A DNA stretch of 64,000 bases from Adhaeribacter radiodurans (GTDB taxonomy: Bacteria > Bacteroidota > Bacteroidia > Cytophagales > Hymenobacteraceae). The notes under the pieces are model-generated. The model saw only the letters and a list, made by a program, of their open reading frames with translations. It had not been told where the DNA came from and ran no database searches. The stretch covers positions 3,162,001 to 3,226,000 of the forward strand of contig NZ_CP055153.1 of the NCBI RefSeq assembly GCF_014075995.1, written 5' to 3'. Made by a program: the position numbers and the translations under genes. Positions 1-64,000 of this stretch are shown piece after piece (position 1 is the first letter of the stretch; the number at the start of each line of letters is the position of its first letter).

Positions 1-1715
1 GCAATGGGCCGTTGCCGCAACTCGTGCTTAAATTGCCGAATACGTTCGGTTCGTTCTTCGGCATCTTTTGGTCCGCCGTAATCCGGAAAACCAAAGCCTC
101 CCCACTCACTCACCACTAAAGGTACTTGTCGCCGGTAAAAAAATGGATCGCCTACTACCAACGGAAAAGCGGCTACTCCTTCCATTTCGCCGTTAGTTAA
201 CCGGTCGAGTAATTCCTGCCAACGACTTAAATCGGGAGTATACAAATGTGCCGTGAGTAAATCCGATTTTAATTTACCTTCCCAGGAAATATGCTGCCAG
301 CCATCGTTGTCTACTACCAGGTATTGGGGATGTTTAATGAGCATGTAATGATACATGTCTACTATATACTGGCGCGTTTCGGGGTTAGTGGCAATATCCT
401 GAGCGCCCCAATCTTCGTTGTACAAACTCCAGATTATAACCGACGGATTGGTTTCCAGTAAAGCTAACATTCTTATTAACTCGGCCTGGTGATTTAGTCG
501 GCTTAAAGGCGTGGAGCTATGCGGACTTGGAACTTCTACCCATAACAACAATCCAATTTCATCGGCCAGATTATAAATGCGCGGATCTACCCCGGCGATA
601 TGTACTCGCACTAAGTTACAACCCAAGGCTTTCATGGCGTAAAAGTGCCGCTGCATTTCATCGTAAGTGGCCGTACCCGGTTGGTACAAAATGCCGTCCA
701 GGTAAATTTGTTTATTATTTAGATACACGAACCGGCCGCGCGCCTCTATTTTACGCAAACCAAACTGAGCTTCAATCTCGGCAACATAGCCGTTGGCATC
801 AATAAGCTGGGCAACTACACAATACAAATTTGGCGTTTCCGGCGACCATAATTTTGCATCCGGAACTTCCACTACCAAACGTTGTTCTTTCTGACCAGCT
901 TGCAGGTTTAATTCAAAATCGGAAGTAACCAGCGGCTCGGCATTTTTTTCCTGCGGAAAAACTTTTAACCGAATAATATACTTCCCCGGATCGTGAATAC
1001 GGGTGGTTAAGTTAAAGCGAACCAGGTAATCTTCTACTACACTAATAACCCCTATCCGCGACCGCAGCCGGTTGCGCTCTACGGTTTCTATCCAAACGCT
1101 ACGAACAGCTCCCGTGTTAGTCTGGTACCAGATGCCGCCGCGTTTGTATACGTGCGATTCCTGCTTCCCACGGGGAATCTCGGCATCCATGGTATCGGCA
1201 ATGCGCACGTTAAGGCGGTTTACCGGGAGTAGATCTTCTTCTCCAATCTCGTACGAAAAAGAGGTATATTCACCGTAATGCACCTCCTCGCCCTCAATGG
1301 TGCGCAATAAGCGTCCATTCAGCCAAACGCGTGTTTCGTAGCCGCAAGCCCCAAATGTTAACTGAAACATAGACGGAGTTGGATCGCCGTTACGCTCCGG
1401 CTTAGGAAATTCCCGCTCGTACCACACCACTACTTTATCTTGCCAGGCATAAGGATCTTTTTGCCCCTTAGCAGCCGCTAAGTGCATTTCTACACTACCT
1501 GGCCATTGTGCAGTTGTTTTACAATGCTGCCCATTATTCCAGCCTTCGCTTAATCCCCGATCATCGGGGTCGTAGCAAAATTTCCACTCTCCATCCAGTA
1601 ATAAGTAGGTATTTGAACGTAATACTACGCGGGGCAGTGGATTCTTAAATTCTTCGGGGGCCGGTGTAACGGTAGTACTTTTGGTAATACCAAAATTTGG
1701 ATTCGGAACGGACAT
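1..1715 (-). CDS. Glycoside hydrolase family 2 protein (beta-galactosidase/beta-glucuronidase type), 3' end cut by window edge
   Basis: The minus frame from ATG at 1715 stays open to the window edge, giving about 571 residues without the C-terminus. The N-terminal half shows the GH2 jelly-roll/sugar-binding region (GACGYETRVWLNGRLL). The catalytic TIM barrel is visible near the end: acid/base Glu434 in SLYNEDWGAQD and nucleophile Glu537 in VVSEWGGFGFPDYG. No signal peptide follows this start, so the enzyme is probably cytoplasmic and acts on oligosaccharides taken up by the cell. The exact glycoside cannot be told from sequence. Both catalytic residues are present, so the gene looks functional. 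GH2 membership is sure; substrate is not. Confidence 0.9.
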   Translation of the reverse strand, partial: MSVPNPNFGITKSTTVTPAPEEFKNPLPRVVLRSNTYLLLDGEWKFCYDPDDRGLSEGWNNGQHCKTTAQWPGSVEMHLAAAKGQKDPYAWQDKVVVWYEREFPKPERNGDPTPSMFQLTFGACGYETRVWLNGRLLRTIEGEEVHYGEYTSFSYEIGEEDLLPVNRLNVRIADTMDAEIPRGKQESHVYKRGGIWYQTNTGAVRSVWIETVERNRLRSRIGVISVVEDYLVRFNLTTRIHDPGKYIIRLKVFPQEKNAEPLVTSDFELNLQAGQKEQRLVVEVPDAKLWSPETPNLYCVVAQLIDANGYVAEIEAQFGLRKIEARGRFVYLNNKQIYLDGILYQPGTATYDEMQRHFYAMKALGCNLVRVHIAGVDPRIYNLADEIGLLLWVEVPSPHSSTPLSRLNHQAELIRMLALLETNPSVIIWSLYNEDWGAQDIATNPETRQYIVDMYHYMLIKHPQYLVVDNDGWQHISWEGKLKSDLLTAHLYTPDLSRWQELLDRLTNGEMEGVAAFPLVVGDPFFYRRQVPLVVSEWGGFGFPDYGGPKDAEERTERIRQFKHELRQRPI

Positions 1716-1908
1716 AAGCGCTTTAGTTTAACCATCAATACGGACAAATAGCCGTGCCGGATATTAATTTTTTACAATTAGGAAGGAAGTAATTCGAGAT
1801 AAACAGATGAAGCTTTTATTGTTTCTGCTCCTGGTTAAATTCTCTGTGTTAGAATAGTAGCGTGTTAACTTCAAGCGATTTACTAAGGGGCCTCAATATC
1901 CTTTAAAT

Positions 1909-1942
1909 AAAAAAGGATGGCCTATTTAGCCATCCTTTTTTA
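1909..1942. terminator. Bidirectional intrinsic terminator
   Basis: An 11-bp stem (aaaaggatggc / gccatcctttt) with a 7-base loop is flanked by A-runs and T-runs. It lies just after the msrB stop and would also stop transcription entering from the left. Confidence 0.85.
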
Positions 1943-1961
1943 CTATTTTGATTGTTTTTAT

Positions 1962-2345
1962 TTATTCTTCCGGAATAAAATCCATGGAAATAGAATTAAC
2001 GCAATGCCGGGTATTTTTGGGGGTAAAACGTTCGCCTTCGAATACGTGACCCAAGTGGGCCTTGCAATTAGCACAAACAATTTCTTCCCGGTAACCATCG
2101 GCATCCAACACGCGTTCTACGGCACCTGGTATTTCATCGTCGAAGCTGGGCCAGCCACAATGCGAGTCGAACTTATCTGCGGACCGGTAAAGCGGAGCGT
2201 TGCAGCGCCGGCACACGTACGTACCGGGTTGTTTGTTTTTGTTAAATTTACCTGTAAACGGCATTTCGGTGCCTTTGTACAAAATTACCCGTTCTTCTTC
2301 GGGAGTTAATGTATTATAAGTGGCAGATTTATCGGTGTTATTCAT
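1962..2345 (-). CDS. msrB: Peptide-methionine (R)-S-oxide reductase
   Basis: This 127-residue protein is a complete MsrB (SelR) domain that reduces the R epimer of methionine sulfoxide in proteins, using thioredoxin. Zinc-binding pairs are C45/C48 and C91/C94. The catalytic cysteine is C115 in RHCVNS, and C63 in the HCGWPSF motif is a likely resolving cysteine. There is no signal peptide, so it acts in the cytoplasm. It is followed directly by a strong terminator and appears to be monocistronic. Before the IS insertion its upstream neighbour, the EcsC gene, would have ended only about 130 bp away. The length matches stand-alone MsrB proteins. Confidence 0.97.
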
Positions 2346-2478
2346 ATTAGGTTTTAGGTAAATGCTTTATTCTATTAACTAATTTAAGTAAGATTTAGTT
2401 TGAATAGAAATAATCGGATATCAGCTTGCTTAAATAAATGGGCATTAGTTAATGTCTATTAACCACTAAAAAATCTAA

Positions 2479-3424
2479 GAAACTGTTTTAAAATAGATTA
2501 AACTCGTTTAAGCATGAGGGCTAGCATCGCTAAGTAGACCATCCTCTGACTATTACGACGGTTCTTTTCATAATCTTTATTCAGTCGTCTGGCAAACAGC
2601 AGCCAAGCAAAAGTTCTTTCTACGACCCATCGACGGGGCAAGGCTTTAAAGCCTTTCGTATTATCTGTTCGAAGCACTACTTGCCAGCACCAGCCCCATA
2701 GCTTTTTTACATAGGCCATTAAATCCTCTCCCCGGTAACCACCATCCACCCAAACCAATTTAATACGCCGACAGAGATGAGCTAGATAAGGCACTCGCTT
2801 CCTATAGCGAAGCAATGGCATGGCTCCTTTCTTTTCCGAAACACTGGCAGCGCATACCCATACGGCTAACAGCAAGCCTTGGGTATCGGTAAGAACAAAC
2901 CGTTTGCGGCCCTTGATTTGCTTACCCGCATCAAAGCCCCGGTGAGAACCCCCACAAGCCGTTGTTTTGATGCTTTGGGAATCTATATTGCCCGCCGAGG
3001 GACAAGCTTGGCGCTGGGATTGGCACCGCAGCTTTTTTACAAAAACGCTATGAACCCACTCCCAGGTGCCATTCTGACTCCAGCCATTAAAGTAACCATA
3101 CGCCGTTTGCCAGCACAGTAAGTCATGGGGCATGCTCCGCCAACTACAACCCGTTTTTACTACATAAAAAATAGCGTTTATGACCTCTCTTAAATCGGCG
3201 GCTGGGCGACCTGCTTTCCTGATGGCTGAATCCGGTCCTTCCAATAACTTCTTTAACTTCTGCCAGCCATTCTGACTGATATCACTTGGATATCTCCGCC
3301 GTTTTTGCTTCTTTTGACTAGTACTCATTTCGGTTTTGATAAGTTGGTGGTTCAACTATTCTTAACCCTTTTGAGTACTTTTTTATTCCCCTATTTTCCC
3401 CTAAGTACTTTTTAAAACACCTTC
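2479..3424 (-). mobile_element. IS5-family insertion sequence, complete, 946 bp
   Basis: The terminal inverted repeats are gaaactgttttaaaa (2479-2493) and, read from the other end, gaaggtgttttaaaa (3410-3424), 13 of 15 identical. A 3-bp direct repeat TAA flanks the element (2476-2478 and 3425-3427). TNA target duplications are typical of the IS1031 subgroup of IS5, which agrees with the single-ORF transposase inside. The intact repeats and target duplication suggest a recent insertion. Confidence 0.88.
2498..3355 (-). CDS. IS5-family DDE transposase
   Basis: This 285-residue single-frame transposase has an N-terminal IS5 helix-turn-helix region (DUF4096-like, about residues 20-100) and an RNase H-fold catalytic domain. 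The catalytic triad is visible as D125 (GNIDSQSIK), D204 (VWVDGGYRG) and E246 (RRWVVERTFAW). The first ATG is used here; a second Met at residue 10 (MSTSQKKQKRRR) is an equally plausible start. The ORF ends 19 bp inside the left terminal repeat. It carries no frameshift or internal stop, so the element is probably able to move. Confidence 0.95.
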   Translation of the reverse strand: MNHQLIKTEMSTSQKKQKRRRYPSDISQNGWQKLKKLLEGPDSAIRKAGRPAADLREVINAIFYVVKTGCSWRSMPHDLLCWQTAYGYFNGWSQNGTWEWVHSVFVKKLRCQSQRQACPSAGNIDSQSIKTTACGGSHRGFDAGKQIKGRKRFVLTDTQGLLLAVWVCAASVSEKKGAMPLLRYRKRVPYLAHLCRRIKLVWVDGGYRGEDLMAYVKKLWGWCWQVVLRTDNTKGFKALPRRWVVERTFAWLLFARRLNKDYEKNRRNSQRMVYLAMLALMLKRV

Positions 3425-4167
3425 TAAGCCTCACTTTTATTTCTCTCGTCCAGCCAACGCATACGATAAGCATTCATGGCAAAGCGGCCTAATTTATCCA
3501 GCAATCGGTAATTTACCACCGCTCCTACCGGCGCCCCAATAATGGGTATGAGTTGCGCCATTTTGGCTAAGTCAATGTAATCGCGGTATTCCTGCTGGAA
3601 AGTACGCCAATCAAACTGGTGAATATCGTCGGGTAAATTATGTTTTTGTTTTTCCCAATTTACTATTTGCCGGTAAATATGCGTCCGTTGTTCCTGGCTG
3701 CTGAAGGCTAATTGAAAGATGTACAGCAAATAAATTCGTTCTTTGTAATCGCTTACATTATAGCCATAAAGGGCGGCAATATCATAGAGCATTTTTAATT
3801 TTAAACCTAGCAATAATGGAAAATCGGCTAACCCAAGTAAGATGCCGCCTGCACCGGTAATACCGCCTTCGGCGGCCGCTGTTTTTTTGAAAAATTCAAT
3901 ACGCTCCCGGATAATAGCTTCGCGCATTTCTAAGGAATGATTATAAGTAGGCGTTCGGGTGGTAAATTCGGCGCCAAATAAAACTGCCCGAATCATGTGT
4001 TTAATGGTAGCGGTAATTACCTGTTGTACTTTTTCGGGAATAATGGTGTTAATTTTTTGCTGTACCCGTTTGGCCAGGCGATTAGTAAAGGAAGGTGAAC
4101 GCAGCATTTGGCGTTGCCAGTCTCTAAGTTCCCGCAGTACTTGTTCTTCGTAAATGGGCTGCAACAT
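3424..4167 (-). CDS. EcsC family protein
   Basis: This 247-residue protein matches the EcsC family, named after a Bacillus protein encoded with an ABC transporter; the biochemical function is unknown. The glycine-rich hydrophobic stretches at about 100-125 (GGITGAGGILLGLADFP) and near 210 (IPIIGAPVGAVVNYR) are typical. No signal peptide is seen; the protein is probably membrane-associated through these segments. Its stop codon TAG is formed from the TA of the target duplication plus the first base of the IS5 element. Joining the pre-insertion flanks gives the same GCT TAG, so the product was not changed by the insertion. Confidence 0.82.
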   Translation of the reverse strand: MLQPIYEEQVLRELRDWQRQMLRSPSFTNRLAKRVQQKINTIIPEKVQQVITATIKHMIRAVLFGAEFTTRTPTYNHSLEMREAIIRERIEFFKKTAAAEGGITGAGGILLGLADFPLLLGLKLKMLYDIAALYGYNVSDYKERIYLLYIFQLAFSSQEQRTHIYRQIVNWEKQKHNLPDDIHQFDWRTFQQEYRDYIDLAKMAQLIPIIGAPVGAVVNYRLLDKLGRFAMNAYRMRWLDERNKSEA

Positions 4168-4206
4168 AATTTTTTGCTGTATTAAACCTTATAAAGCGTT
4201 AAAATA

Positions 4207-4251
4207 GAAAAACCGGATTCCTTTTTGGCTTATGCCTTATCAGGAATCCGG
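4207..4251 (-). terminator. Intrinsic terminator after the MBL-fold gene
   Basis: A 10-bp perfect stem (ccggattcct / aggaatccgg, 4213-4222 with 4242-4251) is followed on the minus strand by a T-run, 44 bp beyond the stop of the metallo-hydrolase gene. Confidence 0.8.
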
Positions 4252-4294
4252 CTAAGTATTGTCCTGGTACGAAAACAGGAACTTAGATTAAGTT

Positions 4295-5056
4295 TTAATT
4301 AGAAGGATACCAACCACGCAGACGAACGTCTATCTGGGCATTTTTATCATTTACTAATTTTTTAAATGCTTCTACATCGCTTAAACCATCCTGGCCACGG
4401 TAATGATATGGGTAAACCACTTTTGGTTTAAAGGCCAGCAGGGCCTCTGCGGCCTGGTTTATATCCATGGTAAAAGGTAGGTTCATGCACACAAAAGCTA
4501 CATCAATATTTTGCAAAGCCTTCATTTCCGGAATATCTTCCGTGTCGCCGGATAAGTAAATATTTTTTCCGCCAATATTGAGCACATACCCGTTTCCTCT
4601 ACCTTTCGGGTGCCGCGAATCAGCCGTTTCCGGTAGATTATACATGGGCACAGCGGTAATTCCCATACCATACTGAATAGTTTGATCGCCATTTTTTAGG
4701 ATGGTAGCTTTAGATTTCAGGTTAGCTGGTAACATTTCGGCCACAGCAGCGGGAACAATAAATTTAGCTTTCGTGGTGTTAATAGCCTCCAAAGTTTTTA
4801 AATCAGCATGATCGCCGTGAATATCCGTAATCAAAATTAAATCGGGAGCAGTTAAACTCGAAAAAGCAGCGGCTCCACCGTATGGGTCTACATAAATGGT
4901 TTTGTTATTCCAGGTAAATACTACAGAGCCATGTAACACCGGTTGAATCGTAACGGAACCTTTCTTGGTTGCAAGCTGGTCGGGTTTGGAGCGCTGGGCG
5001 TTAGCCTCATAAAAAGAAAAAGCAAGTAAAAAGACAAAGAGATACTTAAGCATCAT
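4295..5056 (-). CDS. Secreted MBL-fold metallo-hydrolase (UlaG-like)
   Basis: The 253-residue precursor starts with a signal peptide (MMLKYLFVFLLAFSFYEANA, cleavage near residue 20), so the protein is periplasmic or exported. The body is a metallo-beta-lactamase fold of the UlaG-like type: a core TDIHGDH at 77-83, then SGDTED and a late PYHYRGQ histidine. The first metal-ligand histidine of the classical HxHxDH is an aspartate (D78) here, so one metal site may be changed. The substrate is unknown; this family includes lactonases and phosphodiesterases. It stands alone, ended by its own terminator, with a 640-bp non-coding region upstream. Confidence 0.85.
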   Translation of the reverse strand: MMLKYLFVFLLAFSFYEANAQRSKPDQLATKKGSVTIQPVLHGSVVFTWNNKTIYVDPYGGAAAFSSLTAPDLILITDIHGDHADLKTLEAINTTKAKFIVPAAVAEMLPANLKSKATILKNGDQTIQYGMGITAVPMYNLPETADSRHPKGRGNGYVLNIGGKNIYLSGDTEDIPEMKALQNIDVAFVCMNLPFTMDINQAAEALLAFKPKVVYPYHYRGQDGLSDVEAFKKLVNDKNAQIDVRLRGWYPSN

Positions 5057-5699
5057 AGTTTTTTGATTTAGGTTATAGGTTTATGGTTAAACAACCAGAG
5101 TAGCATAAGGTTGTTTTATTTAATATTAGATGTTTTCTTTTTAGTAAAAAAAGTGAATTTTAAGTTAATAGTACCGTTATTAAGTTGTTATCTTTCGGTA
5201 ATATTCTTTTAATAGGCGGTAAAATTATAAGCTTTATCCTCCTTAAAAGCTTAGTTCTTCTCAGCTACATTTTTAACAAATATCAAAGGTAAATATAAGC
5301 ACTTTCGGAAATGTAATACTAATTCAAACAAGTTAAAATTGAACATTTACGGGTAATAAGATAGGAAATAAATACGGATTCTGGAAAATAAAAACGGATT
5401 TTGAAGGTTTTGACTAGGTTTAACGTATATTTTTTTCTATTTTGAAACCTATAACCAGACACCCCGCTAATAGTAACATAAGCGTAACATACGCTGTGTA
5501 ACTTTATCTTTCATTTACAGGTAAATTTATACTTGTATTGTTCTTTATTCTTAGTAAAACAGAAAAGAGACATTTACTCCTGGTTAGCGAATAAATTAGT
5601 AAAAAGCAACTGCTTTGCATTAGTTTATTGGAGAGCTAAAACTTATTTGGGCGCTGGATTCAGTTTAATTTTTTTATCAGCTAAAAATAAATTTATTAT
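5057..5699. other. Non-coding gap with a small palindrome
   Basis: I see no credible gene here; a 64-codon ORF from 5533 is AT-rich and has no coding signature. A perfect palindrome agcgta-aca-tacgct lies at 5481-5495 inside a repeated gtaacata context. It may be an operator for the small gene at 5700. The rest is AT-rich leader and promoter sequence for the genes on both sides. Confidence 0.4.
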
Positions 5700-5903
5700 A
5701 TGGTTGTCGATTATTTGTATCAGTTAAAAAGCATGGATGTAAACTCATTACCGTGGCAGGATCGGGAAGCTTTTGTTACCGTATTAAACTACCTGAGCCG
5801 CCGGGTACGCGACCCCCATCTTCTGGATGAAATTAAAAAGCAAATGCTACAATTACTTCCTAAAAATAAGACACCCCATTCAAAATCAGAACCGGTCAAG
5901 TAA
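5700..5903 (+). CDS. Small hypothetical protein, 67 aa
   Basis: I do not recognise this family. The product is mixed-charge and mostly helical, with a patch that reads like a small regulatory or adaptor helix (DREAFVTVLNYLSRRVRDPH) and a Lys/Ser-rich tail. The ATG at 5700 is used; the Met at 5733 (MDVNSLPWQD) is an equally likely start and would give 56 residues. The main reason to believe the gene is the strong intrinsic terminator that overlaps its stop codon. It lies alone between a divergent MBL gene and a co-oriented isomerase-like gene. Confidence 0.5.
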   Translation: MVVDYLYQLKSMDVNSLPWQDREAFVTVLNYLSRRVRDPHLLDEIKKQMLQLLPKNKTPHSKSEPVK

Positions 5904-5920
5904 ACTGACCGGTTTTTTAT
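5891..5920 (+). terminator. Intrinsic terminator of the small gene
   Basis: An 8-bp stem accggtca / tgaccggt encloses the stop codon in its loop and is followed by a T6 run. Confidence 0.85.
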
Positions 5921-6114
5921 TTAATTCCCCTAAACTTCTGAAAAGAGGGAGATTAAAGTGTCTGGTAATTTACTGTAGAAGTTATGGCGATGATCTTCCG
6001 GATAATGGCTGTAAATTTATTAATTGTATAATTATTGCCAGCAGACCGGCCTAAAATTTGCAATTTCGAAAGAGTGGGATAATTTAGGGGTTGCATTTTA
6101 CTCTAAAAACGTCT

Positions 6115-7056
6115 ATGTCCGCAACTTCTTTTTCTCGTCGTGATTCTTTAAAATTATTAAGTGCCTCGGTTGGCCTTTCGCTGCTACCTGGCCAAAGCCA
6201 GGCCCAACCCGCAGCAGCTCCTGCTCCATTTACTTATTGCTTAAATTTAAGTACCATCCGGGGCCATAAATTGGGTTTTGTTAAAGAACTGGAAGTTGCC
6301 TCTAAAGCAGGATTCCGTTCAGTAGAAATCTGGATGGAAACGTTAGAAAATTACCTGAAAGAAGGAAACACGGTGCAGGATGCCCGCAAACTCATTAATG
6401 ATTTAGGTTTGAAAATAGAAAATGCGATTGGTTTTGCCGCCTGGATTGTAGACGACGAGGCTACCCGCACCAAAGGCCTGGAACAACTAAAACGCGAAAT
6501 GGAATTGCTGGCCCAAATAGGTTGCCACCGTACTGCAGCCCCGCCCATGGGTGCTACCGAACAACCCGGGTTAGATTTAAAAAAAGCAGCCGAGCGTTAC
6601 CGGGCCATATTGGAGTTAGGCGAAAAGACCACGGTCATGCCGCAATTGGAAATGTGGGGATTTTCAAAAAACCTGAGCCGGTTGAGCGAAGTGATGTACG
6701 TAGCCTTGGAAAGCGGCCATCCGGGAGCACGCGTGTTATTGGACGTGTATCATTTGTACAAAGGCGGATCGAGTATAGAAAGTTTGCCACTGGTAGGTAA
6801 ACCAGCTATGGAAGTTTTTCACGTAAACGATTACGCAGCAAATATGCCATCGGCTACTATTACGGATGCCGATCGGATTTACACCGGCGATGGAGTAGCG
6901 CCAATAAAGAAAATTTTGCAATCGGTAAAAGCCCCCGATCGTCCTTTAGTAATTTCGTTTGAGGTATTTAATAAAAAATATTACGCCCAAGAACCATTAT
7001 TGGTAGCACAAACAGCACTTAACAAAATGAAAGCGGTAACTAAAGGTATTGGCTAA
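6115..7056 (+). CDS. Tat-exported sugar phosphate isomerase/epimerase-like TIM-barrel protein
   Basis: From the ATG at 6115 the protein has about 313 residues; a TTG at 6091 in frame would add eight but has no proper ribosome site. The N-terminus carries a twin-arginine signal (SRRDSLKLLSASVGLSLL), then an Ala/Pro linker. The rest is an AP-endonuclease-2-like xylose isomerase barrel (KAGFRSVEIWME, VLLDVYHLYKGGS, EVFHVNDYA, VISFEVFN), with metal ligands implied by the E, D/H and H positions. Such proteins in Bacteroidota are periplasmic and mostly of unknown substrate; some act on inositols or 3-keto-sugars. The gene is alone, with a strong bidirectional terminator after it. Confidence 0.85.
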   Translation: MSATSFSRRDSLKLLSASVGLSLLPGQSQAQPAAAPAPFTYCLNLSTIRGHKLGFVKELEVASKAGFRSVEIWMETLENYLKEGNTVQDARKLINDLGLKIENAIGFAAWIVDDEATRTKGLEQLKREMELLAQIGCHRTAAPPMGATEQPGLDLKKAAERYRAILELGEKTTVMPQLEMWGFSKNLSRLSEVMYVALESGHPGARVLLDVYHLYKGGSSIESLPLVGKPAMEVFHVNDYAANMPSATITDADRIYTGDGVAPIKKILQSVKAPDRPLVISFEVFNKKYYAQEPLLVAQTALNKMKAVTKGIG

Positions 7057-7107
7057 GAAGGACATTAGTCCTGCAAATATTTTAGTGCTTTTAGCTAACG
7101 GGATAAA

Positions 7108-7165
7108 TAAAAAAGTAGAGTAGATATAGAATCTGGTACAGACAATATCTATTCTACTTTTTTAT
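7108..7165. terminator. Bidirectional intrinsic terminator
   Basis: A 17-bp stem (7111-7127 with 7144-7160, one mismatch) has an A-run on one side and a T7 run on the other. It separates the plus-strand isomerase-like gene from the convergent DUF5777 gene. Confidence 0.85.
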
Positions 7166-7220
7166 AAATTATTCTTACCGCAAACACCACTCAGCTTAAC
7201 AGATTGCGTTTTCAAGAATA

Positions 7221-8144
7221 TCAATATTTTTTCTTATCCATTTTCCGGCTTTTATCTAAATCAAAAACGCGGGAAATATTAAAGCCGAAGTAAATATCTC
7301 CATTTCCCCAGGTACCCATATTGTCGGCAATCAGATTTTTTTCAATCATGCCAATGGAATTACTAAACAACAATTGAAATACGTGGCCACCCGTTTCTAT
7401 ATCAAAACTAAGCGATAAAGCATTGGTATAGGTATCGGCGGTGTGGCCGGGCAAGAGGTAAAAATACTCGGCGTTGAAGGAGGTGCGTTTGGTTATTTTA
7501 TGGCGACCGGATAAACCAATTGCATAGACATCGCTTTCGTCCTGGCGGGTAGGAACCAGGTTGCGGTGAATCCAGGTAGGTGATAATTGCAGCGATAAAT
7601 TTTGATTAAATTTTCGGGCAATTAAAAGCTGAGTGGTATAAGTAAGCCGGGATTTAAACATTATGTCCTGCTCCGGGTTGCTGGGCCGCAACGAATTTAA
7701 AGCCGCGCTGCCAAATAAAACTGCCGAGACGGGCCGTTGCCAACCGCCGTCTTGTTGACGCATAAAGCGGTATTTCAAAAAACCATCAAAAGTTTTCTGG
7801 TAAGAACTTCTCCCAAAGCCTACGTTTAGATTATTAGTAAGGCCATATTCCAAGGCAAGCCGCATTACCGCATTATCTAAACCAAAGAAATTATAAGCCC
7901 CACTATTTAAAGTACCAAACCTATGCGAAATAAGAAGTACCAGTTCTTTTTGCGCGTTGGTTTGCACCGAATGGCCCGTAATAATGCGGGTACCTTTAAA
8001 AATGCCCGTAGTATAGCTGGCATTTTGTTGGGTGCTGTCGGCGGCTTCCGCCATTTTTAGTAAATCATCGTCCTGGGCAGCAGCTTGCCGGGCACATACA
8101 CTACAAAAAATTACGAAAAGGAACAGATAATATTTCTGACGCAT
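7221..8144 (-). CDS. DUF5777 family outer-membrane beta-barrel protein
   Basis: The 307-residue precursor has a signal peptide (MRQKYYLFLFVIFCSVCARQ, ending in AAAQ) and a body of alternating aromatic strands, typical of DUF5777. Motifs such as TRIITGHSVQTNAQKEL, LLISHRFG and YNFFGLDNAVMRLALEYG are characteristic. The family is predicted to form an outer-membrane barrel; its function is unknown. It is the last gene of a cluster after cytochrome c and YceI, starting 18 bp after the YceI stop, so co-transcription is likely. The same neighbourhood is seen in other Bacteroidota, which suggests a shared role with electron transfer or lipid handling. Confidence 0.87.
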   Translation of the reverse strand: MRQKYYLFLFVIFCSVCARQAAAQDDDLLKMAEAADSTQQNASYTTGIFKGTRIITGHSVQTNAQKELVLLISHRFGTLNSGAYNFFGLDNAVMRLALEYGLTNNLNVGFGRSSYQKTFDGFLKYRFMRQQDGGWQRPVSAVLFGSAALNSLRPSNPEQDIMFKSRLTYTTQLLIARKFNQNLSLQLSPTWIHRNLVPTRQDESDVYAIGLSGRHKITKRTSFNAEYFYLLPGHTADTYTNALSLSFDIETGGHVFQLLFSNSIGMIEKNLIADNMGTWGNGDIYFGFNISRVFDLDKSRKMDKKKY

Positions 8145-8162
8145 AGGAAAACCATTTAAAAG

Positions 8163-8726
8163 TTATTGTTTGGCAACATACGGTTCGTACTGCATGTCGA
8201 CATTTATTTGAATTATTTTAGCAATGTGATTGCGCACCAACAGCGGAATCTCAATATTATATTCCTGGGGAGTAATAGTAAATGTTGATTTTGCCCCAAT
8301 CCGGTTGCCTTTCACATCTAAAGTACCATCGGCGGTAACCTGCCGGGATACACCATGAATAGTAAGGGTACCGGTTACTTTGGTAGGATACACGCCATCT
8401 TTCCGGAAATCAATACTTTGAATATTGGTGATGGTACCTTTAAAAGTTCCTCGGGGATATTTATCGGTTTCCAGGAAGTTTTCGTTAAAATGCTCCTGCA
8501 TCAGCGACTTTCGAAATTCATAATTTTTCATGGGCACCGAAAATACCAGCTCCCCGGTATCAAAAGACAAAAAGGAAGAAACGGCTTTATTATGTGCTTC
8601 GATATTCTCGATGGGTGTTTCAGAGAAAAACCAGATGTGCCCGGCCCGGGTGAAGTAGCGGTTCTGCGCCACTCCTTCACCACTGCCCAGCACTAGCAGC
8701 CATATTAGCAACAGGAAAACTTTCAT
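8163..8726 (-). CDS. YceI family periplasmic lipid-binding protein
   Basis: The 187-residue protein has a signal peptide (MKVFLLLIWLLVLGSGEGVA) and a complete YceI lipocalin-like barrel: RAGHIWFFSETPIENIEAHN at the start, FKGTITNI in the middle, and VTGTLTIHGVSRQVTADGTL near the end. YceI proteins bind polyisoprenoid or other hydrophobic chains in the periplasm. It lies between a c-type cytochrome and a DUF5777 barrel. Together they look like a periplasm/outer-membrane unit that handles a lipid or quinone-like ligand; that is inference. Confidence 0.92.
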   Translation of the reverse strand: MKVFLLLIWLLVLGSGEGVAQNRYFTRAGHIWFFSETPIENIEAHNKAVSSFLSFDTGELVFSVPMKNYEFRKSLMQEHFNENFLETDKYPRGTFKGTITNIQSIDFRKDGVYPTKVTGTLTIHGVSRQVTADGTLDVKGNRIGAKSTFTITPQEYNIEIPLLVRNHIAKIIQINVDMQYEPYVAKQ

Positions 8727-8956
8727 GGATTACTAGTTTAAGGAATGAGAAAATAATATAAGGATTAAATAACAGGCAACAAGTATTAAGTTTTATAGTA
8801 ACTGGTTGTAACTAATGCAAGTAGTGAAAGCCGATTTAAAACATTCGGTATAGAAACGACTCACTTATTTTTACTAAATACCGATGTATATTCTTAATTA
8901 ATCTGTTAAAGAGGCCGCACATTTAATTTACTTAATGGTGGATGACCATATTATGG

Positions 8957-9337
8957 TTAGTTATTTGGCGTACCATTGTCGATCCATTTTTTTATACTGG
9001 CAATTTCACAATCTGATATTTTGGTACCGCCGAAGGGCATTGGAGTAAAACCTGGGGCGTGGGTAATTGCCCCCATTAATTGGCCGCTATTAGCCCGTTT
9101 TTGTACTTCGGCGAACGAATCCAGAATAACCCCTCCGGATGGGCTTGCGGCTCCGTGACATCCCTTGCAACCCCGGTTTTCCAAAATGGCATTCATGGTG
9201 CCAGAAAAAGTAACTGCCGAAGTATCGCAGGTACCTGGGTTCGCGTATAAATCTTCTTCGTTATCGCTGGCACAACCAGTTATTAAGCCTAAATTCAGAA
9301 GGCATAGGAATGCCATTCGCCATTTAAAGTGGTGCAT
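8957..9337 (-). CDS. Cytochrome c lipoprotein
   Basis: This 126-residue protein has a lipoprotein signal with the lipobox cysteine at C22 (LITGC), then a single class I-like cytochrome c domain. The heme attachment site is CKGCH at 57-61, and M100 (FTPMPFGG) is the likely second axial ligand. It is anchored to a membrane facing the periplasm and probably transfers electrons. It is the first gene of the cytochrome/YceI/DUF5777 group, with 230 bp before YceI, so a separate promoter for YceI is possible. The extra cysteines C37 and C110 could form a disulfide. Confidence 0.9.
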   Translation of the reverse strand: MHHFKWRMAFLCLLNLGLITGCASDNEEDLYANPGTCDTSAVTFSGTMNAILENRGCKGCHGAASPSGGVILDSFAEVQKRANSGQLMGAITHAPGFTPMPFGGTKISDCEIASIKKWIDNGTPNN

Positions 9338-9380
9338 AAGTTTAAATTAAAGTGGTTATTATTTAGTTACTGATCAGGTC

Positions 9381-10769
9381 TTAACGAAAACTGTATCCAA
9401 CGTTAAAAAATATTCCCATACTGGTCAGGTTTACTTTGCCGGCCCCAATACCTGCCAAGGGAATTTTTACAAAAGGCTCTGCCCCTACTGAAATAACCGG
9501 CGATATTTGACGGTTGTAACCCGCCGATACATTTAGCACCTGGAAGAAGTGCCTGTTCTTATTATCCACTATCCAATGCTTACTATATGGATTGCCGTAA
9601 TTACTATAGTCGTAGCGGTAATCTTCGTGCAGCATAATATAACTCGATAAACCCGTTTGCACATATGCCACGTGGGTAGGTAAAGTCAAAAACGAATAAC
9701 GAACGTTCAACGGAATATCAATGACTTTACATACCGCATTTATATCATCCGGTAAATGTTGGCCGGCCGGCCAGTAATTTGGCCCCGGATGATAATCTTC
9801 GGGTTTAGCGCCGTAAACTTTGCGCGCCCGCACCATACCAGTTAAAATTGCCCACCGGTTACTTACTTTATAACTTAAAAGTACTCCAATATTTGTACTG
9901 GCTTTTTCGGGCTTTACAAAACCAACCGTACTAAAATCTGGCCCCAGCGCCAACGTTAATCCTAATCTGCCCAAAAACCGGGTGCGCGTTTTTTTTAGGG
10001 CAGAATCTGCTAAAGTCTGAAGCTGAGCAGAATCCAGCAAAGGTTTATGGTCCAATGCAATATTTGTTTTCTGGTCTATCTTCTCTGTTGAATCAGCCGC
10101 GGCATTTTGATTATTATTCAACAATTTGGCAGTTAAGGTAGTATCTACTTTTATTTCATTATTTACTGCACTTGTAACAGTGCTTTCTGTTATTAAAGAA
10201 TTGTTTGTATCCTTAATTCCTGCCTCTTTTTGAATTGAAGTACTCAGCATCTCACCACCTTTTTTTGCCTGGTTTGCTGCCACTCTTAAACGCCTGGAAC
10301 AAATACCAACTTTTTGCTCCGTTACTGCCCTATTTACGTGGCTTGGCAGTTGAGCTATATCGTTTGTTTTATCTTTAAAATTTGGTAAACTGTTAGAAAC
10401 ATCCTTTTTATCCGTAGAACTTACAACTTCCGGTTTTTCTATATTCTTACCTTGCTTTTCTTCTTTTTCTGAATTATTTCTTAAAGGCAATCCAGGTTTT
10501 TCGGCCTGAATAGTAATTTGTTCTGTTTTACTTATTTCCTTTTCCGGTTGCGTATAACGATATACTAACCAGCCGGCCATTAATAATAAAAGCACCAGCA
10601 ATGATCGCTTGGTCCAGTTGGCAAAAGTTGATTTAGGCGTATCCGCTGCATCCAACTTCTTTTCCATATCGCGCCAGGCTTCGGGGTCGAAATCCGGTTG
10701 AAACGAATCCGCTGCCTGCCGGAACATATTATCCAGTTCTTCTTCTTCAGGCATACTTCTTAAATTCAT
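9381..10769 (-). CDS. Anti-sigma-like membrane protein with C-terminal outer-membrane-type beta-barrel
   Basis: This 462-residue protein has three parts. Residues 1-50 form an acidic cytoplasmic domain (EEEELDNMFRQAADSF, DPEAWRDMEKKL) like those of Bacteroidota anti-sigma factors. Residues 56-72 are one transmembrane helix (RSLLVLLLLMAGWLVY). After a low-complexity K/N/T-rich linker of roughly 190 residues comes a beta-barrel-like domain (about 265-462) ending in NVGYSFR. The start overlaps the upstream ECF sigma gene by 23 bp; a start at 10754 (MPEEEE) would shorten this to 8 bp. Translational coupling supports a sigma/anti-sigma pair. It probably sequesters the sigma factor at the inner membrane. 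Confidence 0.85.
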   Translation of the reverse strand: MNLRSMPEEEELDNMFRQAADSFQPDFDPEAWRDMEKKLDAADTPKSTFANWTKRSLLVLLLLMAGWLVYRYTQPEKEISKTEQITIQAEKPGLPLRNNSEKEEKQGKNIEKPEVVSSTDKKDVSNSLPNFKDKTNDIAQLPSHVNRAVTEQKVGICSRRLRVAANQAKKGGEMLSTSIQKEAGIKDTNNSLITESTVTSAVNNEIKVDTTLTAKLLNNNQNAAADSTEKIDQKTNIALDHKPLLDSAQLQTLADSALKKTRTRFLGRLGLTLALGPDFSTVGFVKPEKASTNIGVLLSYKVSNRWAILTGMVRARKVYGAKPEDYHPGPNYWPAGQHLPDDINAVCKVIDIPLNVRYSFLTLPTHVAYVQTGLSSYIMLHEDYRYDYSNYGNPYSKHWIVDNKNRHFFQVLNVSAGYNRQISPVISVGAEPFVKIPLAGIGAGKVNLTSMGIFFNVGYSFR

Positions 10770-11313
10770 CCGGTTGACTTTTTTTTAACATGGCCTGCAA
10801 ATTAGCGCGGGCCTTCGATAAGTTTGATTTAGAAGTACCTACCGAAATATTCAGCAATTCTGAAATTTCTTCGTGGGTATAGCCATCGATCGCGTACAAA
10901 TTAAAAACGGTACGGTAACCCGGCGACAAACGCTGAATGAGCTGCATCAAATCGGCATGGCTTAACTGATGCGTAATATTTTCGGCGGTTGTTTCCTTTT
11001 CGGCTTCTTCCAGATCACGGTGGTGGTAATGTTTGTAATTATGGCGATAGTTATCCAGGGCAGTATTGATCATTACCCGGCGTAGCCAACCTTTAAACGA
11101 TTTCTCTGTGTCGTATTTTTCAATTTTAGTAAACACTTTCATAAACCCATCATTGAGCACTTCCCGGGCTTCTTCGTTACTTTTAGAATAACGCACGCAA
11201 ATGCTCATGGCATAGCCAAAGAAGTATTGATACAACTTTCGCTGCGCTTCCCTATCCGACTGTAAGCAGCCCTGAATCAGGAGCCGTATATCTTCAAAAC
11301 TTTTTTCAGCCAC
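10747..11313 (-). CDS. RNA polymerase ECF sigma factor (sigma-70 family)
   Basis: This 188-residue protein has sigma region 2 at about 25-90 (LYQYFFGYAMSICVRYSKSN, then FKGWLRRVMINTALDNYR) and region 4 at about 125-180 (LSPGYRTVFNLYAIDGYTHE, EISELLNISVGTSKSNLSKA). It starts with GTG at 11313. It would direct polymerase to a small regulon when released by the membrane protein encoded next. The target promoters cannot be read from this window; the pair may regulate itself. The upstream 830-bp region is non-coding. Confidence 0.95.
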   Translation of the reverse strand: MAEKSFEDIRLLIQGCLQSDREAQRKLYQYFFGYAMSICVRYSKSNEEAREVLNDGFMKVFTKIEKYDTEKSFKGWLRRVMINTALDNYRHNYKHYHHRDLEEAEKETTAENITHQLSHADLMQLIQRLSPGYRTVFNLYAIDGYTHEEISELLNISVGTSKSNLSKARANLQAMLKKSQPDEFKKYA

Positions 11314-12144
11314 GTACTTCTGTTTTGCACCCCCAGCACGGAAGGTTTTATGGGATGGTTGCTTTGAATTTAGATTTATTTAAAAATTTCTTTAAAATAA
11401 GAATTCTTCTGCATTTAACCTCAGGCATAACCACTTTATAGGCGTAGCAATTATTTTTTTAGAACCAGGCTTATTAATAGAATTAAAGTAAATCTTATTA
11501 GCTGACCGAATAGATAGATACTTAAGCTTTACTTTCACTAAACACAATAGCTAATTTCCCGATAACTGCTTGATTCCATAAATAAGGGTTCTTGCTTATT
11601 CGTAATTCTAACCTTTTTAGAATTTACTAAATTTATAATCAGCCACTATTTTTATATCATAGCAACAGTAAGAACTTTCTTCAGAAAGATCATATAAATC
11701 TACTTTAATAATTTTCCACAAGCTCGTCCAAACAAGTTGCCTCCAAACTTTATTGGCAAAGCCCAATCTTCTTTATGTACCATTATTAATGTGGATAACT
11801 CGTTGATAACTAAGAGTATTCCACATTTTGCTTTAAACCAGTTGTTATTGGCACCTAAATTGAGGCTTTATACCTAAAGTTATGCAAGCAGAATATAATT
11901 TAGTTAAACAATCATTTTTGCTAAAATTTTTCGTTTCTTTAAAAATTTAATAATTAGGCCATCTTTAAAAGTCAGGTAATTGAATAATTTACAAATACAG
12001 AAAAATCAAAATTAGGCAGTTTGTGGTATCCTAGATTTTAAGGCATAATCAGGTGAAGCTAAATTACTTTCTAAATTCCTTTAAACAATCCACCGCCTCA
12101 GCTCGTTTTATATATATCTTTCTCATAATCCTTACCCGAAAACT
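11314..12144. other. Long AT-rich non-coding region
   Basis: This 830-bp stretch between the sigma gene and glutamate dehydrogenase has no coding frame that I can support on either strand. It holds the divergent promoters and a cluster of DnaA-box-like sites, given separately. Runs such as those at 11925-11960 are very AT-rich. Confidence 0.6.
11712..11825. promoter_or_regulatory. Cluster of DnaA-box-like sites (candidate DnaA binding region)
   Basis: Four 9-mers related to the consensus ttatccaca lie within 114 bp. They are ttttccaca (11712-11720, one mismatch), tgtggataa (11790-11798, exact, reverse), cgttgataa (11801-11809, two mismatches, reverse) and tattccaca (11817-11825, two mismatches). 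The setting is AT-rich and non-coding, and dnaA lies about 9 kb away. It could be part of oriC or a DnaA-regulated site. Confidence 0.4.
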
Positions 12145-13569
12145 ATGATTTATCAGGAATCCCAGGGAAAACAATTCTTAAACAGTGTCCATCATTATTT
12201 CGACGAAGCCGCTAAACATTCTACTTTACCGCCCGGCATTTTAGAACAAATTAAAATATGCAACAGCGTATATAAAGTAAATTTTCCGGTAGAAGTAAAC
12301 GGCAAAGTAGAAGTAATTGAAGGTATCCGGGCCCAGCATAGCCACCACAAACTGCCTACCAAGGGTGGTATCCGCTACAGTATTCACGTGGATGAGGACG
12401 AAGTTATTGCTTTGGCTACGCTTATGACCTTTAAATGCGCCTTGGTTGATGTACCCTTTGGCGGAGCAAAAGGTGGGGTTAAAATAAATCCGCGTACCAC
12501 CCCGGTAGAAGTACTCGAAAAAGTTACCCGCCGCTATGCCAGCGAACTAATCAAGAAAAACTTAATTGGACCAGGAATGGACGTACCTGCCCCGGATTAC
12601 GGTACCAGTAGTCGGGAAATGGCCTGGATTGCCGATACCTATCATACTTTTAAATACGGCGAAACAAGTGCTTTAGGCTGTGTTACCGGTAAACCAGTAG
12701 GCCAGGGCGGTATTCGGGGCCGGACCGAAGCAACAGGCTTAGGTATTTATTTTGGCTTACGCGAAGCCTTGCAAGACGTAGAAATTTTAAACCAACTAAA
12801 GATTACGCCGGGCCTGGCAGGTAAACGCTTAATTTTGCAGGGATTAGGTAATGTGGGCTACCACGCAGCTCATTTCTGCCAGCAAGATGGTGTCATTATA
12901 ACAGGTATAGCCGAGCGGGAAGGCGGCATTTACAACCCAGATGGTTTAGATATTGAAGCAGTATTTAAGCACCGCAAAGAATCTGGTTCTATTTTAAACT
13001 ACCCCGGTGCTACCAACGTGGAGAATTCTATCGATTTGCTTGAGTACGAATGCGAAATTCTGCTACCGGCCGCTTTAGAAAATCAAATTGATGAAAGTAA
13101 TGCGGCACGTATCAAAACAAAAATAATAGCTGAGGGCGCAAATGGTCCTGTTACCCAACCAGCCGAACAAATTTTACTAAGCCGTAATATCTTTATTTTA
13201 CCCGACTTGTATTTAAATGCGGGTGGTGTTACAGTTTCTTATTTTGAGTGGTTGAAAAACTTATCGAATGTACGTTTTGGCCGCATGGGAAAACGTGCCG
13301 AAGAAGCCAGTCTGCGCCGGATTATTGATACAATTGAAACTACCACAGGTAAAAGCATTTCTGCCAAAGAACGGCAGTTAATTATTCGGGGAGCCGATGA
13401 AATTACCTTGGTTCATTCAGGTTTAGAAGATACCATGATTCACGCCTACCATGAAATGCGCGACGTTATGCGGGAGCATCCTACCATATCGGACTTGCGC
13501 ACCGCTGCTTTTTACAGTGCTACCGAGAAAATTGCGGTAAGTTACTTATCGTTAGGTATATTCCCGTAA
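12145..13569 (+). CDS. Glu/Leu/Phe/Val dehydrogenase (glutamate dehydrogenase type)
   Basis: The 474-residue enzyme reversibly deaminates an amino acid, most likely glutamate, to the 2-oxo acid with NAD(P). The substrate domain carries KGGIRY and the catalytic GGAKGGVKINP (Lys109). The motif GPGMDVPAPDYGTSSREM holds the catalytic aspartate. The Rossmann domain follows (LQGLGNVGYHAAHF). Within the family, hexameric glutamate dehydrogenase fits best by length and by the K73 glutamate-binding lysine (LPTKGGIRY), but leucine dehydrogenase cannot be fully excluded. The gene is single, with a strong terminator after it. Confidence 0.93.
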   Translation: MIYQESQGKQFLNSVHHYFDEAAKHSTLPPGILEQIKICNSVYKVNFPVEVNGKVEVIEGIRAQHSHHKLPTKGGIRYSIHVDEDEVIALATLMTFKCALVDVPFGGAKGGVKINPRTTPVEVLEKVTRRYASELIKKNLIGPGMDVPAPDYGTSSREMAWIADTYHTFKYGETSALGCVTGKPVGQGGIRGRTEATGLGIYFGLREALQDVEILNQLKITPGLAGKRLILQGLGNVGYHAAHFCQQDGVIITGIAEREGGIYNPDGLDIEAVFKHRKESGSILNYPGATNVENSIDLLEYECEILLPAALENQIDESNAARIKTKIIAEGANGPVTQPAEQILLSRNIFILPDLYLNAGGVTVSYFEWLKNLSNVRFGRMGKRAEEASLRRIIDTIETTTGKSISAKERQLIIRGADEITLVHSGLEDTMIHAYHEMRDVMREHPTISDLRTAAFYSATEKIAVSYLSLGIFP

Positions 13570-13602
13570 GGAACATTTAGAAAAAAATATTCTGAACAGA
13601 TT

Positions 13603-13640
13603 AAACCCGCCAGCAAAAAACTGGCGGGTTTTACTTTTTA
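13603..13640. terminator. Bidirectional intrinsic terminator
   Basis: A perfect 11-bp stem aaacccgccag / ctggcgggttt with a 7-base loop lies between the convergent dehydrogenase and the 79-residue hypothetical gene, with T-runs on both strands. Confidence 0.92.
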
Positions 13641-13877
13641 AATAGGTTGCTGCAGTTTTTTTACTTTTTCCTGCTGAATGGTAAAATACTCTTCCCAATC
13701 AGAAATAGTAGTGTCGTCGAAAGTAATGTCGCGGTTAATGAGTTCTTGTTTAAATTCGTCGAAGCTTAGGTCGTACCAATTTTCCAGCTTGTGGGAAGGG
13801 TGGGTCAGGCCGAAATCGTTGGCCAGATAAGTAAAAAACTGATTGTTGATTTCGTTCAGTAATACTCCATTATCCAT
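13638..13877 (-). CDS. Small acidic hypothetical protein, 79 aa
   Basis: I do not recognise a named family. The product is acidic and helical with many aromatic residues (NQFFTYLANDFGLTHPSHKL, WYDLSFDEFKQEL, SDWEEYFTIQQEK), no signal peptide and no membrane segment, so it is a cytoplasmic soluble protein. It is convergent with glutamate dehydrogenase and shares its bidirectional terminator, which supports real expression. Codon use resembles the neighbouring genes. Confidence 0.65.
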   Translation of the reverse strand: MDNGVLLNEINNQFFTYLANDFGLTHPSHKLENWYDLSFDEFKQELINRDITFDDTTISDWEEYFTIQQEKVKKLQQPI

Positions 13878-14132
13878 AATTACCGACTATTTAGAGGTGA
13901 AATTAATTAATTCGAAGGCTCTATAGGGATATATAATTGCTTGAAAAAATATAATCAGATAAGGTAAGTACTAATATATCAGAAATATTACAAAGTAGGA
14001 AGCATTTCGGTTTAAAAAACACCTGAAAAATCCTGATTCCCAAGCTGCTAAAAACCTAATGGATTTGTAACCACTATTAACCTGTTTTCCGTTTGCTCCC
14101 TATTACTAAATAAATCTTTAAAGCCAGTAAAC

Positions 14133-14272
14133 ATGACAGTTGCTTTAGATCAAATCCATACTTTGATGCGGAAAATAATTACTATAATGTAATTCTTGAA
14201 ACACCAAAAGGTAACCGTAACAAACTGTTTGACAATAAAAAATTAGGGGTATTTAAACAAAGAACATGGTAG
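14133..14272 (+). pseudogene. N-terminal remnant of a family I inorganic pyrophosphatase-like gene
   Basis: Within a 510-bp gap, one plus frame reads PYFDAENNYYNVILETPKGN, followed by RNKLFDNKKLGVFKQRTW and a stop at 14270. The core NVILETPKGxRNK matches the conserved N-terminal motif of family I pyrophosphatases (usually IETPKGSRNK). An ATG at 14133 (MTVALDQI) leads in but is in another frame, so there is a frameshift near 14155. The fragment stops after about 50 codons and nothing downstream resembles the rest of the enzyme. I read it as a decayed, truncated gene copy. The rest of the gap (13878-14132, 14273-14387) shows nothing recognisable. Confidence 0.55.
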
Positions 14273-14387
14273 CGGTAGAAGAAATTTACTAATTCTTATT
14301 CGGGGTAGTTAGTTTTAGGATATTACTTTACCCGAAAGTTCAGTTAGAAAATTTGAATCTTGCATCTTTTAAAGTTTCGGAAGTAAA

Positions 14388-15353
14388 CTAACTCCCCAAA
14401 GCCATATATAAAATCCGGCTACTTACCAGAATTACTAATATCCCGACTAATATCATCAAGCCTTTCACTGGTAGGTTCTTCGACAGATTAGCAGCAATAG
14501 GTGCGGCAATAACGCCACCTAAGATTAAACCAGCAATAATTTGCCAATGATGAATACCGATCATAGTGAAAAAAGTAATTGAACTAGCTAAGGCAATAAA
14601 AAATTCTGCCAGATTAACGGAGCCAATTGTAAAACGAGGAGAATGTCCGCCGGCAATTAAAGTAGAAGAAACAATAGGACCCCAACCGCCCCCTCCAACT
14701 GAGTCCATAAAACCGCCAAAAACTGCCAAAGGTGCAATTAACTTTTCTTTTAATTTAGACCGATTGGGTCGAAAAGCTTTTATTATAATTAAAGCTCCTA
14801 ATACCAAAGTATAACTGGCCACTAAGGGTTTTATAATGTAGTTATAGCTTTCTAACTCTGAAAGTATATAGGCGCCTAACCCCGCCCCAATTACCCCTGG
14901 AATCAAAAGGGAAGCAAATAATTTACGGTTCACATTTTTTAATTTTAAATGCATTAAACCAGAAGCACCACTGGTAAAAACTTCGGAAGCATGCACGCTG
15001 GCACTTGCCGCCGCCGGAGAAATACCCAAGGTAAGAAGAAAAGTAGTGGAAGTTAACCCATAAGCCATACCTAAAGCCCCATCTACCATTTGCGCAATAA
15101 AGCCACCCAACATATAAAGAAAAAACTCCGAAGTAGTATTTTGTGCTAACCAATCATAAACCGTAGCAGAATCTTGTACGGGAACCTGGCCCATAAAAAT
15201 TAAAATAGTGGCTAGTACAATGCCTACCACACCAAAGTGAAATAAAATATTTCTTGGTTTTCCAGTCTTAGCCGGAGTTTCTAAATCAACCGGTACAATA
15301 ACGGTTGTATTTACTTCAGGTTCGCTTTGGTTTGTATTATTAGATGGTAGCAT
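14388..15353 (-). CDS. Sulfite exporter TauE/SafE family membrane protein
   Basis: This 321-residue integral membrane protein has about eight to nine hydrophobic helices in the two-fold TauE/SafE arrangement. The first half has FIAQMVDGALGMAYGLTSTT and the second a matching FMDSVGGGGWGPIVSSTLI. These repeats carry the family's conserved glycine and aspartate positions. Members export sulfite, sulfoacetate or other small anions across the inner membrane. The N-terminus has an extra soluble segment of about 30 residues before the first helix. It stands alone, so the substrate is open. Confidence 0.92.
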   Translation of the reverse strand: MLPSNNTNQSEPEVNTTVIVPVDLETPAKTGKPRNILFHFGVVGIVLATILIFMGQVPVQDSATVYDWLAQNTTSEFFLYMLGGFIAQMVDGALGMAYGLTSTTFLLTLGISPAAASASVHASEVFTSGASGLMHLKLKNVNRKLFASLLIPGVIGAGLGAYILSELESYNYIIKPLVASYTLVLGALIIIKAFRPNRSKLKEKLIAPLAVFGGFMDSVGGGGWGPIVSSTLIAGGHSPRFTIGSVNLAEFFIALASSITFFTMIGIHHWQIIAGLILGGVIAAPIAANLSKNLPVKGLMILVGILVILVSSRILYMALGS

Positions 15354-15814
15354 AGATTTTATTTACTAAATACTATATCAATTCTTTACTGGTGATAGAA
15401 GGAGAGAATGAAATTTGTAAATACACAATCCGACCTCATCTTTCATCATTTAACCTTACACCTACCATCCATTTATCTTATTCAATAAAAAAAATCAGGT
15501 TAATAGCGTTTAATTGGGGATAAAATAGTATAGTAATTTAATTATCAGAAAGTTATGTAATTTTTTTTTAAATTCTATGGTTAAAACTCCTAAGTTCCTG
15601 GGTAAAAATAAATATTCGGTTTAACATCTTTATTGGAAAACAACCACCCATACTCCTCTTAAACTTAGGAGGGGAACTATTACCCAACCTATCAGGTGTT
15701 ATTTAGTCTTATTGTTTAGGTTTTAAATGCTTCTATTAAACTTTATAAAAATTTATAAAAAGCAATTACAAGTAAGCCCTTCCTTTTTTCTGTTTATGCT
15801 TTCTAAATAAATAG
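15354..15814. other. Non-coding gap
   Basis: No gene is visible. The region contains a short palindrome around 15654-15676 (tcctcttaaacttaggagg) and long A/T runs. It contains the upstream region of the TauE gene. Confidence 0.4.
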
Positions 15815-15858
15815 CAATAAAGTAGCGGCGAGTCATAAACTGAACCGCTACTTTTATT
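15815..15858 (-). terminator. Probable intrinsic terminator of the peroxiredoxin gene
   Basis: A 10-bp stem aaagtagcgg / ccgctacttt (15819-15828 with 15845-15854) lies 22 bp past the peroxiredoxin stop. The T-run is weak. Confidence 0.6.
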
Positions 15859-15875
15859 TACATTAATAGGAAAAA

Positions 15876-16511
15876 TTATAAATTTGGTTGGGGGGTAGTA
15901 CGCAAATAAGGTTTAATTACTTTGTGGCCCTTCGGAAATTTAGCCGGGATATCCTCGGTTGCAATAGCTGGCACAACAATGCAATCCTGACCATTTTCCC
16001 AATTGGCGGGTGTAGCTACGCTGTAGTTGGAAGTAAGCTGTAACGAATCAATTACCCGTAAAATTTCGGCGAAGTTTCTTCCGGTGGAGGCCGGATAAGT
16101 TAAGGTTAATTTTATTTTTTTATCCGGACCAATCACAAAAACCGAACGCACTGTAGCCGTATCGCTGGCATTTGGGTGAATCATGTCGTACAAATTGGCA
16201 ACTTCTTTATTAGGGTCTCCAATTAAAGGAAAATTAACGGTGGTATCTTGCGTTTCATTAATATCCTTAATCCAGCCCGCATGCGAATCGATGGGATCTA
16301 CACTAATAGCAATAACTTTAGTATTACGTTTATCAAATTCATCTTTAAGTCGAGCTACGGCACCCAATTCGGTAGTGCAAACGGGAGTATAATCACGAGG
16401 ATGCGAAAATAAAACTGCCCAACCATTACCCATCCATTCGTGGAAGTGAATAACACCTTCGGAGGTTTCTGCTGTAAAATCGGGGGCAATATCCCCCAGT
16501 CGTAACGCCAT
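15876..16511 (-). CDS. 1-Cys peroxiredoxin (Prx6 type)
   Basis: This 211-residue peroxiredoxin reduces hydrogen peroxide and organic peroxides. The peroxidatic cysteine is C45 in HPRDYTPVCTTELG. The long C-terminal arm (from about 165) with PAIATEDIPAKFPKGHKVIK is characteristic of the Prx6/1-Cys group. A second cysteine appears in GQDCIVVP but not at a classical 2-Cys resolving position. There is no signal peptide, so it is cytoplasmic. It is a single gene between the TauE gene and an unknown gene. Confidence 0.95.
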   Translation of the reverse strand: MALRLGDIAPDFTAETSEGVIHFHEWMGNGWAVLFSHPRDYTPVCTTELGAVARLKDEFDKRNTKVIAISVDPIDSHAGWIKDINETQDTTVNFPLIGDPNKEVANLYDMIHPNASDTATVRSVFVIGPDKKIKLTLTYPASTGRNFAEILRVIDSLQLTSNYSVATPANWENGQDCIVVPAIATEDIPAKFPKGHKVIKPYLRTTPQPNL

Positions 16512-16696
16512 AGTATTTTATTTAATTTAAGTTAAACATGTTTTTAAGAGAAAGTTATTAAATAATCTAAAAGCCTTCTGATTATAACAAGCACTAAAAA
16601 ACAATTCGGTAGCCTAGGCTTTCTGTGCCTGAAAAATTATTAATTTGTTTTAATTATTTAATGACCAACAATATGCAGCCTGGTTTAGAATCGGAT

Positions 16697-17284
16697 TTAT
16701 CCCGCCTGCCGCTTCGAAAAATATAATTGTTGTTTTTGTAGCAGCTGCGTTTCGAGGTAATTAATTGGTTTTATATTTTCAAAGACAATACTTAATTCTT
16801 GCTCCAGCTCGGGCAATCGGTTTACGGCTACCCGCACCTTTATTAATTGATTGAATGTATCTACCTGCGCGTGGTGGTGCAAAAAATAACTTTTCCGCAT
16901 AAGCGTATCAGAAAATAAAGTAAAGGCATCTGAATTAGTCGAAAATCGGAACGAAAGACTCTCGCCAAAGGAACTTTGCCAGGTGAATGGTTCCTGACCA
17001 GTAGAGCTAACTGCTGTTGTTTTGTTACCGGTTTTAGCGTGCAACCACTTTATAAGTGCTACTGAGTTTCGCACCTGGGCCTGAAAAGATTTAATTAGTT
17101 TATGAAGTTCTTGTAACTGGCTTTTATCCAGGACCGTGATTTTAGGTTTAGCTAACGTTAACGGTAGAGCAAGTGCAGATTCAGGAGCAACTAATAGGTT
17201 ACTTTCGTTTTCAATGGAAGACTTAAAAAAAGAATTGTTTGGGATAGAAGATGTGTTATAATACACAGAAGAAATTGCTTTCAT
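16697..17284 (-). CDS. Hypothetical protein, 195 aa
   Basis: No family is recognised. The N-terminal 50 residues are Ser/Asn-rich and look unstructured. The rest is helical, with a tryptophan-containing helix (LIKWLHAK) and a likely coiled-coil or helical C-terminus (LPELEQELSIVFENIKPINY). There is no signal peptide or transmembrane helix. It lies between the peroxiredoxin gene and the large TonB receptor gene, each about 200 bp away, so it is probably a single unit. Confidence 0.65.
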   Translation of the reverse strand: MKAISSVYYNTSSIPNNSFFKSSIENESNLLVAPESALALPLTLAKPKITVLDKSQLQELHKLIKSFQAQVRNSVALIKWLHAKTGNKTTAVSSTGQEPFTWQSSFGESLSFRFSTNSDAFTLFSDTLMRKSYFLHHHAQVDTFNQLIKVRVAVNRLPELEQELSIVFENIKPINYLETQLLQKQQLYFSKRQAG

Positions 17285-17496
17285 GCGGAAAATTTTTAAA
17301 GTAGAACAATGATTCTTAACTAATATCGCCAGTACCGTAATTCTACTTCGGTATGGCCGCTAGCTACAACAACCCCGCATACAACAAAGGAAATTAATTT
17401 TTAGAAACTTATCCATTTTGTTCATTTTTCTATACTGGTTATTATAACCAGTGAGCGTTCATTTTGTTATACAAAATTATTTGTTGGTAAATATAC

Positions 17497-20361
17497 TTAT
17501 TTATTTAATAATCCGTCAACTGTTAAGGCTACATAATATAGACCGCCAATAGTAGGACCTGCCGCATATTGAATATAACGTTGATTAAAGATATTAGCAC
17601 CACCAACTTTTATGGTTGTATGCATCTTTGGTACCCGGTGGGTAACCTGGGCATCAAAAGTATGATAAGCGGGCACCGATCCGTTCGCTAACGGACTCTC
17701 CCATAAAAAAGAGTCTTGCCATTTCCAGACAATGTTAAAACCTGTATTTTTAATTACCTCCCGGTTGCCGATAGATAAATTGGTGATAAACTTAGGTGTA
17801 TTAAACCCAGTTACAAACACATCTTTTTCTTCGTTGGTTTTAATGTTATTATAGTTTACGTTACCAGCTAAAGTAAATTTCTGATAAAAATTGTACGTAA
17901 TACCCAACGATGATCCGTAATTATTGTATTTGTTTTTAGCGTTGGTATACACCCGGTAACGAGTTTGTTTGTTACGGTTCGCCGCTAACATATCTATTAC
18001 CGAAGCATCCGTACTTACCTTATCCGAAGCTGGTACTGCTACCTCCACCTGGCCCAAAAAGCCACTGTATTCATTGGTGTAAGCGTCAATGTCCACTACT
18101 AATTTATTTTCCAGTAGTAAGCTTTTGTAGCCTACTTCAAAGGAATTAATCCGTTCAGGTTGGGTGGCCGATAAGTTGGTAACATCCAGTAAGCTTCGAT
18201 TTTTTAAAGCCGCATCGTTAGAGGTAAGTCCGGCGGTTACGTCTTTGTTAACAGCCGCATTAAAAGTATTTACCGAAGTTAGCGTATACGAGTTATCCAG
18301 GTAACCTAAACCTTCGTTTATGTAAGACAACCCGCCTACCCGGCGTACATTACCATTGTTTACGTAAGATAAGGCCTCAAACAAAGAAGGAAACCGGAAA
18401 CCATTCTGGAACGAAGCCCTAAAGTTATGCTGCTCCGAAAGTGTGTAAACGGCTGCTAACCGGGGGTTTAACTTAGGATCAAATTCCGGATTGTAATCCA
18501 GGCGCAACGAACCAAAAAGTTTTAGTTTGTTATCGAATAAAGTTTTCGTTACCTGACCAAAACCACCTATTTTCTTATAATATACATTATTGCCACCGAG
18601 CAGAGTTCTCTCCTCAATTGGCCGGGAGAAATCAACGAAGTTATTCCCATCCGGAATAATCTCGTAAATCCGGGCATCTAAGCCCACTAATACGTTTACA
18701 AATTTGATTTTATCCCCAAAATCGTATTGCGCATCGGCGTGGTAGAGGCGGCTCATTTGCTTTAACCAGGCACCACCAGTAGCGGGTGCACCCGGAATCA
18801 CCGCTCCATGATCCCAGTTATTTATGCCCCGAATTGTATTTTTCAAGCTCTCGAAGGCGGGAGTTCCAGGCTCAGTCCGACCCTGGTCAGCGGATTGCCG
18901 GGCAATTTGCATAGCTGTTGTTAAATCAACTCCGTTATTTAATTCGTTTTGCAGAGCTGTTTTAAATTTGCCTCCCCAAACCTGGTTCGTGCCGCCCCCG
19001 GTAATATCCAGGTTATCTACCATAGGTTTCACGTTATAGGAATCGCCGGTATTTTCGATAGAGGCATAACCCCGAATGAAGTAATTAGTCCCTTTTAATT
19101 CTAAACGATGATTCTGGACCCGTACATTGTCTAACTGAATTTTATTACCCCTTTGGAAAACCCCATCCATTTTACCAATGCGGTAACCGTACGAAAGCTC
19201 CGCATTATCATTTAACCGGTAATGCAGCGCCGCATCAAACTTTAAGTTATCTACAATAGGACTAACAACATCCTTTTCCCAGTATCCCGTTCTTCTTACC
19301 AAAAAGGTCTGGTTTTTACCCTGGTACTGAACACCACTTAAAGTAACCGCATTGTTATTTTCGTCACCGTATTTATTCCAGGCATCGTAAGCAGGGTTAT
19401 TGGCCCCAGCTAATTCCGGAAAGCCCGGATTAGCAGTATTTAAAGTATTAGGATTTTGATCAGTGGTTGAGTTTGAGCGCCAATCCGTTCCGCGCATGTA
19501 GCTTCCGTTAATTTTAAATGCCCATTTGTTATTAAATGCTTTCGCATACCGAATAGCGGTTTCGGTTAAAACACTGGGATCATGATCAATACCATCAACA
19601 TGATTTACGCCAGTCTTTTGGTAAACGCTTAATCCTTGGTGTAAAAAGGGGCTCTTCGTAATCAGGTTAGCCATACCGTTAATTGCGTTCATGCCGTATA
19701 ACGCCGAAGCAGCTCCCGGAGTAATCTCAACACTGGCAATATCCAATTCAGTGGGGCCAATGGCATTACCAAGGGGTACACCCAAGGTAGCAGCTTGCAT
19801 ATCTACCCCATCAACGAGTTGCATAAACCGGAAATTATTAGGAATGTTAAAGCCGCGGGTATTGGGCACTTTAAAGGTAAGGCTCGAGGTAGTCATTTGC
19901 ACCCCTTTCACATTTTCTAAAGCGTCATAAAAACTGGGAGCCGGGGTTTCTCTGATAGCACGGATATCCAACTTTTCAATGGCTACCGGGGATTTTAAAA
20001 TACTTTCCTCAACCCGGGAAGCTGTAATTACCACTTCTTTCCCTAATACTGTTTGTGTTACCATGGCTACATTCAGTTTAGAACCCACACCGGTAACTTC
20101 ATATTCTTGCTGCTGAAAACCAATAGATGAAAAAATTAAAGTAAACGGAAACCTTAACCTGGTACGTAAGGAAAAATCTCCGGTAGTGTTGGTTACTGTT
20201 CCGGTTACGGTACCTTTCACGTACACACTCACTCCCGGCAAAGGCCCTTTGGCTTCCTGGTCTGTTACCTGACCTGAAATCTCAATAATATTGTTTTCCT
20301 GACCATAAACAGTAAAAAATGTTAACAGAAAAGAATAAGTGAGTAATAAAATTTTTTTCAT
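17497..20361 (-). CDS. TonB-dependent outer-membrane receptor with N-terminal carboxypeptidase-regulatory-like domain
   Basis: This 954-residue protein has a signal peptide (MKKILLLTYSFLLTFFTVYG) and a CarboxypepD_reg-like beta-sandwich at about 25-110 (EISGQVTDQEAKGPLPGVSV). A plug domain follows at about 120-240 (PAPSFYDALENVKGVQM, ITPGAASALYGMNAINGMAN), then a 22-strand-type barrel. It would import a TonB-dependent ligand; siderophore or cobalamin-like cargo is possible, but nothing here fixes it. There is no SusD-like partner, so a glycan system is unlikely. An Rrf2-type regulator gene lies 227 bp upstream in the same direction, which would fit iron or Fe-S control. Confidence 0.93.
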   Translation of the reverse strand: MKKILLLTYSFLLTFFTVYGQENNIIEISGQVTDQEAKGPLPGVSVYVKGTVTGTVTNTTGDFSLRTRLRFPFTLIFSSIGFQQQEYEVTGVGSKLNVAMVTQTVLGKEVVITASRVEESILKSPVAIEKLDIRAIRETPAPSFYDALENVKGVQMTTSSLTFKVPNTRGFNIPNNFRFMQLVDGVDMQAATLGVPLGNAIGPTELDIASVEITPGAASALYGMNAINGMANLITKSPFLHQGLSVYQKTGVNHVDGIDHDPSVLTETAIRYAKAFNNKWAFKINGSYMRGTDWRSNSTTDQNPNTLNTANPGFPELAGANNPAYDAWNKYGDENNNAVTLSGVQYQGKNQTFLVRRTGYWEKDVVSPIVDNLKFDAALHYRLNDNAELSYGYRIGKMDGVFQRGNKIQLDNVRVQNHRLELKGTNYFIRGYASIENTGDSYNVKPMVDNLDITGGGTNQVWGGKFKTALQNELNNGVDLTTAMQIARQSADQGRTEPGTPAFESLKNTIRGINNWDHGAVIPGAPATGGAWLKQMSRLYHADAQYDFGDKIKFVNVLVGLDARIYEIIPDGNNFVDFSRPIEERTLLGGNNVYYKKIGGFGQVTKTLFDNKLKLFGSLRLDYNPEFDPKLNPRLAAVYTLSEQHNFRASFQNGFRFPSLFEALSYVNNGNVRRVGGLSYINEGLGYLDNSYTLTSVNTFNAAVNKDVTAGLTSNDAALKNRSLLDVTNLSATQPERINSFEVGYKSLLLENKLVVDIDAYTNEYSGFLGQVEVAVPASDKVSTDASVIDMLAANRNKQTRYRVYTNAKNKYNNYGSSLGITYNFYQKFTLAGNVNYNNIKTNEEKDVFVTGFNTPKFITNLSIGNREVIKNTGFNIVWKWQDSFLWESPLANGSVPAYHTFDAQVTHRVPKMHTTIKVGGANIFNQRYIQYAAGPTIGGLYYVALTVDGLLNK

Positions 20362-20588
20362 TGAATTAAAAAGGGATTAGTAATTTTAGGTGCTGGCTTT
20401 TTGCTTTTAGAAGAAAGATTTTCAAGCTTTTATAAATTATAAATAGAAAGTATCAAGCTTATTTATTAGTTATTAGTAAATAAGATTAACCTGATTATTC
20501 ATTTATACATCTTTAAAGTTATTTATATATTGTCTACAGAAATAATAGACAAATAAAGAAAGAAGTTTTGAAAGTGGCAAATATTTTT

Positions 20589-21017
20589 TTAAGCCACTAA
20601 GGAATTTATTTTTTCCAGGTCGGTTAAATAGGTAGTATCCAGAATGTTAGCAGTAGCGTCGCGCACTTTTTTCATTACAATCCGGATTTCGCAGGTAATT
20701 TCGTCCACGCACTCGTCGCACTTACGGTAATACAAATGGCTAACACAAGGTATTGGTGCTAACGGGCCATCAATCATACGGACTACATTACCTACTGATA
20801 TTTGGGCAGGATCTTTTACTAAAGCGTACCCCCCGTTTTTACCGCGGGTACTTTGTAACAAGCCTTGGGTTTTTAAATCAACCAGAATGGCTTCCAGGAA
20901 TTTCCGGGGAATACGTTCCCGTTCCGAAATATCCGAAATTAAAATCAGGCCTTTATCGGCGTTTTTGGTGAGGTATAAAAGGGCTTTAAGGGCGTATTTC
21001 GCTTTTTTAGAAAGCAT
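20589..21017 (-). CDS. Rrf2 family transcriptional regulator (Fe-S cluster type)
   Basis: The 142-residue protein has an N-terminal winged helix (residues 1-65, with IPRKFLEAILVDLKTQGLLQ and the wing STRGKNGGYAL). A dimerisation helix follows with cysteines C91, C100, C103 and C109. Members such as IscR, NsrR and CymR-like proteins bind a Fe-S cluster or sense thiols through this loop. The four-cysteine pattern suggests a cluster. It starts 22 bp after the dnaA stop, so it may be co-transcribed with dnaA. The TonB receptor gene downstream is a possible target. Confidence 0.93.
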   Translation of the reverse strand: MLSKKAKYALKALLYLTKNADKGLILISDISERERIPRKFLEAILVDLKTQGLLQSTRGKNGGYALVKDPAQISVGNVVRMIDGPLAPIPCVSHLYYRKCDECVDEITCEIRIVMKKVRDATANILDTTYLTDLEKINSLVA

Positions 21018-21039
21018 ATTTTTTATTTAGCCGGCTATT

Positions 21040-22464
21040 TTACCCGGTTTTCACTTTAAATTTCTTTTGTAATTCTTGAATAGAAGCTTTAAATTTTTTA
21101 TCCGTATCAACTAAATCTGAAACTGTTTGCACCGAGTGAATAACAGTACTGTGATCGCGACCGCCAAAATGATAGCCAATTGATTTAAGCGAATGGCTCG
21201 TAAACTCTTTCGCAAAATACATGGCTACTTGCCTGGCCGTAACAATTTCCTTTTTCCGGGTTTTTGCTTTTAGCGAATCTAAAGTTACATCAAAGTACTC
21301 GGCTACCGTTTTCTGAATAAAATCTAGGTTTACTTCAGTTTCAACGTCTTCAATAATATGCTTTAAAGCGTTTTTGGCCAGTTCCAGATCAATTTCTTTC
21401 CGGTTAAGCGATGATTGGGCAATTAAAGAAATAAGTACTCCTTCCAGTTCCCGCACATTGGTATCTACCGAATAAGCCAGGTATTCAATTACATTATTCG
21501 GAATATCAATTCCATCAGCCTGCATTTTCTTCTGGATAATAGCCATGCGGGTTTCAAAATCAGGGCTTTGTAAATCGGCGGTTAAACCCCACTTAAAACG
21601 CGATAATAATCGTTCTTCTAAACCTTTTAACTTAGGCGGTGCGCAGTCCGAAGTCATCACAATTTGTTTACCGGATTGGTGCAAGTGGTTAAAGATGTGG
21701 AAAAACATTTCCTGGGTCTTTTCCTTGCCACTCAAAAACTGCACATCATCAATTATTAGAATATCTACGAGCAGGTAAAAATTAGCAAAATCTTGAACTG
21801 TATTTGTTTTTAACGACTCGATAAACTGGTTTACAAATTTTTCGGAAGAAACATACAGCACAAATTTTTCGGGCCAGGTGCTTTTGATATGATTGCCAAT
21901 GGCGTGAACCAAATGCGTTTTGCCTAAACCTACACCGCCGTATACCATTAAAGGATTAAACGAAGTAGTACCCGGTTTGGTAGCTACGGCATAACCGGCA
22001 GAACGCGCCAGACGGTTGCAATCGCCTTCAATGTAATTATCAAAATTGTAAGAACTGTTCAGCTGAGAATTAAAAAAATTACGATCAATGGTTTTAGAAT
22101 CGAACGGGTTCTTTAAGAAATGCTGTTCCGGCTGATACGAATTAGTAATGGCGGTTGGTATTTTCTTCGTAGGAATATTAACCGTTTGTGGCTTGTTAAA
22201 ATCATTGCCCCGATCCACAATAATGGAATACTCCAGGCGGCCTTCGCTCCCTAACTCCTGGTAAATTACTTTTTTTAACAAGCCCACATAGTGTTCTTCC
22301 AGCCACTCGTAAAAAAACTGGCTCGGCACTTGTATGGTCAGCACATTATCTTTCAGTAACAAAGGTACAATAGGCACAAACCACGTTTTGTAGCTTTGCT
22401 CACCTATATTATCCTTTATTACTTGCAGACAGTTCTTCCATACTGTCGTACAGTCTTTGATCAT
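21040..22464 (-). CDS. dnaA: Chromosomal replication initiator protein DnaA
   Basis: This is the replication initiator: it binds DnaA boxes, melts the origin and loads the helicase. Visible parts are domain I (VWKNCLQVIKDNIGEQSYKT), a linker, and the AAA+ domain with Walker A GGVGLGKT and Walker B ILIIDDVQFL. The C-terminal helix-turn-helix carries the signature GGRDHSTVIHSVQTV. The ATG at 22464 is chosen; an in-frame GTG at 22473 would add three residues. The length of 474 is normal for the family. No DnaA-box cluster is seen right upstream; the nearest cluster is at 11712-11825. Confidence 0.97.
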   Translation of the reverse strand: MIKDCTTVWKNCLQVIKDNIGEQSYKTWFVPIVPLLLKDNVLTIQVPSQFFYEWLEEHYVGLLKKVIYQELGSEGRLEYSIIVDRGNDFNKPQTVNIPTKKIPTAITNSYQPEQHFLKNPFDSKTIDRNFFNSQLNSSYNFDNYIEGDCNRLARSAGYAVATKPGTTSFNPLMVYGGVGLGKTHLVHAIGNHIKSTWPEKFVLYVSSEKFVNQFIESLKTNTVQDFANFYLLVDILIIDDVQFLSGKEKTQEMFFHIFNHLHQSGKQIVMTSDCAPPKLKGLEERLLSRFKWGLTADLQSPDFETRMAIIQKKMQADGIDIPNNVIEYLAYSVDTNVRELEGVLISLIAQSSLNRKEIDLELAKNALKHIIEDVETEVNLDFIQKTVAEYFDVTLDSLKAKTRKKEIVTARQVAMYFAKEFTSHSLKSIGYHFGGRDHSTVIHSVQTVSDLVDTDKKFKASIQELQKKFKVKTG

Positions 22465-22568
22465 GAAAGTCACTATTCCTTAAGTTATTATCCTACAATT
22501 TACCGAGGCCCAACAATTTTTGAGGGCTACAAAAATCTAAAAAAAATACTTAACAAAAAATTATTTAT

Positions 22569-23501
22569 TTACGAACTTATTACAGGCTGCCCCACCGGCA
22601 GCACCACAGCCGCAACGTTTATTTTTTGCTTGTTTTTTTTACTAAAATTAAAATCAATCCGTCCTAAATTAATTCCGGCCCAACCTACCTGATTAATAAT
22701 AGTTTCGTGGCCATTGGAGTGATTTATTTTTTCGGGAGCTTCCATAAAGGTATGCGTATGGCCGCCCAATATTAAATCTATACCGGGTACTTGCTGAGCC
22801 AGCTTCCGGTCATCTATTTTCGCGTTTTCGTATTTATAACCCAGGTGCGACAAACAAATTAACAGGTTACATTTTTCGTTTTCGCGGAGTTGTTTCACCA
22901 TATCGGCAGCTCGTTGTACCGGGTCCAGGTAAACCGTAGCCTCATAGTTTTTCTTATCTACTAAACCGGCCAGTTCAATACCCAAACCAAAAATGCCTAC
23001 TTTAATGCCTTGCTTTTCAAAAACTTTATAGGGCTGAAAACAATCCTTCAAAATAGTTTTACTGAAATCGTAATTAGCCGATAAAAAAGGAAATCCAGCA
23101 TTTGGTAATTGCCGTTGCAAACCCGCTAATCCATTGTCGAAATCGTGGTTACCAAAGGTAGCCGCATCATAGCGCATTTGCGTCATTAACTTATACTCCA
23201 GCTCGCCGCCAAAAAAGTTAAAAAAAGGGGTGCCCTGAAAAATATCGCCGGAGTCGAGTAATAATACACTGGGTTCCTGCTGCCGGATTTGGCTGATTAA
23301 AGTAGCCCGCCGGGCCATACCACCTAAACCACCATTCGTTCGCCCATCGTTCGGAAAGGGATCAATGCGCGAATGCATGTCGTTAGTATGCAGAATGGTT
23401 AACCGCACGGTTGAGGCAGCCCAAATATCTTCAGGCAAAGCCATGAAACCAGTTGCCGCCACTCCAACCGCAGTTCTTTTCAAAAAATCACGTCTATTCA
23501 T
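22569..23501 (-). CDS. Tat-exported 5'-nucleotidase-type metallophosphatase (catalytic half)
   Basis: The 310-residue protein begins with a twin-arginine signal (MNRRDFLKRTAVGVAATGFM). The calcineurin-like phosphoesterase domain follows with all metal motifs: LHTNDMHSR (D41, H43), LLLDSGDIFQG, FGNHDFDNG, and GGHTHTF near residue 245. This is the N-terminal catalytic half of the 5'-nucleotidase/UshA family; the usual C-terminal domain is missing here and is encoded by the gene upstream at 23769. It is periplasmic and would release phosphate from nucleotides. The pair is most likely a split enzyme. Confidence 0.92.
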   Translation of the reverse strand: MNRRDFLKRTAVGVAATGFMALPEDIWAASTVRLTILHTNDMHSRIDPFPNDGRTNGGLGGMARRATLISQIRQQEPSVLLLDSGDIFQGTPFFNFFGGELEYKLMTQMRYDAATFGNHDFDNGLAGLQRQLPNAGFPFLSANYDFSKTILKDCFQPYKVFEKQGIKVGIFGLGIELAGLVDKKNYEATVYLDPVQRAADMVKQLRENEKCNLLICLSHLGYKYENAKIDDRKLAQQVPGIDLILGGHTHTFMEAPEKINHSNGHETIINQVGWAGINLGRIDFNFSKKNKQKINVAAVVLPVGQPVISS

Positions 23502-23768
23502 TATTCGGACGTTATAAAGTAGTTCCTCGTTATTAGTTGTTCGTTGTTCAACGGTTGAATATGTACTATTTAATATTTTGATTTATCGTTAAGTAAATCC
23601 GGTCCAGCAACTTACTTTTTTTGGTAATCTGTTTCGTCAGCTTAGAGGCTGACTTTTGTTCATTCATCACTCGTCTTACTCCACTAAGACTAGCGATAAT
23701 CAAATAATTTTAAAAATTAATTTTTCAACCTTCCAACTTTAAAACCTATCAACTTTCTAACCTTCTAA
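23502..23768. other. Spacer between the two 5'-nucleotidase genes with short repeats
   Basis: No gene is present. At 23724-23770 there are degenerate repeats of a caactttaaaac / caactttctaac type. A similar stretch lies at 55264-55286 upstream of the UbiA gene. They occur close to start codons. Confidence 0.35.
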
Positions 23769-24527
23769 CTACATCACTTTCACCCGGCCTTCTACGTGAG
23801 CTTCTACCGGTTTTCCTTGAGCCGTTAGTTGCTGAATGTGCTGAATAATGGCTTCGCGCAGTAAAATACCCGCTTTCTCCGTTTTAATGGCTTCTTTCAA
23901 AAAACTTAAATTATCTCCTCCATTAGCCAGGTAATCCGAAATAGCCAGGGTGTAGATCTTTTGCGTATCTAAAGGTTGACCACCAATTAGAATATTAGTT
24001 GCTTGTCCGTTTTGTAAAGTAAAAGAGGCATTTGATACCGATAAAATTTTTGTTTTCGCGCCAAACTGAAAAAGCTTTTCGACGGTAGAACCTGAAAGAG
24101 TTAGTACCAAAAGTTCATTTTCAAAAGGCATTAATTCAAATACATCGCCAATGGTAATTTTTCCTTGCGGAATAATATAGCGTAAGCCACCTTTAGTCAT
24201 GAGTCCCATATCCACGGGTTTTCCCAATAAAGTGGCCGCCTGACTGCGCTGTAAATCTGCCACAAAATTACCCAGCGACGACTCCACAAAATTACTTTTT
24301 AATTCCACAGGAGCCGTACCAATTACCTCCTGCATGTGCTGCTCTACTTTCTGGCGATAAGGTACTATCATTGATTCGGTAGCCATGTCTGCCGCTACTG
24401 CTGCATTTACCGGCAACTTCGCTTCGGGCCGTAATTGCTGACTTGGCTGCCAGGTTCGTTGACAAGAAAAAAGTAAAAAAGTAAAAATAAGGTCTCGCCA
24501 ATAAAGCCGCCAGCGGAAACTCTTCAT
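23769..24527 (-). CDS. 5'-nucleotidase C-terminal domain lipoprotein
   Basis: The 252-residue protein has a short signal and a lipobox-like cysteine (FTFLLFSC, C22). The body is the 5'-nucleotidase C-terminal domain (SSLGNFVADLQR, MTKGGLRYIIPQGKITIGDV, MPFENELLVLTLSG, SDYLANGGDNL), which normally follows the metallophosphatase in one chain and binds the nucleoside. Here it is a separate gene 267 bp upstream of the catalytic half and in the same orientation. The lipid anchor would tether the complex to the membrane. Confidence 0.9.
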   Translation of the reverse strand: MKSFRWRLYWRDLIFTFLLFSCQRTWQPSQQLRPEAKLPVNAAVAADMATESMIVPYRQKVEQHMQEVIGTAPVELKSNFVESSLGNFVADLQRSQAATLLGKPVDMGLMTKGGLRYIIPQGKITIGDVFELMPFENELLVLTLSGSTVEKLFQFGAKTKILSVSNASFTLQNGQATNILIGGQPLDTQKIYTLAISDYLANGGDNLSFLKEAIKTEKAGILLREAIIQHIQQLTAQGKPVEAHVEGRVKVM

Positions 24528-24722
24528 GGATAATGGGTGAAGGTGATTAGTGAATATACATAATAGCTTTTCCTAAAACAAATCAAACAAGCGTAAAACT
24601 TATTTGAAAATATCTATATTACCTGGATCATACCTCTTTAAATATTCAAGTTTATTCTGTTATCGGCCTTAAATTACCATTCATTCCATTTAAAATTAAT
24701 CTACAACTAACCATCAAATAGT

Positions 24723-25460
24723 TTACAAATTAGCGAGAAGCGTCTGTAAGGTTTTGGCATTTGTAATAGCACTACCCATTATAGTATTGTTAAAAAATAC
24801 CCAAACTTCTTTATCATCCAGCAGCCAATCATTGATCATATAAGCATAACGTTCCAGTTTTTCGTCGGAATATAAGGATGAATACAAACGCTCGTCGCCG
24901 TGCAAACGCAGGTAAACAGTTTCGGTAGTAGTAGTTTCTAAGCTAGGGAAACGCTTGCCGGCACTGGCAATGACAAAGGTAATCTCATAATCACGTAGTA
25001 AATCCAGGGATTCTTCCGAAAACCAAGACGCGTGCCGCGCTTCTAATGCAAACTTAACCTCGGGATAGTGCTGCCGAAGTAAACGGTAAAAACTCTCGGC
25101 TGTTGGCCGGTCGTAGCGAAAACTGCCGGCAATCTGAATTAAAATAACTCCCAGGCGCTCTCCCATAAGAACGTACCGGCTCATAAATTTAATTAAGGGC
25201 TCCTCGGCGTTCTCGAATTTACGTTTATGGGTAATTTCCTGGTTCAGTTTGGCACAAAACTTAAAGTCAGAAGGTGTTTGGTCCAACCATTTCTGAATGG
25301 TTTTTTCCATGGTGAAATGATAAAAACTACTGTTTATTTCGGTGCAGTTAAAATGCTGGGAGAAATAAGGTAAGTAGTCAGCGGATGGAAGATCTTCGGG
25401 ATAAAACAAACCTTTCCAACGATAACTCCAGCCAGAGGTGCCAATATGTAATTTATCCAT
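24723..25460 (-). CDS. DUF72 domain-containing protein
   Basis: This 245-residue protein is a full DUF72 domain, a TIM-barrel-like family of unknown function. It opens with LHIGTSGWSYRWKGLFYP, and NCTEINSSFYHF, FKFCAKLNQEITH, FALEARHASWF and VYLRLHGDERLYSS follow as conserved blocks. No signal peptide. It is a single gene. Related proteins have been loosely linked with DNA repair in some annotations, but I see nothing here to support that. Confidence 0.93.
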   Translation of the reverse strand: MDKLHIGTSGWSYRWKGLFYPEDLPSADYLPYFSQHFNCTEINSSFYHFTMEKTIQKWLDQTPSDFKFCAKLNQEITHKRKFENAEEPLIKFMSRYVLMGERLGVILIQIAGSFRYDRPTAESFYRLLRQHYPEVKFALEARHASWFSEESLDLLRDYEITFVIASAGKRFPSLETTTTETVYLRLHGDERLYSSLYSDEKLERYAYMINDWLLDDKEVWVFFNNTIMGSAITNAKTLQTLLANL

Positions 25461-25514
25461 TATTCGTATATCTTAGTTAAAATACAATAAATACAACAAT
25501 ACGATAATGGTAAA

Positions 25515-25548
25515 ATAAAAAACGCAGCATGTAGCTGCATTTTTTAAT
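25515..25548 (-). terminator. Small intrinsic terminator
   Basis: The hairpin gcagc / gctgc (25524-25528 with 25534-25538) extends into flanking A/T and ends in T-runs on both strands. It lies about 70 bp after the stop of the frameshifted minus-strand gene. Confidence 0.6.
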
Positions 25549-25616
25549 TTTTATCTCATTAAATTAAAATCAATTAAAATATATAAATAAAGAGAATACG
25601 AGATGCTTATTTCTAG

Positions 25617-25893
25617 TTAGTCCATGTTTTTAGCATAATCTTTCAGATTAATAGCATGAATTTTATCAGGATAACCCCGAGTTTTATAAACAGTCCAGAA
25701 AGAGTAGCCCATAACTGCACCATTATCTGTATCCAGCACGTGGTGAACTACGTTATTAAAATCTATTAAGCTAACGCATTGCGTATTTAAGTAAGCACAA
25801 TTTGGCGTTCTGTTACGTATAGCGTTTTCAGAATGTAACGTGAATATGGTAATCTCTAACTCTAACTGTAATCATATCACAATCATCAAACAT
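25617..25893 (-). pseudogene. Frameshifted small gene of unknown family
   Basis: From the ATG at 25893 the frame reads MFDDCDMITVRVRDYHIHVT and stops at a TGA shortly after. In the frame shifted by +1 the sequence continues as SENAIRNRTPNCAYLNTQCV, then through DFNNVVHHVLDTDNGAVMGY, SFWTVYKTRGYPDKIHAINL and KDYAKNMD to a TAA at 25617. The two pieces together look like one protein of about 91 residues with ordinary codon use. A terminator follows. It is either a recently broken gene, a sequencing error or a programmed +1 shift at TTC TGA. No family is recognised. Confidence 0.45.
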
Positions 25894-26078
25894 TTTAAAT
25901 TTAATATAGGTAGCACTTAAGTTATATTAGCTCTATAGTTACTTAAAAATCAGAAGGCATTTTGATGGTATACTATTTAAGTTTACCAGCTCTATCGGCC
26001 TTTCATCTGCTTTGCCAGAAGGTATTAGATTATTTAATTCCTCTATATTGCTATAAATTTGAGAGAGTTAAAAAGCAT

Positions 26079-26519
26079 ATGTTCTTAAATATTGTTATAA
26101 CCTTAATTATCTTTTTAATCGGGATTCTTTATAATAAAAAAAGATCGGTTAAACTTTGGCTAGGCATCCTGCTCTTGGTGATTGTTGCTAATATTGGAAC
26201 CTACTATGCTCGCGTGCATTTAAGAAACCGGACCAGATCGCTTACTGAAAATACCCATAAAATGAGCATAAAGGCTTTTTTAAATACTATTAAAAATAAC
26301 CCGGCTATAGTACGGGCAATTTACACGGAGCAAGGCTATTTGGCTATTATCGTAGCAAACGATGGAGAAGACAAAACCGAAATGGCAATGTATTATTGTG
26401 ATTTGGCAAATTCGGAAAATGTTTATCTGGGCGGTGTAGTAATTTTAGATGCGGCGGATACAAAATATGGTAAAAGTTACGCCTACGGTACCGAACTGGG
26501 AGAAGCCTCTTGCCATTAA
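26079..26519 (+). CDS. Hypothetical two-helix membrane protein
   Basis: From the ATG at 26079, preceded by a gagagag ribosome site, the product has 146 residues. Two adjacent hydrophobic helices (FLNIVITLIIFLIGILY and LWLGILLLVIVANIGTYY) are followed by a soluble domain of about 100 residues (NNPAIVRAIYTEQGYLAIIV, MYYCDLANSENVYLGGVVIL). The frame is open further up to an ATG at 25962, which would add 39 residues. No family is recognised. A lipoprotein gene follows 44 bp after its stop on the same strand, so the two are probably one unit. Confidence 0.6.
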   Translation: MFLNIVITLIIFLIGILYNKKRSVKLWLGILLLVIVANIGTYYARVHLRNRTRSLTENTHKMSIKAFLNTIKNNPAIVRAIYTEQGYLAIIVANDGEDKTEMAMYYCDLANSENVYLGGVVILDAADTKYGKSYAYGTELGEASCH

Positions 26520-26563
26520 CCTGATTGAAGAACCAACGGCATTATTTTAGAAAATTACTACTT

Positions 26564-27007
26564 ATGAAATGGCTATCTTATTTTTGTTTGTTCTGTTTAT
26601 TTGCTTTGGGTTGTAAAAAAGACGAAGAAAAACCTAAAACTTTTGATGAGTTAGTACAAGGCGTCTGGAACGTAACCTCTGATAAAACCGAGTACTTTGA
26701 CGCCGCCAATAATAAAGTCTACGAAGAAAGTACTACTAATAATTTTAAATACATTATCCAAAATAAAAATATTATCACCAATAATGGGGGTACCATTGCT
26801 CAATATGCCACATACACCCTGAACGAGCAAAACGGTAAAAAGTACATCAACTTAATTGCCTCTGGTTTAAATTCTATTTTTGAAGTAACAAACCTTACTG
26901 ATACTAAAATGACCTGGCAACAAGAGAACTTTAATGTTGTTTATTTTGAAGGCGGCGCTCAAAAAACAGCTACTAAGTCAATTTTTACAATTGAACTGGA
27001 AAAATAA
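26564..27007 (+). CDS. Lipocalin-like lipoprotein
   Basis: The ATG at 26564 gives a 147-residue lipoprotein with a clear signal (MKWLSYFCLFCLFALGC) and KKDEEK after the lipobox cysteine. The mature part (LVQGVWNVTSDKTEYFD, then strands YIIQNKNIIT, TYTLNEQNGK, TKMTWQQENF) resembles the small lipocalin-like domain common in Bacteroidota lipoproteins. The frame extends upstream only through a TTG at 26525, which would put residues before the signal peptide and is rejected. The ligand is unknown. Confidence 0.75.
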   Translation: MKWLSYFCLFCLFALGCKKDEEKPKTFDELVQGVWNVTSDKTEYFDAANNKVYEESTTNNFKYIIQNKNIITNNGGTIAQYATYTLNEQNGKKYINLIASGLNSIFEVTNLTDTKMTWQQENFNVVYFEGGAQKTATKSIFTIELEK

Positions 27008-27032
27008 AATATTTACATTTTGCTAAGTAAAT

Positions 27033-27060
27033 AGACACAAATATCAAGATAGTAGATGTT
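27033..27060. repeat. Dispersed 28-bp repeat, copy 1
   Basis: The sequence agacacaaatatcaagatag plus agatgtt-type continuation matches 40385-40412 at 27 of 28 bases. It lies 25 bp after the lipoprotein stop. Weaker similarity seems to continue another 40-50 bp. Confidence 0.75.
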
Positions 27061-27146
27061 TGGCTTTTCGTATATAAGTATTGGAATAGTAACTCCTTTT
27101 TACTCCAATCTCGAAAGCATGTTTAGTAAATTAATTTTTTGAGATG

Positions 27147-27436
27147 TTATACCAAATAGTAAGAATTAGTTACTTTAACGGACTTTGATGTTATTCTTTG
27201 GAGCCTTTTCAAGTCTCCAGGGTGCGGTGCTAACTTATTTGACAAGTAACAAGTTTGCCTCGTGGCCGGCGGCCCTCGTTTGGCTCTTTCGGGCGGTTTA
27301 GCGAACATTGGCTCACTGCGTTGCGCCATGCTGCTCTGCAGCACCGGAACGCTAAAAGGCCCTCTATAGCCAAACTGGTGTTAGTTGCTAGTTGCTGTTG
27401 CTTTTCTTCACCTCTTGTATAATTAACTTGTATCAT
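27147..27436 (+). repeat. GC-rich palindromic repeat element, copy 1 of an inverted pair
   Basis: This is a non-coding element with outer end ttataccaaat. It has a GC-rich centre (gtggccggcggccc) and an internal inverted repeat gtttggct (27278-27285) / agccaaac (27368-27375). It matches 27540-27831 in inverse orientation over nearly its whole length with many substitutions. Its base composition is clearly more GC-rich than the surroundings. Confidence 0.75.
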
Positions 27437-27539
27437 TCAGGAGAAGAAAAATGATTTTTATAGCTGCTACTAATGACAAGTATTAACGGAATTAAACTTC
27501 CTGTTCTGCTTTCCCTCTCCGCAAATCCTGAAAAAGCCA

Positions 27540-27831
27540 GTTTAATACAATCAAATAATACTAAAAAAAGTAAAAACAGTAACTAAGAATAAAGACAGCA
27601 GTTTGGCTGTGGAGCACCTGCTAGGGTTCTGGTGCTGGAAGCGTTCCGCAGCGGAGCGAGGAAAGGAAGACTAGCGAGTGAGGAAGAGCCAAACGGGGCC
27701 CGCCGGCCAGGAGGCAATCTTGAAAGTAGAAAGTTAGATAGCACCGCAGCCTAGAGACTTGGAAAGCCTCCAAAGAAAACCCTTACTAGAAAGCAAAATC
27801 TAGGAAAGCTTTTTGATACAATTTGGTATAA
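27540..27831 (-). repeat. GC-rich palindromic repeat element, copy 2 (inverted)
   Basis: This is the inverse copy of the element at 27147-27436. Shared blocks include tggccggcgg, gcaccagaac-like sequence, gtttggct (27601-27608) / agccaaac (27687-27694), ctttggaggc and the outer end atttggtataa (27821-27831). A spacer of about 100 bp (27437-27539) lies between the copies. No protein is encoded. Confidence 0.75.
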
Positions 27832-28060
27832 TTTACAAGAATTCCAATAATCACTACTTATCATTTCTTCAGAATCTTCTTTTAAAAGCTGCTTTTCACT
27901 TAAATAAGTTAGAGACATTTAAATAAAGAATTTACTTGATTTACTAAATTAAAATGAACGGTACCTAAAAAGGTAAATTGTTATGTTACCATTTTAAATA
28001 CCATCCATTTTGGTTGCGGTTTTAGTAAATGCTAGCCGTATAAAGTTGTGAGGCAGATGG

Positions 28061-28336
28061 TTACGGTTCTGGTTTCTGGAACATTAACTCTGTAAATAAA
28101 ACGTAACCTATTTTATGGTTTACTTTTACCTGCGCCCACTGATTATTCCATTTGCAAATTAGTTCTACCCGGTCGGTGGTAGCAATAGTTTGAATGACGG
28201 GAGTAGTTGTACCTGCCTGCTGGTACATTTTAACGTTTTCACTGCGAACTTTTACTCCAATTAATGGAAAATTGTCGCGGGCCATTACTAAACCGAACTG
28301 CAGAAATAACACGAGTGAAAGAATTAGCTTTTTCAT
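28061..28336 (-). CDS. Small exported SH3-like (SH3b) domain protein
   Basis: The 91-residue protein has a signal peptide (MKKLILSLVLFLQFGLVMA) and a single bacterial SH3-like domain (VRSENVKMYQQAG, IQTIATTDRVELI, NNQWAQVKVNHKIGYV). Such domains often bind cell-wall peptides or act as adaptors outside the cytoplasm. The gene at 53516-53827 is a paralogue with the same layout (a signal followed by YKQPS, LSETDEVALV, NNRWSIVTVNKEVGY). It is monocistronic as far as can be seen. Confidence 0.8.
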   Translation of the reverse strand: MKKLILSLVLFLQFGLVMARDNFPLIGVKVRSENVKMYQQAGTTTPVIQTIATTDRVELICKWNNQWAQVKVNHKIGYVLFTELMFQKPEP

Positions 28337-28802
28337 AATTTTATAGGTTTTAGATGGATTGACAGTAACTGGCAGCGTGCCAAAGAACTTCGGTAACAGA
28401 AGTTACAATGGGTGTGCCATTATGCTAAAAACCTGAAAAGGAACCTTAAGGAGCACTTTTTGAAAAGTGTCGGGTTACTAGCTGTTCGTTATTGAACATT
28501 TTATTTTTTGGATTGTCCATTTATAATACACACCAAAAGGCACATAACAATAACATTCAATTATTATCAGCGGAATACTAAACAAAATAAACCCAAGGAC
28601 ATTTATAAGTAATAGCCGTTTCGGTTTTACCCTGCTCTTCTTCCGTAAAGTAACCCATATTTATTTTGTGAAACAGATTATTCTAAATAGTAAATTGGGC
28701 AGATAAAAAAAGCGGACAGGTGAATCGGAATAGGCTAATATTAATCCGTTTTGCTAAAAATGGCGTACACATTTTAAATGGCAGTTTATTTAAATTATAG
28801 CC
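28337..28802. other. Non-coding intergenic region upstream of the mutase genes
   Basis: I see no gene here. I looked for a cobalamin riboswitch because the downstream enzyme uses B12 and found no B12-box-like sequence. Confidence 0.4.
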
Positions 28803-28810
28803 TAAATTTG
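28803..28810 (+). promoter_or_regulatory. Candidate Bacteroidota -7 element of the mutase operon
   Basis: The sequence taaatttg matches the TAnnTTTG consensus of the primary Bacteroidota sigma factor and lies 24 bp before the mutA start codon. No clear -33 TTG is seen. Confidence 0.45.
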
Positions 28811-28833
28811 TCTGCTAAATAAAACCGTATTGT

Positions 28834-30684
28834 ATGCCAGATTCATTAAAGCGCCTTTCTTTGTTTCCCGAGTTTAAAAAGATTTCTGGTTCGGAATGGG
28901 CAAACAAAGTTCGTAAAGATTTAAAAGGAGAAGATCCGGAAAGTTTAACCTGGCATTCGCCGGAGGGTATAACCATACAACCATGCTACCACTCAGAAGA
29001 CTTAGCTGATCAGCCATTAACCGAAGCTATTCCTGTTCAGTATCCTTTTGTCCGCGGCCATAAAACAGCGAATAATAATTGGGAAAATATTGCCGTTATT
29101 ACAGTTAGTCACAATTTTTGTTCAGCCGTAGATAAAGGAGCCAAAGCAGTAGAACAAGGCGCCGATGGTTTGCATTTTATTCTTCAGGATAAAGTAATTC
29201 TTGATTTTAATTATTTACTGCAACATATAGATTACAACCGTTTTTCTATCAGTTTTACGGTAAGCCAAAAACCAACTGATTTCCTAAAAACTTTTTATAA
29301 CGTCCTTCAAGAGCTACACATTTCAACTTCAGTACTACGCGGTTTTATTTATTTTAACCTATCCGAAGCCCATACTTTTTATACCCGGTCTTACTACGAT
29401 GAGTTAGCTGCTTTGCTGAAGGTATACCAGGACAATACTTCTTATAAATTACTCTCGATAAATGGGGCGGGCTTTGCCTTTAAAGGCGGAACAGTAGTGC
29501 AGGAAATAGCTTATACCATTAGTGCTGCCGTTGCCTGTTTAGATGAACTTACCAATCGGGGAATTCCTGCGGAATTAGTTGCCCGTAACATGCATTTTCA
29601 ATTGGCTGTTGGCACCAACTATTTTTTTGAAATGGCTAAACTACGGGCAATTCGTTTGCTTTGGGCTACCATTATAAAATCCTACGGTCTGGATTTGGAA
29701 GCAGCGGCTGCTCTCCGGGTACACAGCCAAACTTCCCGGTGGCATCAAACTACTTTCGACCCGCACATTAATTTATTACGCACCACCACCGAAGCCATGG
29801 CAGCTGTACTAGGCGGTTGCGACAGTTTAGCCGTTTGTTCTTTTGATAACACCATCCGTCCTGAAAACGAGTTTTCGGAACGGATTGCTCGTAATATCTC
29901 GCTGCTGTTAAAAGAAGAAGCGTATTTACACCAGATTATTGACCCGGCTGCCGGTTCTTATTATCTCGAAACATTAACTAGTCAACTCGCTGAGTCGGCC
30001 TGGCAAATATTTCAGGATCTCGAAAAAACAGGTGGCTTTGTGGCTAATTGGCAAAACAATTATATTAAAAACTCTTTAAATGAAGTAGCCCAGCAAAAAT
30101 TTAAAAAAGTTGCTTCCGGGGAGGATATTCTGGTTGGCACGAATAAATTTATCAACCCCAAAGAAAAATTTGACTACGATCCGGAAAAGCTTATTCAAAG
30201 CAATTATTTTGATACTACCCGCGCGGCTTACTCCTTAGAAGTAATGCGGTTTGCGGTAGAACTACATTACCTGAAACGGCGGCAAAAGCCCAAAGTAGTA
30301 ATAGCTTCTGTGGGCGATGCTATTCAACGGCACCTGAATGCTTCTTTTGCTAAAGAATTCTTTGGCTGCGCTGGGTTTACTACCGAGATCCAGCATTTTA
30401 ATTCGGTAACAGAAGCGGCTCAAGCCTTACCTTTGGTTTCCGGAGAAGTAATTGTTTTATCGTCTTCTACTAAAGAATATCAATCTTTTGCCCAACAAAT
30501 TGGCCCGGCCCTTAAAAGCCACAAAAATAAACCAGCTATTATTCTGGCGGCGAATCCTCACCACATGAAGGCCGAATTAAAAGAACAAGGTTTCGACGAA
30601 TTTCTTTTTCAAGGATGCGATACCACTACAATTGTAGCTCGCATTCAGGAACACTTGCAAAAAGAACAAACTATTGATAGTTAA
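28834..30684 (+). CDS. mutA: Methylmalonyl-CoA mutase small (beta) subunit
   Basis: This 616-residue protein is the non-catalytic small subunit of the B12-dependent mutase that interconverts methylmalonyl-CoA and succinyl-CoA. It has the mutase barrel ([54 protein letters not shown]) and a C-terminal flavodoxin-like domain. In that domain the cobalamin-binding DxHxxG is replaced by [12 protein letters not shown], as expected for the small subunit. The large subunit starts 29 bp later, so the two are translated together. The enzyme links propionate and branched-chain metabolism to the TCA cycle. Confidence 0.96.
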
Positions 30685-30713
30685 TTAAATTCTTTCCATT
30701 ACAAAGCCTGACC

Positions 30714-32855
30714 GTGAAGCCTGATTTTTCGAAAATTTCTTTAGATAAAACTGTTGTTAAAAATTCTACCAGCCAGCCGGAGCCAACTACCTGGAAAACG
30801 GCAGAACAAATTCCGTTAAAGCATTTCTATTCGGCGACTGATATTCAGGAACTGGATCATTTAGGTTTTACGGCCGGCATTCCGCCGTACTTGCGGGGCC
30901 CCTACTCTACCATGTACGTGCGCAATCCCTGGACTATCCGGCAATACGCGGGTTTTTCTACTGCCGAAGAAAGCAATGCATTTTACCGCCGGAACCTGGC
31001 CGGTGGTCAGAAAGGATTATCGGTGGCTTTTGATTTAGCCACGCATCGGGGTTACGATTCCGACCACCCCCGAGTAGAGGGCGATGTAGGTAAAGCCGGT
31101 GTAGCCATTGACTCCGTATTGGACATGAAAATTCTCTTTGACCAGATTCCCCTGGATCAAATGAGTGTTTCTATGACCATGAACGGAGCGGTATTACCCA
31201 TTTTGGCTTTTTATATTGTAGCGGCCGAAGAACAAGGGGTGAAACCAGATCAATTGAGCGGTACTATTCAGAATGATATTTTGAAAGAGTTTATGGTGCG
31301 GAATACTTATATCTACCCGCCAGAACCCAGCATGCGCATTGTGGCCGATATTTTTGCTTATACCGCACAGCGTATGCCTAAGTTCAACTCCATTAGTATT
31401 AGCGGCTATCACATGCACGAAGCCGGTGCAACCGCTGCTCAGGAACTAGCCTATACCCTCGCCGATGGCCTGGAATACGTGCGTACCGGTTTAAACGCCG
31501 GATTAGACATTGATCAGTTTGCGCCCCGTTTATCGTTTTTCTGGGCGATTGGCATGAATCATTTCATGGAAATTGCTAAACTCCGAGCGGGCCGCTTGCT
31601 TTGGGCCAAGCTAATGCAACGTTACTTCCCCCGAAACGAAAAATCATTAATGTTGCGCACGCATTGTCAAACCTCGGGTTGGAGTTTAACCGAGCAAGAT
31701 CCATTTAATAACGTAGCTCGTACTACCTTAGAGGCTTTAGCGGCAGTTTTAGGAGGCACCCAAAGTTTACACACCAACGCTCTCGACGAAGCCATTGCCC
31801 TGCCAACCGATTTTTCGGCACGCATTGCCCGTAATACCCAATTGTATCTGCAGCACGAAACCAATATTACCAAAGTAGTAGATCCCTGGGGTGGCTCTTA
31901 TTACGTAGAAACTCTCACCCACGAGCTGGCACATAAAGCCTGGGACCTTATTCAGGAAGTAGAAGATTTAGGCGGAATGGCCCGAGCCATTGCCACCGGT
32001 TTACCAAAAATGCGCATTGAAGAAGCCGCTGCCCGCCGGCAGGCCCGCATTGATTCCGGGAAAGATGTAATTGTGGGAGTAAATAAATACCGCCCCGAGA
32101 AAAATGACTTTCCGGTGGAAGTACTGGATATTGATAATACTTTAGTACGCGAAACCCAGATAAAACGCTTAGCTCAATTAAAAGCCGAACGCAATACCTC
32201 TGCGGTAGAATCAGCTTTACAGGCGCTCACCCAAGCTGCGCAGGGTGGAGGCGAAAATTTAATAGAATTGGCAGTAGTAGCCGCTCGTAACCGGGCTACT
32301 TTAGGCGAAATATCGAGTGCATTAGAAAAAATTTACGGACGATATAAAGCAGTGACCAGAGCTATTTCCGGCGTGTATTCCGCCGAACTTTCCGACGATG
32401 AGAATTTTAAAAAAGCCAAAGAACTGGCCAACCAGTTTGCGCAAGTAGATGGCCGCCGGCCACGCATTATGGTGGCTAAAATGGGTCAGGATGGGCACGA
32501 CCGCGGCTCTAAAGTAATTGCCACTTCCTTTGCCGATATGGGTTTTGACGTGGATATTGCACCGCTTTTTCAAACTCCGCAGGAAGTTGCCCGCCAGGCA
32601 ACGGAAAACGATGTGCACGTGGTTGGGGTAAGCAGTTTGGTGGCTGGTCATAAAACATTAATTCCGCAATTAATTACCGAGCTGAAAGCTTTGGATCGCG
32701 CTGATATTCTGGTTATTGCCGGGGGTGTAATTCCGGCGCAGGATTATCAGTTTTTATACGATGCCGGGGTGGTGGGCATCTTTGGTCCGGGTACGGTTAT
32801 TAGCATAGCTGCCCAACAAATTTTGCATAAATTACTATCTAATGAGAATGTCTGA
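30714..32855 (+). CDS. mutB: Methylmalonyl-CoA mutase large (alpha, catalytic) subunit
   Basis: The 713-residue subunit starts with GTG at 30714. The N-terminal substrate-binding barrel is present ([34 protein letters not shown]). The C-terminal B12 domain carries the lower ligand motif as GQDGHDRG near residue 595, followed by [11 protein letters not shown] and VIAGGVIP. It forms a heterodimer with the product of the gene before it. Its last 14 bases overlap the start of the PAS protein gene, so all three genes are probably one transcript. The reactivating GTPase gene meaB is 6.5 kb downstream. Confidence 0.97.
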
Positions 32856-34161
32856 AAACGCGAAAGTAGATTTACACGAACTATTTGTTAATATTCCGGA
32901 AGCATTAATTGCTATTGCCCCGGACTATACGGTTTTGGAGGTTACGAATAAATATTTAACCTTGGTATTACGCACCCGAGAGCAATTAATGGGCAGCAAC
33001 CTGCTAGAGGCTTTCCCGGACAGTCCGGAGGATGATAGCTCTAAAAACACCAGCCTTTTACGGCAATCTATTGATAAAACCTTCCGGGAAAAAATTGTAA
33101 ATTATTTTGAACCGCTCCGGTACGATATTGTCCGGCCATCAGCCCAAGGCGGCGGCTACGAAACGCGCTACTGGGAAGCCTCTCATACTCCTATACTGGA
33201 CGAAGCGGGTGAAGTTAAATATATTATTCGGCGTACGAGTAATGTCACCCAACGGGAACTGGCTAAAAGGGCCCACCTTGAGATGGAAAATAAATTTAAG
33301 TACATGACCGATGCTGTTCCGCAGCTCATTCATACTGCCGATACCCAGGGCAATGTAACCTACGTAAATCAGCGTTGGCTTAACTATACCGGATTATCCG
33401 CCGAAGAATTACTGGGCACGGGTTGGCGCAACACCTTTCATCCGGATGATTTAGCGGCGGTGCAGAAAAAAATGGATGTAGCCTTGCCGCCGAACGAAGA
33501 GTTTCAGGCCGAAGTGCGCATTCGTAACAAAGAAGGGAACTATCGTTGGCATTTAACAAAAAGTTTACCGCTAGTCAATTTAGAGGGTGCTGTAAACATG
33601 CGGGTAGGCAGCAATACCGATATTCATGATGCCAAAATAATGGTGCAGGAGTTACTGGCAACGAACGAGCAAATGTCCCAGTTGTCGGACCAGGTACACC
33701 TTGCTTTTCAAAAAGTTGAAGCGGAGCGGTCTACTTTAGAACGCCTGATTTTGCGAGCCCCCGGTCTTTTTTGTATTCTAAAAGGTTCTGAACTGCGATT
33801 TGAACTGGTTAATCCGGCTTACCAGGAGCTGTACCCCGGCCGCGAATTGTTACATAAAACCGTAGCCGAAGCGTTACCGGAAATTGTAGACCAAGGTTTT
33901 TTAGAAGTACTACAATCAGTTTACCAAACCGGCCAGGATTTCGTTGCCGAAGAAATTCCTTTTACTTTATATCGTTTTGCCGATCAAGCACCAGAAACAA
34001 TTTATTTTAATTTTACTTATCAAGCTATTTTCGACGAAAATAATAAAGTAAGTGGCATTCTAGGTTTTGGCTATGATGTTACGCCTCAAGTTACTTTTAA
34101 GCAAAAATTAAAAGAACTGGGTTACGATACAAATAAAAGCCCACTACCATCCAACAATTAA
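32842..34161 (+). CDS. PAS-only sensor protein (three PAS domains, no output domain)
   Basis: The 439-residue protein has three PAS domains: about 12-135 ([20 protein letters not shown]), 148-265 ([20 protein letters not shown]) with a PAC motif [14 protein letters not shown], and 300-425 ([20 protein letters not shown]). A short coiled-coil joins the second and third. There is no histidine kinase, cyclase or DNA-binding domain after it, which is unusual. The start overlaps the end of mutB (ATG at 32842 or 32848), so it is translationally coupled. It may sense a small ligand or redox state and act by protein contact. No transmembrane helix is present. Confidence 0.88.
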
Positions 34162-34266
34162 ATAATCCGCCAAAAAAATAAATCTAAAGAGCTTTTATGT
34201 ACGTTAACTTATATTTTAAATAGATAAGGATAAGGAAGTAAAGATACGAATAACGGTTTTAAATAG

Positions 34267-35052
34267 TTAGATTTTCGCCTGTTCTTTTGATTCGAGAGTT
34301 TTCGTTAATAATTCATTTGTTTCAACATCAAAGAAAAAATTTCCGAAAGGATCTTTTTCGTATTCTTTTAAATAAGCTTTATCTAATTTATTTCGTGAAA
34401 TTGCACGCAGTGGAATAACATATAATTGATTGGGAGAGGATGGCTCACCTCCAATACCTAAGGTTATAAAAACTGGAACTCTCTTTTTGTTTGAAAATGA
34501 TTTATAATTTTCAATCTGCCTAAGAGTAGCTATTTCAACCTCATCATAGTAAAAATTTTTTCTCCATTTACACTCTACAGCAAAGTTGTAAGATCTATTA
34601 TTATAATTAAACTCAAACAACATATCTGGATTCATTGCGTTTTCAGCGTAAATGCCATTAATATATTTATCTCCAGACCATTCTTTTAATATAAAAAACT
34701 TTTGATTAAACTTTTGAACAATAAATTTTTCAAAGGCATCACCTTTACTTTTAGAATCATTAGGTTGTTCTGAACTATTTTCTTTAGTATCGGACTTACT
34801 TGAATAAATATTGTTTGATTGCTTGGTAGTATTTAGATAATCATGTGAGTCATTTTTGTTAATACCACTTTCTATTGCTTCCTTATTTTGATAAGTTACC
34901 TTTGATTCAACTGAATCAATATCTATCCTGGTTGAAGTAGTATTGCCTATCCTTTCAACTTGATTTTTGCTCTTCTTCATTATGACTGCAGTACCAGATA
35001 TAATAAAAAATACACCGATAATAATTAAGACGATACCTGTCATGCCCTTCAT
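34267..35052 (-). CDS. Membrane-anchored PD-(D/E)XK nuclease-like protein
   Basis: This 261-residue protein has an N-terminal transmembrane helix (MTGIVLIIIGVFFIISGTAV), a Ser/Asn/Lys-rich linker of about 75 residues, and a restriction-endonuclease-like domain from residue 104. The core is GDAFEKFI (E108), NPDMLFEF (D143) and FAVECKWR (E160-x-K162), followed by a conserved-looking glutamine helix (LRQIENYKSF). This is the full PD...ExK signature. The gene is more AT-rich than its neighbours and is transcribed against them, which suggests acquisition. Possible roles are defence or DNA uptake; neither is shown. Confidence 0.7.
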   Translation of the reverse strand: MKGMTGIVLIIIGVFFIISGTAVIMKKSKNQVERIGNTTSTRIDIDSVESKVTYQNKEAIESGINKNDSHDYLNTTKQSNNIYSSKSDTKENSSEQPNDSKSKGDAFEKFIVQKFNQKFFILKEWSGDKYINGIYAENAMNPDMLFEFNYNNRSYNFAVECKWRKNFYYDEVEIATLRQIENYKSFSNKKRVPVFITLGIGGEPSSPNQLYVIPLRAISRNKLDKAYLKEYEKDPFGNFFFDVETNELLTKTLESKEQAKI

Positions 35053-35302
35053 TTTATAACTTAGCTAATATATTATTTTTACAATATTAATTATTAAATA
35101 TATAACATGCAAATAGAATAGGCTTTTGAAATATAAATTGGCCATATAAACCTTATATTTACCAGAAGGATTTTTTATAAAATATTAAAAATCAAGTAAA
35201 TTAATTGCACCTAGCAATACACTTAGATTGTGAAATATTTGAAGCCCTAACAGAAGTAGTTAAATAGAAATCTTTAAGTTGCAAAAATTAAAAATTAAAA
35301 CG
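35053..35302. other. AT-rich divergent intergenic region
   Basis: No gene is seen in this 250-bp stretch, which separates the minus-strand nuclease-like gene from the PH-domain gene. It is very AT-rich and probably holds promoters for both. Confidence 0.4.
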
Positions 35303-35680
35303 ATGGGAATACTAGATGGTTTAATGGGAAATGCCAGTGAGGTGTCGCTGGAAACAATACAGACGGAATTTGCGCCTTTGTTAGTGGACGGGGAAAATCT
35401 GGAAAAAGCATTTAAAATATTGCGCGATATGTTGGTTTTTACCAATAAGCGCCTGTTAATTGTCGATAAGCAAGGTTTAACTGGTTCTAAGATAGAGTAC
35501 TTATCTATTCCGTATAAATCTATTACCCGTTTCTCGAAAGAAAGCGGCGGCATGTTCGATTTAGATGCCGAATTAAATATCTGGGTTACCGGACAAGCAG
35601 AACCAATAAAAAAAGAATTCCGCAAGGATAATAATATTAATCAGGTTTACCAGCTTTTAAGCACCTTTATATTAAAATAA
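35303..35680 (+). CDS. Bacterial PH-domain protein
   Basis: With ATG at 35303 the product has 125 residues and matches the bacterial pleckstrin-homology (bPH) family (DUF1696/YvlB-like). Its features are DMLVFTNKRLLIVDKQGLTG, then KIEYLSIPYKSITRFSKESG, and the ending FILK. The fold is a beta-barrel with a C-terminal helix; the partner is unknown. A start at 35279 would use a TTG and add residues of no quality. It lies 26 bp before a GNAT acetyltransferase gene in the same direction, so both may be co-transcribed. Confidence 0.85.
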   Translation: MGILDGLMGNASEVSLETIQTEFAPLLVDGENLEKAFKILRDMLVFTNKRLLIVDKQGLTGSKIEYLSIPYKSITRFSKESGGMFDLDAELNIWVTGQAEPIKKEFRKDNNINQVYQLLSTFILK

Positions 35681-35706
35681 TTGCAGAAATCTACTCGACT
35701 GTTTTA

Positions 35707-36261
35707 ATGAAAGATTTTGATATAAAGGTACCTACAGCCGCAGATGTACCGGCAATAGTTGATTTAGCTAACGCATATACTTACCAGAATCTTTCACTAC
35801 AAGAGCGCCAATCTGGGTTTTTAACTGGTGTTTTCTCCGAAGCGGCAATATCTGCTATGATTGCTTCGGCACCTTGTATAATAGCCTATCAACAACAAGG
35901 ACTAGCAGGTTTTATTCTCAATACTAATTTACCGCCGGGTAAGTATCCGCCTTTGGTACAGGAAATTATTATTCAGCTACCCCAACTAAACTACCAGAAT
36001 TTACCTGTAACCCACTATAATTATTTTTTTTACGGACCAGTACTCGTTGCGAAAAATTACCGACGGCAAGGCTTGCTCCAGAATATGTTTCAGAAAACGA
36101 AAGAAGAACTTAAAACCCGTTTTAACTTAGGTATTGCCTTTATTGATCAAGCAAATAAAGCTTCGCACCAGGTTCATACCGAATCCCTCGGTTGGGAAGT
36201 TATTGGGGAAATTACTTTTAATAACCACATCTATAGCCTTCTGGCATTTTTCTTAACCTGA
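35707..36261 (+). CDS. GNAT family N-acetyltransferase
   Basis: This 184-residue protein has the GNAT fold: an N-terminal helix-strand part (VPTAADVPAIVDLANAYTYQ), a middle strand (IIAYQQQGLAGFILN) and the acetyl-CoA pyrophosphate-binding loop in VAKNYRRQGLLQNMF (motif A, R/Q-x-x-G-x-x). A late helix with the usual tail follows (ASHQVHTESLGWEVIGEI). It transfers an acetyl group from acetyl-CoA to an amine of unknown identity. It is cytoplasmic and follows the PH-domain gene at a short distance. Confidence 0.85.
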   Translation: MKDFDIKVPTAADVPAIVDLANAYTYQNLSLQERQSGFLTGVFSEAAISAMIASAPCIIAYQQQGLAGFILNTNLPPGKYPPLVQEIIIQLPQLNYQNLPVTHYNYFFYGPVLVAKNYRRQGLLQNMFQKTKEELKTRFNLGIAFIDQANKASHQVHTESLGWEVIGEITFNNHIYSLLAFFLT

Positions 36262-36305
36262 TATTTAGCTTCTATTTACTAAATTTAAAATAAAACGAAA
36301 AATAG

Positions 36306-36336
36306 TTGGTAAAAAGGTAAATGAACTTTAAATTTA
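36306..36336 (+). promoter_or_regulatory. Candidate promoter of the TetR gene
   Basis: TTG at 36306-36308 and taaattta at 36329-36336 are separated by 20 bp, close to the Bacteroidota consensus TTG-N19-21-TAnnTTTG. The palindromic operator begins one base after this element, so a bound repressor would block transcription start. Confidence 0.5.
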
Positions 36337-36337
36337 C

Positions 36338-36348
36338 TAACACTGTTA
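36338..36348. promoter_or_regulatory. TetR operator, copy 1 (in front of tetR)
   Basis: The 11-mer taacactgtta is a perfect palindrome around one central base, 25 bp before the TetR gene's ATG. The reverse complement, taacagtgtta, occurs twice before the nitroreductase gene. Confidence 0.75.
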
Positions 36349-36372
36349 ACTATTCTAACAACAGATAAGTAG

Positions 36373-36972
36373 ATGGGAATCATAGAGCGCAAACAAAGAC
36401 AAAAAGAAGAAGTTCGGGGAAGTATTCTCCAGGCGGCTTGGGCTTTGGTGTTAGCCGAAGGCTGGCAAGCGCTTTCTATTCGTAAAATTGCGGAGGCTAT
36501 TGAGTACAGCGTACCCGTTATCTACAACCACTTCGAGAACAAAGAAGCCATACTGCAGGAATTTACTAAAGAAGGGTTCCGGCTGTTAAACCTGCAATTA
36601 GAAGAAGCCAAGCTACAGCACGATGAACCGTCGACTCAATTAGAAGCCCTGGCTCATGCTTACTGGAATTTTGCTTTTGCTAATAAAGAATATTACCAGT
36701 TAATGTATGGCTTAGGCATGCCTACTTGCGAAACAGTGCGGCAAACGCCAGAAATGAAGCAATTTAGTAACATACTTCAGGAAACTATAAAAGAATTAAT
36801 TAACTCTGGCAAAAACCCGAAAGTTGATTATTTTTTAAAGTTTCATACCTTTTGGTCAATGTTACATGGTTTAATATCGATTAATTTAACCGGCCGAAGC
36901 GAAGCTCCTGACAAATTAAATCAATTAATATTACAAGATGCTATTCAAGGATTTATTAAAAACATTTCCTAA
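36373..36972 (+). CDS. TetR/AcrR family transcriptional regulator
   Basis: The 199-residue repressor has an N-terminal helix-turn-helix at about 10-60 (LSIRKIAEAIEYSVPVIYNH, FENKEAILQEFTKEG). An all-helical ligand-binding domain with a WHG-like C-terminal region follows (HTFWSMLHGLISINLTGR). It acts as a dimer on palindromes. Three copies of one palindrome, one before its own start and two before the next gene, suggest it represses both itself and the nitroreductase until an aromatic or electrophilic inducer binds. The ligand is not known. Confidence 0.93.
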   Translation: MGIIERKQRQKEEVRGSILQAAWALVLAEGWQALSIRKIAEAIEYSVPVIYNHFENKEAILQEFTKEGFRLLNLQLEEAKLQHDEPSTQLEALAHAYWNFAFANKEYYQLMYGLGMPTCETVRQTPEMKQFSNILQETIKELINSGKNPKVDYFLKFHTFWSMLHGLISINLTGRSEAPDKLNQLILQDAIQGFIKNIS

Positions 36973-36989
36973 TTTTTTTATTTATTAAT

Positions 36990-37000
36990 TAACAGTGTTA
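36990..37000. promoter_or_regulatory. TetR operator, copy 2 (before nitroreductase)
   Basis: A perfect copy of the palindrome taacagtgtta, 139 bp before the nitroreductase ATG. Confidence 0.7.
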
Positions 37001-37065
37001 GAAATAATAATAGCAGTAAAATACATTTAACTATTAACCAATAAATATTTTTTTGTGCTATAAGT

Positions 37066-37076
37066 TAACAGTGTTA
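37066..37076. promoter_or_regulatory. TetR operator, copy 3 (before nitroreductase)
   Basis: A perfect copy of the palindrome taacagtgtta, 63 bp before the nitroreductase ATG and 76 bp from copy 2 (about seven helical turns), which would allow looping or co-operative binding. Confidence 0.72.
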
Positions 37077-37138
37077 TTATTAATATTTAAGTAATTAAAA
37101 ATTAAACAGTTACTAACTCATTTAAAACAAATAAAATT

Positions 37139-37771
37139 ATGAGCCTGATACAAGCTTTAAATTGGCGCTACGCTGTAAAAAGAATGAACGGTGAGAAAGT
37201 GCCACAAGAAAAAGTAAATGCCATTTTAGAAGCAACTCGCCTTTCTGCTTCTTCTATGGGCTTACAACCTTATACCGTTTTAGTAATTGAAGATGAAGAA
37301 TTGCGGCGTGAGATTCAGAAAGTAGCCTTTAATCAACCACAAATCGTAGAAGCTTCGCACTTACTTATATTTGCCGCCTGGGACAATATTACCGAAGAGC
37401 AAGTAACGGAGTACATCAATCAAATGGCCACCGAACGCGGAGTTGCGCCGGAAACTTTAAATGATTTTAAAAGCTCGCTGGTGGGCATTGTTACCCGCAA
37501 CACTCCTGAGCAAAACTTTCAGTGGGCTGCCCGCCAGGCTTATATTGCTTTTGGTACGGCTATCGCCGCTGCTGCTACCGAACAGGTAGATGCCACTCCC
37601 ATGGAAGGTTTTAATGCCACCGCCTTAGATGAATTGTTAAACCTTAAAGAAAAAGGCTTGCGTAGTGTAACTTTGCTGCCTTTGGGCTACCGCGACGAAG
37701 CCAATGATTGGTTAGCCAACCAGAAAAAAGTGCGTCGTGAAAAAGAAAAGTTATTCCTGCAAGTAGCTTAA
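37139..37771 (+). CDS. NAD(P)H-dependent nitroreductase family oxidoreductase
   Basis: The 210-residue flavoprotein belongs to the nitroreductase family (NfsB-like). It starts LIQALNWRYAVKRMNGEKVP, a typical N-terminal helix for FMN binding, and has LSASSMGLQPYTVLVIED, FAAWDNI, QAYIAFGTAIAAAATEQVDA and TLLPLGYRDEANDW. It reduces quinones, nitro-aromatics or similar electrophiles using FMN and NAD(P)H. Its promoter carries two operators for the TetR protein encoded upstream, so it is very likely the regulator's main target. A strong terminator follows. Confidence 0.94.
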   Translation: MSLIQALNWRYAVKRMNGEKVPQEKVNAILEATRLSASSMGLQPYTVLVIEDEELRREIQKVAFNQPQIVEASHLLIFAAWDNITEEQVTEYINQMATERGVAPETLNDFKSSLVGIVTRNTPEQNFQWAARQAYIAFGTAIAAAATEQVDATPMEGFNATALDELLNLKEKGLRSVTLLPLGYRDEANDWLANQKKVRREKEKLFLQVA

Positions 37772-37819
37772 ATATCCTCAAAAACTTTATCCCACTACAG
37801 TCCGATTACTGTACGCGTT

Positions 37820-37856
37820 AAAAGCCCACTCAAATAAGAGTGGGCTTTTGTTTTAT
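37820..37856 (+). terminator. Intrinsic terminator of the nitroreductase gene
   Basis: A perfect 11-bp stem aaagcccactc / gagtgggcttt (37821-37831 with 37838-37848) with a 6-base loop is followed by a T-rich run. Confidence 0.9.
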
Positions 37857-38148
37857 TGGCTGGTAGCTGGTGGGCTTTTTTATTTCTTTAAAGTCTTTTA
37901 TAGCTTAAATTCGAATAAACTCATCCATAAACTCGTTTTAAATAATATAAACTATTAAATGCAGCCAAGCTCTTGAAGTAAAAAGTTTAAATCAATCTGT
38001 TGGTTACTAAATCTAAATATATCTGACTGAATAAGAGCCATAAAATTAGTAAGTATTTATATTCTCCGGTTTTTTTGTTGTACTTGTTTTATTTTTACCC
38101 GAAAATTTCGAATTTACATCGACCTTAACTCTCTGCATCAATCCAATT

Positions 38149-39300
38149 ATGTTAAAAAAAATTTGTTTCGCTTGCTTGTTTCTATCATGGTTTTGGGTGA
38201 ATAAGACTGCGTATGCGCAGAAAGAAGCCAACATCTGGTATTTTGGCGAGCGGGCAGGTTTAGATTTTACCAGCGGAAAACCCGTACCATTGGCCAATAG
38301 CATGCTTTCTACTATGGAAGGTTGCGCTACTATTTCAAATACCGACGGGAATTTACTATTTTATACCAATGGCGTAAGTGTCTGGAACCGCGAGCATAAA
38401 TTAATGCCGAATGGCAATCGTTTAATGGGTCATCGGTCTTCTACCCAATCGGCGGTAATTGTGCCCCGTCCGCTTAACCCTAATATTTACTATATTTTCA
38501 CCGCCGATCTGCAATCGCAGTTGTATGGCCTCCGCTATTCCGAAGTGGATATGAAACTGCAAAATGGCATGGGCGATATTGCTAAAAAAAACAACTTTTT
38601 GATTTCACCCGTTTCCGAAAAATTAACCGCCGTTAAACATAGCAACAACAAAGATTACTGGGTAATTACGCATAAGTGGAATTCTGATGGTTTTTACGCC
38701 TACCAGGTAACGGCGGCCGGAGTAAGCCGGCAACCAATTGTAAGTAACGTAGGTACGACTCATAAGGGTAAAAACAAAGAAGCAATTGGAGCTATGAAAG
38801 TATCGCCGGACGGAAAAAAACTTGCCTTAGCACTTTGGCGCGACAGCAATAAATTTGAAGTTTTCGACTTTAATGCCAGCACTGGTAAAGTATCGAACCC
38901 TATTTCTTTTGACCACTACGACGAAGCTTATGGGGTAGAATTTTCACCGGATGGTACTAAGCTCTATGGAACAACCAACGGAATTGGCAACGTACCTTCT
39001 CAAATCTGGCAATTTAATTTACTGGGTTCCCGGCAAGCCGTAGAAGAATCCCCTACCCTTATTGCGGTTTCTAAAGCCGATAAAATTGGTTCGTTACAAC
39101 TAGGTCCGGATGGTAAAATTTACCTGGCGAAAGAAAAAGAAACTACCTTGGGATTAATAAATAACCCAAATGCTCCGGGTTTGGGCTGTAACTACGTTGA
39201 CGAAGGTCAGATGCTGGACTCAGCAAGTCATAGCGAACTCGGCTTGCCTAATTTTGTGCAAAGCTTCTTTTTCAATATTCGTTACAGTCAATTGAGATAG
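38149..39300 (+). CDS. Secreted beta-propeller protein (NIWYFG-type)
   Basis: This 383-residue protein has a signal peptide (MLKKICFACLFLSWFWVNKT, cleavage near YAQ) and a beta-propeller of about seven blades. The opening NIWYFGERAGLDFTSGKPVP is a hallmark of Bacteroidota surface proteins, many of which carry a type IX secretion C-terminal signal. Here the chain ends at FFFNIRYSQLR with no such domain, so it may be periplasmic or exported by another route. Repeated motifs include KVSPDGKKLAL, EFSPDGTKLYG and LGPDGKIYLA. The function is unknown. It is flanked by a nitroreductase and meaB. Confidence 0.8.
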   Translation: MLKKICFACLFLSWFWVNKTAYAQKEANIWYFGERAGLDFTSGKPVPLANSMLSTMEGCATISNTDGNLLFYTNGVSVWNREHKLMPNGNRLMGHRSSTQSAVIVPRPLNPNIYYIFTADLQSQLYGLRYSEVDMKLQNGMGDIAKKNNFLISPVSEKLTAVKHSNNKDYWVITHKWNSDGFYAYQVTAAGVSRQPIVSNVGTTHKGKNKEAIGAMKVSPDGKKLALALWRDSNKFEVFDFNASTGKVSNPISFDHYDEAYGVEFSPDGTKLYGTTNGIGNVPSQIWQFNLLGSRQAVEESPTLIAVSKADKIGSLQLGPDGKIYLAKEKETTLGLINNPNAPGLGCNYVDEGQMLDSASHSELGLPNFVQSFFFNIRYSQLR

Positions 39301-39383
39301 GTTATAAATTATTTATCTTTTTTATTACTCCTTCACTTCTGCCTGCGTACCATTTAAATCTTTCATTTAAAACAGAGTAGGTT

Positions 39384-40370
39384 TTGGTAAAACGCTTTTA
39401 CGTTGATCAGTACGTAGATCAGATTCTGGCCGGGAACCGGGTGGTATTAAGCCGGGCAATTACATTAGTCGAAAGTAAATTGCCCGCTGATCAGGAACTC
39501 GCGCAACAAGTAATTAACCGGCTTCTACCCTATTCCGGTAATTCCATCAGAATTGGAATCACGGGTGCTCCAGGAGTTGGTAAAAGCACTTTTATTGAGG
39601 CCTTAGGCAATTATCTCATTTTAAAAGAACAGAAAAAATTAGCGGTACTAGCCATTGATCCTACTAGTCAAAGAACCGGGGGCAGTATTCTGGGAGATAA
39701 AACCCGCATGCCCGTACTGGCTACTCAGCTCCAGGCGTATATTCGCCCTTCTCCGGCTGGTAATTCCTTGGGCGGGGTTGCCTGTTACACCCGCGAAAGT
39801 ATACTATTATGCGAAGCGGCTGGCTTCGAAGTTATTTTTGTAGAAACCGTGGGCGTGGGTCAATCTGAAACGGCCGTTCATAGCCTCACCGACTTTTTTC
39901 TGCTTTTGTTACTAGCTGGCGCCGGCGACGAATTGCAAGGTTTAAAAAAAGGAATAATGGAGATGGCCGACGCTTTAATAATTACAAAAGCCGATGGATC
40001 TAATTTAGAGAAAGCCCGTGTGGCGCGAGCAGAGTACATAAATGCTCTTCATTTATTTCCTGTGCCGCCATCTGGTTGGCAAGTTCCGGTACAATTAAGT
40101 TCTGCTCTAGAAAACACCGGTATTTCCGAAGTTTGGAAAAGCATACAGGAGTATGCTCAAAAAATGCAAAAAAGTAAATATTGGCAAGAAAAACGCAACC
40201 AACAGCATCTTTACTGGTTCCGTGAAACGATTCGCCAGACTTTAGAAGAAAAATTTTTCGCGCATCCTGAAGTAGCCAAGCATATAAAAGAAAAAGAACA
40301 ACAAGTTATATCCGGCCAATTATCCGCTTTTGCTGCCGCTCAGGAATTACTAAATCTAGCATATAAATAA
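39384..40370 (+). CDS. meaB: Methylmalonyl-CoA mutase-associated GTPase MeaB
   Basis: This 328-residue G-protein protects and reactivates the B12-dependent mutase. It has Walker A GAPGVGKST (61-69), the magnesium region VETVGVGQSE, the G4-type ITKAD and C-terminal helices for dimerisation. The start appears to be TTG at 39384; no ATG gives the family's N-terminus. It lies 6.5 kb from mutA/mutB, separated by seven unrelated genes, and is alone in its own unit. Given its family, it acts on the MutA/MutB enzyme. Confidence 0.95.
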   Translation: MVKRFYVDQYVDQILAGNRVVLSRAITLVESKLPADQELAQQVINRLLPYSGNSIRIGITGAPGVGKSTFIEALGNYLILKEQKKLAVLAIDPTSQRTGGSILGDKTRMPVLATQLQAYIRPSPAGNSLGGVACYTRESILLCEAAGFEVIFVETVGVGQSETAVHSLTDFFLLLLLAGAGDELQGLKKGIMEMADALIITKADGSNLEKARVARAEYINALHLFPVPPSGWQVPVQLSSALENTGISEVWKSIQEYAQKMQKSKYWQEKRNQQHLYWFRETIRQTLEEKFFAHPEVAKHIKEKEQQVISGQLSAFAAAQELLNLAYK

Positions 40371-40384
40371 TTTCATAATTAAAG

Positions 40385-40412
40385 AGACACAAGTATCAAG
40401 ATAGTAGATGTT
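40385..40412. repeat. Dispersed 28-bp repeat, copy 2
   Basis: 27 of 28 bases equal those at 27033-27060. It lies 14 bp after the meaB stop and just before the IS3 element. Confidence 0.75.
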
Positions 40413-40504
40413 GGACATTGTTGGATTTACGCAATGGATTGTTATATCCTTTCTACTACTGTAAGCTTCCCGTTTTTAGAACTGGTTACAATTATAAATT
40501 CTAA

Positions 40505-41485
40505 TTAAGGTGATACTACTTTACTAAGCTGCTTTTTTCTAGCATATTCAACGGGAGCCATTCCATTCAAAGCATCATGTGGTCTTTTATGGTTGTAATC
40601 CTCGAGCCAAGTCGCCGTAATTTCTCTTACTTCCTCCAGGTTTTCAAATAAGTAAGCATTAAGTACATTTCGGCGGAAGGTACCGTTAAACCGTTCTACA
40701 AAGGCGTTTTGCGTTGGCTTGCCGGGTTGAATATATTTAAATTCTATCCCTTGGACCTGACTCCATTCCTTCATTAAGCTAGCCACAAACTCTGGTCCGT
40801 TATCCATTCGGATCTGTTTTGGTTTTTCTCTTCGCTTTAATAGGTGATTCAGTACCCAAACTACCCGGTTGCTTTTCAAAGAAAAGTCCACTTCAATATG
40901 CAAGATTTCCCGGTTATAATCATCTAGCACATGGAAAGAGCGGAACTTTCGCCCGTTCAGCAAAGCATCACTCATAAAATCAATCGACCAAGTATAGTTC
41001 AATGTCTGCGGTACTTGCAGGGGCTGTTGGATGCGGGCGGGTAGACGCTTTTTCGCTTTACGACGCAGGTTTAAACCCAAAGCGGTGTAGATGCGATAAA
41101 CCCGTTTATGATTCCAAAGATGGCCTTCTTTACGTAACCGTACATAGACCTTCCAAAAACCTTCTCGGGGATGCTGCTCGGCTTTCTGCCGTAAAGCTTC
41201 TTCCACCGGTTGGTCCTCTTTAACAGCTTGATAATAGTAAACCGACTTGCTTAAGCTCAATACCCGGCACGCCCTGCTGATGCCGGCTTGTGGTTGCTGG
41301 TAAACCTCTTCCACCAGCTGTCGCTTTTGGCAGGGCTTCAAAGCTTTTTTTCGATGATCTCCTTCGCTAATTTTAAGTCTAAGGCTAGTTCCGCATACAT
41401 GGCTTTCAACCGCCGGTTCTCTTCTTCTAAATCCTTGAGCCGCTTCAGCTCGGTCGCATCCATACCGTTGTAACGTTGCCGCCAT
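40505..41485 (-). CDS. IS3-family transposase OrfB (catalytic, made by -1 frameshift)
   Basis: The open frame covers 326 residues, but the real OrfB begins only around residue 47 ([20 protein letters not shown]), after the slippery site shared with orfA. It has an HTH-like part ([18 protein letters not shown]) and an rve integrase domain with the DDE residues: D in [10 protein letters not shown] in [11 protein letters not shown] and E in [12 protein letters not shown]. The C-terminus [20 protein letters not shown] is typical. It catalyses cutting and joining of the IS ends. The residues before the slip point are not expected to be made as a free protein. Confidence 0.93.
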
Positions 41486-41604
41486 TTGTAAAAAGCCGCT
41501 TGACTCACTCCATGCTCTCGGCTAATCTCGGCCGCACTTTTACCATCCTCAAATTCCTTGAGAATTTTAGCAATTTGTTGGGGACTAAAGATCTTTCTTT
41601 TCAT
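41338..41604 (-). CDS. IS3-family OrfA (DNA-binding)
   Basis: The 88-residue protein has an HTH_8/HTH_38-type helix-turn-helix ([20 protein letters not shown]) and a leucine-zipper-like coil ([20 protein letters not shown]). It ends at [10 protein letters not shown], at the point where -1 frameshifting leads into orfB. It binds IS ends and regulates transposition; the OrfAB fusion is the active transposase. The start ATG is 64 bp inside the right IS end. Confidence 0.92.
41345..41351 (-). promoter_or_regulatory. Programmed -1 ribosomal frameshift site (A7) between orfA and orfB
   Basis: Seven A residues on the coding strand within GAA AAA AAG let ribosomes slip by -1 from orfA into orfB, consistent with the frame relation of the two ORFs. 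Confidence 0.8.
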
Positions 41605-41647
41605 AAGTACTGTTCTAAGTTAAGTTTTTTCCTCTTCCTGAACAGTT

Positions 41648-41893
41648 CTATTTTTGGGGAAGCTTACACAGACTTAAATCGGTATACATTTTCTTTAACC
41701 GGGCATTCTCCTCTTCCAACTCTTTGAGCCGTTTTACATCCGAAGCTTCCATGCCGCCGTATTGGCTCTTCCACCGGTAAAAGGTAGACCGGCTAACTTC
41801 TAATTCCCGGCAAATGTCTTCTGTCTTCTGACCCGACTCATTCTCCTGTAGCGATTTGATAATCTGACTCTCGGTAATCCTTGTCTTTTTCAT
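41648..41893 (-). pseudogene. Truncated OrfA of a second IS3-family element
   Basis: This is an 81-codon frame whose first 73 residues are a normal OrfA (MKKTRITESQIIKSLQENES, then ELEVSRSTFYRWKS and ELEEENARLKKMYTDLSL). It ends in CKLPQK, which is encoded by the right end of the neighbouring IS3 copy. The rest of this orfA and its orfB are lost. The corresponding right inverted repeat of this element is still present at 41949-41960. Confidence 0.85.
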
Positions 41894-41960
41894 CTTTTCA
41901 GTTTTAAAGTATCCATTTTCTGTCTCCTTTCAAACTGTCCGATTTTTAGGGATACTTACA
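41669..41960 (-). mobile_element. Remnant (right end) of a second IS3-family element
   Basis: The intact right end gggatacttaca (41949-41960; tgtaagtatccc when reversed) and the 5' part of orfA remain. It is related to the complete IS at 40460-41668 (ten of twelve terminal bases equal). Its left part is missing on either side of the complete element. Confidence 0.8.
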
Positions 41961-41985
41961 TATAGATATTTGCACAAGAGAAAAG

Positions 41986-42042
41986 AAAAAAAGGAAATCC
42001 TTCCTTCGGGCTTTTGGCTTAGAAAGAAGGATTTCCTTTTTT
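41986..42042. terminator. Strong bidirectional intrinsic terminator
   Basis: A 17-bp stem (41987-42003 with 42026-42042) is flanked by A- and T-runs, 8 bp after the folB stop. Confidence 0.9.
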
Positions 42043-42049
42043 ATTAAAT

Positions 42050-42409
42050 CTATCGCTTTTCCTTTAAAGTTACTTTGGCTTTGTGGCAAATTCCGCCAAG
42101 CGGAGGATTAAATTTATAGATATTTACTTTTACTTTTTTTAAGTGCGGAAATTTATGATAAATCCGATCAATAATGCGGTAGCCTAAGTGTTCGAGTAAA
42201 CGAGCAGGCACTTTCATTTCTTCGTACACTAACTTGTACAATACCTCATAATTTACCGTTTTAGGTAATTCGTCGGTTTGGGCCGCTGCTTGTAAATCCG
42301 TGTCAATAAATAAATCTACACCGTACTTGTTCCCAATTTTCTGCTCTTCATCGTAATACCCATGAAAAGCAAAAAACTCCATGCCTTCCAGAGTAATGCG
42401 TCCTTGCAT
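42050..42409 (-). CDS. folB: Dihydroneopterin aldolase
   Basis: This 119-residue enzyme cleaves dihydroneopterin to 6-hydroxymethyl-dihydropterin in folate biosynthesis. It has MEFFAFHGYYDEEQKIGNKY with the conserved glutamate and tyrosine, then TVNYEVLYKLV and a C-terminal PPLGGICHKAKVTL. Its length is normal for the octameric enzyme. It is the last gene of a three-gene group with the WD40 and DivIVA proteins; spacing to DivIVA is 15 bp. Confidence 0.95.
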   Translation of the reverse strand: MQGRITLEGMEFFAFHGYYDEEQKIGNKYGVDLFIDTDLQAAAQTDELPKTVNYEVLYKLVYEEMKVPARLLEHLGYRIIDRIYHKFPHLKKVKVNIYKFNPPLGGICHKAKVTLKEKR

Positions 42410-42424
42410 AATTAATTAGCCGGT

Positions 42425-43465
42425 TTAATCTAATTCGTCAAAAAACGAACCGCTACCAACCGGTTGAGCCACTGGTTTGGCGCTTGGTTTCAGTTGATTA
42501 AAAGTAGGGCCACCTGGTTGCGTTAACGGCGGTTGTACTTCCGGCGTCCCCGGCGAAATGGGGCTTATTTCCGGAACCGGACGTTCTATTTCCGGCGCAG
42601 GTGAAGGGTTATCTGGAATGTCGGGCATTGGCCGCTCTATCTCCGGACCAGTAGGAGACGGTACCGGAGTTTTCGGATCCGGAATTTCCGGCTGCGGCGG
42701 GGTAACGTCCGGTGTCGGATTATGGTCCGGTTGAGCAGGTGTTTCCGGAATAGGTTCCACAGCGGGGTTTTGGGCAATTACGGAATTTTGCGTCAATAAC
42801 TGCTCCGCCCTCTGTTGCATGGCCGGAGGATTTAAAGAAATAGAATCTACACTGGAAGTGGAGAACACATCTTTTAATTCCTTACTTAATTCTACTTGTT
42901 TTACTTTAACATTTGCCGCCTGAGACAGAATACCAGATAAGTACGTGCGAGGGCGTTTGTTTGATTTTTCTACTTTTTCCAAAGCGTCTTGGGCTAAATT
43001 CTTTAAATCCCGGACTAAACTTTCCAGGTAACTCTCCATACGCTGATGCTCCTGCTCTAGTTGCTTTACTTCGCGCTGCATATCGTCAATAGCTTTTTCC
43101 GATTGTTTATAGGCATCTTCAATAATGCTGCGGGCTTTTAACCGCGAATCATTCAATAACTGATCTGCTTGTAACTGGGCTTCCCGCAACTTTAACTCCG
43201 CCGACTTATTGGCTTGTTCCAGCATGTTATTGCCCGTATCTTCGGCTGTTTTAAGCGTGCGATAAAGCGAGGATTCTACTTCGCGCATTTTCTGAACTTC
43301 TTTACCGGAAATGTCCAGTTTTACCCGTAGTTCTTTGTTTTCGTCCTGCAGTTTTTCCCACTCTTGCGAAAGCGTTAATAAAAAAGCCGAAACTTCGTCT
43401 TTATCACAACCTCGGAAAGCTTTTTCAAAGGTTTTTTGCCTAATCTCTAACGGTGTAATCTTCAT
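42425..43465 (-). CDS. DivIVA domain-containing protein with proline-rich C-terminus
   Basis: The 346-residue protein opens with the DivIVA lipid-binding motif (KITPLEIRQKTFEKAFRGCD, KDEVSAFL), then a long coiled coil (about 30-170). The C-terminal 120 residues are Pro/Glu-rich with repeated units (PEIERPMPDIPD, PEIERPVPEISP). DivIVA proteins mark curved membranes and organise cell division or pole growth in Gram-positives; their role in Bacteroidota is not settled. It starts 26 bp inside the end of the WD40 gene, so the two are coupled. Confidence 0.88.
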   Translation of the reverse strand: MKITPLEIRQKTFEKAFRGCDKDEVSAFLLTLSQEWEKLQDENKELRVKLDISGKEVQKMREVESSLYRTLKTAEDTGNNMLEQANKSAELKLREAQLQADQLLNDSRLKARSIIEDAYKQSEKAIDDMQREVKQLEQEHQRMESYLESLVRDLKNLAQDALEKVEKSNKRPRTYLSGILSQAANVKVKQVELSKELKDVFSTSSVDSISLNPPAMQQRAEQLLTQNSVIAQNPAVEPIPETPAQPDHNPTPDVTPPQPEIPDPKTPVPSPTGPEIERPMPDIPDNPSPAPEIERPVPEISPISPGTPEVQPPLTQPGGPTFNQLKPSAKPVAQPVGSGSFFDELD

Positions 43466-44396
43466 AAGTTAAACTAAAATTTAAATCCCAGACTGATATG
43501 GTACGGTCGTCGCTACCCGAAACTAACTGGTTCCGGTAACCCGACCACAATAATTTATTTACCGAAGTGCCATGGCCCGCATGCCTTACTTTATCAATTA
43601 CCTTTAATAACCGGAAGGCTTCGGCATCCCAAACTTTAATGGATTTATCCATGCTGCAGGTAGCAAAAAATTTTCCGTTTGGGCTATATGTAATATGATT
43701 AATGGCGTACATGTGGGCAATTATAGAAGTATGTTCGGTATACTCTGCCGTAGCCAGCCATACTTTTAAATGTGCGTCGCGGCTACCGCTCAACAAAAAG
43801 CGCCCATCCGGGGAATAAGCCACGGTAAAAACCGAATTGGTATGGCCGCTAAGTTCGAATTTTAATATTAAGGACGTTGCATCCAGCACCCGAATAGAAT
43901 GATCGCTAAATCCAACGGCTAACTCTTGCGTTAGCTCGTTTAGTGCCAGGCAACGCGCACTTTTTTGAGAAAGTTTAATTATCTTTTTTAATGTGAAAGA
44001 ATTTGCATCGATAACAGCTAAGCCACCATCGCCTAAACCAACGTAGATGAATTGCGTTTTTCCTGACCAAACAATATCAAAAATGGCTACGGGTGGTAAG
44101 GGTACAGCAGCTAGTACTTCCTTATTGGCTATATCTATAATTTGTAAACTATTATGATTATGCCCCACCAACAGCCAATTTTTTTCGGGCACATAACGCA
44201 AGGCATACACCGAGGCCGGTACCTGAGCAATTAACTCACCATTACCGGAATTTTCCAAGTTCCAGGCCACTACCATGCCGTCACCAGCCGCAGAAAAAAA
44301 TACTTCCTCCCTATCCGACTTTTCCAAGGTATACACGCAATCCCGGTGGCCAGTAAAAGTTGTAATTTTTTGTACCTGGATAGTGCGGTAATTCAT
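43440..44396 (-). CDS. WD40 repeat protein
   Basis: The 318-residue protein is made of WD40 repeats, about seven, forming one beta-propeller (TFTGHRDCVYTLEKSDREEV, LSGHTNSVFTVAYSPDGRFL, LSGSRDAHLKVWLA, TCSMDKSIKVWDAEAF, VSGSDDRTISVWDLNF). It has no signal peptide, so it is cytoplasmic and probably a scaffold. It overlaps the DivIVA gene and is first in the folB/DivIVA group, so it may bind the coiled coil or Pro-rich tail of that protein. That link is inference from gene overlap. Confidence 0.92.
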   Translation of the reverse strand: MNYRTIQVQKITTFTGHRDCVYTLEKSDREEVFFSAAGDGMVVAWNLENSGNGELIAQVPASVYALRYVPEKNWLLVGHNHNSLQIIDIANKEVLAAVPLPPVAIFDIVWSGKTQFIYVGLGDGGLAVIDANSFTLKKIIKLSQKSARCLALNELTQELAVGFSDHSIRVLDATSLILKFELSGHTNSVFTVAYSPDGRFLLSGSRDAHLKVWLATAEYTEHTSIIAHMYAINHITYSPNGKFFATCSMDKSIKVWDAEAFRLLKVIDKVRHAGHGTSVNKLLWSGYRNQLVSGSDDRTISVWDLNFSLTYEDYTVRD

Positions 44397-44552
44397 GAAA
44401 ATTAAATTTAAAGTAAGGGTGCAACACTAATTTACAAGAATCTATTTAAGAAAAAGTAATTTTCCGGAAAAATACCCAAAAGTCTTCCGGTATGCTGTAG
44501 CTTCTAATTAATAGAATAACGCAAGTAAAATATTTAGTACCTTTAATCCGCG

Positions 44553-45191
44553 ATGCCCATTGCTCAGATAAAAGAAATAGCTCCAGGTACTTTAATAGGC
44601 CGCTGGACCTTAACCGAAACGGTAGCACAATTAAAAGCCTACCTTAATTTACCGGCAGAATTACAAATTCCCGAATTCATCACACACGATAAGCGGCAGA
44701 CAGAGTGGTTAGCCAGCCGCATACTAGCTTACCAAATGTTGCAGTACTTTACATCGGTACCTTATCCCCTGCATAATAACGAAATTGGAAAACCTTACTT
44801 TGCCGAAAGTTCTTACCACATTTCCATTTCGCACACGCAACAACAGGTGGCTGTATTACTTTCTAATAATGTTCCGGTTGGCATAGATATTGAAAGAGTA
44901 CAATCGAAAGTAAGCCGGGTGCAGAATAAATTTTTGAATGCAGAGGAGAAACTAGCTATTAACAACGATTTAGTAAAACTTACCATTGCCTGGAGTGCAA
45001 AAGAATCTTTGTACAAACTTTACGGAAAAAAAAATCTGATTTTTAATCAAAATTTACTTTTGTCGCCGTTTCCTATTAGCCTAACCGGCAATATGGAAGC
45101 GTTCATCCGTACTCCTGAGTTTCAAAAAAAATATATAGTTTACTTTGAAGTAGAAAAGGACACGGTACTTACTTATTGTTTAGGAAGTTAA
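44553..45191 (+). CDS. 4'-phosphopantetheinyl transferase superfamily protein
   Basis: The 212-residue enzyme moves phosphopantetheine from CoA to a carrier-protein serine. Magnesium-binding D112 and E114 are seen in VGIDIERV and the catalytic WSAKESLYKLYG block spans 147-158. The N-terminal half is the Sfp-like pseudo-repeat (HISISHTQQQVAVLLS), so this is the larger Sfp/Gsp type, not AcpS. It would activate carriers of secondary metabolites, lipids or pigments. It stands divergently from the WD40 gene, alone; no polyketide gene is in view. Confidence 0.92.
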   Translation: MPIAQIKEIAPGTLIGRWTLTETVAQLKAYLNLPAELQIPEFITHDKRQTEWLASRILAYQMLQYFTSVPYPLHNNEIGKPYFAESSYHISISHTQQQVAVLLSNNVPVGIDIERVQSKVSRVQNKFLNAEEKLAINNDLVKLTIAWSAKESLYKLYGKKNLIFNQNLLLSPFPISLTGNMEAFIRTPEFQKKYIVYFEVEKDTVLTYCLGS

Positions 45192-45332
45192 AACTGACGT
45201 TTGTAAAAAATTTAATAGCATTAAATAGAATTTTTGGGTAAGTACCTTAGTCATAAATATTAAAATCATTATATATTTATACTTCTTACAACCAACCTAC
45301 TAAAGTTTACCTATCAAAGGCAAAGTTTAATT

Positions 45333-45932
45333 ATGAAAAAAATAATTCTTATTAATTTATTGCTACTAACCGCCATACATTTACAGGCTCAAACTTCTAC
45401 TCAGGGCCAAAAAGTAGAACCGTTTGTCTTACAAAATGAAACCGGTCAGAAATTAGCTCTTGCCGATTATGCGTCCAGCAAAGCGGTAGTGGTAGTATTT
45501 ACGCACAACCATTGTCCTTACTCCCGTTTGTATAAAAGCCGACTTCAACGATTAAACTCAGAATATTCGGGTAAAGGAGTTACGTTCTTGTTTGTGCAAC
45601 CTGCCATTAGTACCGATAATAGTCCTGGTAATGATGGTAACGCTGTTGATAAAACGAACGCTCCGGATAATGCCGATTTTACTTATTTTAAAGATACTAA
45701 CCAGAAAGTAAGCCAGCAACTAGGCGCCACCAAAACGCCGGAGGCAGTGGTATTGCAGCCGCAAAACGGCGATTTCCTGCTCCGTTACAAAGGTGCTATA
45801 GATGATAATCCGCAGGTGGAAGGCTACGTGAAAGAATCTTATTTAAAAACTGCTTTAGATGCTATCTTAGGTAATCAGGTTCCGGCTGTAACCCAAAACC
45901 GAGCTACCGGTTGCACCATTAAACGTTTTTAA
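45333..45932 (+). CDS. Exported thioredoxin-like (AhpC/TSA-type) redoxin
   Basis: The 199-residue protein has a signal peptide (MKKIILINLLLLTAIHLQAQ) and a thioredoxin-fold redoxin domain. A single cysteine C61 in THNHCPYSRLYKSRL replaces the CxxC; a second cysteine, C194, is in the tail ATGCTIKRF. The pattern fits the PRX-like1 group of peroxiredoxin-like proteins, so it may be a periplasmic peroxidase or disulfide protein. It ends 5 bp from the convergent heptose-kinase-like gene, with no terminator in between. Confidence 0.85.
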   Translation: MKKIILINLLLLTAIHLQAQTSTQGQKVEPFVLQNETGQKLALADYASSKAVVVVFTHNHCPYSRLYKSRLQRLNSEYSGKGVTFLFVQPAISTDNSPGNDGNAVDKTNAPDNADFTYFKDTNQKVSQQLGATKTPEAVVLQPQNGDFLLRYKGAIDDNPQVEGYVKESYLKTALDAILGNQVPAVTQNRATGCTIKRF

Positions 45933-45937
45933 AAAAT

Positions 45938-46966
45938 TTAAATTTTGATTACCGGAGTAATTTTAACTAACTGAAATGTATTCGTACGTTGTGCTTCCAC
46001 CAGTAAATTTACTTTGTCAATAGGTACTACGCCTACTTGTTCGCAAACCAATCCTCCGCCTAAATTAGATAAACCTGCCACAAAGGCAATGGGCAAATCT
46101 AAGGCTAAACAAAGCGCCGCAATGCTAATTACGGTATCGCCCGCTCCCGATACATCCGAAATTGTTCTTAAATGAGCAGCAATGTACTTTTTGTGCGGGC
46201 CCGATAAATAAAATACGCCCCGTTCCGAAAGGGTAATTAATATGGTGGGCGTATTTAATTTTTGCTGTAACGTAAAAGCGGCTTGCTCAAATGCTACGTG
46301 GTTTGAATCTGCGAAATCAATTTTTAAACCTTCTTTTAGTTCTTTTAAGTTGGGCTTAAATAACGTGCAACCCACGTAAGACAGAAAGTTTTTCTTTTTG
46401 GGATCCACCACGGTTGGAATATCGTGTTGCCTTGCCAATTCTATCATAGCCGCGATATTTCCTTCGTTAAGAACACCTTTGTCGTAATCCTCAAAAATTA
46501 CTACATCGGCTAAGGGTAATAACTTACTGTATTGTTGCACCAAATGCGCCGACTCATGTTCTAATAATTCAGCTTCCATTTCGGCATCGATGCGCAACAG
46601 TTGCTGGCCACCTGCCAAAATCCGTTCTTTAACGGTGGTAATCCGGTCCGGACTTTTAATGATACCGTCGGTTGGTAATTGCTGTTCTTCCATTAAGCGC
46701 AGCAATTCTGCCCCGACAAAATCTTCGCCGATTACGGCGCATAATAAAGGCGTAGCGCCCAATGCCTGCACATTGAGCGCTACGTTTGCGGCACCACCCA
46801 AACGCTTTTCTTTCCGGACTACGTTCACAATCGGAACGGGAGCCTCCGGTGATAAGCGCGAGGACTTGCCCCATAAATAAGAATCAATCATAACGTCGCC
46901 GACTACCAGCACCGTTAACTGATTAAAAGAATCAAAAATAGCCTCCAGGCTATTGAATGTTGTCAT
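45938..46966 (-). CDS. PfkB-family carbohydrate kinase, D-glycero-beta-D-manno-heptose-7-phosphate kinase-like (HldE N-terminal type)
   Basis: The 342-residue kinase is like the N-terminal domain of HldE/RfaE (VVGDVMIDSYLWGKSSRLSP, EAPVPIVNVVRKEKRLGGAA, NVALNVQALGA), with the PfkB catalytic DVSGAGDTVISI near the end. It phosphorylates heptose-7-phosphate for LPS inner core synthesis, as inferred from the family. The usual cytidylyltransferase half of HldE is not attached. It follows the aminotransferase gene with its start codon directly adjacent to that gene's stop, so they are co-transcribed. Confidence 0.88.
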   Translation of the reverse strand: MTTFNSLEAIFDSFNQLTVLVVGDVMIDSYLWGKSSRLSPEAPVPIVNVVRKEKRLGGAANVALNVQALGATPLLCAVIGEDFVGAELLRLMEEQQLPTDGIIKSPDRITTVKERILAGGQQLLRIDAEMEAELLEHESAHLVQQYSKLLPLADVVIFEDYDKGVLNEGNIAAMIELARQHDIPTVVDPKKKNFLSYVGCTLFKPNLKELKEGLKIDFADSNHVAFEQAAFTLQQKLNTPTILITLSERGVFYLSGPHKKYIAAHLRTISDVSGAGDTVISIAALCLALDLPIAFVAGLSNLGGGLVCEQVGVVPIDKVNLLVEAQRTNTFQLVKITPVIKI

Positions 46967-48181
46967 TTAAACAAGTTTGGCTAAACTTTCTTTTAAGCGG
47001 CGCATGGCCTCCACCAGTTTTTCGTCGGAAGCAGCAAAAGAGAAACGCACGCATTCATCCGCCCCAAAGGCATCGCCGGAAACTACGGCTACGTGCGCAT
47101 CATTTAAAATGAACATGCTCAGGTCGTTGGAGTTATTAATTACCTGGCCATTAAACGACTTACCAAAATAAGAGCTTATTTCCGGGAAAATATAAAAAGC
47201 TCCCTGCGGTACATACGTTCTGATACCCGGAATCTCATTCATTAATCCTAATACTAAATCGCGCCGGCGCAAATAAGCCGCTGACATTTCTTCCGCAGAA
47301 CCTCTACCACCTTTTAAAGCGGCTACGGCTGCTTTTTGAGCAATAGAGCAAGTACCCGAGGTAATCTGACTCTGCATTTTATCGCAGGCATCGGCAATTT
47401 CTTTGTTAGCAGCAATGTAACCTACGCGCCAGCCGGTCATGGCATAGCCTTTAGAAAAACCATTAACGGTAATCACCCGATCTTTAATAAAATCAAATTG
47501 CGCCATGCTGGCATGCTGACCGGTAAAGTTAATGTATTCGTAAATTTCATCGGCCATCACGAATATCTGCGGATGCTTCGCCAGAATATTGGCAAAAGCC
47601 TCTAATTCTTCTTTCGAGAAAACCGAGCCCGTTGGGTTACACGGCGACGAATACATTACCAATTTGGTATTGCTGGTAATGGCATCTTCGAGTTGCTGCG
47701 GGGTAATAGCAAAATCGTTGTCAATGGTACCTTTTACCTGCACCGGAATTCCTTCGGCTAGTTTTACTACTTCTTCGTAGCTTACCCAATAAGGCGAAAA
47801 TATAATTACTTCGTCGCCGGGATTTACTAAACTCATTACCACATTAGCAATGGATTGTTTGGCGCCGGTAGAAACCACAATATTTTCGGGTTTGTAATCG
47901 AGATTATTGTCGCGTTTTAATTTATTTACAATTTCTTGCCGCAGATCCGGATAGCCGGCCACCGGAGTATAAAAAGTAAAGCCATCGTCGAGGGCTTTCT
48001 TGGCGGCATCTTTAATGTACTGCGGAGTTTGGAAATCGGGTTCGCCGAAACTCAGGTTTATTACATCGTAACCTTGAGCCGCCAGTTCGCGCGCCTTCTT
48101 GGCCATCGCAATGGTTTGCGATTCTGCTAAAGAAGTAATGCGATCGGATAAAAAGCTGGTTGCCTGTTCTGTCATTTCCAT
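46967..48181 (-). CDS. Pyridoxal-phosphate-dependent aminotransferase (class I/II, aspartate aminotransferase-like)
   Basis: The 404-residue enzyme has the fold-type I pattern: NLSFGEPDFQTPQYIKDAAK, VVSTGAKQSIANVVMSLVNP, SSPCNPTGSVFSKEEL, and the PLP lysine in VNGFSKGYAMTGWRVGYIAA. It moves amino groups between aspartate or aromatic amino acids and 2-oxoglutarate. The ATG at 48181 is used; a second Met two codons on is equally possible. It lies right before the heptose-kinase-like gene, though a shared pathway is not obvious. Confidence 0.95.
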   Translation of the reverse strand: MEMTEQATSFLSDRITSLAESQTIAMAKKARELAAQGYDVINLSFGEPDFQTPQYIKDAAKKALDDGFTFYTPVAGYPDLRQEIVNKLKRDNNLDYKPENIVVSTGAKQSIANVVMSLVNPGDEVIIFSPYWVSYEEVVKLAEGIPVQVKGTIDNDFAITPQQLEDAITSNTKLVMYSSPCNPTGSVFSKEELEAFANILAKHPQIFVMADEIYEYINFTGQHASMAQFDFIKDRVITVNGFSKGYAMTGWRVGYIAANKEIADACDKMQSQITSGTCSIAQKAAVAALKGGRGSAEEMSAAYLRRRDLVLGLMNEIPGIRTYVPQGAFYIFPEISSYFGKSFNGQVINNSNDLSMFILNDAHVAVVSGDAFGADECVRFSFAASDEKLVEAMRRLKESLAKLV

Positions 48182-48568
48182 ATTGGTTAAATGTTATGCG
48201 GCCAAAAATACAGATTTATAACGGAATTGCTTAATGTGGTTCTCTGAATTATTATCGCACCAGAAAAAATTCGAAAATTTAAAATGTATTCATAATTATT
48301 TAACATTCTTTTGCTACTCCCCTCTTTAATATTAAATGCTTTTAAAATTATTCAATTAAACTTCCTTTTGCCGCGAACCAGGCGGTAAATACTTTCTCAT
48401 AAACGCGCCGTTTTCTGCTACTTATTTCCATAGGTCTACTATCGTTATAAAATTATAAGGGCTGAAATCCAATTGCAGGTTTGATTGCGTAAGTAAGGAT
48501 TAAACATAATTAGGATTACAATTTTTAAGGGAGCTTTTACCTATTTAACTTAATTATCCAATTATTTG
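48182..48568. other. Non-coding gap
   Basis: This 387-bp AT-rich region between the divergent aminotransferase and OmpA-like genes holds no gene that I can support. It probably contains promoters for both. Confidence 0.4.
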
Positions 48569-49042
48569 ATGAGAACAAAATTATTCAGAACCGTTGCTTT
48601 TTGCCTGGCCTTAGTTGCTACCGGCGTAAATGCCTACCATACCGTTCCTGTTATTAAGTCTGTAATCGGACCAGAAAAACTTAAAAATAAAAATCTGAAA
48701 GTAGATGTAATTACTAAATTAGAATACGATTTTGCCAAAGCTTCCATCCGGAATGATTACTGCCCTAATTTAGACCAATTAGCTGAAATAATAGTAAATG
48801 AAAAATACGCCATATCGCTGCGTGGTCACGCTGATTCTATTGGCAGTTACGTTGGCAATTGGAAATTATCGGACAAACGAGCGTTAAAAGTAAAAGAATA
48901 TTTATTGTCGAAAGGCGTGGAAGAAAACCGGATTGTTACCACTCCATACGGCAGCACCCAACCAATTGCCCCTAACCTAACTGCTGAAGGCAGGCAAAAG
49001 AACCGTCGGGTAGAAATTAGTTTAAGAAAGCTGAATGAATAA
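48569..49042 (+). CDS. Small OmpA-C-like peptidoglycan-binding protein
   Basis: From ATG at 48569 this 157-residue precursor has a signal peptide (MRTKLFRTVAFCLALVATGV) and an OmpA C-terminal domain (LRGHADSIGSYVGNWKLSDK, RALKVKEYLLSKGVEENRIV, QKNRRVEISL). The domain binds peptidoglycan non-covalently. There is no N-terminal barrel and no lipobox cysteine, so it is a free periplasmic protein. It is single and convergent with the glycosyltransferase gene. Confidence 0.9.
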   Translation: MRTKLFRTVAFCLALVATGVNAYHTVPVIKSVIGPEKLKNKNLKVDVITKLEYDFAKASIRNDYCPNLDQLAEIIVNEKYAISLRGHADSIGSYVGNWKLSDKRALKVKEYLLSKGVEENRIVTTPYGSTQPIAPNLTAEGRQKNRRVEISLRKLNE

Positions 49043-49153
49043 TTTTTACCTAAATTTACTTTGCGGTTTTATTTAAAGTACTTGAGTAAAAATAACCCTA
49101 ACTGTACTTCTCCAATCAGATGAGGGATTTTAGGAGCTTTTTAGTAAATTAAT

Positions 49154-51115
49154 TCATATTGCCTTTCGGCCGAGATAACGGAAGGCTTTAAATATAATAT
49201 CAATATCTAATTTAACGCTGTACTTTTGGGCGTATAGCACTTCCATTTGCCGGATCGTATGCTCGTCCGGTTTAGTTAAAGAATGAAACTGATCTTTGGG
49301 AGTTAAAATTGCTTTATTCTTCCGGTAATGCTGATCTAAGGTATTTTGCAAGCCTACCCAGTTGTAATTACCACTTAAAACCAACCAGCAATTCCGGATA
49401 AAGCCCATTTTATTTTGTACCAGCCAAATTAATACGGGAGAAAAACCCAGAAAAATTAGTGCCAAAGCAAAATCCAGAAGCATTTTATTTCGGATTTGTT
49501 CTTTCTTAAACAAGTTTAATTCAAATGGTACGGCATAATACTCGCCGGTGGTATTTTTATTGTTACTGCCAATGATATACTCACTGTCTTCGGGTAATAT
49601 TTTGTACTGAACCGATTCGTCGTTTACCGCAACCATCCACTCAATTATTTGAGTTACTGATAAATCTTTTCCGCAAAAAATCAGTTCGTTTAATTTATGT
49701 ACCTGAATTATATCTTTTAACTGTTGTAACTCGCCCAGATATTCTTTAGCGGAATTATCGGCTACGTAGGGGCTGGCAAAGCCAATAATTTTAGTGCCCG
49801 AATTTATATGTTTAAGAAGTTCTAGCACGCGTTTACTTTCTTGCTCGCTGCCAATAATAGCAATCCTACGCCCTGGTCGATTACCTAATTGAAAGTTTTT
49901 GTATTGCCCGTAATGGTACAAAAACCGTTTACCTATAAGAGCAAACAAAGCCCAGATTGTACCCCATAAAATATAATGATGCGATAAATTAGCGTTTGAC
50001 CAAAAATTACCCAAAGCGGCTACCAATATTGTACCCACCACTATACCCTGAATAAACCGGCTTAGTTTAAATGGTTTTTCGTACCCATTATTAAAATAAA
50101 TGGCGCCAATCCATAAAATTACGGTTAGAGGTAGTACTTGTGAAGTAAAAAATGGCGGAAATTCTAACGAAGTACGCTGTTCCAGAATAACTTTTAGCCC
50201 GTATAAACCGGCAAAAAGCAAGGCGGCATCGTCGAGAAAAGGCAAAAAAGTATTTAGTATACGCGCTAAAATAGAAACACCTGCCCGCAGTACAATAGCT
50301 AGCTGGATTAGATAAGAATAAGCCAAGGCCATTCGACCGAAAAAATGCTTGCGGTAAAAAATGGCCATGGCATTATAAAATACAACTACATAGTTAAGGC
50401 TGCTGTGCCGGGTACTTTTTCCTTTGTAGTGCAGAATACGGGTATGTGGCAAATAATAGTTTTTATAACCTGCTTGCTGAATGCGGTAAGACAAGTCAAT
50501 ATCTTCGCCGTACATAAAAAAAGCTTCGTCGAGCAAACCGATTTTATTTAAAACTGAGCGCCTTAAAAACATAAAAGCACCTGCCAGCACTTCCACTTCC
50601 TGAATCTGGTTTTTATCGAGATGGCCTAAGTAATATCGGGCAAATTTTTCCGAATTCGGGAAAAGTTGGGTTAAGCCGAAAATTTTGTAAAATCCTACCC
50701 AAGGAGTAGGTAATCCTCGTTTAGATTCGGGTAAATAGGTACCCGTGCCATCCAACATTTTTACACCCAAACCACCTGCCTCCGGATGTTCGTCCATAAA
50801 GCAGCAGCATTTAATAAAAGTATCTTCTTCCACCACCGTGTCGGGGTTCAAAAGCAGGACGTATTCGCCGGTAGCTTGCCGCAAAGCCTGGTTATTGGCT
50901 TTTGAAAAACCTAAATTTTTTTTATTTTCTATCAGCTTTACTTCCGGAAAACGGCGCTGCAACATGCTAACCGAATTATCAACCGAATTATTATCTACAA
51001 CAAATACCTCGGCGGGAGCATTTAGTTTGTGAATAGCCTTCCGGACGGAAAGCAGCGCCTGCTCCAGGAAATAGCATACATTATAGTTAACAATTATAAC
51101 AGACAGTTTTTTCAA
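49154..51115 (-). CDS. Fusion: family 2 glycosyltransferase with membrane and WbaP-like nucleoside-diphosphate-sugar region
   Basis: The 653-residue protein begins with a GT2 domain (1-260: SVIIVNYNVCYFLEQALLSV, VVDNNSVDNS, LLLNPDTVVEED, GEDIDLSYRIQQAGYK) like rhamnosyltransferases. A block of four to five membrane helices follows (about 265-395). Then comes a Rossmann-like part (RIAIIGSEQESKRVLELLKH, LNELIFCGKDLS), as in the cytoplasmic middle domain of polyprenyl-phosphate sugar transferases. One last helix pair lies near 550. The catalytic sugar-transferase helix of WbaP is not evident. It starts with TTG. A role in surface polysaccharide assembly is inferred. Confidence 0.85.
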   Translation of the reverse strand: MKKLSVIIVNYNVCYFLEQALLSVRKAIHKLNAPAEVFVVDNNSVDNSVSMLQRRFPEVKLIENKKNLGFSKANNQALRQATGEYVLLLNPDTVVEEDTFIKCCCFMDEHPEAGGLGVKMLDGTGTYLPESKRGLPTPWVGFYKIFGLTQLFPNSEKFARYYLGHLDKNQIQEVEVLAGAFMFLRRSVLNKIGLLDEAFFMYGEDIDLSYRIQQAGYKNYYLPHTRILHYKGKSTRHSSLNYVVVFYNAMAIFYRKHFFGRMALAYSYLIQLAIVLRAGVSILARILNTFLPFLDDAALLFAGLYGLKVILEQRTSLEFPPFFTSQVLPLTVILWIGAIYFNNGYEKPFKLSRFIQGIVVGTILVAALGNFWSNANLSHHYILWGTIWALFALIGKRFLYHYGQYKNFQLGNRPGRRIAIIGSEQESKRVLELLKHINSGTKIIGFASPYVADNSAKEYLGELQQLKDIIQVHKLNELIFCGKDLSVTQIIEWMVAVNDESVQYKILPEDSEYIIGSNNKNTTGEYYAVPFELNLFKKEQIRNKMLLDFALALIFLGFSPVLIWLVQNKMGFIRNCWLVLSGNYNWVGLQNTLDQHYRKNKAILTPKDQFHSLTKPDEHTIRQMEVLYAQKYSVKLDIDIIFKAFRYLGRKAI

Positions 51116-51561
51116 ACAAACGTACGTGGTGATTTCTGCAAATATCTATAAATATCAAGTATAACTACCCAGAAAATTAATGAAAACCTTTTGTGAAATC
51201 CGGGTAGCGGTTTAAATATATAAAAAACTTTTACTTATGACTTAAATTAATACATGATAAAAAATGCCTCCTATTAATAAAGAAGTCTCTTCTAAGATTA
51301 GTATTAATAAGCGTTTATTGCTTCGTAAAAGTAATAATTTTTACGTTGGTGGTGCCTTGGTACGATTACGTAAAAGATTCTACCAATTTAGATATACTTA
51401 ATTCTTTAATTTTAAAAGCTTCTCCCGATGAATAATCTACTTCTGAATTAATTTAATCATCACCGGTTTTACTCCAGATTCCCTGCTCTCGAATTTACGA
51501 ATCATTAGAATCACATTTTGGTTGATCCGGCTTTTGCTACTTACGTTCCACATTTGGCAAA
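51116..51561. other. Non-coding gap with an unconvincing 45-codon frame
   Basis: The plus frame 51264-51401 encodes a 45-residue basic peptide (MPPINKEVSSKISINKRLLL onward), too short and without context to call. The rest is AT-rich and shows nothing else. Confidence 0.35.
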
Positions 51562-51592
51562 AAAAAGGCTACTGGATATTCAGTAGCCTTTC
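51562..51592 (-). terminator. Intrinsic terminator of recR
   Basis: A perfect 11-bp stem aaaggctactg / cagtagccttt is followed on the minus strand by a T-rich run, 19 bp past the recR stop. Confidence 0.85.
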
Positions 51593-51611
51593 TATAAAGT
51601 TCATTAATAGA

Positions 51612-52220
51612 TTATACCTTATTGTAACTGGTTCGTTCCACAATGCTCCGGCCCAGGGTAATTTCATCGGTATATTCCAGTTCGCCGCCAACCGGTACTC
51701 CCCGAGCAATAGTGGTTATTTTTACGCCTAATTCGCGCAACTTGCGGGTAATATAAAACGAAGTAGTATCGCCTTCCATGGTGGGGCTAATAGCCAATAT
51801 AATTTCTTTTACCTCCGAACCTGGAATACGCTCAATTAAAGAGGTAATATTTAAATCTGAAGGCCCAATACCTTCGATGGGCGAGATAACTCCGCCTAAA
51901 ACGTGGTATAAGCCTTTGTATTGGGCCGTATTTTCAATAGCAATTACATCGCGAATATCACTTACCACACATAAAGAAGTCTGGTCGCGAAGTGGATTGG
52001 CGCAAATACTGCAAACCTCCGTATCCGAAATATTATGGCATTGCTCGCAATAAGTAATATCGTTCCGCATTTTGGTAAGGGCATCGGCCAAATCGGTGGT
52101 TTCTTCCGTTTCGGATTTTAGTAAATGTAGTACCAGGCGCAATGCGGTTTTACGGCCAATACCAGGTAATTTTGCTAACTCATCAACGGCACTTTCGATC
52201 AGTTTAGAAGGAAAATTCAT
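51612..52220 (-). CDS. recR: Recombination mediator RecR
   Basis: The 202-residue protein works with RecO in loading RecA on single-strand gaps. Its parts are the helix-hairpin-helix ([19 protein letters not shown]), a C4 zinc finger (C58, C61, C70, C73), and a Toprim domain ([35 protein letters not shown]). The C-terminal Walker-B-like part ends in [16 protein letters not shown]. The length is typical. It is 14 bp from clpS and likely co-transcribed. Confidence 0.97.
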
Positions 52221-52234
52221 TCAGAAATATCAGG

Positions 52235-52516
52235 TTAAACAATGTCGGCAGAAATGCCCCGTTCGTGGATGGCAGTACACATACCTGCTAATTCTTCGAA
52301 AGCCCCAACTTTTACAGTGCATTTGCCTTTGTAATGAATAAGATAAGTGCACTGTTCAGCCTGTTCTTGCGAATGATTACAAACCTGAATAAGCGTTTCG
52401 ATTACGTGCTCAAATGTGTTTACGTCGTCGTTATAAACAACTAAATTACGCAAATCTATATGCTCTTCCAGTAGTAGTATGTCTTCGTCGTGTAATATTT
52501 CAGGTGATGTAGGCAT
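52235..52516 (-). CDS. clpS: ATP-dependent Clp protease adaptor ClpS
   Basis: The 93-residue adaptor delivers N-degron substrates to ClpA/ClpP. It has the signature LVVYNDDVNTFEHVIETLIQ and HYKGKCTVKVGAFEELAGMC. The N-terminal 25 residues form the flexible extension (EILHDEDILLLEEH). It is the first gene of the clpS-recR pair. An unusual three-armed inverted repeat lies 42-83 bp upstream of its start. Confidence 0.95.
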   Translation of the reverse strand: MPTSPEILHDEDILLLEEHIDLRNLVVYNDDVNTFEHVIETLIQVCNHSQEQAEQCTYLIHYKGKCTVKVGAFEELAGMCTAIHERGISADIV

Positions 52517-52557
52517 AACAAAAATTTACGAGATTTAGCTAAATGGTTTAAGTAATG

Positions 52558-52599
52558 TTTGGTAACATATACCAAATTAACCCCTGCAATTTGGTATAT
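52558..52599. promoter_or_regulatory. Three-armed inverted repeat upstream of clpS
   Basis: Arms tttggta (52558-52564), taccaaatt (52570-52578) and aatttggta (52588-52596) can form two mutually exclusive hairpins. The second is a perfect 12-bp stem (atataccaaatt with aatttggtatat, loop of 9). It may be an operator with three half-sites or a conformational switch. Confidence 0.55.
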
Positions 52600-52778
52600 A
52601 CCTGCATTTTAACTTTTTGGATTTCTAAAAATCAAAAATATTAATAATATACCAATTAACACGCAAAGAACTTTTCCAGTCCGGGAAATTGTCTTACTTA
52701 AGTAGATATATAAAAAAATATAACAAGAAAAACCTGTAATTCATTCCGAATTAAACCATATAATATTGTTTCTAATCC

Positions 52779-53336
52779 ATGCCTGCGCCTTCTGCTGAAT
52801 TTAAAAGAGCTTTAAAAGAATTATCTGAAAAAGAAAAAGAAAACCTGATTTTACGGGCTGTTCGCCGCGATGCGGAGCTTTACGACATGTTGGTTTTTGA
52901 ACTGCTAGACGATGTAACGATGGAACATCTGCTCGAAGAAACTTCTGAGAAAATTCACGATCTAATGCATACTACTTCCGGTAGGAGCTTTGCGAAAAGT
53001 TTAAATAAATCGTTGCGGAAAGCTATAAAAGAAATTGCCCGTTTTAAGCGGATTACCAAAGACGCAAAAGGCGAAGTAGAACTGCATATTTTTTTACTAA
53101 AGCTCATCTTCGATAATTTTACTGGTCAGTTCGAGAGTGTGTACCGCAGCTTTTTTGTTACTACCGCCCGATTAACGGTTCGTACCGGCCAGCTTATTCG
53201 TAAGAATCTGCACGAAGATTATCAAATAGAATACAAAGCTTACCTCGACGAGTTTCTGGCTCATTTACACGGCCGTAGTAGAAGCCACCAATTAAGTTTT
53301 TCTTTGCCCCAGGAGTTTGAACTGGCTTCTGCCTAA
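52779..53336 (+). CDS. Hypothetical helical protein, 185 aa
   Basis: I do not recognise a named family. The sequence is strongly helical and charged, with an acidic amphipathic start (FKRALKELSEKEKENLILRA, VRRDAELYDMLVFELLDDV) and a basic middle (SLNKSLRKAIKEIARFKRI). There is no signal peptide or membrane segment. It is divergent from clpS, and the palindromic region lies between the two. A strong terminator follows. Confidence 0.7.
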   Translation: MPAPSAEFKRALKELSEKEKENLILRAVRRDAELYDMLVFELLDDVTMEHLLEETSEKIHDLMHTTSGRSFAKSLNKSLRKAIKEIARFKRITKDAKGEVELHIFLLKLIFDNFTGQFESVYRSFFVTTARLTVRTGQLIRKNLHEDYQIEYKAYLDEFLAHLHGRSRSHQLSFSLPQEFELASA

Positions 53337-53450
53337 TTTTTTTTACCGGGTTAAACCAGCCATAACAGTTGATTTACAATTATTTAACTTTCAGACTTCA
53401 CCTATCCTAAATGTAAAGCAGTTCCGTTTATCAGCCTCAGAAAAAATAAA

Positions 53451-53478
53451 AAACCGGCGAAGAAAGCTTCGCCGGTTT
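53451..53478. terminator. Bidirectional intrinsic terminator
   Basis: A perfect 12-bp stem aaaccggcgaag / cttcgccggttt with a 4-base loop lies between the convergent hypothetical and SH3-like genes. Confidence 0.9.
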
Positions 53479-53515
53479 AATTTTAAATTAACAAGTTTAG
53501 ATAATTACTTTTTTA

Positions 53516-53827
53516 TTAAGAACGGCCATTTTGTTTGGTCTTGGTTGCTTTGGCCTTAGCTATAGCGGCTGCCCGTTGTTGTTTGTTGTATTGCGATAAC
53601 TGAAAGCTCGACATATAGCCTACTTCTTTGTTTACCGTCACAATCGACCATCTGTTATTAAACGGCCGCACGAGTGCTACTTCATCGGTTTCGGAAAGAA
53701 CTTTTAAAATTTCTGTTTCTTTAGATGGTTGCTTGTAAACAGTAAGTTCTTGGTTTCCGCCTTTGTTATTGGCAGATGCAACTACAACCTGAAATAAGAT
53801 GGCGAGAGATAAAATTGCTTTTTTCAT
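53516..53827 (-). CDS. Small exported SH3-like domain protein with basic tail
   Basis: The 103-residue precursor has a signal peptide (MKKAILSLAILFQVVVASAN) and an SH3-like domain (LTVYKQPSKETEILKVLSET, RPFNNRWSIVTVNKEVGYMS). It ends in a Lys/Ala/Thr-rich basic tail (AAIAKAKATKTKQNGRS) that may bind the cell surface or nucleic acid. It is a paralogue of the gene at 28061-28336. It is single, with a bidirectional terminator after the stop. Confidence 0.8.
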   Translation of the reverse strand: MKKAILSLAILFQVVVASANNKGGNQELTVYKQPSKETEILKVLSETDEVALVRPFNNRWSIVTVNKEVGYMSSFQLSQYNKQQRAAAIAKAKATKTKQNGRS

Positions 53828-54337
53828 GTCTTATATTGTTTTTGATTATGATGAATGTTTTTTAAGTTGCTTTAGCTTGGTATTGTATTCCTAACTATTC
53901 GTTTATTAACGTATGCCAATAAATTTGCAAGCCAAATGCCATTCTTCACAATCTATTTATTATCAACAACTTAATTTTTTACATCTAAAATATTTCTGGT
54001 TTTTGTGTACGAAAACGAACATTTACTGTACGATAGTGGAGCAGTGATACAAGTGCGGTACGGATAGAATTAATAGAACTTTTGCGGCTCCTACTATTCC
54101 CCGAATAGATACAAATAGGCAGGTTTGGGTAATAAGAGCCCGTTGAAAAAATAAAAATAATAGCCTTCTTAAATACTAAACTTGTCCAAAATTAAGTTTT
54201 CACCCTAGTTTACTTACTAAAATGTTGGGCTTTTAAGGTGAGGTAAAGGAGTAAGCTTTAGGATATTTAAGTGTAAGTTACTCTCTTTAAAAAGCTTACC
54301 AGAGTACTTGTAACTTACTAAACTATGCTCAGCATGT
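53828..54337. other. Non-coding gap
   Basis: This 510-bp region between divergent genes contains no supported gene. A 27-codon frame near 53995-54065 (VYENEHLLYDSGAVIQVRYG before a stop) resembles a fragment of something coding but cannot be named. Confidence 0.35.
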
Positions 54338-55117
54338 ATGAAACGTTACCACTTATTTGAATTTGAAGATTTATCCTGGTTTCCAGATATTCTGCGGCAA
54401 AGCATGATGGATTACCTACGGTTTATGATTAGTAAAATAAGCATATACCAGCCCATTCTACCGCTTATGCAGGAAGCCATGCGACACACTTCAGAACCTG
54501 ATATTCTGGATTTATGCTCGGGTGGCGGCGGCGGTATTGCCGGTATTCAAAAAGAATTGAGTAAACAATTGGGTTATTCGGTTCATATTACTTTAACGGA
54601 CAAATTTCCAAATCCACCGGCGTTTGAACTGGTAAAAAAGCAAACAGATGGTGCAATCAGCTATATTGCCGAGCCCATTGATGCCACCAATGTTCCGGGT
54701 ACATTTACTAATTTCCGGACTATTTTTTCGGCGTTTCATCATTTTAAACCTAGTTTAGCTAAGGCAATTCTGCAAGATGCCGCTCGTAAAAAAGTGCCTA
54801 TTGGGGTATTTGAAGGTGCAAACAAAAGTTGGCTGGAAATTGCCTTAGTCTTGTTTATATTTCCTTTTATTATTTTAATTGTTACCCCTTTTATTAAACC
54901 TTTCCGGTTCAGCCGTTTATTTTTTACTTACCTTATTCCGGTTTTGCCCCTTTGCATTATGTGGGACGGAATGGTTTCCATTCTTCGTTTATATTCGCCC
55001 GAGATGCTCTGGCAATTAACGCGGAATATTTCTTCTGAAAATTATACCTGGCAAGCGGGCAAAGCGCGGCATTGGAGTGGTTCAAAAGTTATTTACCTGA
55101 TTGGCTATCCGGATTAA
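54338..55117 (+). CDS. SAM-dependent methyltransferase-like protein with membrane-embedded segments
   Basis: This 259-residue protein has a methyltransferase motif I (ILDLCSGGGGGIAGIQKELS, about 55-75) and later motifs (ITLTDKFPN, TIFSAFHHFKP). After about residue 165 two to three hydrophobic segments appear (LEIALVLFIFPFIILIVTPF, LFFTYLIPVLPLCIMW), unusual for a soluble methyltransferase. It may modify a lipid or quinone-like substrate at the membrane. A UbiA prenyltransferase gene follows 209 bp later in the same direction, a setting that suggests a shared membrane-lipid substrate. Confidence 0.7.
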   Translation: MKRYHLFEFEDLSWFPDILRQSMMDYLRFMISKISIYQPILPLMQEAMRHTSEPDILDLCSGGGGGIAGIQKELSKQLGYSVHITLTDKFPNPPAFELVKKQTDGAISYIAEPIDATNVPGTFTNFRTIFSAFHHFKPSLAKAILQDAARKKVPIGVFEGANKSWLEIALVLFIFPFIILIVTPFIKPFRFSRLFFTYLIPVLPLCIMWDGMVSILRLYSPEMLWQLTRNISSENYTWQAGKARHWSGSKVIYLIGYPD

Positions 55118-55326
55118 ATTACTTGTTATAAGTGATAAGGTAGACTTTAAGTAAATTGATTTTACTTTATAAATTAATGATAGATCAAGCTTCTAGGAAA
55201 AATGTAATCCTGGGCATTTATAAAGTCGAAACTTTTAACTTGACTACTTATAACCAGTTGCCTTTCAACTTTAAAACTTTCCAACTGGCAGTCTGTAACC
55301 TGCAATATTTAACCTAAAATTTTCAA

Positions 55327-56205
55327 ATGGCTGATGCTTTCAAATTAATGCGAATTCCTTTTTCGGTGTTTTTAATGCCCGTTTATTGGTTTGCTTTAAG
55401 CGTTTTACCAACTTTTAATTCTATTAAGGCAGGATGGGTTTTTGTTATCTTACATTTATTGGTTTATCCGGCTAGCAATGGATATAATTCTTATTTTGAT
55501 AAAGATGAAGGTAGTATTGGCGGCTTAAAACATCCACCGAAGGTTACTCAAAAATTATTCTGGCTTGTTCTGCTTTTTGATTTTCTGGCAGTTACCTGCT
55601 CTTTTTTGTTTGTATCGCTGGAGTTTACCTCCGGAATTTTCATTTATTTGCTGGTATCCAAAGCGTATAGTTACGATAAAATCCGGTTAAAGAAATATCC
55701 TGTTATCAGTACTTTAGTGGTGATCTTTTTTCAAGGATTCTTTACTTTTATAATAGTGCAATTAGGTAGCGCTGCCACACCTAACCAAATAATGCAACCA
55801 TCCAATTTAATTTTTGCTTTTGTAAGCACCTTGTTTTTATGTGGTTCTTACCCGCTTACGCAAGTATACCAACATCACGAAGATGCCTCACGCGGCGATC
55901 GTACTTTAAGTCTGTATTTAGGTATAAAAGGTACTTTCATATTTTCAGCCGTAAGTTTACTGGTTGGAGCCAGCTTACTAATCTGGAATTACCTTACTAC
56001 CAATCATGTTAGTAATATTTATATTTTCTTAATCTGTACGGGTCCGGTGTTATTTATTTTTAGTAGCTGGTTTTGGCAAGTAAATAAAGATACAACAGCC
56101 GCCAATTTTGAAAATACCATGCGCATGAACAAAGTCTCTTCGATTAGTTTGAGTTTAGCTTTTATTTTAATATTACTATTTACTAAACTAAGTTTAAGTC
56201 TTTAA
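55327..56205 (+). CDS. UbiA family prenyltransferase
   Basis: The 292-residue membrane protein has about eight helices. The first Asp-rich motif is NGYNSYFDKDEG (from residue 51) and the second is HHEDASRGDRT. These bind magnesium and the prenyl diphosphate in UbiA enzymes that attach isoprenoid chains to aromatic rings or lipids. The exact acceptor is unknown; menaquinone, heme O and other products are possible. It follows the membrane-linked methyltransferase-like gene and ends with a strong bidirectional terminator before rho. Confidence 0.88.
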   Translation: MADAFKLMRIPFSVFLMPVYWFALSVLPTFNSIKAGWVFVILHLLVYPASNGYNSYFDKDEGSIGGLKHPPKVTQKLFWLVLLFDFLAVTCSFLFVSLEFTSGIFIYLLVSKAYSYDKIRLKKYPVISTLVVIFFQGFFTFIIVQLGSAATPNQIMQPSNLIFAFVSTLFLCGSYPLTQVYQHHEDASRGDRTLSLYLGIKGTFIFSAVSLLVGASLLIWNYLTTNHVSNIYIFLICTGPVLFIFSSWFWQVNKDTTAANFENTMRMNKVSSISLSLAFILILLFTKLSLSL

Positions 56206-56237
56206 AACTTTAAAGTAATTTCACCAATAAAACAACA

Positions 56238-56267
56238 AAGCCCCGGCAGAAGAATCTGCCGGGGCTT
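56238..56267. terminator. Bidirectional intrinsic terminator between UbiA and rho genes
   Basis: A GC-rich perfect 13-bp stem (aaagccccggcag with its complement) has a short loop and T-runs on both sides. Confidence 0.92.
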
Positions 56268-56289
56268 TTTATATTGAAATCAGGATAGT

Positions 56290-58308
56290 TTAACTATTCA
56301 TTGAAATCAAAAACTCGTCGTTGTCTTTTGTGCCTTTCATCCGATCTTTCAGGAACTCCATTGCTTCTACCGAGTTCATATCTGACATAAACTTGCGCAA
56401 AATCCAAACGCGGTTTAATTCGTCTTTGTCCATTAACAAATCTTCGCGACGTGTACCCGAAGCCGGCACATCAATAGCAGGATAAATACGTTTGTTGGCC
56501 AATTTACGATCCAACTGTAATTCCATGTTACCAGTACCTTTAAACTCTTCAAAAATAACTTCGTCCATTTTAGAGCCGGTATCAATTAGGGCAGTAGCAA
56601 TAATAGTTAAAGAACCACCATTTTCTACGTTACGGGCTGCTCCAAAGAAACGCTTAGGTTTATGCAATGCATTGGCATCTACCCCACCCGATAAAATTTT
56701 ACCTGAGCTTGGTACTACGGTGTTATACGCCCGGGCTAAACGAGTAATAGAATCCAATAATATTACTACATCGTGGCCGCATTCTACCATGCGCTTGGCT
56801 TTATCTAAAACAATGCTCGAAATTTTTACGTGTCGTTCCGCTGTTTCATCAAAAGTAGAAGCAATTACTTCGGCATTTACGCTACGGGCCATGTCGGTAA
56901 CTTCTTCCGGACGTTCGTCAATCAGCAAAATCATCAGGTAAACTTCCGGATGATTTTCGGAAATAGCATTAGCTATTTCTTTCAATAATACAGTTTTACC
57001 CGTTTTAGGCTGGGCCACAATCATACCCCGTTGGCCTTTACCAATGGGCGCAAATAAATCCATAATCCGGGTAGAATATTGGCTGGCTCTGGTGGTCAGC
57101 TTTAACCGTTCTTCCGGGAAAAGGGGCGTTAAATGCTGGAAGGGTATCCGATCGCGAATTTCTTCGGTAGTACGGCCGTTAATTGAATCTACTTTTAATA
57201 AAGCAAAGTACTTTTCTCCTTCTTTCGGCGGCCGAATTTGTCCTTTAACAGTATCGCCGGTTTTTAAGGCAAATAATTTAATCTGCGAAGGCGAAACATA
57301 AATATCATCGGGGCTAGCCAGGTAATTATAATACGTAGACCGCAAGAAACCATAACCATCCTGCATTAACTCTAATACCCCTTCGTTTACAATAACTCCA
57401 TCAAATTCTTTAAAGTTGTTATTGTTGATGCTATTATTGGATTGCTGATTGGGATTAGGTTTCCGTTGTTGCTGGTTATTATCGCGGTTATCGCGCGGTT
57501 GGTCCCGAATAAGCTCTCTGTTATCCCGATTTGGTTGTGTTTGCGGTTCCCGGTTAGATTCCCGGAATTCGCGGGGTTGTGGCGTCGGATTAACTTCCCG
57601 GGGCTCACGGGCAGGTGCGGGAGCTGGCTCCCGCGTAAGGGTTGCTGGTTCTCTAACTTCGCGTAAGGCAGTAACCGCTTCGCGTTCTTCACGGGGCTTC
57701 GGCTGTTCCCGAGCAGGCTCCCGATTTTCTCGGGGAGGCGTTATTTCTTGATTATCGCGAGCCGTTCCATTTTGCCGTTCCCGGATAGGTACAATTTCCC
57801 GGACTGGGGTTACTTCCTCGGGAACTGCAACTTCCGGAACAGGTTTAGGTTCTGGTACTGGTGTTTCGCGATTCTGATTCTCCTGATTATTCGTATTTAC
57901 TCGTTCCGGATTAGTGGTAGTAGTAGTTGTGGCAGTCCGGATCCGGGGCTCGCGGCGAGTAGCTGGGCGACGCACGGGTGCTTCGGGCTGCGTAGCGGTA
58001 ACTTCCGGACCGGTTGCTAAAGCTACGGCTGGTTCAGGAGTTAATTCCGGCGTGGGCTTCGCTGCAAAATCTATTTGACCTTGATTAGCGGGTACAGGAA
58101 CCGCTTCTGCTACTGCTACGGGTTGATTACGAGCGGGCGTCTTATATTTTTTGGGAAGTTTTTCGGGGGGGGTGATTGCTTGCTGATCTAATATTTTATA
58201 GATAAGGTCTTGTTTACTTAAACGGTTAAAGCTTGTAACACCAAGCCCTTCAGCAATCTCTTTTAGCTCTGAAAGAAGTCTATCTTTCAACTCTTCAATA
58301 TTGTACAT
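56290..58308 (-). CDS. rho: Transcription termination factor Rho with long disordered insert
   Basis: The 672-residue Rho hexamer subunit ends transcription of untranslated RNA. It has an N-terminal SAP-like domain (about 1-45), then a disordered region of about 250 residues (roughly 50-298) rich in Arg, Glu, Pro and finally Asn/Gln. The RNA-binding OB domain follows ([20 protein letters not shown]), then the ATPase ([47 protein letters not shown]). Such disordered inserts are typical of Bacteroidota Rho. It is divergent from serS. Confidence 0.96.
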
Positions 58309-58584
58309 ATAAGGTTAAGAATTTTAACAAAATTTTATGGTTCTCAGGATGCGGGCAGCAACAGGAGATAGATTTAAGGAAAACCTGATTATTTTTTATT
58401 CGATTGAGTGAACCAGGAAACTAGGTTCGTTTAATTAGCCTTGCAATGTTATAGCAATGTTAATTAATTAGCAAATGTTAAGGTATATTTTATTTTATAT
58501 GTTTTCAAGAACTTTGAAATATTTTTATTTACTACGCGCTTAATTCAAAAAAGTATAATTTTACACCGATATAAAACGAAAAAA

Positions 58585-59862
58585 ATGCTGCAATTATCGG
58601 TTTTAAGAGAGCAAACAGAATTAGTACTGGCTGGTTTAACAAAAAAAAACTATAAAAACGCCGTTCAGGAAGTTCAAACTATTTTAGATCTGGACAACCA
58701 ACGCCGTAGCCAGCAGGCCCGGCACGATGAAGAACAAGCTCGAGCAAACAGTCTAGCCCGTGAAATTGGTGCGCTAATGAAAAGCGGCCAGAAAGAAAAA
58801 GCGGAAGCTTTGAAAGCAGAAACAGCCGCTCTTAAGATTACAACTAAAAATCTGGCGGAAGAGTTGTCAGAAATTGAAAAAAAATTACAAAATGTGCTGG
58901 TAAAGTTGCCCAACCTGCCTCATAACAGCGTACCTGAAGGTAAAACGCCCGAAGATAACGAAATTGTATACCAACACGGAAAAATTCCGACTTTATCTTC
59001 GGATGCATTACCGCATTGGGAGCTCATAAAAAAATATGATATTATTGATTTTGAGTTAGGTAACAAAATAACCGGGGCAGGTTTTCCGGTTTACAAAAAA
59101 CAAGGTGCCCGTTTGCAACGAGCTTTAATTAACTTCTTTCTGGATCAAGCTTTAAATGCGGGCTATACCGAAATTCAACCTCCTATTTTAGTAAACGAAG
59201 CTTCTGGTTATGGTACCGGCCAACTGCCCGATAAAGACGGACAAATGTACCACGCTACGGAAGATAATTATTATTTAATTCCGACAGCAGAAGTGCCGAT
59301 TACTAACTTATACCGCGACGAAATTATTGCGGCTGATAAATTACCTGTTCGCAATGCCGGTTATACGCCGTGTTTCCGTCGGGAAGCTGGTTCCTGGGGA
59401 GCCGATGTAAGAGGTTTAAATCGTTTGCACCAATTTGATAAGGTAGAAATTGTGCGGATCGAGGAGCCCGATAAATCTTATTCGGCTCTCGATGAAATGA
59501 GTCAATACATTCAAGGTTTGCTGCAGAAATTAGAATTACCTTACCGGGTGCTGCGGCTGTGCGGCGGTGATTTAGGTTTTACTTCTGCCTTAACCTATGA
59601 CATGGAAGTTTTTTCGGCGGCGCAAAACCGGTGGCTGGAAGTAAGTTCCTGCAGTAATTTCGAGACCTATCAGGCCAATCGTTTAAATTTAAGATATAAG
59701 CCCGGTGGTGGTAAAACGCTGTTACTACATACTCTAAACGGAAGTGCCTTAGCCCTGCCTCGTATTGTAGCTGCCCTGCTCGAAAATAATCAAACGGCCG
59801 AGGGAATTTTATTACCTGAAGTACTACATTCTTACTGTGGCTTCGATAAAATTACTTTTTAG
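58585..59862 (+). CDS. serS: Serine--tRNA ligase
   Basis: This 425-residue class II synthetase charges tRNA-Ser. The N-terminal long coiled coil (about 25-115) reaches the tRNA variable arm. The catalytic core has motif 2 (RNAGYTPCFRREAGSWGADV, RGLNRLHQFDKVEIV) and motif 3 (LHTLNGSALALPRIVAALLE). The length is standard for bacterial SerRS. It stands alone with a terminator after it and divergent from rho, a fitting housekeeping layout. Confidence 0.97.
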   Translation: MLQLSVLREQTELVLAGLTKKNYKNAVQEVQTILDLDNQRRSQQARHDEEQARANSLAREIGALMKSGQKEKAEALKAETAALKITTKNLAEELSEIEKKLQNVLVKLPNLPHNSVPEGKTPEDNEIVYQHGKIPTLSSDALPHWELIKKYDIIDFELGNKITGAGFPVYKKQGARLQRALINFFLDQALNAGYTEIQPPILVNEASGYGTGQLPDKDGQMYHATEDNYYLIPTAEVPITNLYRDEIIAADKLPVRNAGYTPCFRREAGSWGADVRGLNRLHQFDKVEIVRIEEPDKSYSALDEMSQYIQGLLQKLELPYRVLRLCGGDLGFTSALTYDMEVFSAAQNRWLEVSSCSNFETYQANRLNLRYKPGGGKTLLLHTLNGSALALPRIVAALLENNQTAEGILLPEVLHSYCGFDKITF

Positions 59863-59885
59863 CAAATTTAGTAAATAGAAGATCT

Positions 59886-59919
59886 CAGCCTGCTTCCTGC
59901 TCCGGAAGCAGGCTTTTTT
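59886..59919 (+). terminator. Intrinsic terminator of serS
   Basis: A 10-bp stem gcctgcttcc / ggaagcaggc is followed by a T6 run. Confidence 0.9.
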
Positions 59920-60038
59920 GTTAAAGAATCAAAAGTTAAAATAAATTATTTTTTAAACGCATTACTTTATCAAATAATAAACAAGCGACCTATCCTCTTC
60001 GTAAAGCAAACCGTATTTCATCTAAAGTAATTAAAGTA

Positions 60039-60650
60039 ATGGCTGAAGATAATTTTATAAATAAAATAAAACATGAGTGGGAGGTTTTAACGGGAGAAGC
60101 CGGAAAAGATAAAACGTTTTGCAGCGAGCAAACTTATGCTGATGAAGCTACTGCACAAATAGCTTATAAGGAGGGGAAAGGTCGCTTGTACACGGTAAAT
60201 AGCTGGAGTAAACTACCCGGCATAAATTCTACGTTTAAGCTGCATAACACACAAGGACAACCTATCCAGGAAAAACCCGAAAAAGGCTATTTTATTCAAA
60301 TAATCTTACCAGGAATAACCGTAGAAAATTGGGTGCAAATAGAAGATATTCAAGAAGATGAAAATTCTTCTCAATTTACCGTGCATCCCTGCTCTAACCC
60401 TAATAATGGATCAGCGGAAACGCAGCATTTTTTTGTAAAAGAAGCGAGCAGTACTTTTCGGATAGAGCGCCAGGGCAATGTATTACGGGGATACCAAATC
60501 GGTAAAAACGAAAAAATCAATAATCAAAATTATCAGGCAGGTAGCCGGTCTTTTCTAAATACCCTTATTGCTGCCGGTGGGTGGGCAGGTTTTCAAGATA
60601 TTCAATGGGGAAAGTTAACGGACTACCTGGCCGGTAAAGTAGATGTTTGA
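60039..60650 (+). CDS. Hypothetical soluble protein, 203 aa
   Basis: No family is recognised. The sequence has a mixed alpha/beta character with several aromatic strands (HEWEVLTGEAGKDKTFCSEQ, TYADEATAQIAYKEGKGRLY, GYFIQIILPGITVENWVQIE) and ends in a tryptophan-rich part (GGWAGFQDIQWGKLTDYL). There is no signal peptide or membrane helix. It is single, between terminators of serS and of its own, and is convergent with the zinc finger gene. Confidence 0.7.
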   Translation: MAEDNFINKIKHEWEVLTGEAGKDKTFCSEQTYADEATAQIAYKEGKGRLYTVNSWSKLPGINSTFKLHNTQGQPIQEKPEKGYFIQIILPGITVENWVQIEDIQEDENSSQFTVHPCSNPNNGSAETQHFFVKEASSTFRIERQGNVLRGYQIGKNEKINNQNYQAGSRSFLNTLIAAGGWAGFQDIQWGKLTDYLAGKVDV

Positions 60651-60653
60651 TAA

Positions 60654-60700
60654 AGATTAGAAGTTCTATTGTCCTATATTAAATAGAACTTCTAATCTTT
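60654..60700. terminator. Bidirectional intrinsic terminator
   Basis: A 16-17-bp stem (agattagaagttctat with its complement, 60654-60669 and 60683-60698) lies between convergent genes and overlaps the end of the zinc finger gene. Confidence 0.85.
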
Positions 60701-60968
60701 AATAACTGGCAGATTGCTGATCCGGATAACACCAGACCCAGTACTCTCCTGGTTCAGCGGAGGAAACTACCGGATGTTGGCTATCCTGAAAATGTTTAGT
60801 AGCATGCTTGTTCAGTGAGTCGTCACAGCAATGCACTTTACCGCAGGTTTGGCAAACACGTAAATGCACCCAGGTAGAATTGGTTTTTACACATTCTTCG
60901 CAGTAGTGTTTATCCGCTGGTTTTAATTCGTTCAGAGCCTGAAGATGAGAACAAAGTTTCTTATTCAT
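60699..60968 (-). CDS. UBP-type zinc finger protein
   Basis: The 89-residue protein is a single UBP-type (ubiquitin-hydrolase-like) zinc finger. The ligand pattern is C6xH8, C23xxC26, C39xxC42, C47, H55, H59, H65. In eukaryotes this fold recognises the free C-terminal Gly-Gly of ubiquitin; the partner in bacteria is not known. There is no signal peptide. It follows the response-regulator/flavoprotein gene by 98 bp on the same strand, and the three genes from 60.7 to 64.0 kb look like one module. Confidence 0.88.
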   Translation of the reverse strand: MNKKLCSHLQALNELKPADKHYCEECVKTNSTWVHLRVCQTCGKVHCCDDSLNKHATKHFQDSQHPVVSSAEPGEYWVWCYPDQQSASY

Positions 60969-61066
60969 TTACTTTTTATCATTTAACATTTATCAGGTAC
61001 CATTTATCCTTTACTTTTAATGCAATCTAATCTGTGGACTATGGACTATGGTCAGGGGACTAACAA

Positions 61067-62728
61067 TTAATTTTCGGCTAAATACTCGTGAACTAGTTTA
61101 ATAGCCATAGCTCCTTCACCAACGGCCGAGGCAATCCGGTTCATGGCCCCGGACCGAACATCGCCAGCTGCAAATACTCCGGGGTAGCAGGATTCTAGCG
61201 GGAAAGGTTCCCGATCCAATTTCCATTTTTTGCGAAAGTTTTCGTATTTAATTAGCTCCCGGCCTGTTTCAATGTACCCTTTGCCATTGGTCATAAAATC
61301 TAGTTTAATACCATCGGTGCAAGGCTTAGCGCCAATAAAGATAAACAGGAAATGCGATTTCACTTTCCAGCACTCCTTCGTTTCCACGTTTTCCAGTAAT
61401 AATTCTTTCAGGCGACTATCGCCGTGAGCCTCTTTTACTACGGTCCGGTTTAGTAGTTGAATGTTGGGAGTATTGTTAATTTGGTCAATTAAATACTGAG
61501 ACATGGTTGCCGCTAAACTTTGCCCCCGAATTAAAATATAAACTTTAGCCGCAAATTTAGATAAATACATAGCTGCCTGCCCCGCCGAATTGCCGCCGCC
61601 TACTATATAAATATCTTCATCACGGGCAGCTACGGCTTCGGTGGTGGCAGCACCGTAATAAATGCCGGCACCGGTAAAATTATCAATGCCGGCGGCTGGT
61701 AATTGCATGTAATCTACACCGGTAGTGAGTACAATACTGCGGGTTTTAATTTGGGTACCATCGGTAAGTACCAGAATTTTGTAGCTGTCTTTTAACTGAA
61801 TATCTACTACCTCCAGGGGAGCTAAAAATTCTGCACCCAAGCGGGTAGCTTGCGCAATGGCACGACGGGTAAGTTCTGCCCCGGTAAGCCCCGTAGGAAA
61901 ACCCAGATAATTTTCAATTTTAGAACTAGTTCCGGCCTGGCCACCAGGGGCTCGTCGCTCAACTACTAACGTTTTTAATCCTTCCGATGCTCCATATACT
62001 GCTGCAGCTAAACCGGCGGGGCCTGCCCCTATAATTACCACATCGTATAAATTAGCGGCAGCAGTAACGTTTAAGCCAATTTTGGTAGCCACACTTAACA
62101 AATCCGGATTTGCTAAATAACTACCATCTTCAAAAAAGAGAGCCGGTAAATTTTTAGCATCCATTTTACTTAAATCCAGTAATTCCTGAGCTTTAGAATT
62201 TGTCTGGATATCCAGCCATTGATACGGAATTAAGTTTCCGGCCAGAAAATCTTTAATAAGGTGCGATTGCGGCGACCACTGAAAACCTACCAGTTTAATA
62301 CCCTGAAAATCTGGTTTAAAATTAATAAGCCAATCATCGAGCAAGTCGTCTAATATAGGATATAATTTTTCTTCGGGTGGGTCCCAAGGCTTCATTAAAT
62401 AATAATCGAGTTGCACTTTGTTTATGGCCTGAATAGCGGCATTAGTATCAGAATAAGCCGTTAGAAGTACGCGTTTTGCATCGGGATAATTTTCTTTGGC
62501 TTGTTCCAGAAAATCAACTCCTTGTAAGCCAGGCATTCGCTGATCCGACAGAAATAAAGCTACCACTTCGCTTTTCAGCTTTAATTCTTTTACTATTTCC
62601 AGTGCTTCTTCACCCGACTCCGCGGTTAAAATGCGGTACTCTTTTCGGTATTTTTTACGCAAATCCCGCTCAATTGCCCGCAGTACCTGCGGATCATCGT
62701 CGATAACGAATATAATAGGTTGCTTCAT
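61067..62728 (-). CDS. Response regulator fused to glutaredoxin-like and thioredoxin-reductase-like FAD domains
   Basis: The 553-residue protein has three parts. Residues 1-130 form a receiver domain with acidic D10/D11, phospho-acceptor D62 (LSDQRMPG), T90 and K113. Residues about 143-225 look like a glutaredoxin fold in which the CxxC is replaced by WSPQS (residues 151-155). Residues 228-553 are thioredoxin-reductase-like with FAD site GAGPAG (234-239), NAD(P) site VGGGNSAG (376-383) and GVFAAGDVRSG. The usual CxxC of thioredoxin reductase is missing (YYGAATTE at 357-364). No DNA-binding domain is present. Phosphorylation may control the flavoprotein. Confidence 0.9.
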   Translation of the reverse strand: MKQPIIFVIDDDPQVLRAIERDLRKKYRKEYRILTAESGEEALEIVKELKLKSEVVALFLSDQRMPGLQGVDFLEQAKENYPDAKRVLLTAYSDTNAAIQAINKVQLDYYLMKPWDPPEEKLYPILDDLLDDWLINFKPDFQGIKLVGFQWSPQSHLIKDFLAGNLIPYQWLDIQTNSKAQELLDLSKMDAKNLPALFFEDGSYLANPDLLSVATKIGLNVTAAANLYDVVIIGAGPAGLAAAVYGASEGLKTLVVERRAPGGQAGTSSKIENYLGFPTGLTGAELTRRAIAQATRLGAEFLAPLEVVDIQLKDSYKILVLTDGTQIKTRSIVLTTGVDYMQLPAAGIDNFTGAGIYYGAATTEAVAARDEDIYIVGGGNSAGQAAMYLSKFAAKVYILIRGQSLAATMSQYLIDQINNTPNIQLLNRTVVKEAHGDSRLKELLLENVETKECWKVKSHFLFIFIGAKPCTDGIKLDFMTNGKGYIETGRELIKYENFRKKWKLDREPFPLESCYPGVFAAGDVRSGAMNRIASAVGEGAMAIKLVHEYLAEN

Positions 62729-62904
62729 TTACCTTTACCCCTAATTAGTAGATGGATTATTATTTCTAGAAAAAATTACTTTGCTAATAAAGGCACAGTT
62801 AAACTAATTCTTTCTATATAGTTAAGAATTATTTACAAAAAAAAGCGAACCAGTAAAACACAGCAGAAAAATTGGGAATTATATATTAGTTCTTAAAAGG
62901 ATTA

Positions 62905-63999
62905 CTAAACAAACTTTTCTTGAGTGCAAAGTTCTAAATTTATGGGTAAGCAAACTTTAAACACGGTTTTGCCGGTTTCTGATTTTACTTTAATAGAACC
63001 CTTGTGCTGATTAACAATAATACGTTGCGAAATTTCCAGACCTATGCCGGTGCCCTTTCCTACACCTTTGGTAGTAAAAAACGGTTCAAAAATGCGTTCC
63101 TGAATATCCAGCGGAATACCTACTCCATTGTCCTGAAACTCAATTGAGACCATATTTTCGTCAATGGGATCGATATAGGTCCGAATTTTAATTATTCCTT
63201 TTGGCGGAACCGCATCAATGGCATTATCGAGTAAGTTGGTCCAGACTTGGTTGAGCTCGCTACCGAAGGCATGGATTTGCGGGATGTTCGTACCAAATTC
63301 TTTTACAACCTCAATTTCCTTTATTTTTAATTTATGATTTAAAATTATAAGCGTATTGGTAATGCCTTCGTGTAAATCAATGTTTTGGTACTGCGATTCC
63401 TGATCCATGTAAGTATACGCCTTTATGGCCTGAAGGAGAGTGCTGATCCGTTCGGTACTTTGCTTTAATTCCTGCGCTAAAAGGCGCATTTCAATATCTT
63501 TGGGCATCCAATGCAGGAAATTAATAATGTGCTCCGGTAACAACTGTTCCGCAAATTCGGCCAGCATGTCGCGGGTTATTCCTACTGATACAAAAACAGA
63601 GGCTACATCCCAGGCATCTTCTACCCCTTGCTCTTCGAGCCAATCCAGCAGTTCATCTTCGCGGTCGTTTTTTTCGAGGGTATTTAATTTTAAACCTTCG
63701 AGCTGCATTTTTTCATAGAGCGGCAAAAAAGGATCACCGGGTAAGTTTTTTTCTTTAAAAACAACGTCTTTCAACATCTGCGACGAGTGCGTATCAAAAG
63801 CTTCCAAAGTATTTAGTAAATTTTGAGATGCTCGTTTCGCCGCCGATGCCGGATTATTTAATTCGTGGGCCAGCCCCGCCGACATAGTGCCCAAGGAAAT
63901 TAATTTTTCGCGTTGGTTGGTAAGCGTATTTATTTCTTTTGTGCGTTCTGCCATGTTGGCTAAAATTCGTTTGCGCACAATAGAGCAACTGCCCATCAT
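62905..63999 (-). CDS. Sensor histidine kinase, visible C-terminal catalytic part (probably extends past the window)
   Basis: The open frame reaches the right edge. It has the H-box SAGLAHELNNPASAA (His45 in window numbering), a long DHp helix region (about 30-230), and an HATPase_c domain: N-box VWTNLLDNAIDAVPPKG, then EFQDNGVGIPLD, and FFTTKGVGKGTGIGLEIS. The first visible Met sits right at the edge, and the sequence before it (CSIVRKRILANMAERTKEIN) looks like a linker, so an N-terminal sensor domain is likely cut off. A cyclic-nucleotide-binding-like sensor is common in this type, but that is inference. It lies upstream of the response regulator gene by 176 bp. Confidence 0.9.
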   Translation of the reverse strand: MMGSCSIVRKRILANMAERTKEINTLTNQREKLISLGTMSAGLAHELNNPASAAKRASQNLLNTLEAFDTHSSQMLKDVVFKEKNLPGDPFLPLYEKMQLEGLKLNTLEKNDREDELLDWLEEQGVEDAWDVASVFVSVGITRDMLAEFAEQLLPEHIINFLHWMPKDIEMRLLAQELKQSTERISTLLQAIKAYTYMDQESQYQNIDLHEGITNTLIILNHKLKIKEIEVVKEFGTNIPQIHAFGSELNQVWTNLLDNAIDAVPPKGIIKIRTYIDPIDENMVSIEFQDNGVGIPLDIQERIFEPFFTTKGVGKGTGIGLEISQRIIVNQHKGSIKVKSETGKTVFKVCLPINLELCTQEKFV

Positions 64000-64000
64000 T

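Follow-up and report, generated by a model that had tools for sequence, protein, structure and literature searches.

The window analysed here, 64,000 nucleotides of the Adhaeribacter radiodurans genome, ends in three genes that all lie on the minus strand, in the single orientation claimed by the original prediction. They encode an 89-aa zinc finger protein (60699..60968, minus strand), a 553-aa fusion protein (61067..62728, minus strand) and a histidine kinase, of which 62905..64000 (minus strand) lies in the window. The ATG at 63999, which had been taken as the start of the kinase, is not the start of the gene: the ORF continues in the genome to window coordinate 64386, and the full-length kinase has 493 aa. 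A promoter and terminator scan gave a site count that was not above that of shuffled sequences. A defence system was considered and rejected, as PADLOC matched the four proteins submitted to 0 families at E 0.001.

The fusion begins with a receiver domain (PF00072, residues 6-118, 62375..62713, minus strand). Among the 104 receiver-bearing rows of a 108-row alignment (the four receiver-less rows were left out), the phospho-acceptor D62 and K113 are each found in 104 and T90 in 103, and the acidic pocket is kept almost as strictly in the 103 non-gap rows (D10 in 103, D11 in 102, D or E at position 12 in 102). The phosphorylation residues are thus all intact, as had been claimed. The C-terminal part (residues 228-552, 61073..62047, minus strand) is predicted to be a thioredoxin reductase (TrxR)-like FAD/NAD(P) flavoprotein domain, with a Pyr_redox_2 match of 111 bits (PF07992, residues 228-539), and both Rossmann motifs, for FAD and NAD(P), are present (G234, G236, G239 and G377, G378, N380-G383, invariant in 14 rows). 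Its best Foldseek matches are TrxR, and the AF2 model (mean pLDDT 85.9) is nearer to the flavin-reducing conformer of Lactococcus lactis TrxR (5mh4, TMt 0.87) than to the flavin-oxidising one (5mjk, 0.61). The output of this receiver would be a flavoprotein and not a DNA-binding domain, in line with the original prediction. Between the two ends lies a degenerate glutaredoxin-like domain that had been missed (residues ~141-220, 62069..62308, minus strand), predicted to fold as beta-alpha-beta-alpha-beta-beta-alpha; its sole Pfam match is Glutaredoxin (E 0.015, below the cut-off), and it has SPQS at the place which we take to correspond to the glutaredoxin motif CPxC. The resemblance of the whole protein to AhpF is limited to domain order, the pairing with 4xvg extending over 562 columns with an rmsd of 20.

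In contrast to TrxR and AhpF, the fusion keeps neither the CxxC of TrxR nor a cysteine pair of the thioredoxin fold. Cysteine occurs at neither CxxC position in any of the 108 aligned members, the window protein having AATT compared to CAVC in the TrxR of the same genome. For the glutaredoxin-type pair of the middle domain, both cysteines are found in 0/108 rows and one in 3/108. Since no member has a cysteine at either CxxC position, the fusion is not a thioredoxin reductase, and the idea that it is the housekeeping enzyme was rejected, as the genome encodes its own TrxR separately (387 bits to NCBIfam TIGR01292, cut-off 343). A cysteine at residue 368, near the catalytic place yet not at it, is present in 77/108 rows and is replaced by alanine in the window protein; some role for thiols may therefore remain.

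An intact receiver had led to the expectation of a kinase partner, and the gene adjoining the fusion encodes one. The kinase has an H-box (GLAHELNNP) with its histidine, H174 in full-length numbering, kept in 89/89 non-gap rows of a 91-row alignment, together with an HATPase_c domain (residues 377-482, 83.5 bits), the two features by which we assign it to the two-component systems. At its N-terminus, a cNMP_binding domain scores 61.8 bits against a cut-off of 27.5; this stretch is poorly conserved among relatives.

Using 148 genomes from the phylum to which the window belongs (Bacteroidota, as judged from the nearest relatives), we examined whether the parts travel together, a check of co-occurrence and gene order that had been set beforehand; the outcome named as refuting the prediction, genes that do not co-occur in other genomes, was not observed. 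The kinase and the receiver fusion occur in the identical set of 20/148 genomes, at most 300 bp apart in 19 of the 20, with the kinase unlinked to the fusion in the remaining one (G133). This is far beyond chance (Fisher p 4e-25, a value that does not correct for kinship). The three genomes with a receiver-less flavoprotein (G103, G122 and G138) have no kinase at E 1e-60. More widely, we looked at the loci of the best 80 of 591 relatives, a set biased to receiver-bearing members that covers 11 named phyla and one unassigned; as in the first sample, genomes and loci are related, and the counts are not independent. Among these 80, a relative of the kinase lies within 400 bp of the fusion in 58 and anywhere in the fetched stretch in 68; the 12 stretches in which no kinase was found include three short contigs (L097, L099 and L119), the others not being short. 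The kinase is upstream of the fusion in 25/25 adjacent Bacteroidota cases and downstream in 10/10 from Actinomycetota, 7/8 from Acidobacteriota and 5/7 from Cyanobacteriota (same best 80; side counted by gene midpoint), and in Streptomyces (p1) the fusion, kinase and UBP genes overlap by 4 bases each. Chance neighbourhood was rejected on the basis of this co-occurrence and of a linkage that is kept while gene order changes. No further gene recurs: among 77 neighbour ORFs, hand-picked from 150 listed plus the LtrA ORF of L088 (that of L117 was left out) and nearly all from non-Bacteroidota loci, the commonest Pfam family at E 1e-5 was the LuxR-type HTH, in 4 ORFs, and the remaining families reached at most 2 ORFs each among the 25 of 102 listed.

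The third gene encodes a genuine zf-UBP finger (PF02148, residues 23-85, 51 bits against a cut-off of 22.7), the eight Cys/His positions of which are invariant in 73/73 bacterial relatives. Its best Foldseek match is the bacterial zf-UBP protein RPA1320 (PDB 2ida; TMq 0.82, 46% identity), a hypothetical protein in the PDB with which it shares the CCDDS motif; HDAC6 was matched as well. UBP genes were found in 16/148 Bacteroidota genomes (two of 18 matches, below the Pfam cut-off and with internal stops, were excluded), of which 14 hold the flavoprotein family, 12 of them with the two genes at most 1.6 kb apart. Among plasmid matches listed (60 of 118 records in one listing, 60 of 87 in the other, mostly Rhodococcus and Rhizobium), UBP and flavoprotein lie within 600 bp in all 17 records common to both listings. 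The finger is an optional and not an essential third part of the module, since it is present in 12/20 receiver-fusion genomes of the Bacteroidota sample, near the fusion in 23/80 stretches (best 80 of 591 relatives) and anywhere in 29/49 non-Bacteroidota genomes searched. Elsewhere, UBP genes adjoin a GlpD-like FAD dehydrogenase, a zinc-type dehydrogenase and DUF5996.

The finger accompanies the flavoprotein whether this has a receiver head, a cNMP-binding head or no head. In G103 and Rhodococcus, a cNMP-binding domain replaces the receiver, and proteins of this kind, with the same thiol-less body, also lie beside a UBP finger in Rhodococcus, Rhizobium and Agrobacterium, the head in the latter two having been recognised from the N-terminal alignment and not by Pfam. 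Because their head is itself a cNMP-binding domain, these proteins need no kinase. Receiver-headed members among the plasmid records listed are annotated as FAD-dependent oxidoreductases.

In summary, the trio is a real and widespread signalling module, as the original prediction had it, and most likely one in which a sensor kinase switches a thiol-less flavoprotein. As a full mechanism, we consider it probable that this is a two-component system in which the output is enzymatic, an NAD(P)H flavoprotein working independently of thiols, and the zinc finger is an adaptor. The kinase would sense its signal via the cNMP-binding-type N-terminus and phosphorylate D62 of the fusion, and the phosphorylated receiver would then alter the conformation of the TrxR-derived body, which is expected to bind FAD and NAD(P)H. 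As classical thiol-disulfide exchange is gone from this body, it probably either uses NAD(P)H to reduce an acceptor other than a thiol or acts as a nucleotide- or redox-state switch. The UBP finger would contact the body directly as a small zinc adaptor, since it goes with the body whatever the signalling head. Of the earlier interpretation, the single module, the kinase partner and the output other than DNA binding stand, while tail reading by the finger in the eukaryotic manner is not supported.

In most response regulators, the output is DNA binding or second messenger synthesis. A kinase-switched, thiol-free flavoprotein, a combination seen here in 11 named phyla, would link phosphorylation directly to redox metabolism. 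Fusions of a receiver to TrxR are already in print (PMC5847659, PMC9025218), and, as far as the parts of these papers drawn on here describe them, both end domains are as in the window fusion; compared to that description, the window system adds the kinase partner, the glutaredoxin-like middle domain, the loss of thiols and the UBP finger. In the literature searched, no paper was found on the trio or on a link between the finger and antiporters.

Such a link belongs to a different, tentative reading: with the UBP finger as a docking tail, the NAD(P)H flavoprotein would be joined to cation transporters of the membrane and, as KefF does with KefC, would gate K+/H+ exchange when redox or electrophile stress arises. 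CPA2-type antiporters with TrkA_N carry zf-UBP as a C-terminal fusion in L109 (an Acidobacteriota MAG), L227 (a genome from the sample of the same phylum) and Deinococcus ficus (L207), as tested with Pfam, and the L109 fusion directly adjoins the receiver fusion and kinase. In the window's phylum, G085 has an antiporter-UBP fusion (by local profile or phmmer match) and G042 a run of CPA2, DsbA and UBP genes, and these are the two of the 16 UBP-bearing genomes that have no flavoprotein. A Micromonospora exchanger gene overlaps UBP, LtrA is fused to UBP in L232, and in Pelatocladus LtrA adjoins UBP and kinase. There is also a precedent: KefF, an FMN quinone reductase of 20 kDa for which the part of the source used here describes neither receiver nor UBP finger, binds the KTN/RCK domain of a CPA2 antiporter with zinc at the interface and controls it, enzyme activity not being required (PMC10224563). 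However, among the stretches of the best 80 of 591 relatives, only one has a CPA2 gene scoring at least 100 bits to the L109 antiporter, in a weak search in which the G042 antiporter scores 66, and two have an LtrA gene. Moreover, the finger residues are kept in every context, which fits one common ligand equally well, and the dehydrogenases and DUF5996 named above are also neighbours of UBP. A broader and rather speculative form makes zf-UBP a portable plug between thiol-free, signal-switched flavoproteins (receiver plus kinase, or cNMP head) and CPA2 or LtrA transporters, phosphorylation or redox gating ion flux. If so, the eukaryotic ubiquitin-binding finger would share its ancestor with a redox or ion adaptor and not with a tail reader. 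The module also gives bacterial UBP fingers, so far unassigned, a partner that recurs and a connection to ion transport that can be tested, which bears on the origin of the ubiquitin-binding finger.

The direction of signalling could also be reversed, the flavoprotein being a sensor whose FAD/NAD(P)H redox state sets receiver or kinase phosphorylation and so reports the redox state of the cell. The absent thiol centre, with no evident acceptor, and the lack of a third recurrent gene among the neighbour ORFs would fit this. We find it unlikely, since a receiver with an intact phospho-site beside a kinase is normally an output arm, and the exchange of heads on one body resembles input modules on an effector, as in the proposed kinase-switched output.

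That the fusion is a genuine reductase of the thioredoxin or AhpF type, controlled by phosphorylation, is highly improbable: although the fusion matches TIGR01292, the Rhodococcus trxA, UBP and cNMP-headed homologue genes are consecutive, and some cNMP-headed relatives are annotated as 'cyclic nucleotide-binding domain-containing thioredoxin-disulfide reductase', the match (218.5 bits) is below the curated cut-off of 343, both cysteine centres are lost in 108/108 members, and the missing cysteines contradict the name. In ZnF-UBP domains that bind ubiquitin tails, the arginine of the CGR motif binds the carboxylate of the ubiquitin C-terminus. The originally suggested reading of a C-terminal glycine tail, here taken as that of a ubiquitin-like protein of bacterial origin, gains a little from the genuine fold of the finger, from aromatic residues (W77 and an aromatic at 79, each in 73/73, and Y or F at position 81 in 72/73) and from R37 (71/73), which could act from another place, but is hardly credible when the position of the HDAC6 CGR(Y) arginine, fixed by alignment, is S in 62, D in 4, N in 4, Q in 2 and A in 1 of 73 unique bacterial fingers, never R, and a GG end is found in 0/108 flavoprotein relatives.

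Outside the window, 18 bp upstream of the kinase, lies an ORF of 99 aa that has no Pfam match; its one relative in the 80 loci (best 80 of 591) is also located just before a kinase (L064).

The module is encoded on the minus strand and reads, 5′ to 3′, as a histidine kinase (62905-64386, the final 386 bases of the span lying outside the window), a receiver/flavoprotein fusion (61067-62728; Pfam Response_reg and Pyr_redox_2) and a zf-UBP finger (60699-60968; Pfam zf-UBP), with 176 bases between kinase and fusion and 98 between fusion and finger. According to Pfam, the kinase carries a cNMP_binding domain (residues 48-131) and HATPase_c; in 91 aligned relatives, some 130 residues of partial conservation separate its H-box, GLAHELNNP, from the strongly conserved stretch that comes next. 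A 99-aa ORF without a Pfam match lies 18 bp upstream of the kinase (64405-64704, outside the window; L002:7406-7705), and a relative occupies the same place at another locus (L064). A 203-aa ORF (60039-60650), likewise without a Pfam match, converges on the module, with no relatives among the best 80 of at least 591 fusion loci.

We examined co-occurrence in 148 genomes of the window's phylum, Bacteroidota as judged by the closest named relatives, with the kinase and the body (the thioredoxin reductase (TrxR)-like part of the fusion) each counted at E ≤ 1e-60. The body was found in 23 of the 148 genomes, 20 of these with a receiver, and the kinase in exactly the same 20, at most 300 bp from the fusion in 19; in the exception (G133), the two genes lie on separate contigs. 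At this threshold, no kinase match was found in the three genomes with a receiver-less body, one with a cNMP-binding head and two head-less. The conserved co-occurrence and linkage expected under the original prediction are thus borne out for kinase and receiver-fusion; the co-occurrence p values (Fisher, 4e-25) overstate independence, since one family (f21) supplies much of the positive set. The finger, counted at the Pfam cut-off with two further sub-cut-off matches dropped, is present in 12 of the 20 receiver-fusion genomes and in 16 of the 148, of which 14 also hold the body, at most 1.6 kb away in 12, 16 kb away in G099 and on a different contig in G122.

The best 80 of at least 591 fusion relatives in genome contigs cover 11 named phyla and one unassigned. 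Of the 80 fetched stretches, 68 hold a kinase relative, which in 58 is no more than 400 bp from the fusion, and 12 have none. The adjacent kinase is upstream of the fusion in Bacteroidota (25/25) and downstream in Actinomycetota (10/10), Acidobacteriota (7/8), Cyanobacteriota (5/7) and Chloroflexota (2/2). Of the 80 stretches, 23 contain a finger, and whole-genome search detected one somewhere in 29 of 49 non-Bacteroidota genomes; on Streptomyces fungicidicus p1, fusion, kinase and finger overlap by 4 bases each.

The phosphorylation residues of the fusion are conserved: a receiver is present in 104 of 108 aligned rows, and of these 104 all keep D62 and K113, and 103 keep T90. The middle domain, predicted as beta-alpha-beta-alpha-beta-beta-alpha, has Glutaredoxin as its sole Pfam match (E 0.015, below cut-off). 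Glutaredoxins have CPxC where the window fusion reads SPQS, and both glutaredoxin-type cysteines occur in 0/108 rows, one of them in 3/108. The genome's own TrxR is a separate gene that scores 387 bits (cut-off 343). Of the columns aligned to its redox CAVC, the first holds A/S/G, the second A/S/G/T and the fourth mostly T/S/V, while the third varies; Cys stands at the first or fourth column in none of the 108 rows. Hence the fusion, which scores 218 bits, is related to TrxR but lacks the residues for TrxR chemistry. Residue 368, close to the CAVC place, is Cys in 77/108 rows, though not in the window fusion. An AF2 model built on a 14-sequence alignment, with a mean pLDDT of 85.9 and low values near residues 260-278, fits the flavin-reducing TrxR conformer 5mh4 better than the flavin-oxidising 5mjk of the same enzyme, a hint that the fusion may resemble the former.

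On the simplest account, the module would be a two-component system with a thiol-free NAD(P)H flavoprotein as its output; phosphorylation by the kinase would switch this output through the receiver. Receiver and cNMP-binding heads are swapped on the same body, and the kinase of receiver-type members itself holds a cNMP-binding domain, which suggests that one kind of input may reach the body by either route, directly through the cNMP-binding head or by way of phosphorylation through the receiver. The cNMP-headed form already has a public product name, a structure of a bacterial finger is solved (2ida), and receiver-TrxR fusions are in print (PMC5847659). Our literature search, mostly of texts outside subscription, listed none that deals with the trio, with thiol loss in the flavoprotein family or with finger-antiporter fusions.

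The finger adjoins a cNMP-headed or head-less body on plasmids of Rhodococcus, Rhizobium, Agrobacterium and Burkholderia, and the two lie within 600 bp in all 17 plasmid records, most from Rhodococcus or Rhizobium, common to two lists that showed 60 out of 118 and 60 out of 87 records. In Rhodococcus sp. PD04, a single plasmid run (L208:1-5936) comprises a J-domain protein, CbpM, ClpB, thioredoxin (TrxA), the finger and a cNMP-headed body. Counter-examples are the fingers in Hymenobacter volaticus, Variovorax SRS16 and Oscillatoria PCC 7112, near which no such body is annotated in the stretches shown. Since the finger accompanies the body even without the kinase, its most likely role is to act on the body or to tether it.

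In eukaryotes, the CGR(Y) arginine of HDAC6 binds the ubiquitin C-terminal carboxylate. The proposal that the bacterial finger reads a glycine tail by this mechanism is not supported, as none of 73 unique bacterial fingers (from 116 matches; own HMM, score ≥40) has Arg at the aligned site and none of the 108 aligned flavoproteins ends in GG. The 73 sequences share eight invariant Cys/His positions, W77 and S51 (each 73/73), and R37 and D49 (each 71/73); R37, which lies elsewhere, might in principle take on a comparable role. Position 80 is D or N in eight rows, from Streptomyces and two Acidobacteriota genomes, and the same rows lack C6 and H8, a concurrent absence that fits the loss of one metal site.

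The conserved finger surface is equally compatible with binding of a shared small ligand and with a bolder reading, in which the finger docks the flavoprotein to transporters. In the two Bacteroidota finger genomes without a body, the finger is either fused to a CPA2-type antiporter (G085) or shares a tight gene run with one (G042). Counting G085, it forms the C-terminus of such antiporters at four loci in three phyla: antiporter-TrkA_N-finger fusions were identified by Pfam in an Acidobacteriota MAG (L109:5634-7772), at L227:5079-7484 and in Deinococcus ficus (L207:3213-5249), and by local match in the Bacteroidota genome G085 (L182:3971-6100). An LtrA membrane protein also has a C-terminal finger (L232:3685-5112), Pelatocladus encodes kinase, finger and then LtrA, and Aphanothece and Nostoc edaphicum have an LtrA gene close to the kinase. 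A general transporter link is opposed by the best 80 of at least 591 fusion relatives, where only one stretch has a CPA2 gene (≥100 bits to the L109 antiporter, a threshold that would miss distant ones) and two have an LtrA gene.

Around 60 finger genes (several of them sharing a genome; Pfam tests for selected cases), a body or kinase lies within two genes of at least 12, and a CPA-type exchanger is fused to, or within two genes of, five. Further neighbours include a GlpD-like FAD dehydrogenase, a zinc-type dehydrogenase and DUF5996. In G085, a Zn-protease-like gene and RimK come after the antiporter-finger fusion (L182:3971-7471). A DUF5996 gene adjoins a stand-alone finger at L179:5828-6748 and L214:4803-5750 (Pfam; record annotation), and neighbours that look DUF5996-like by appearance are also found at L196, L198, L221 and L223.
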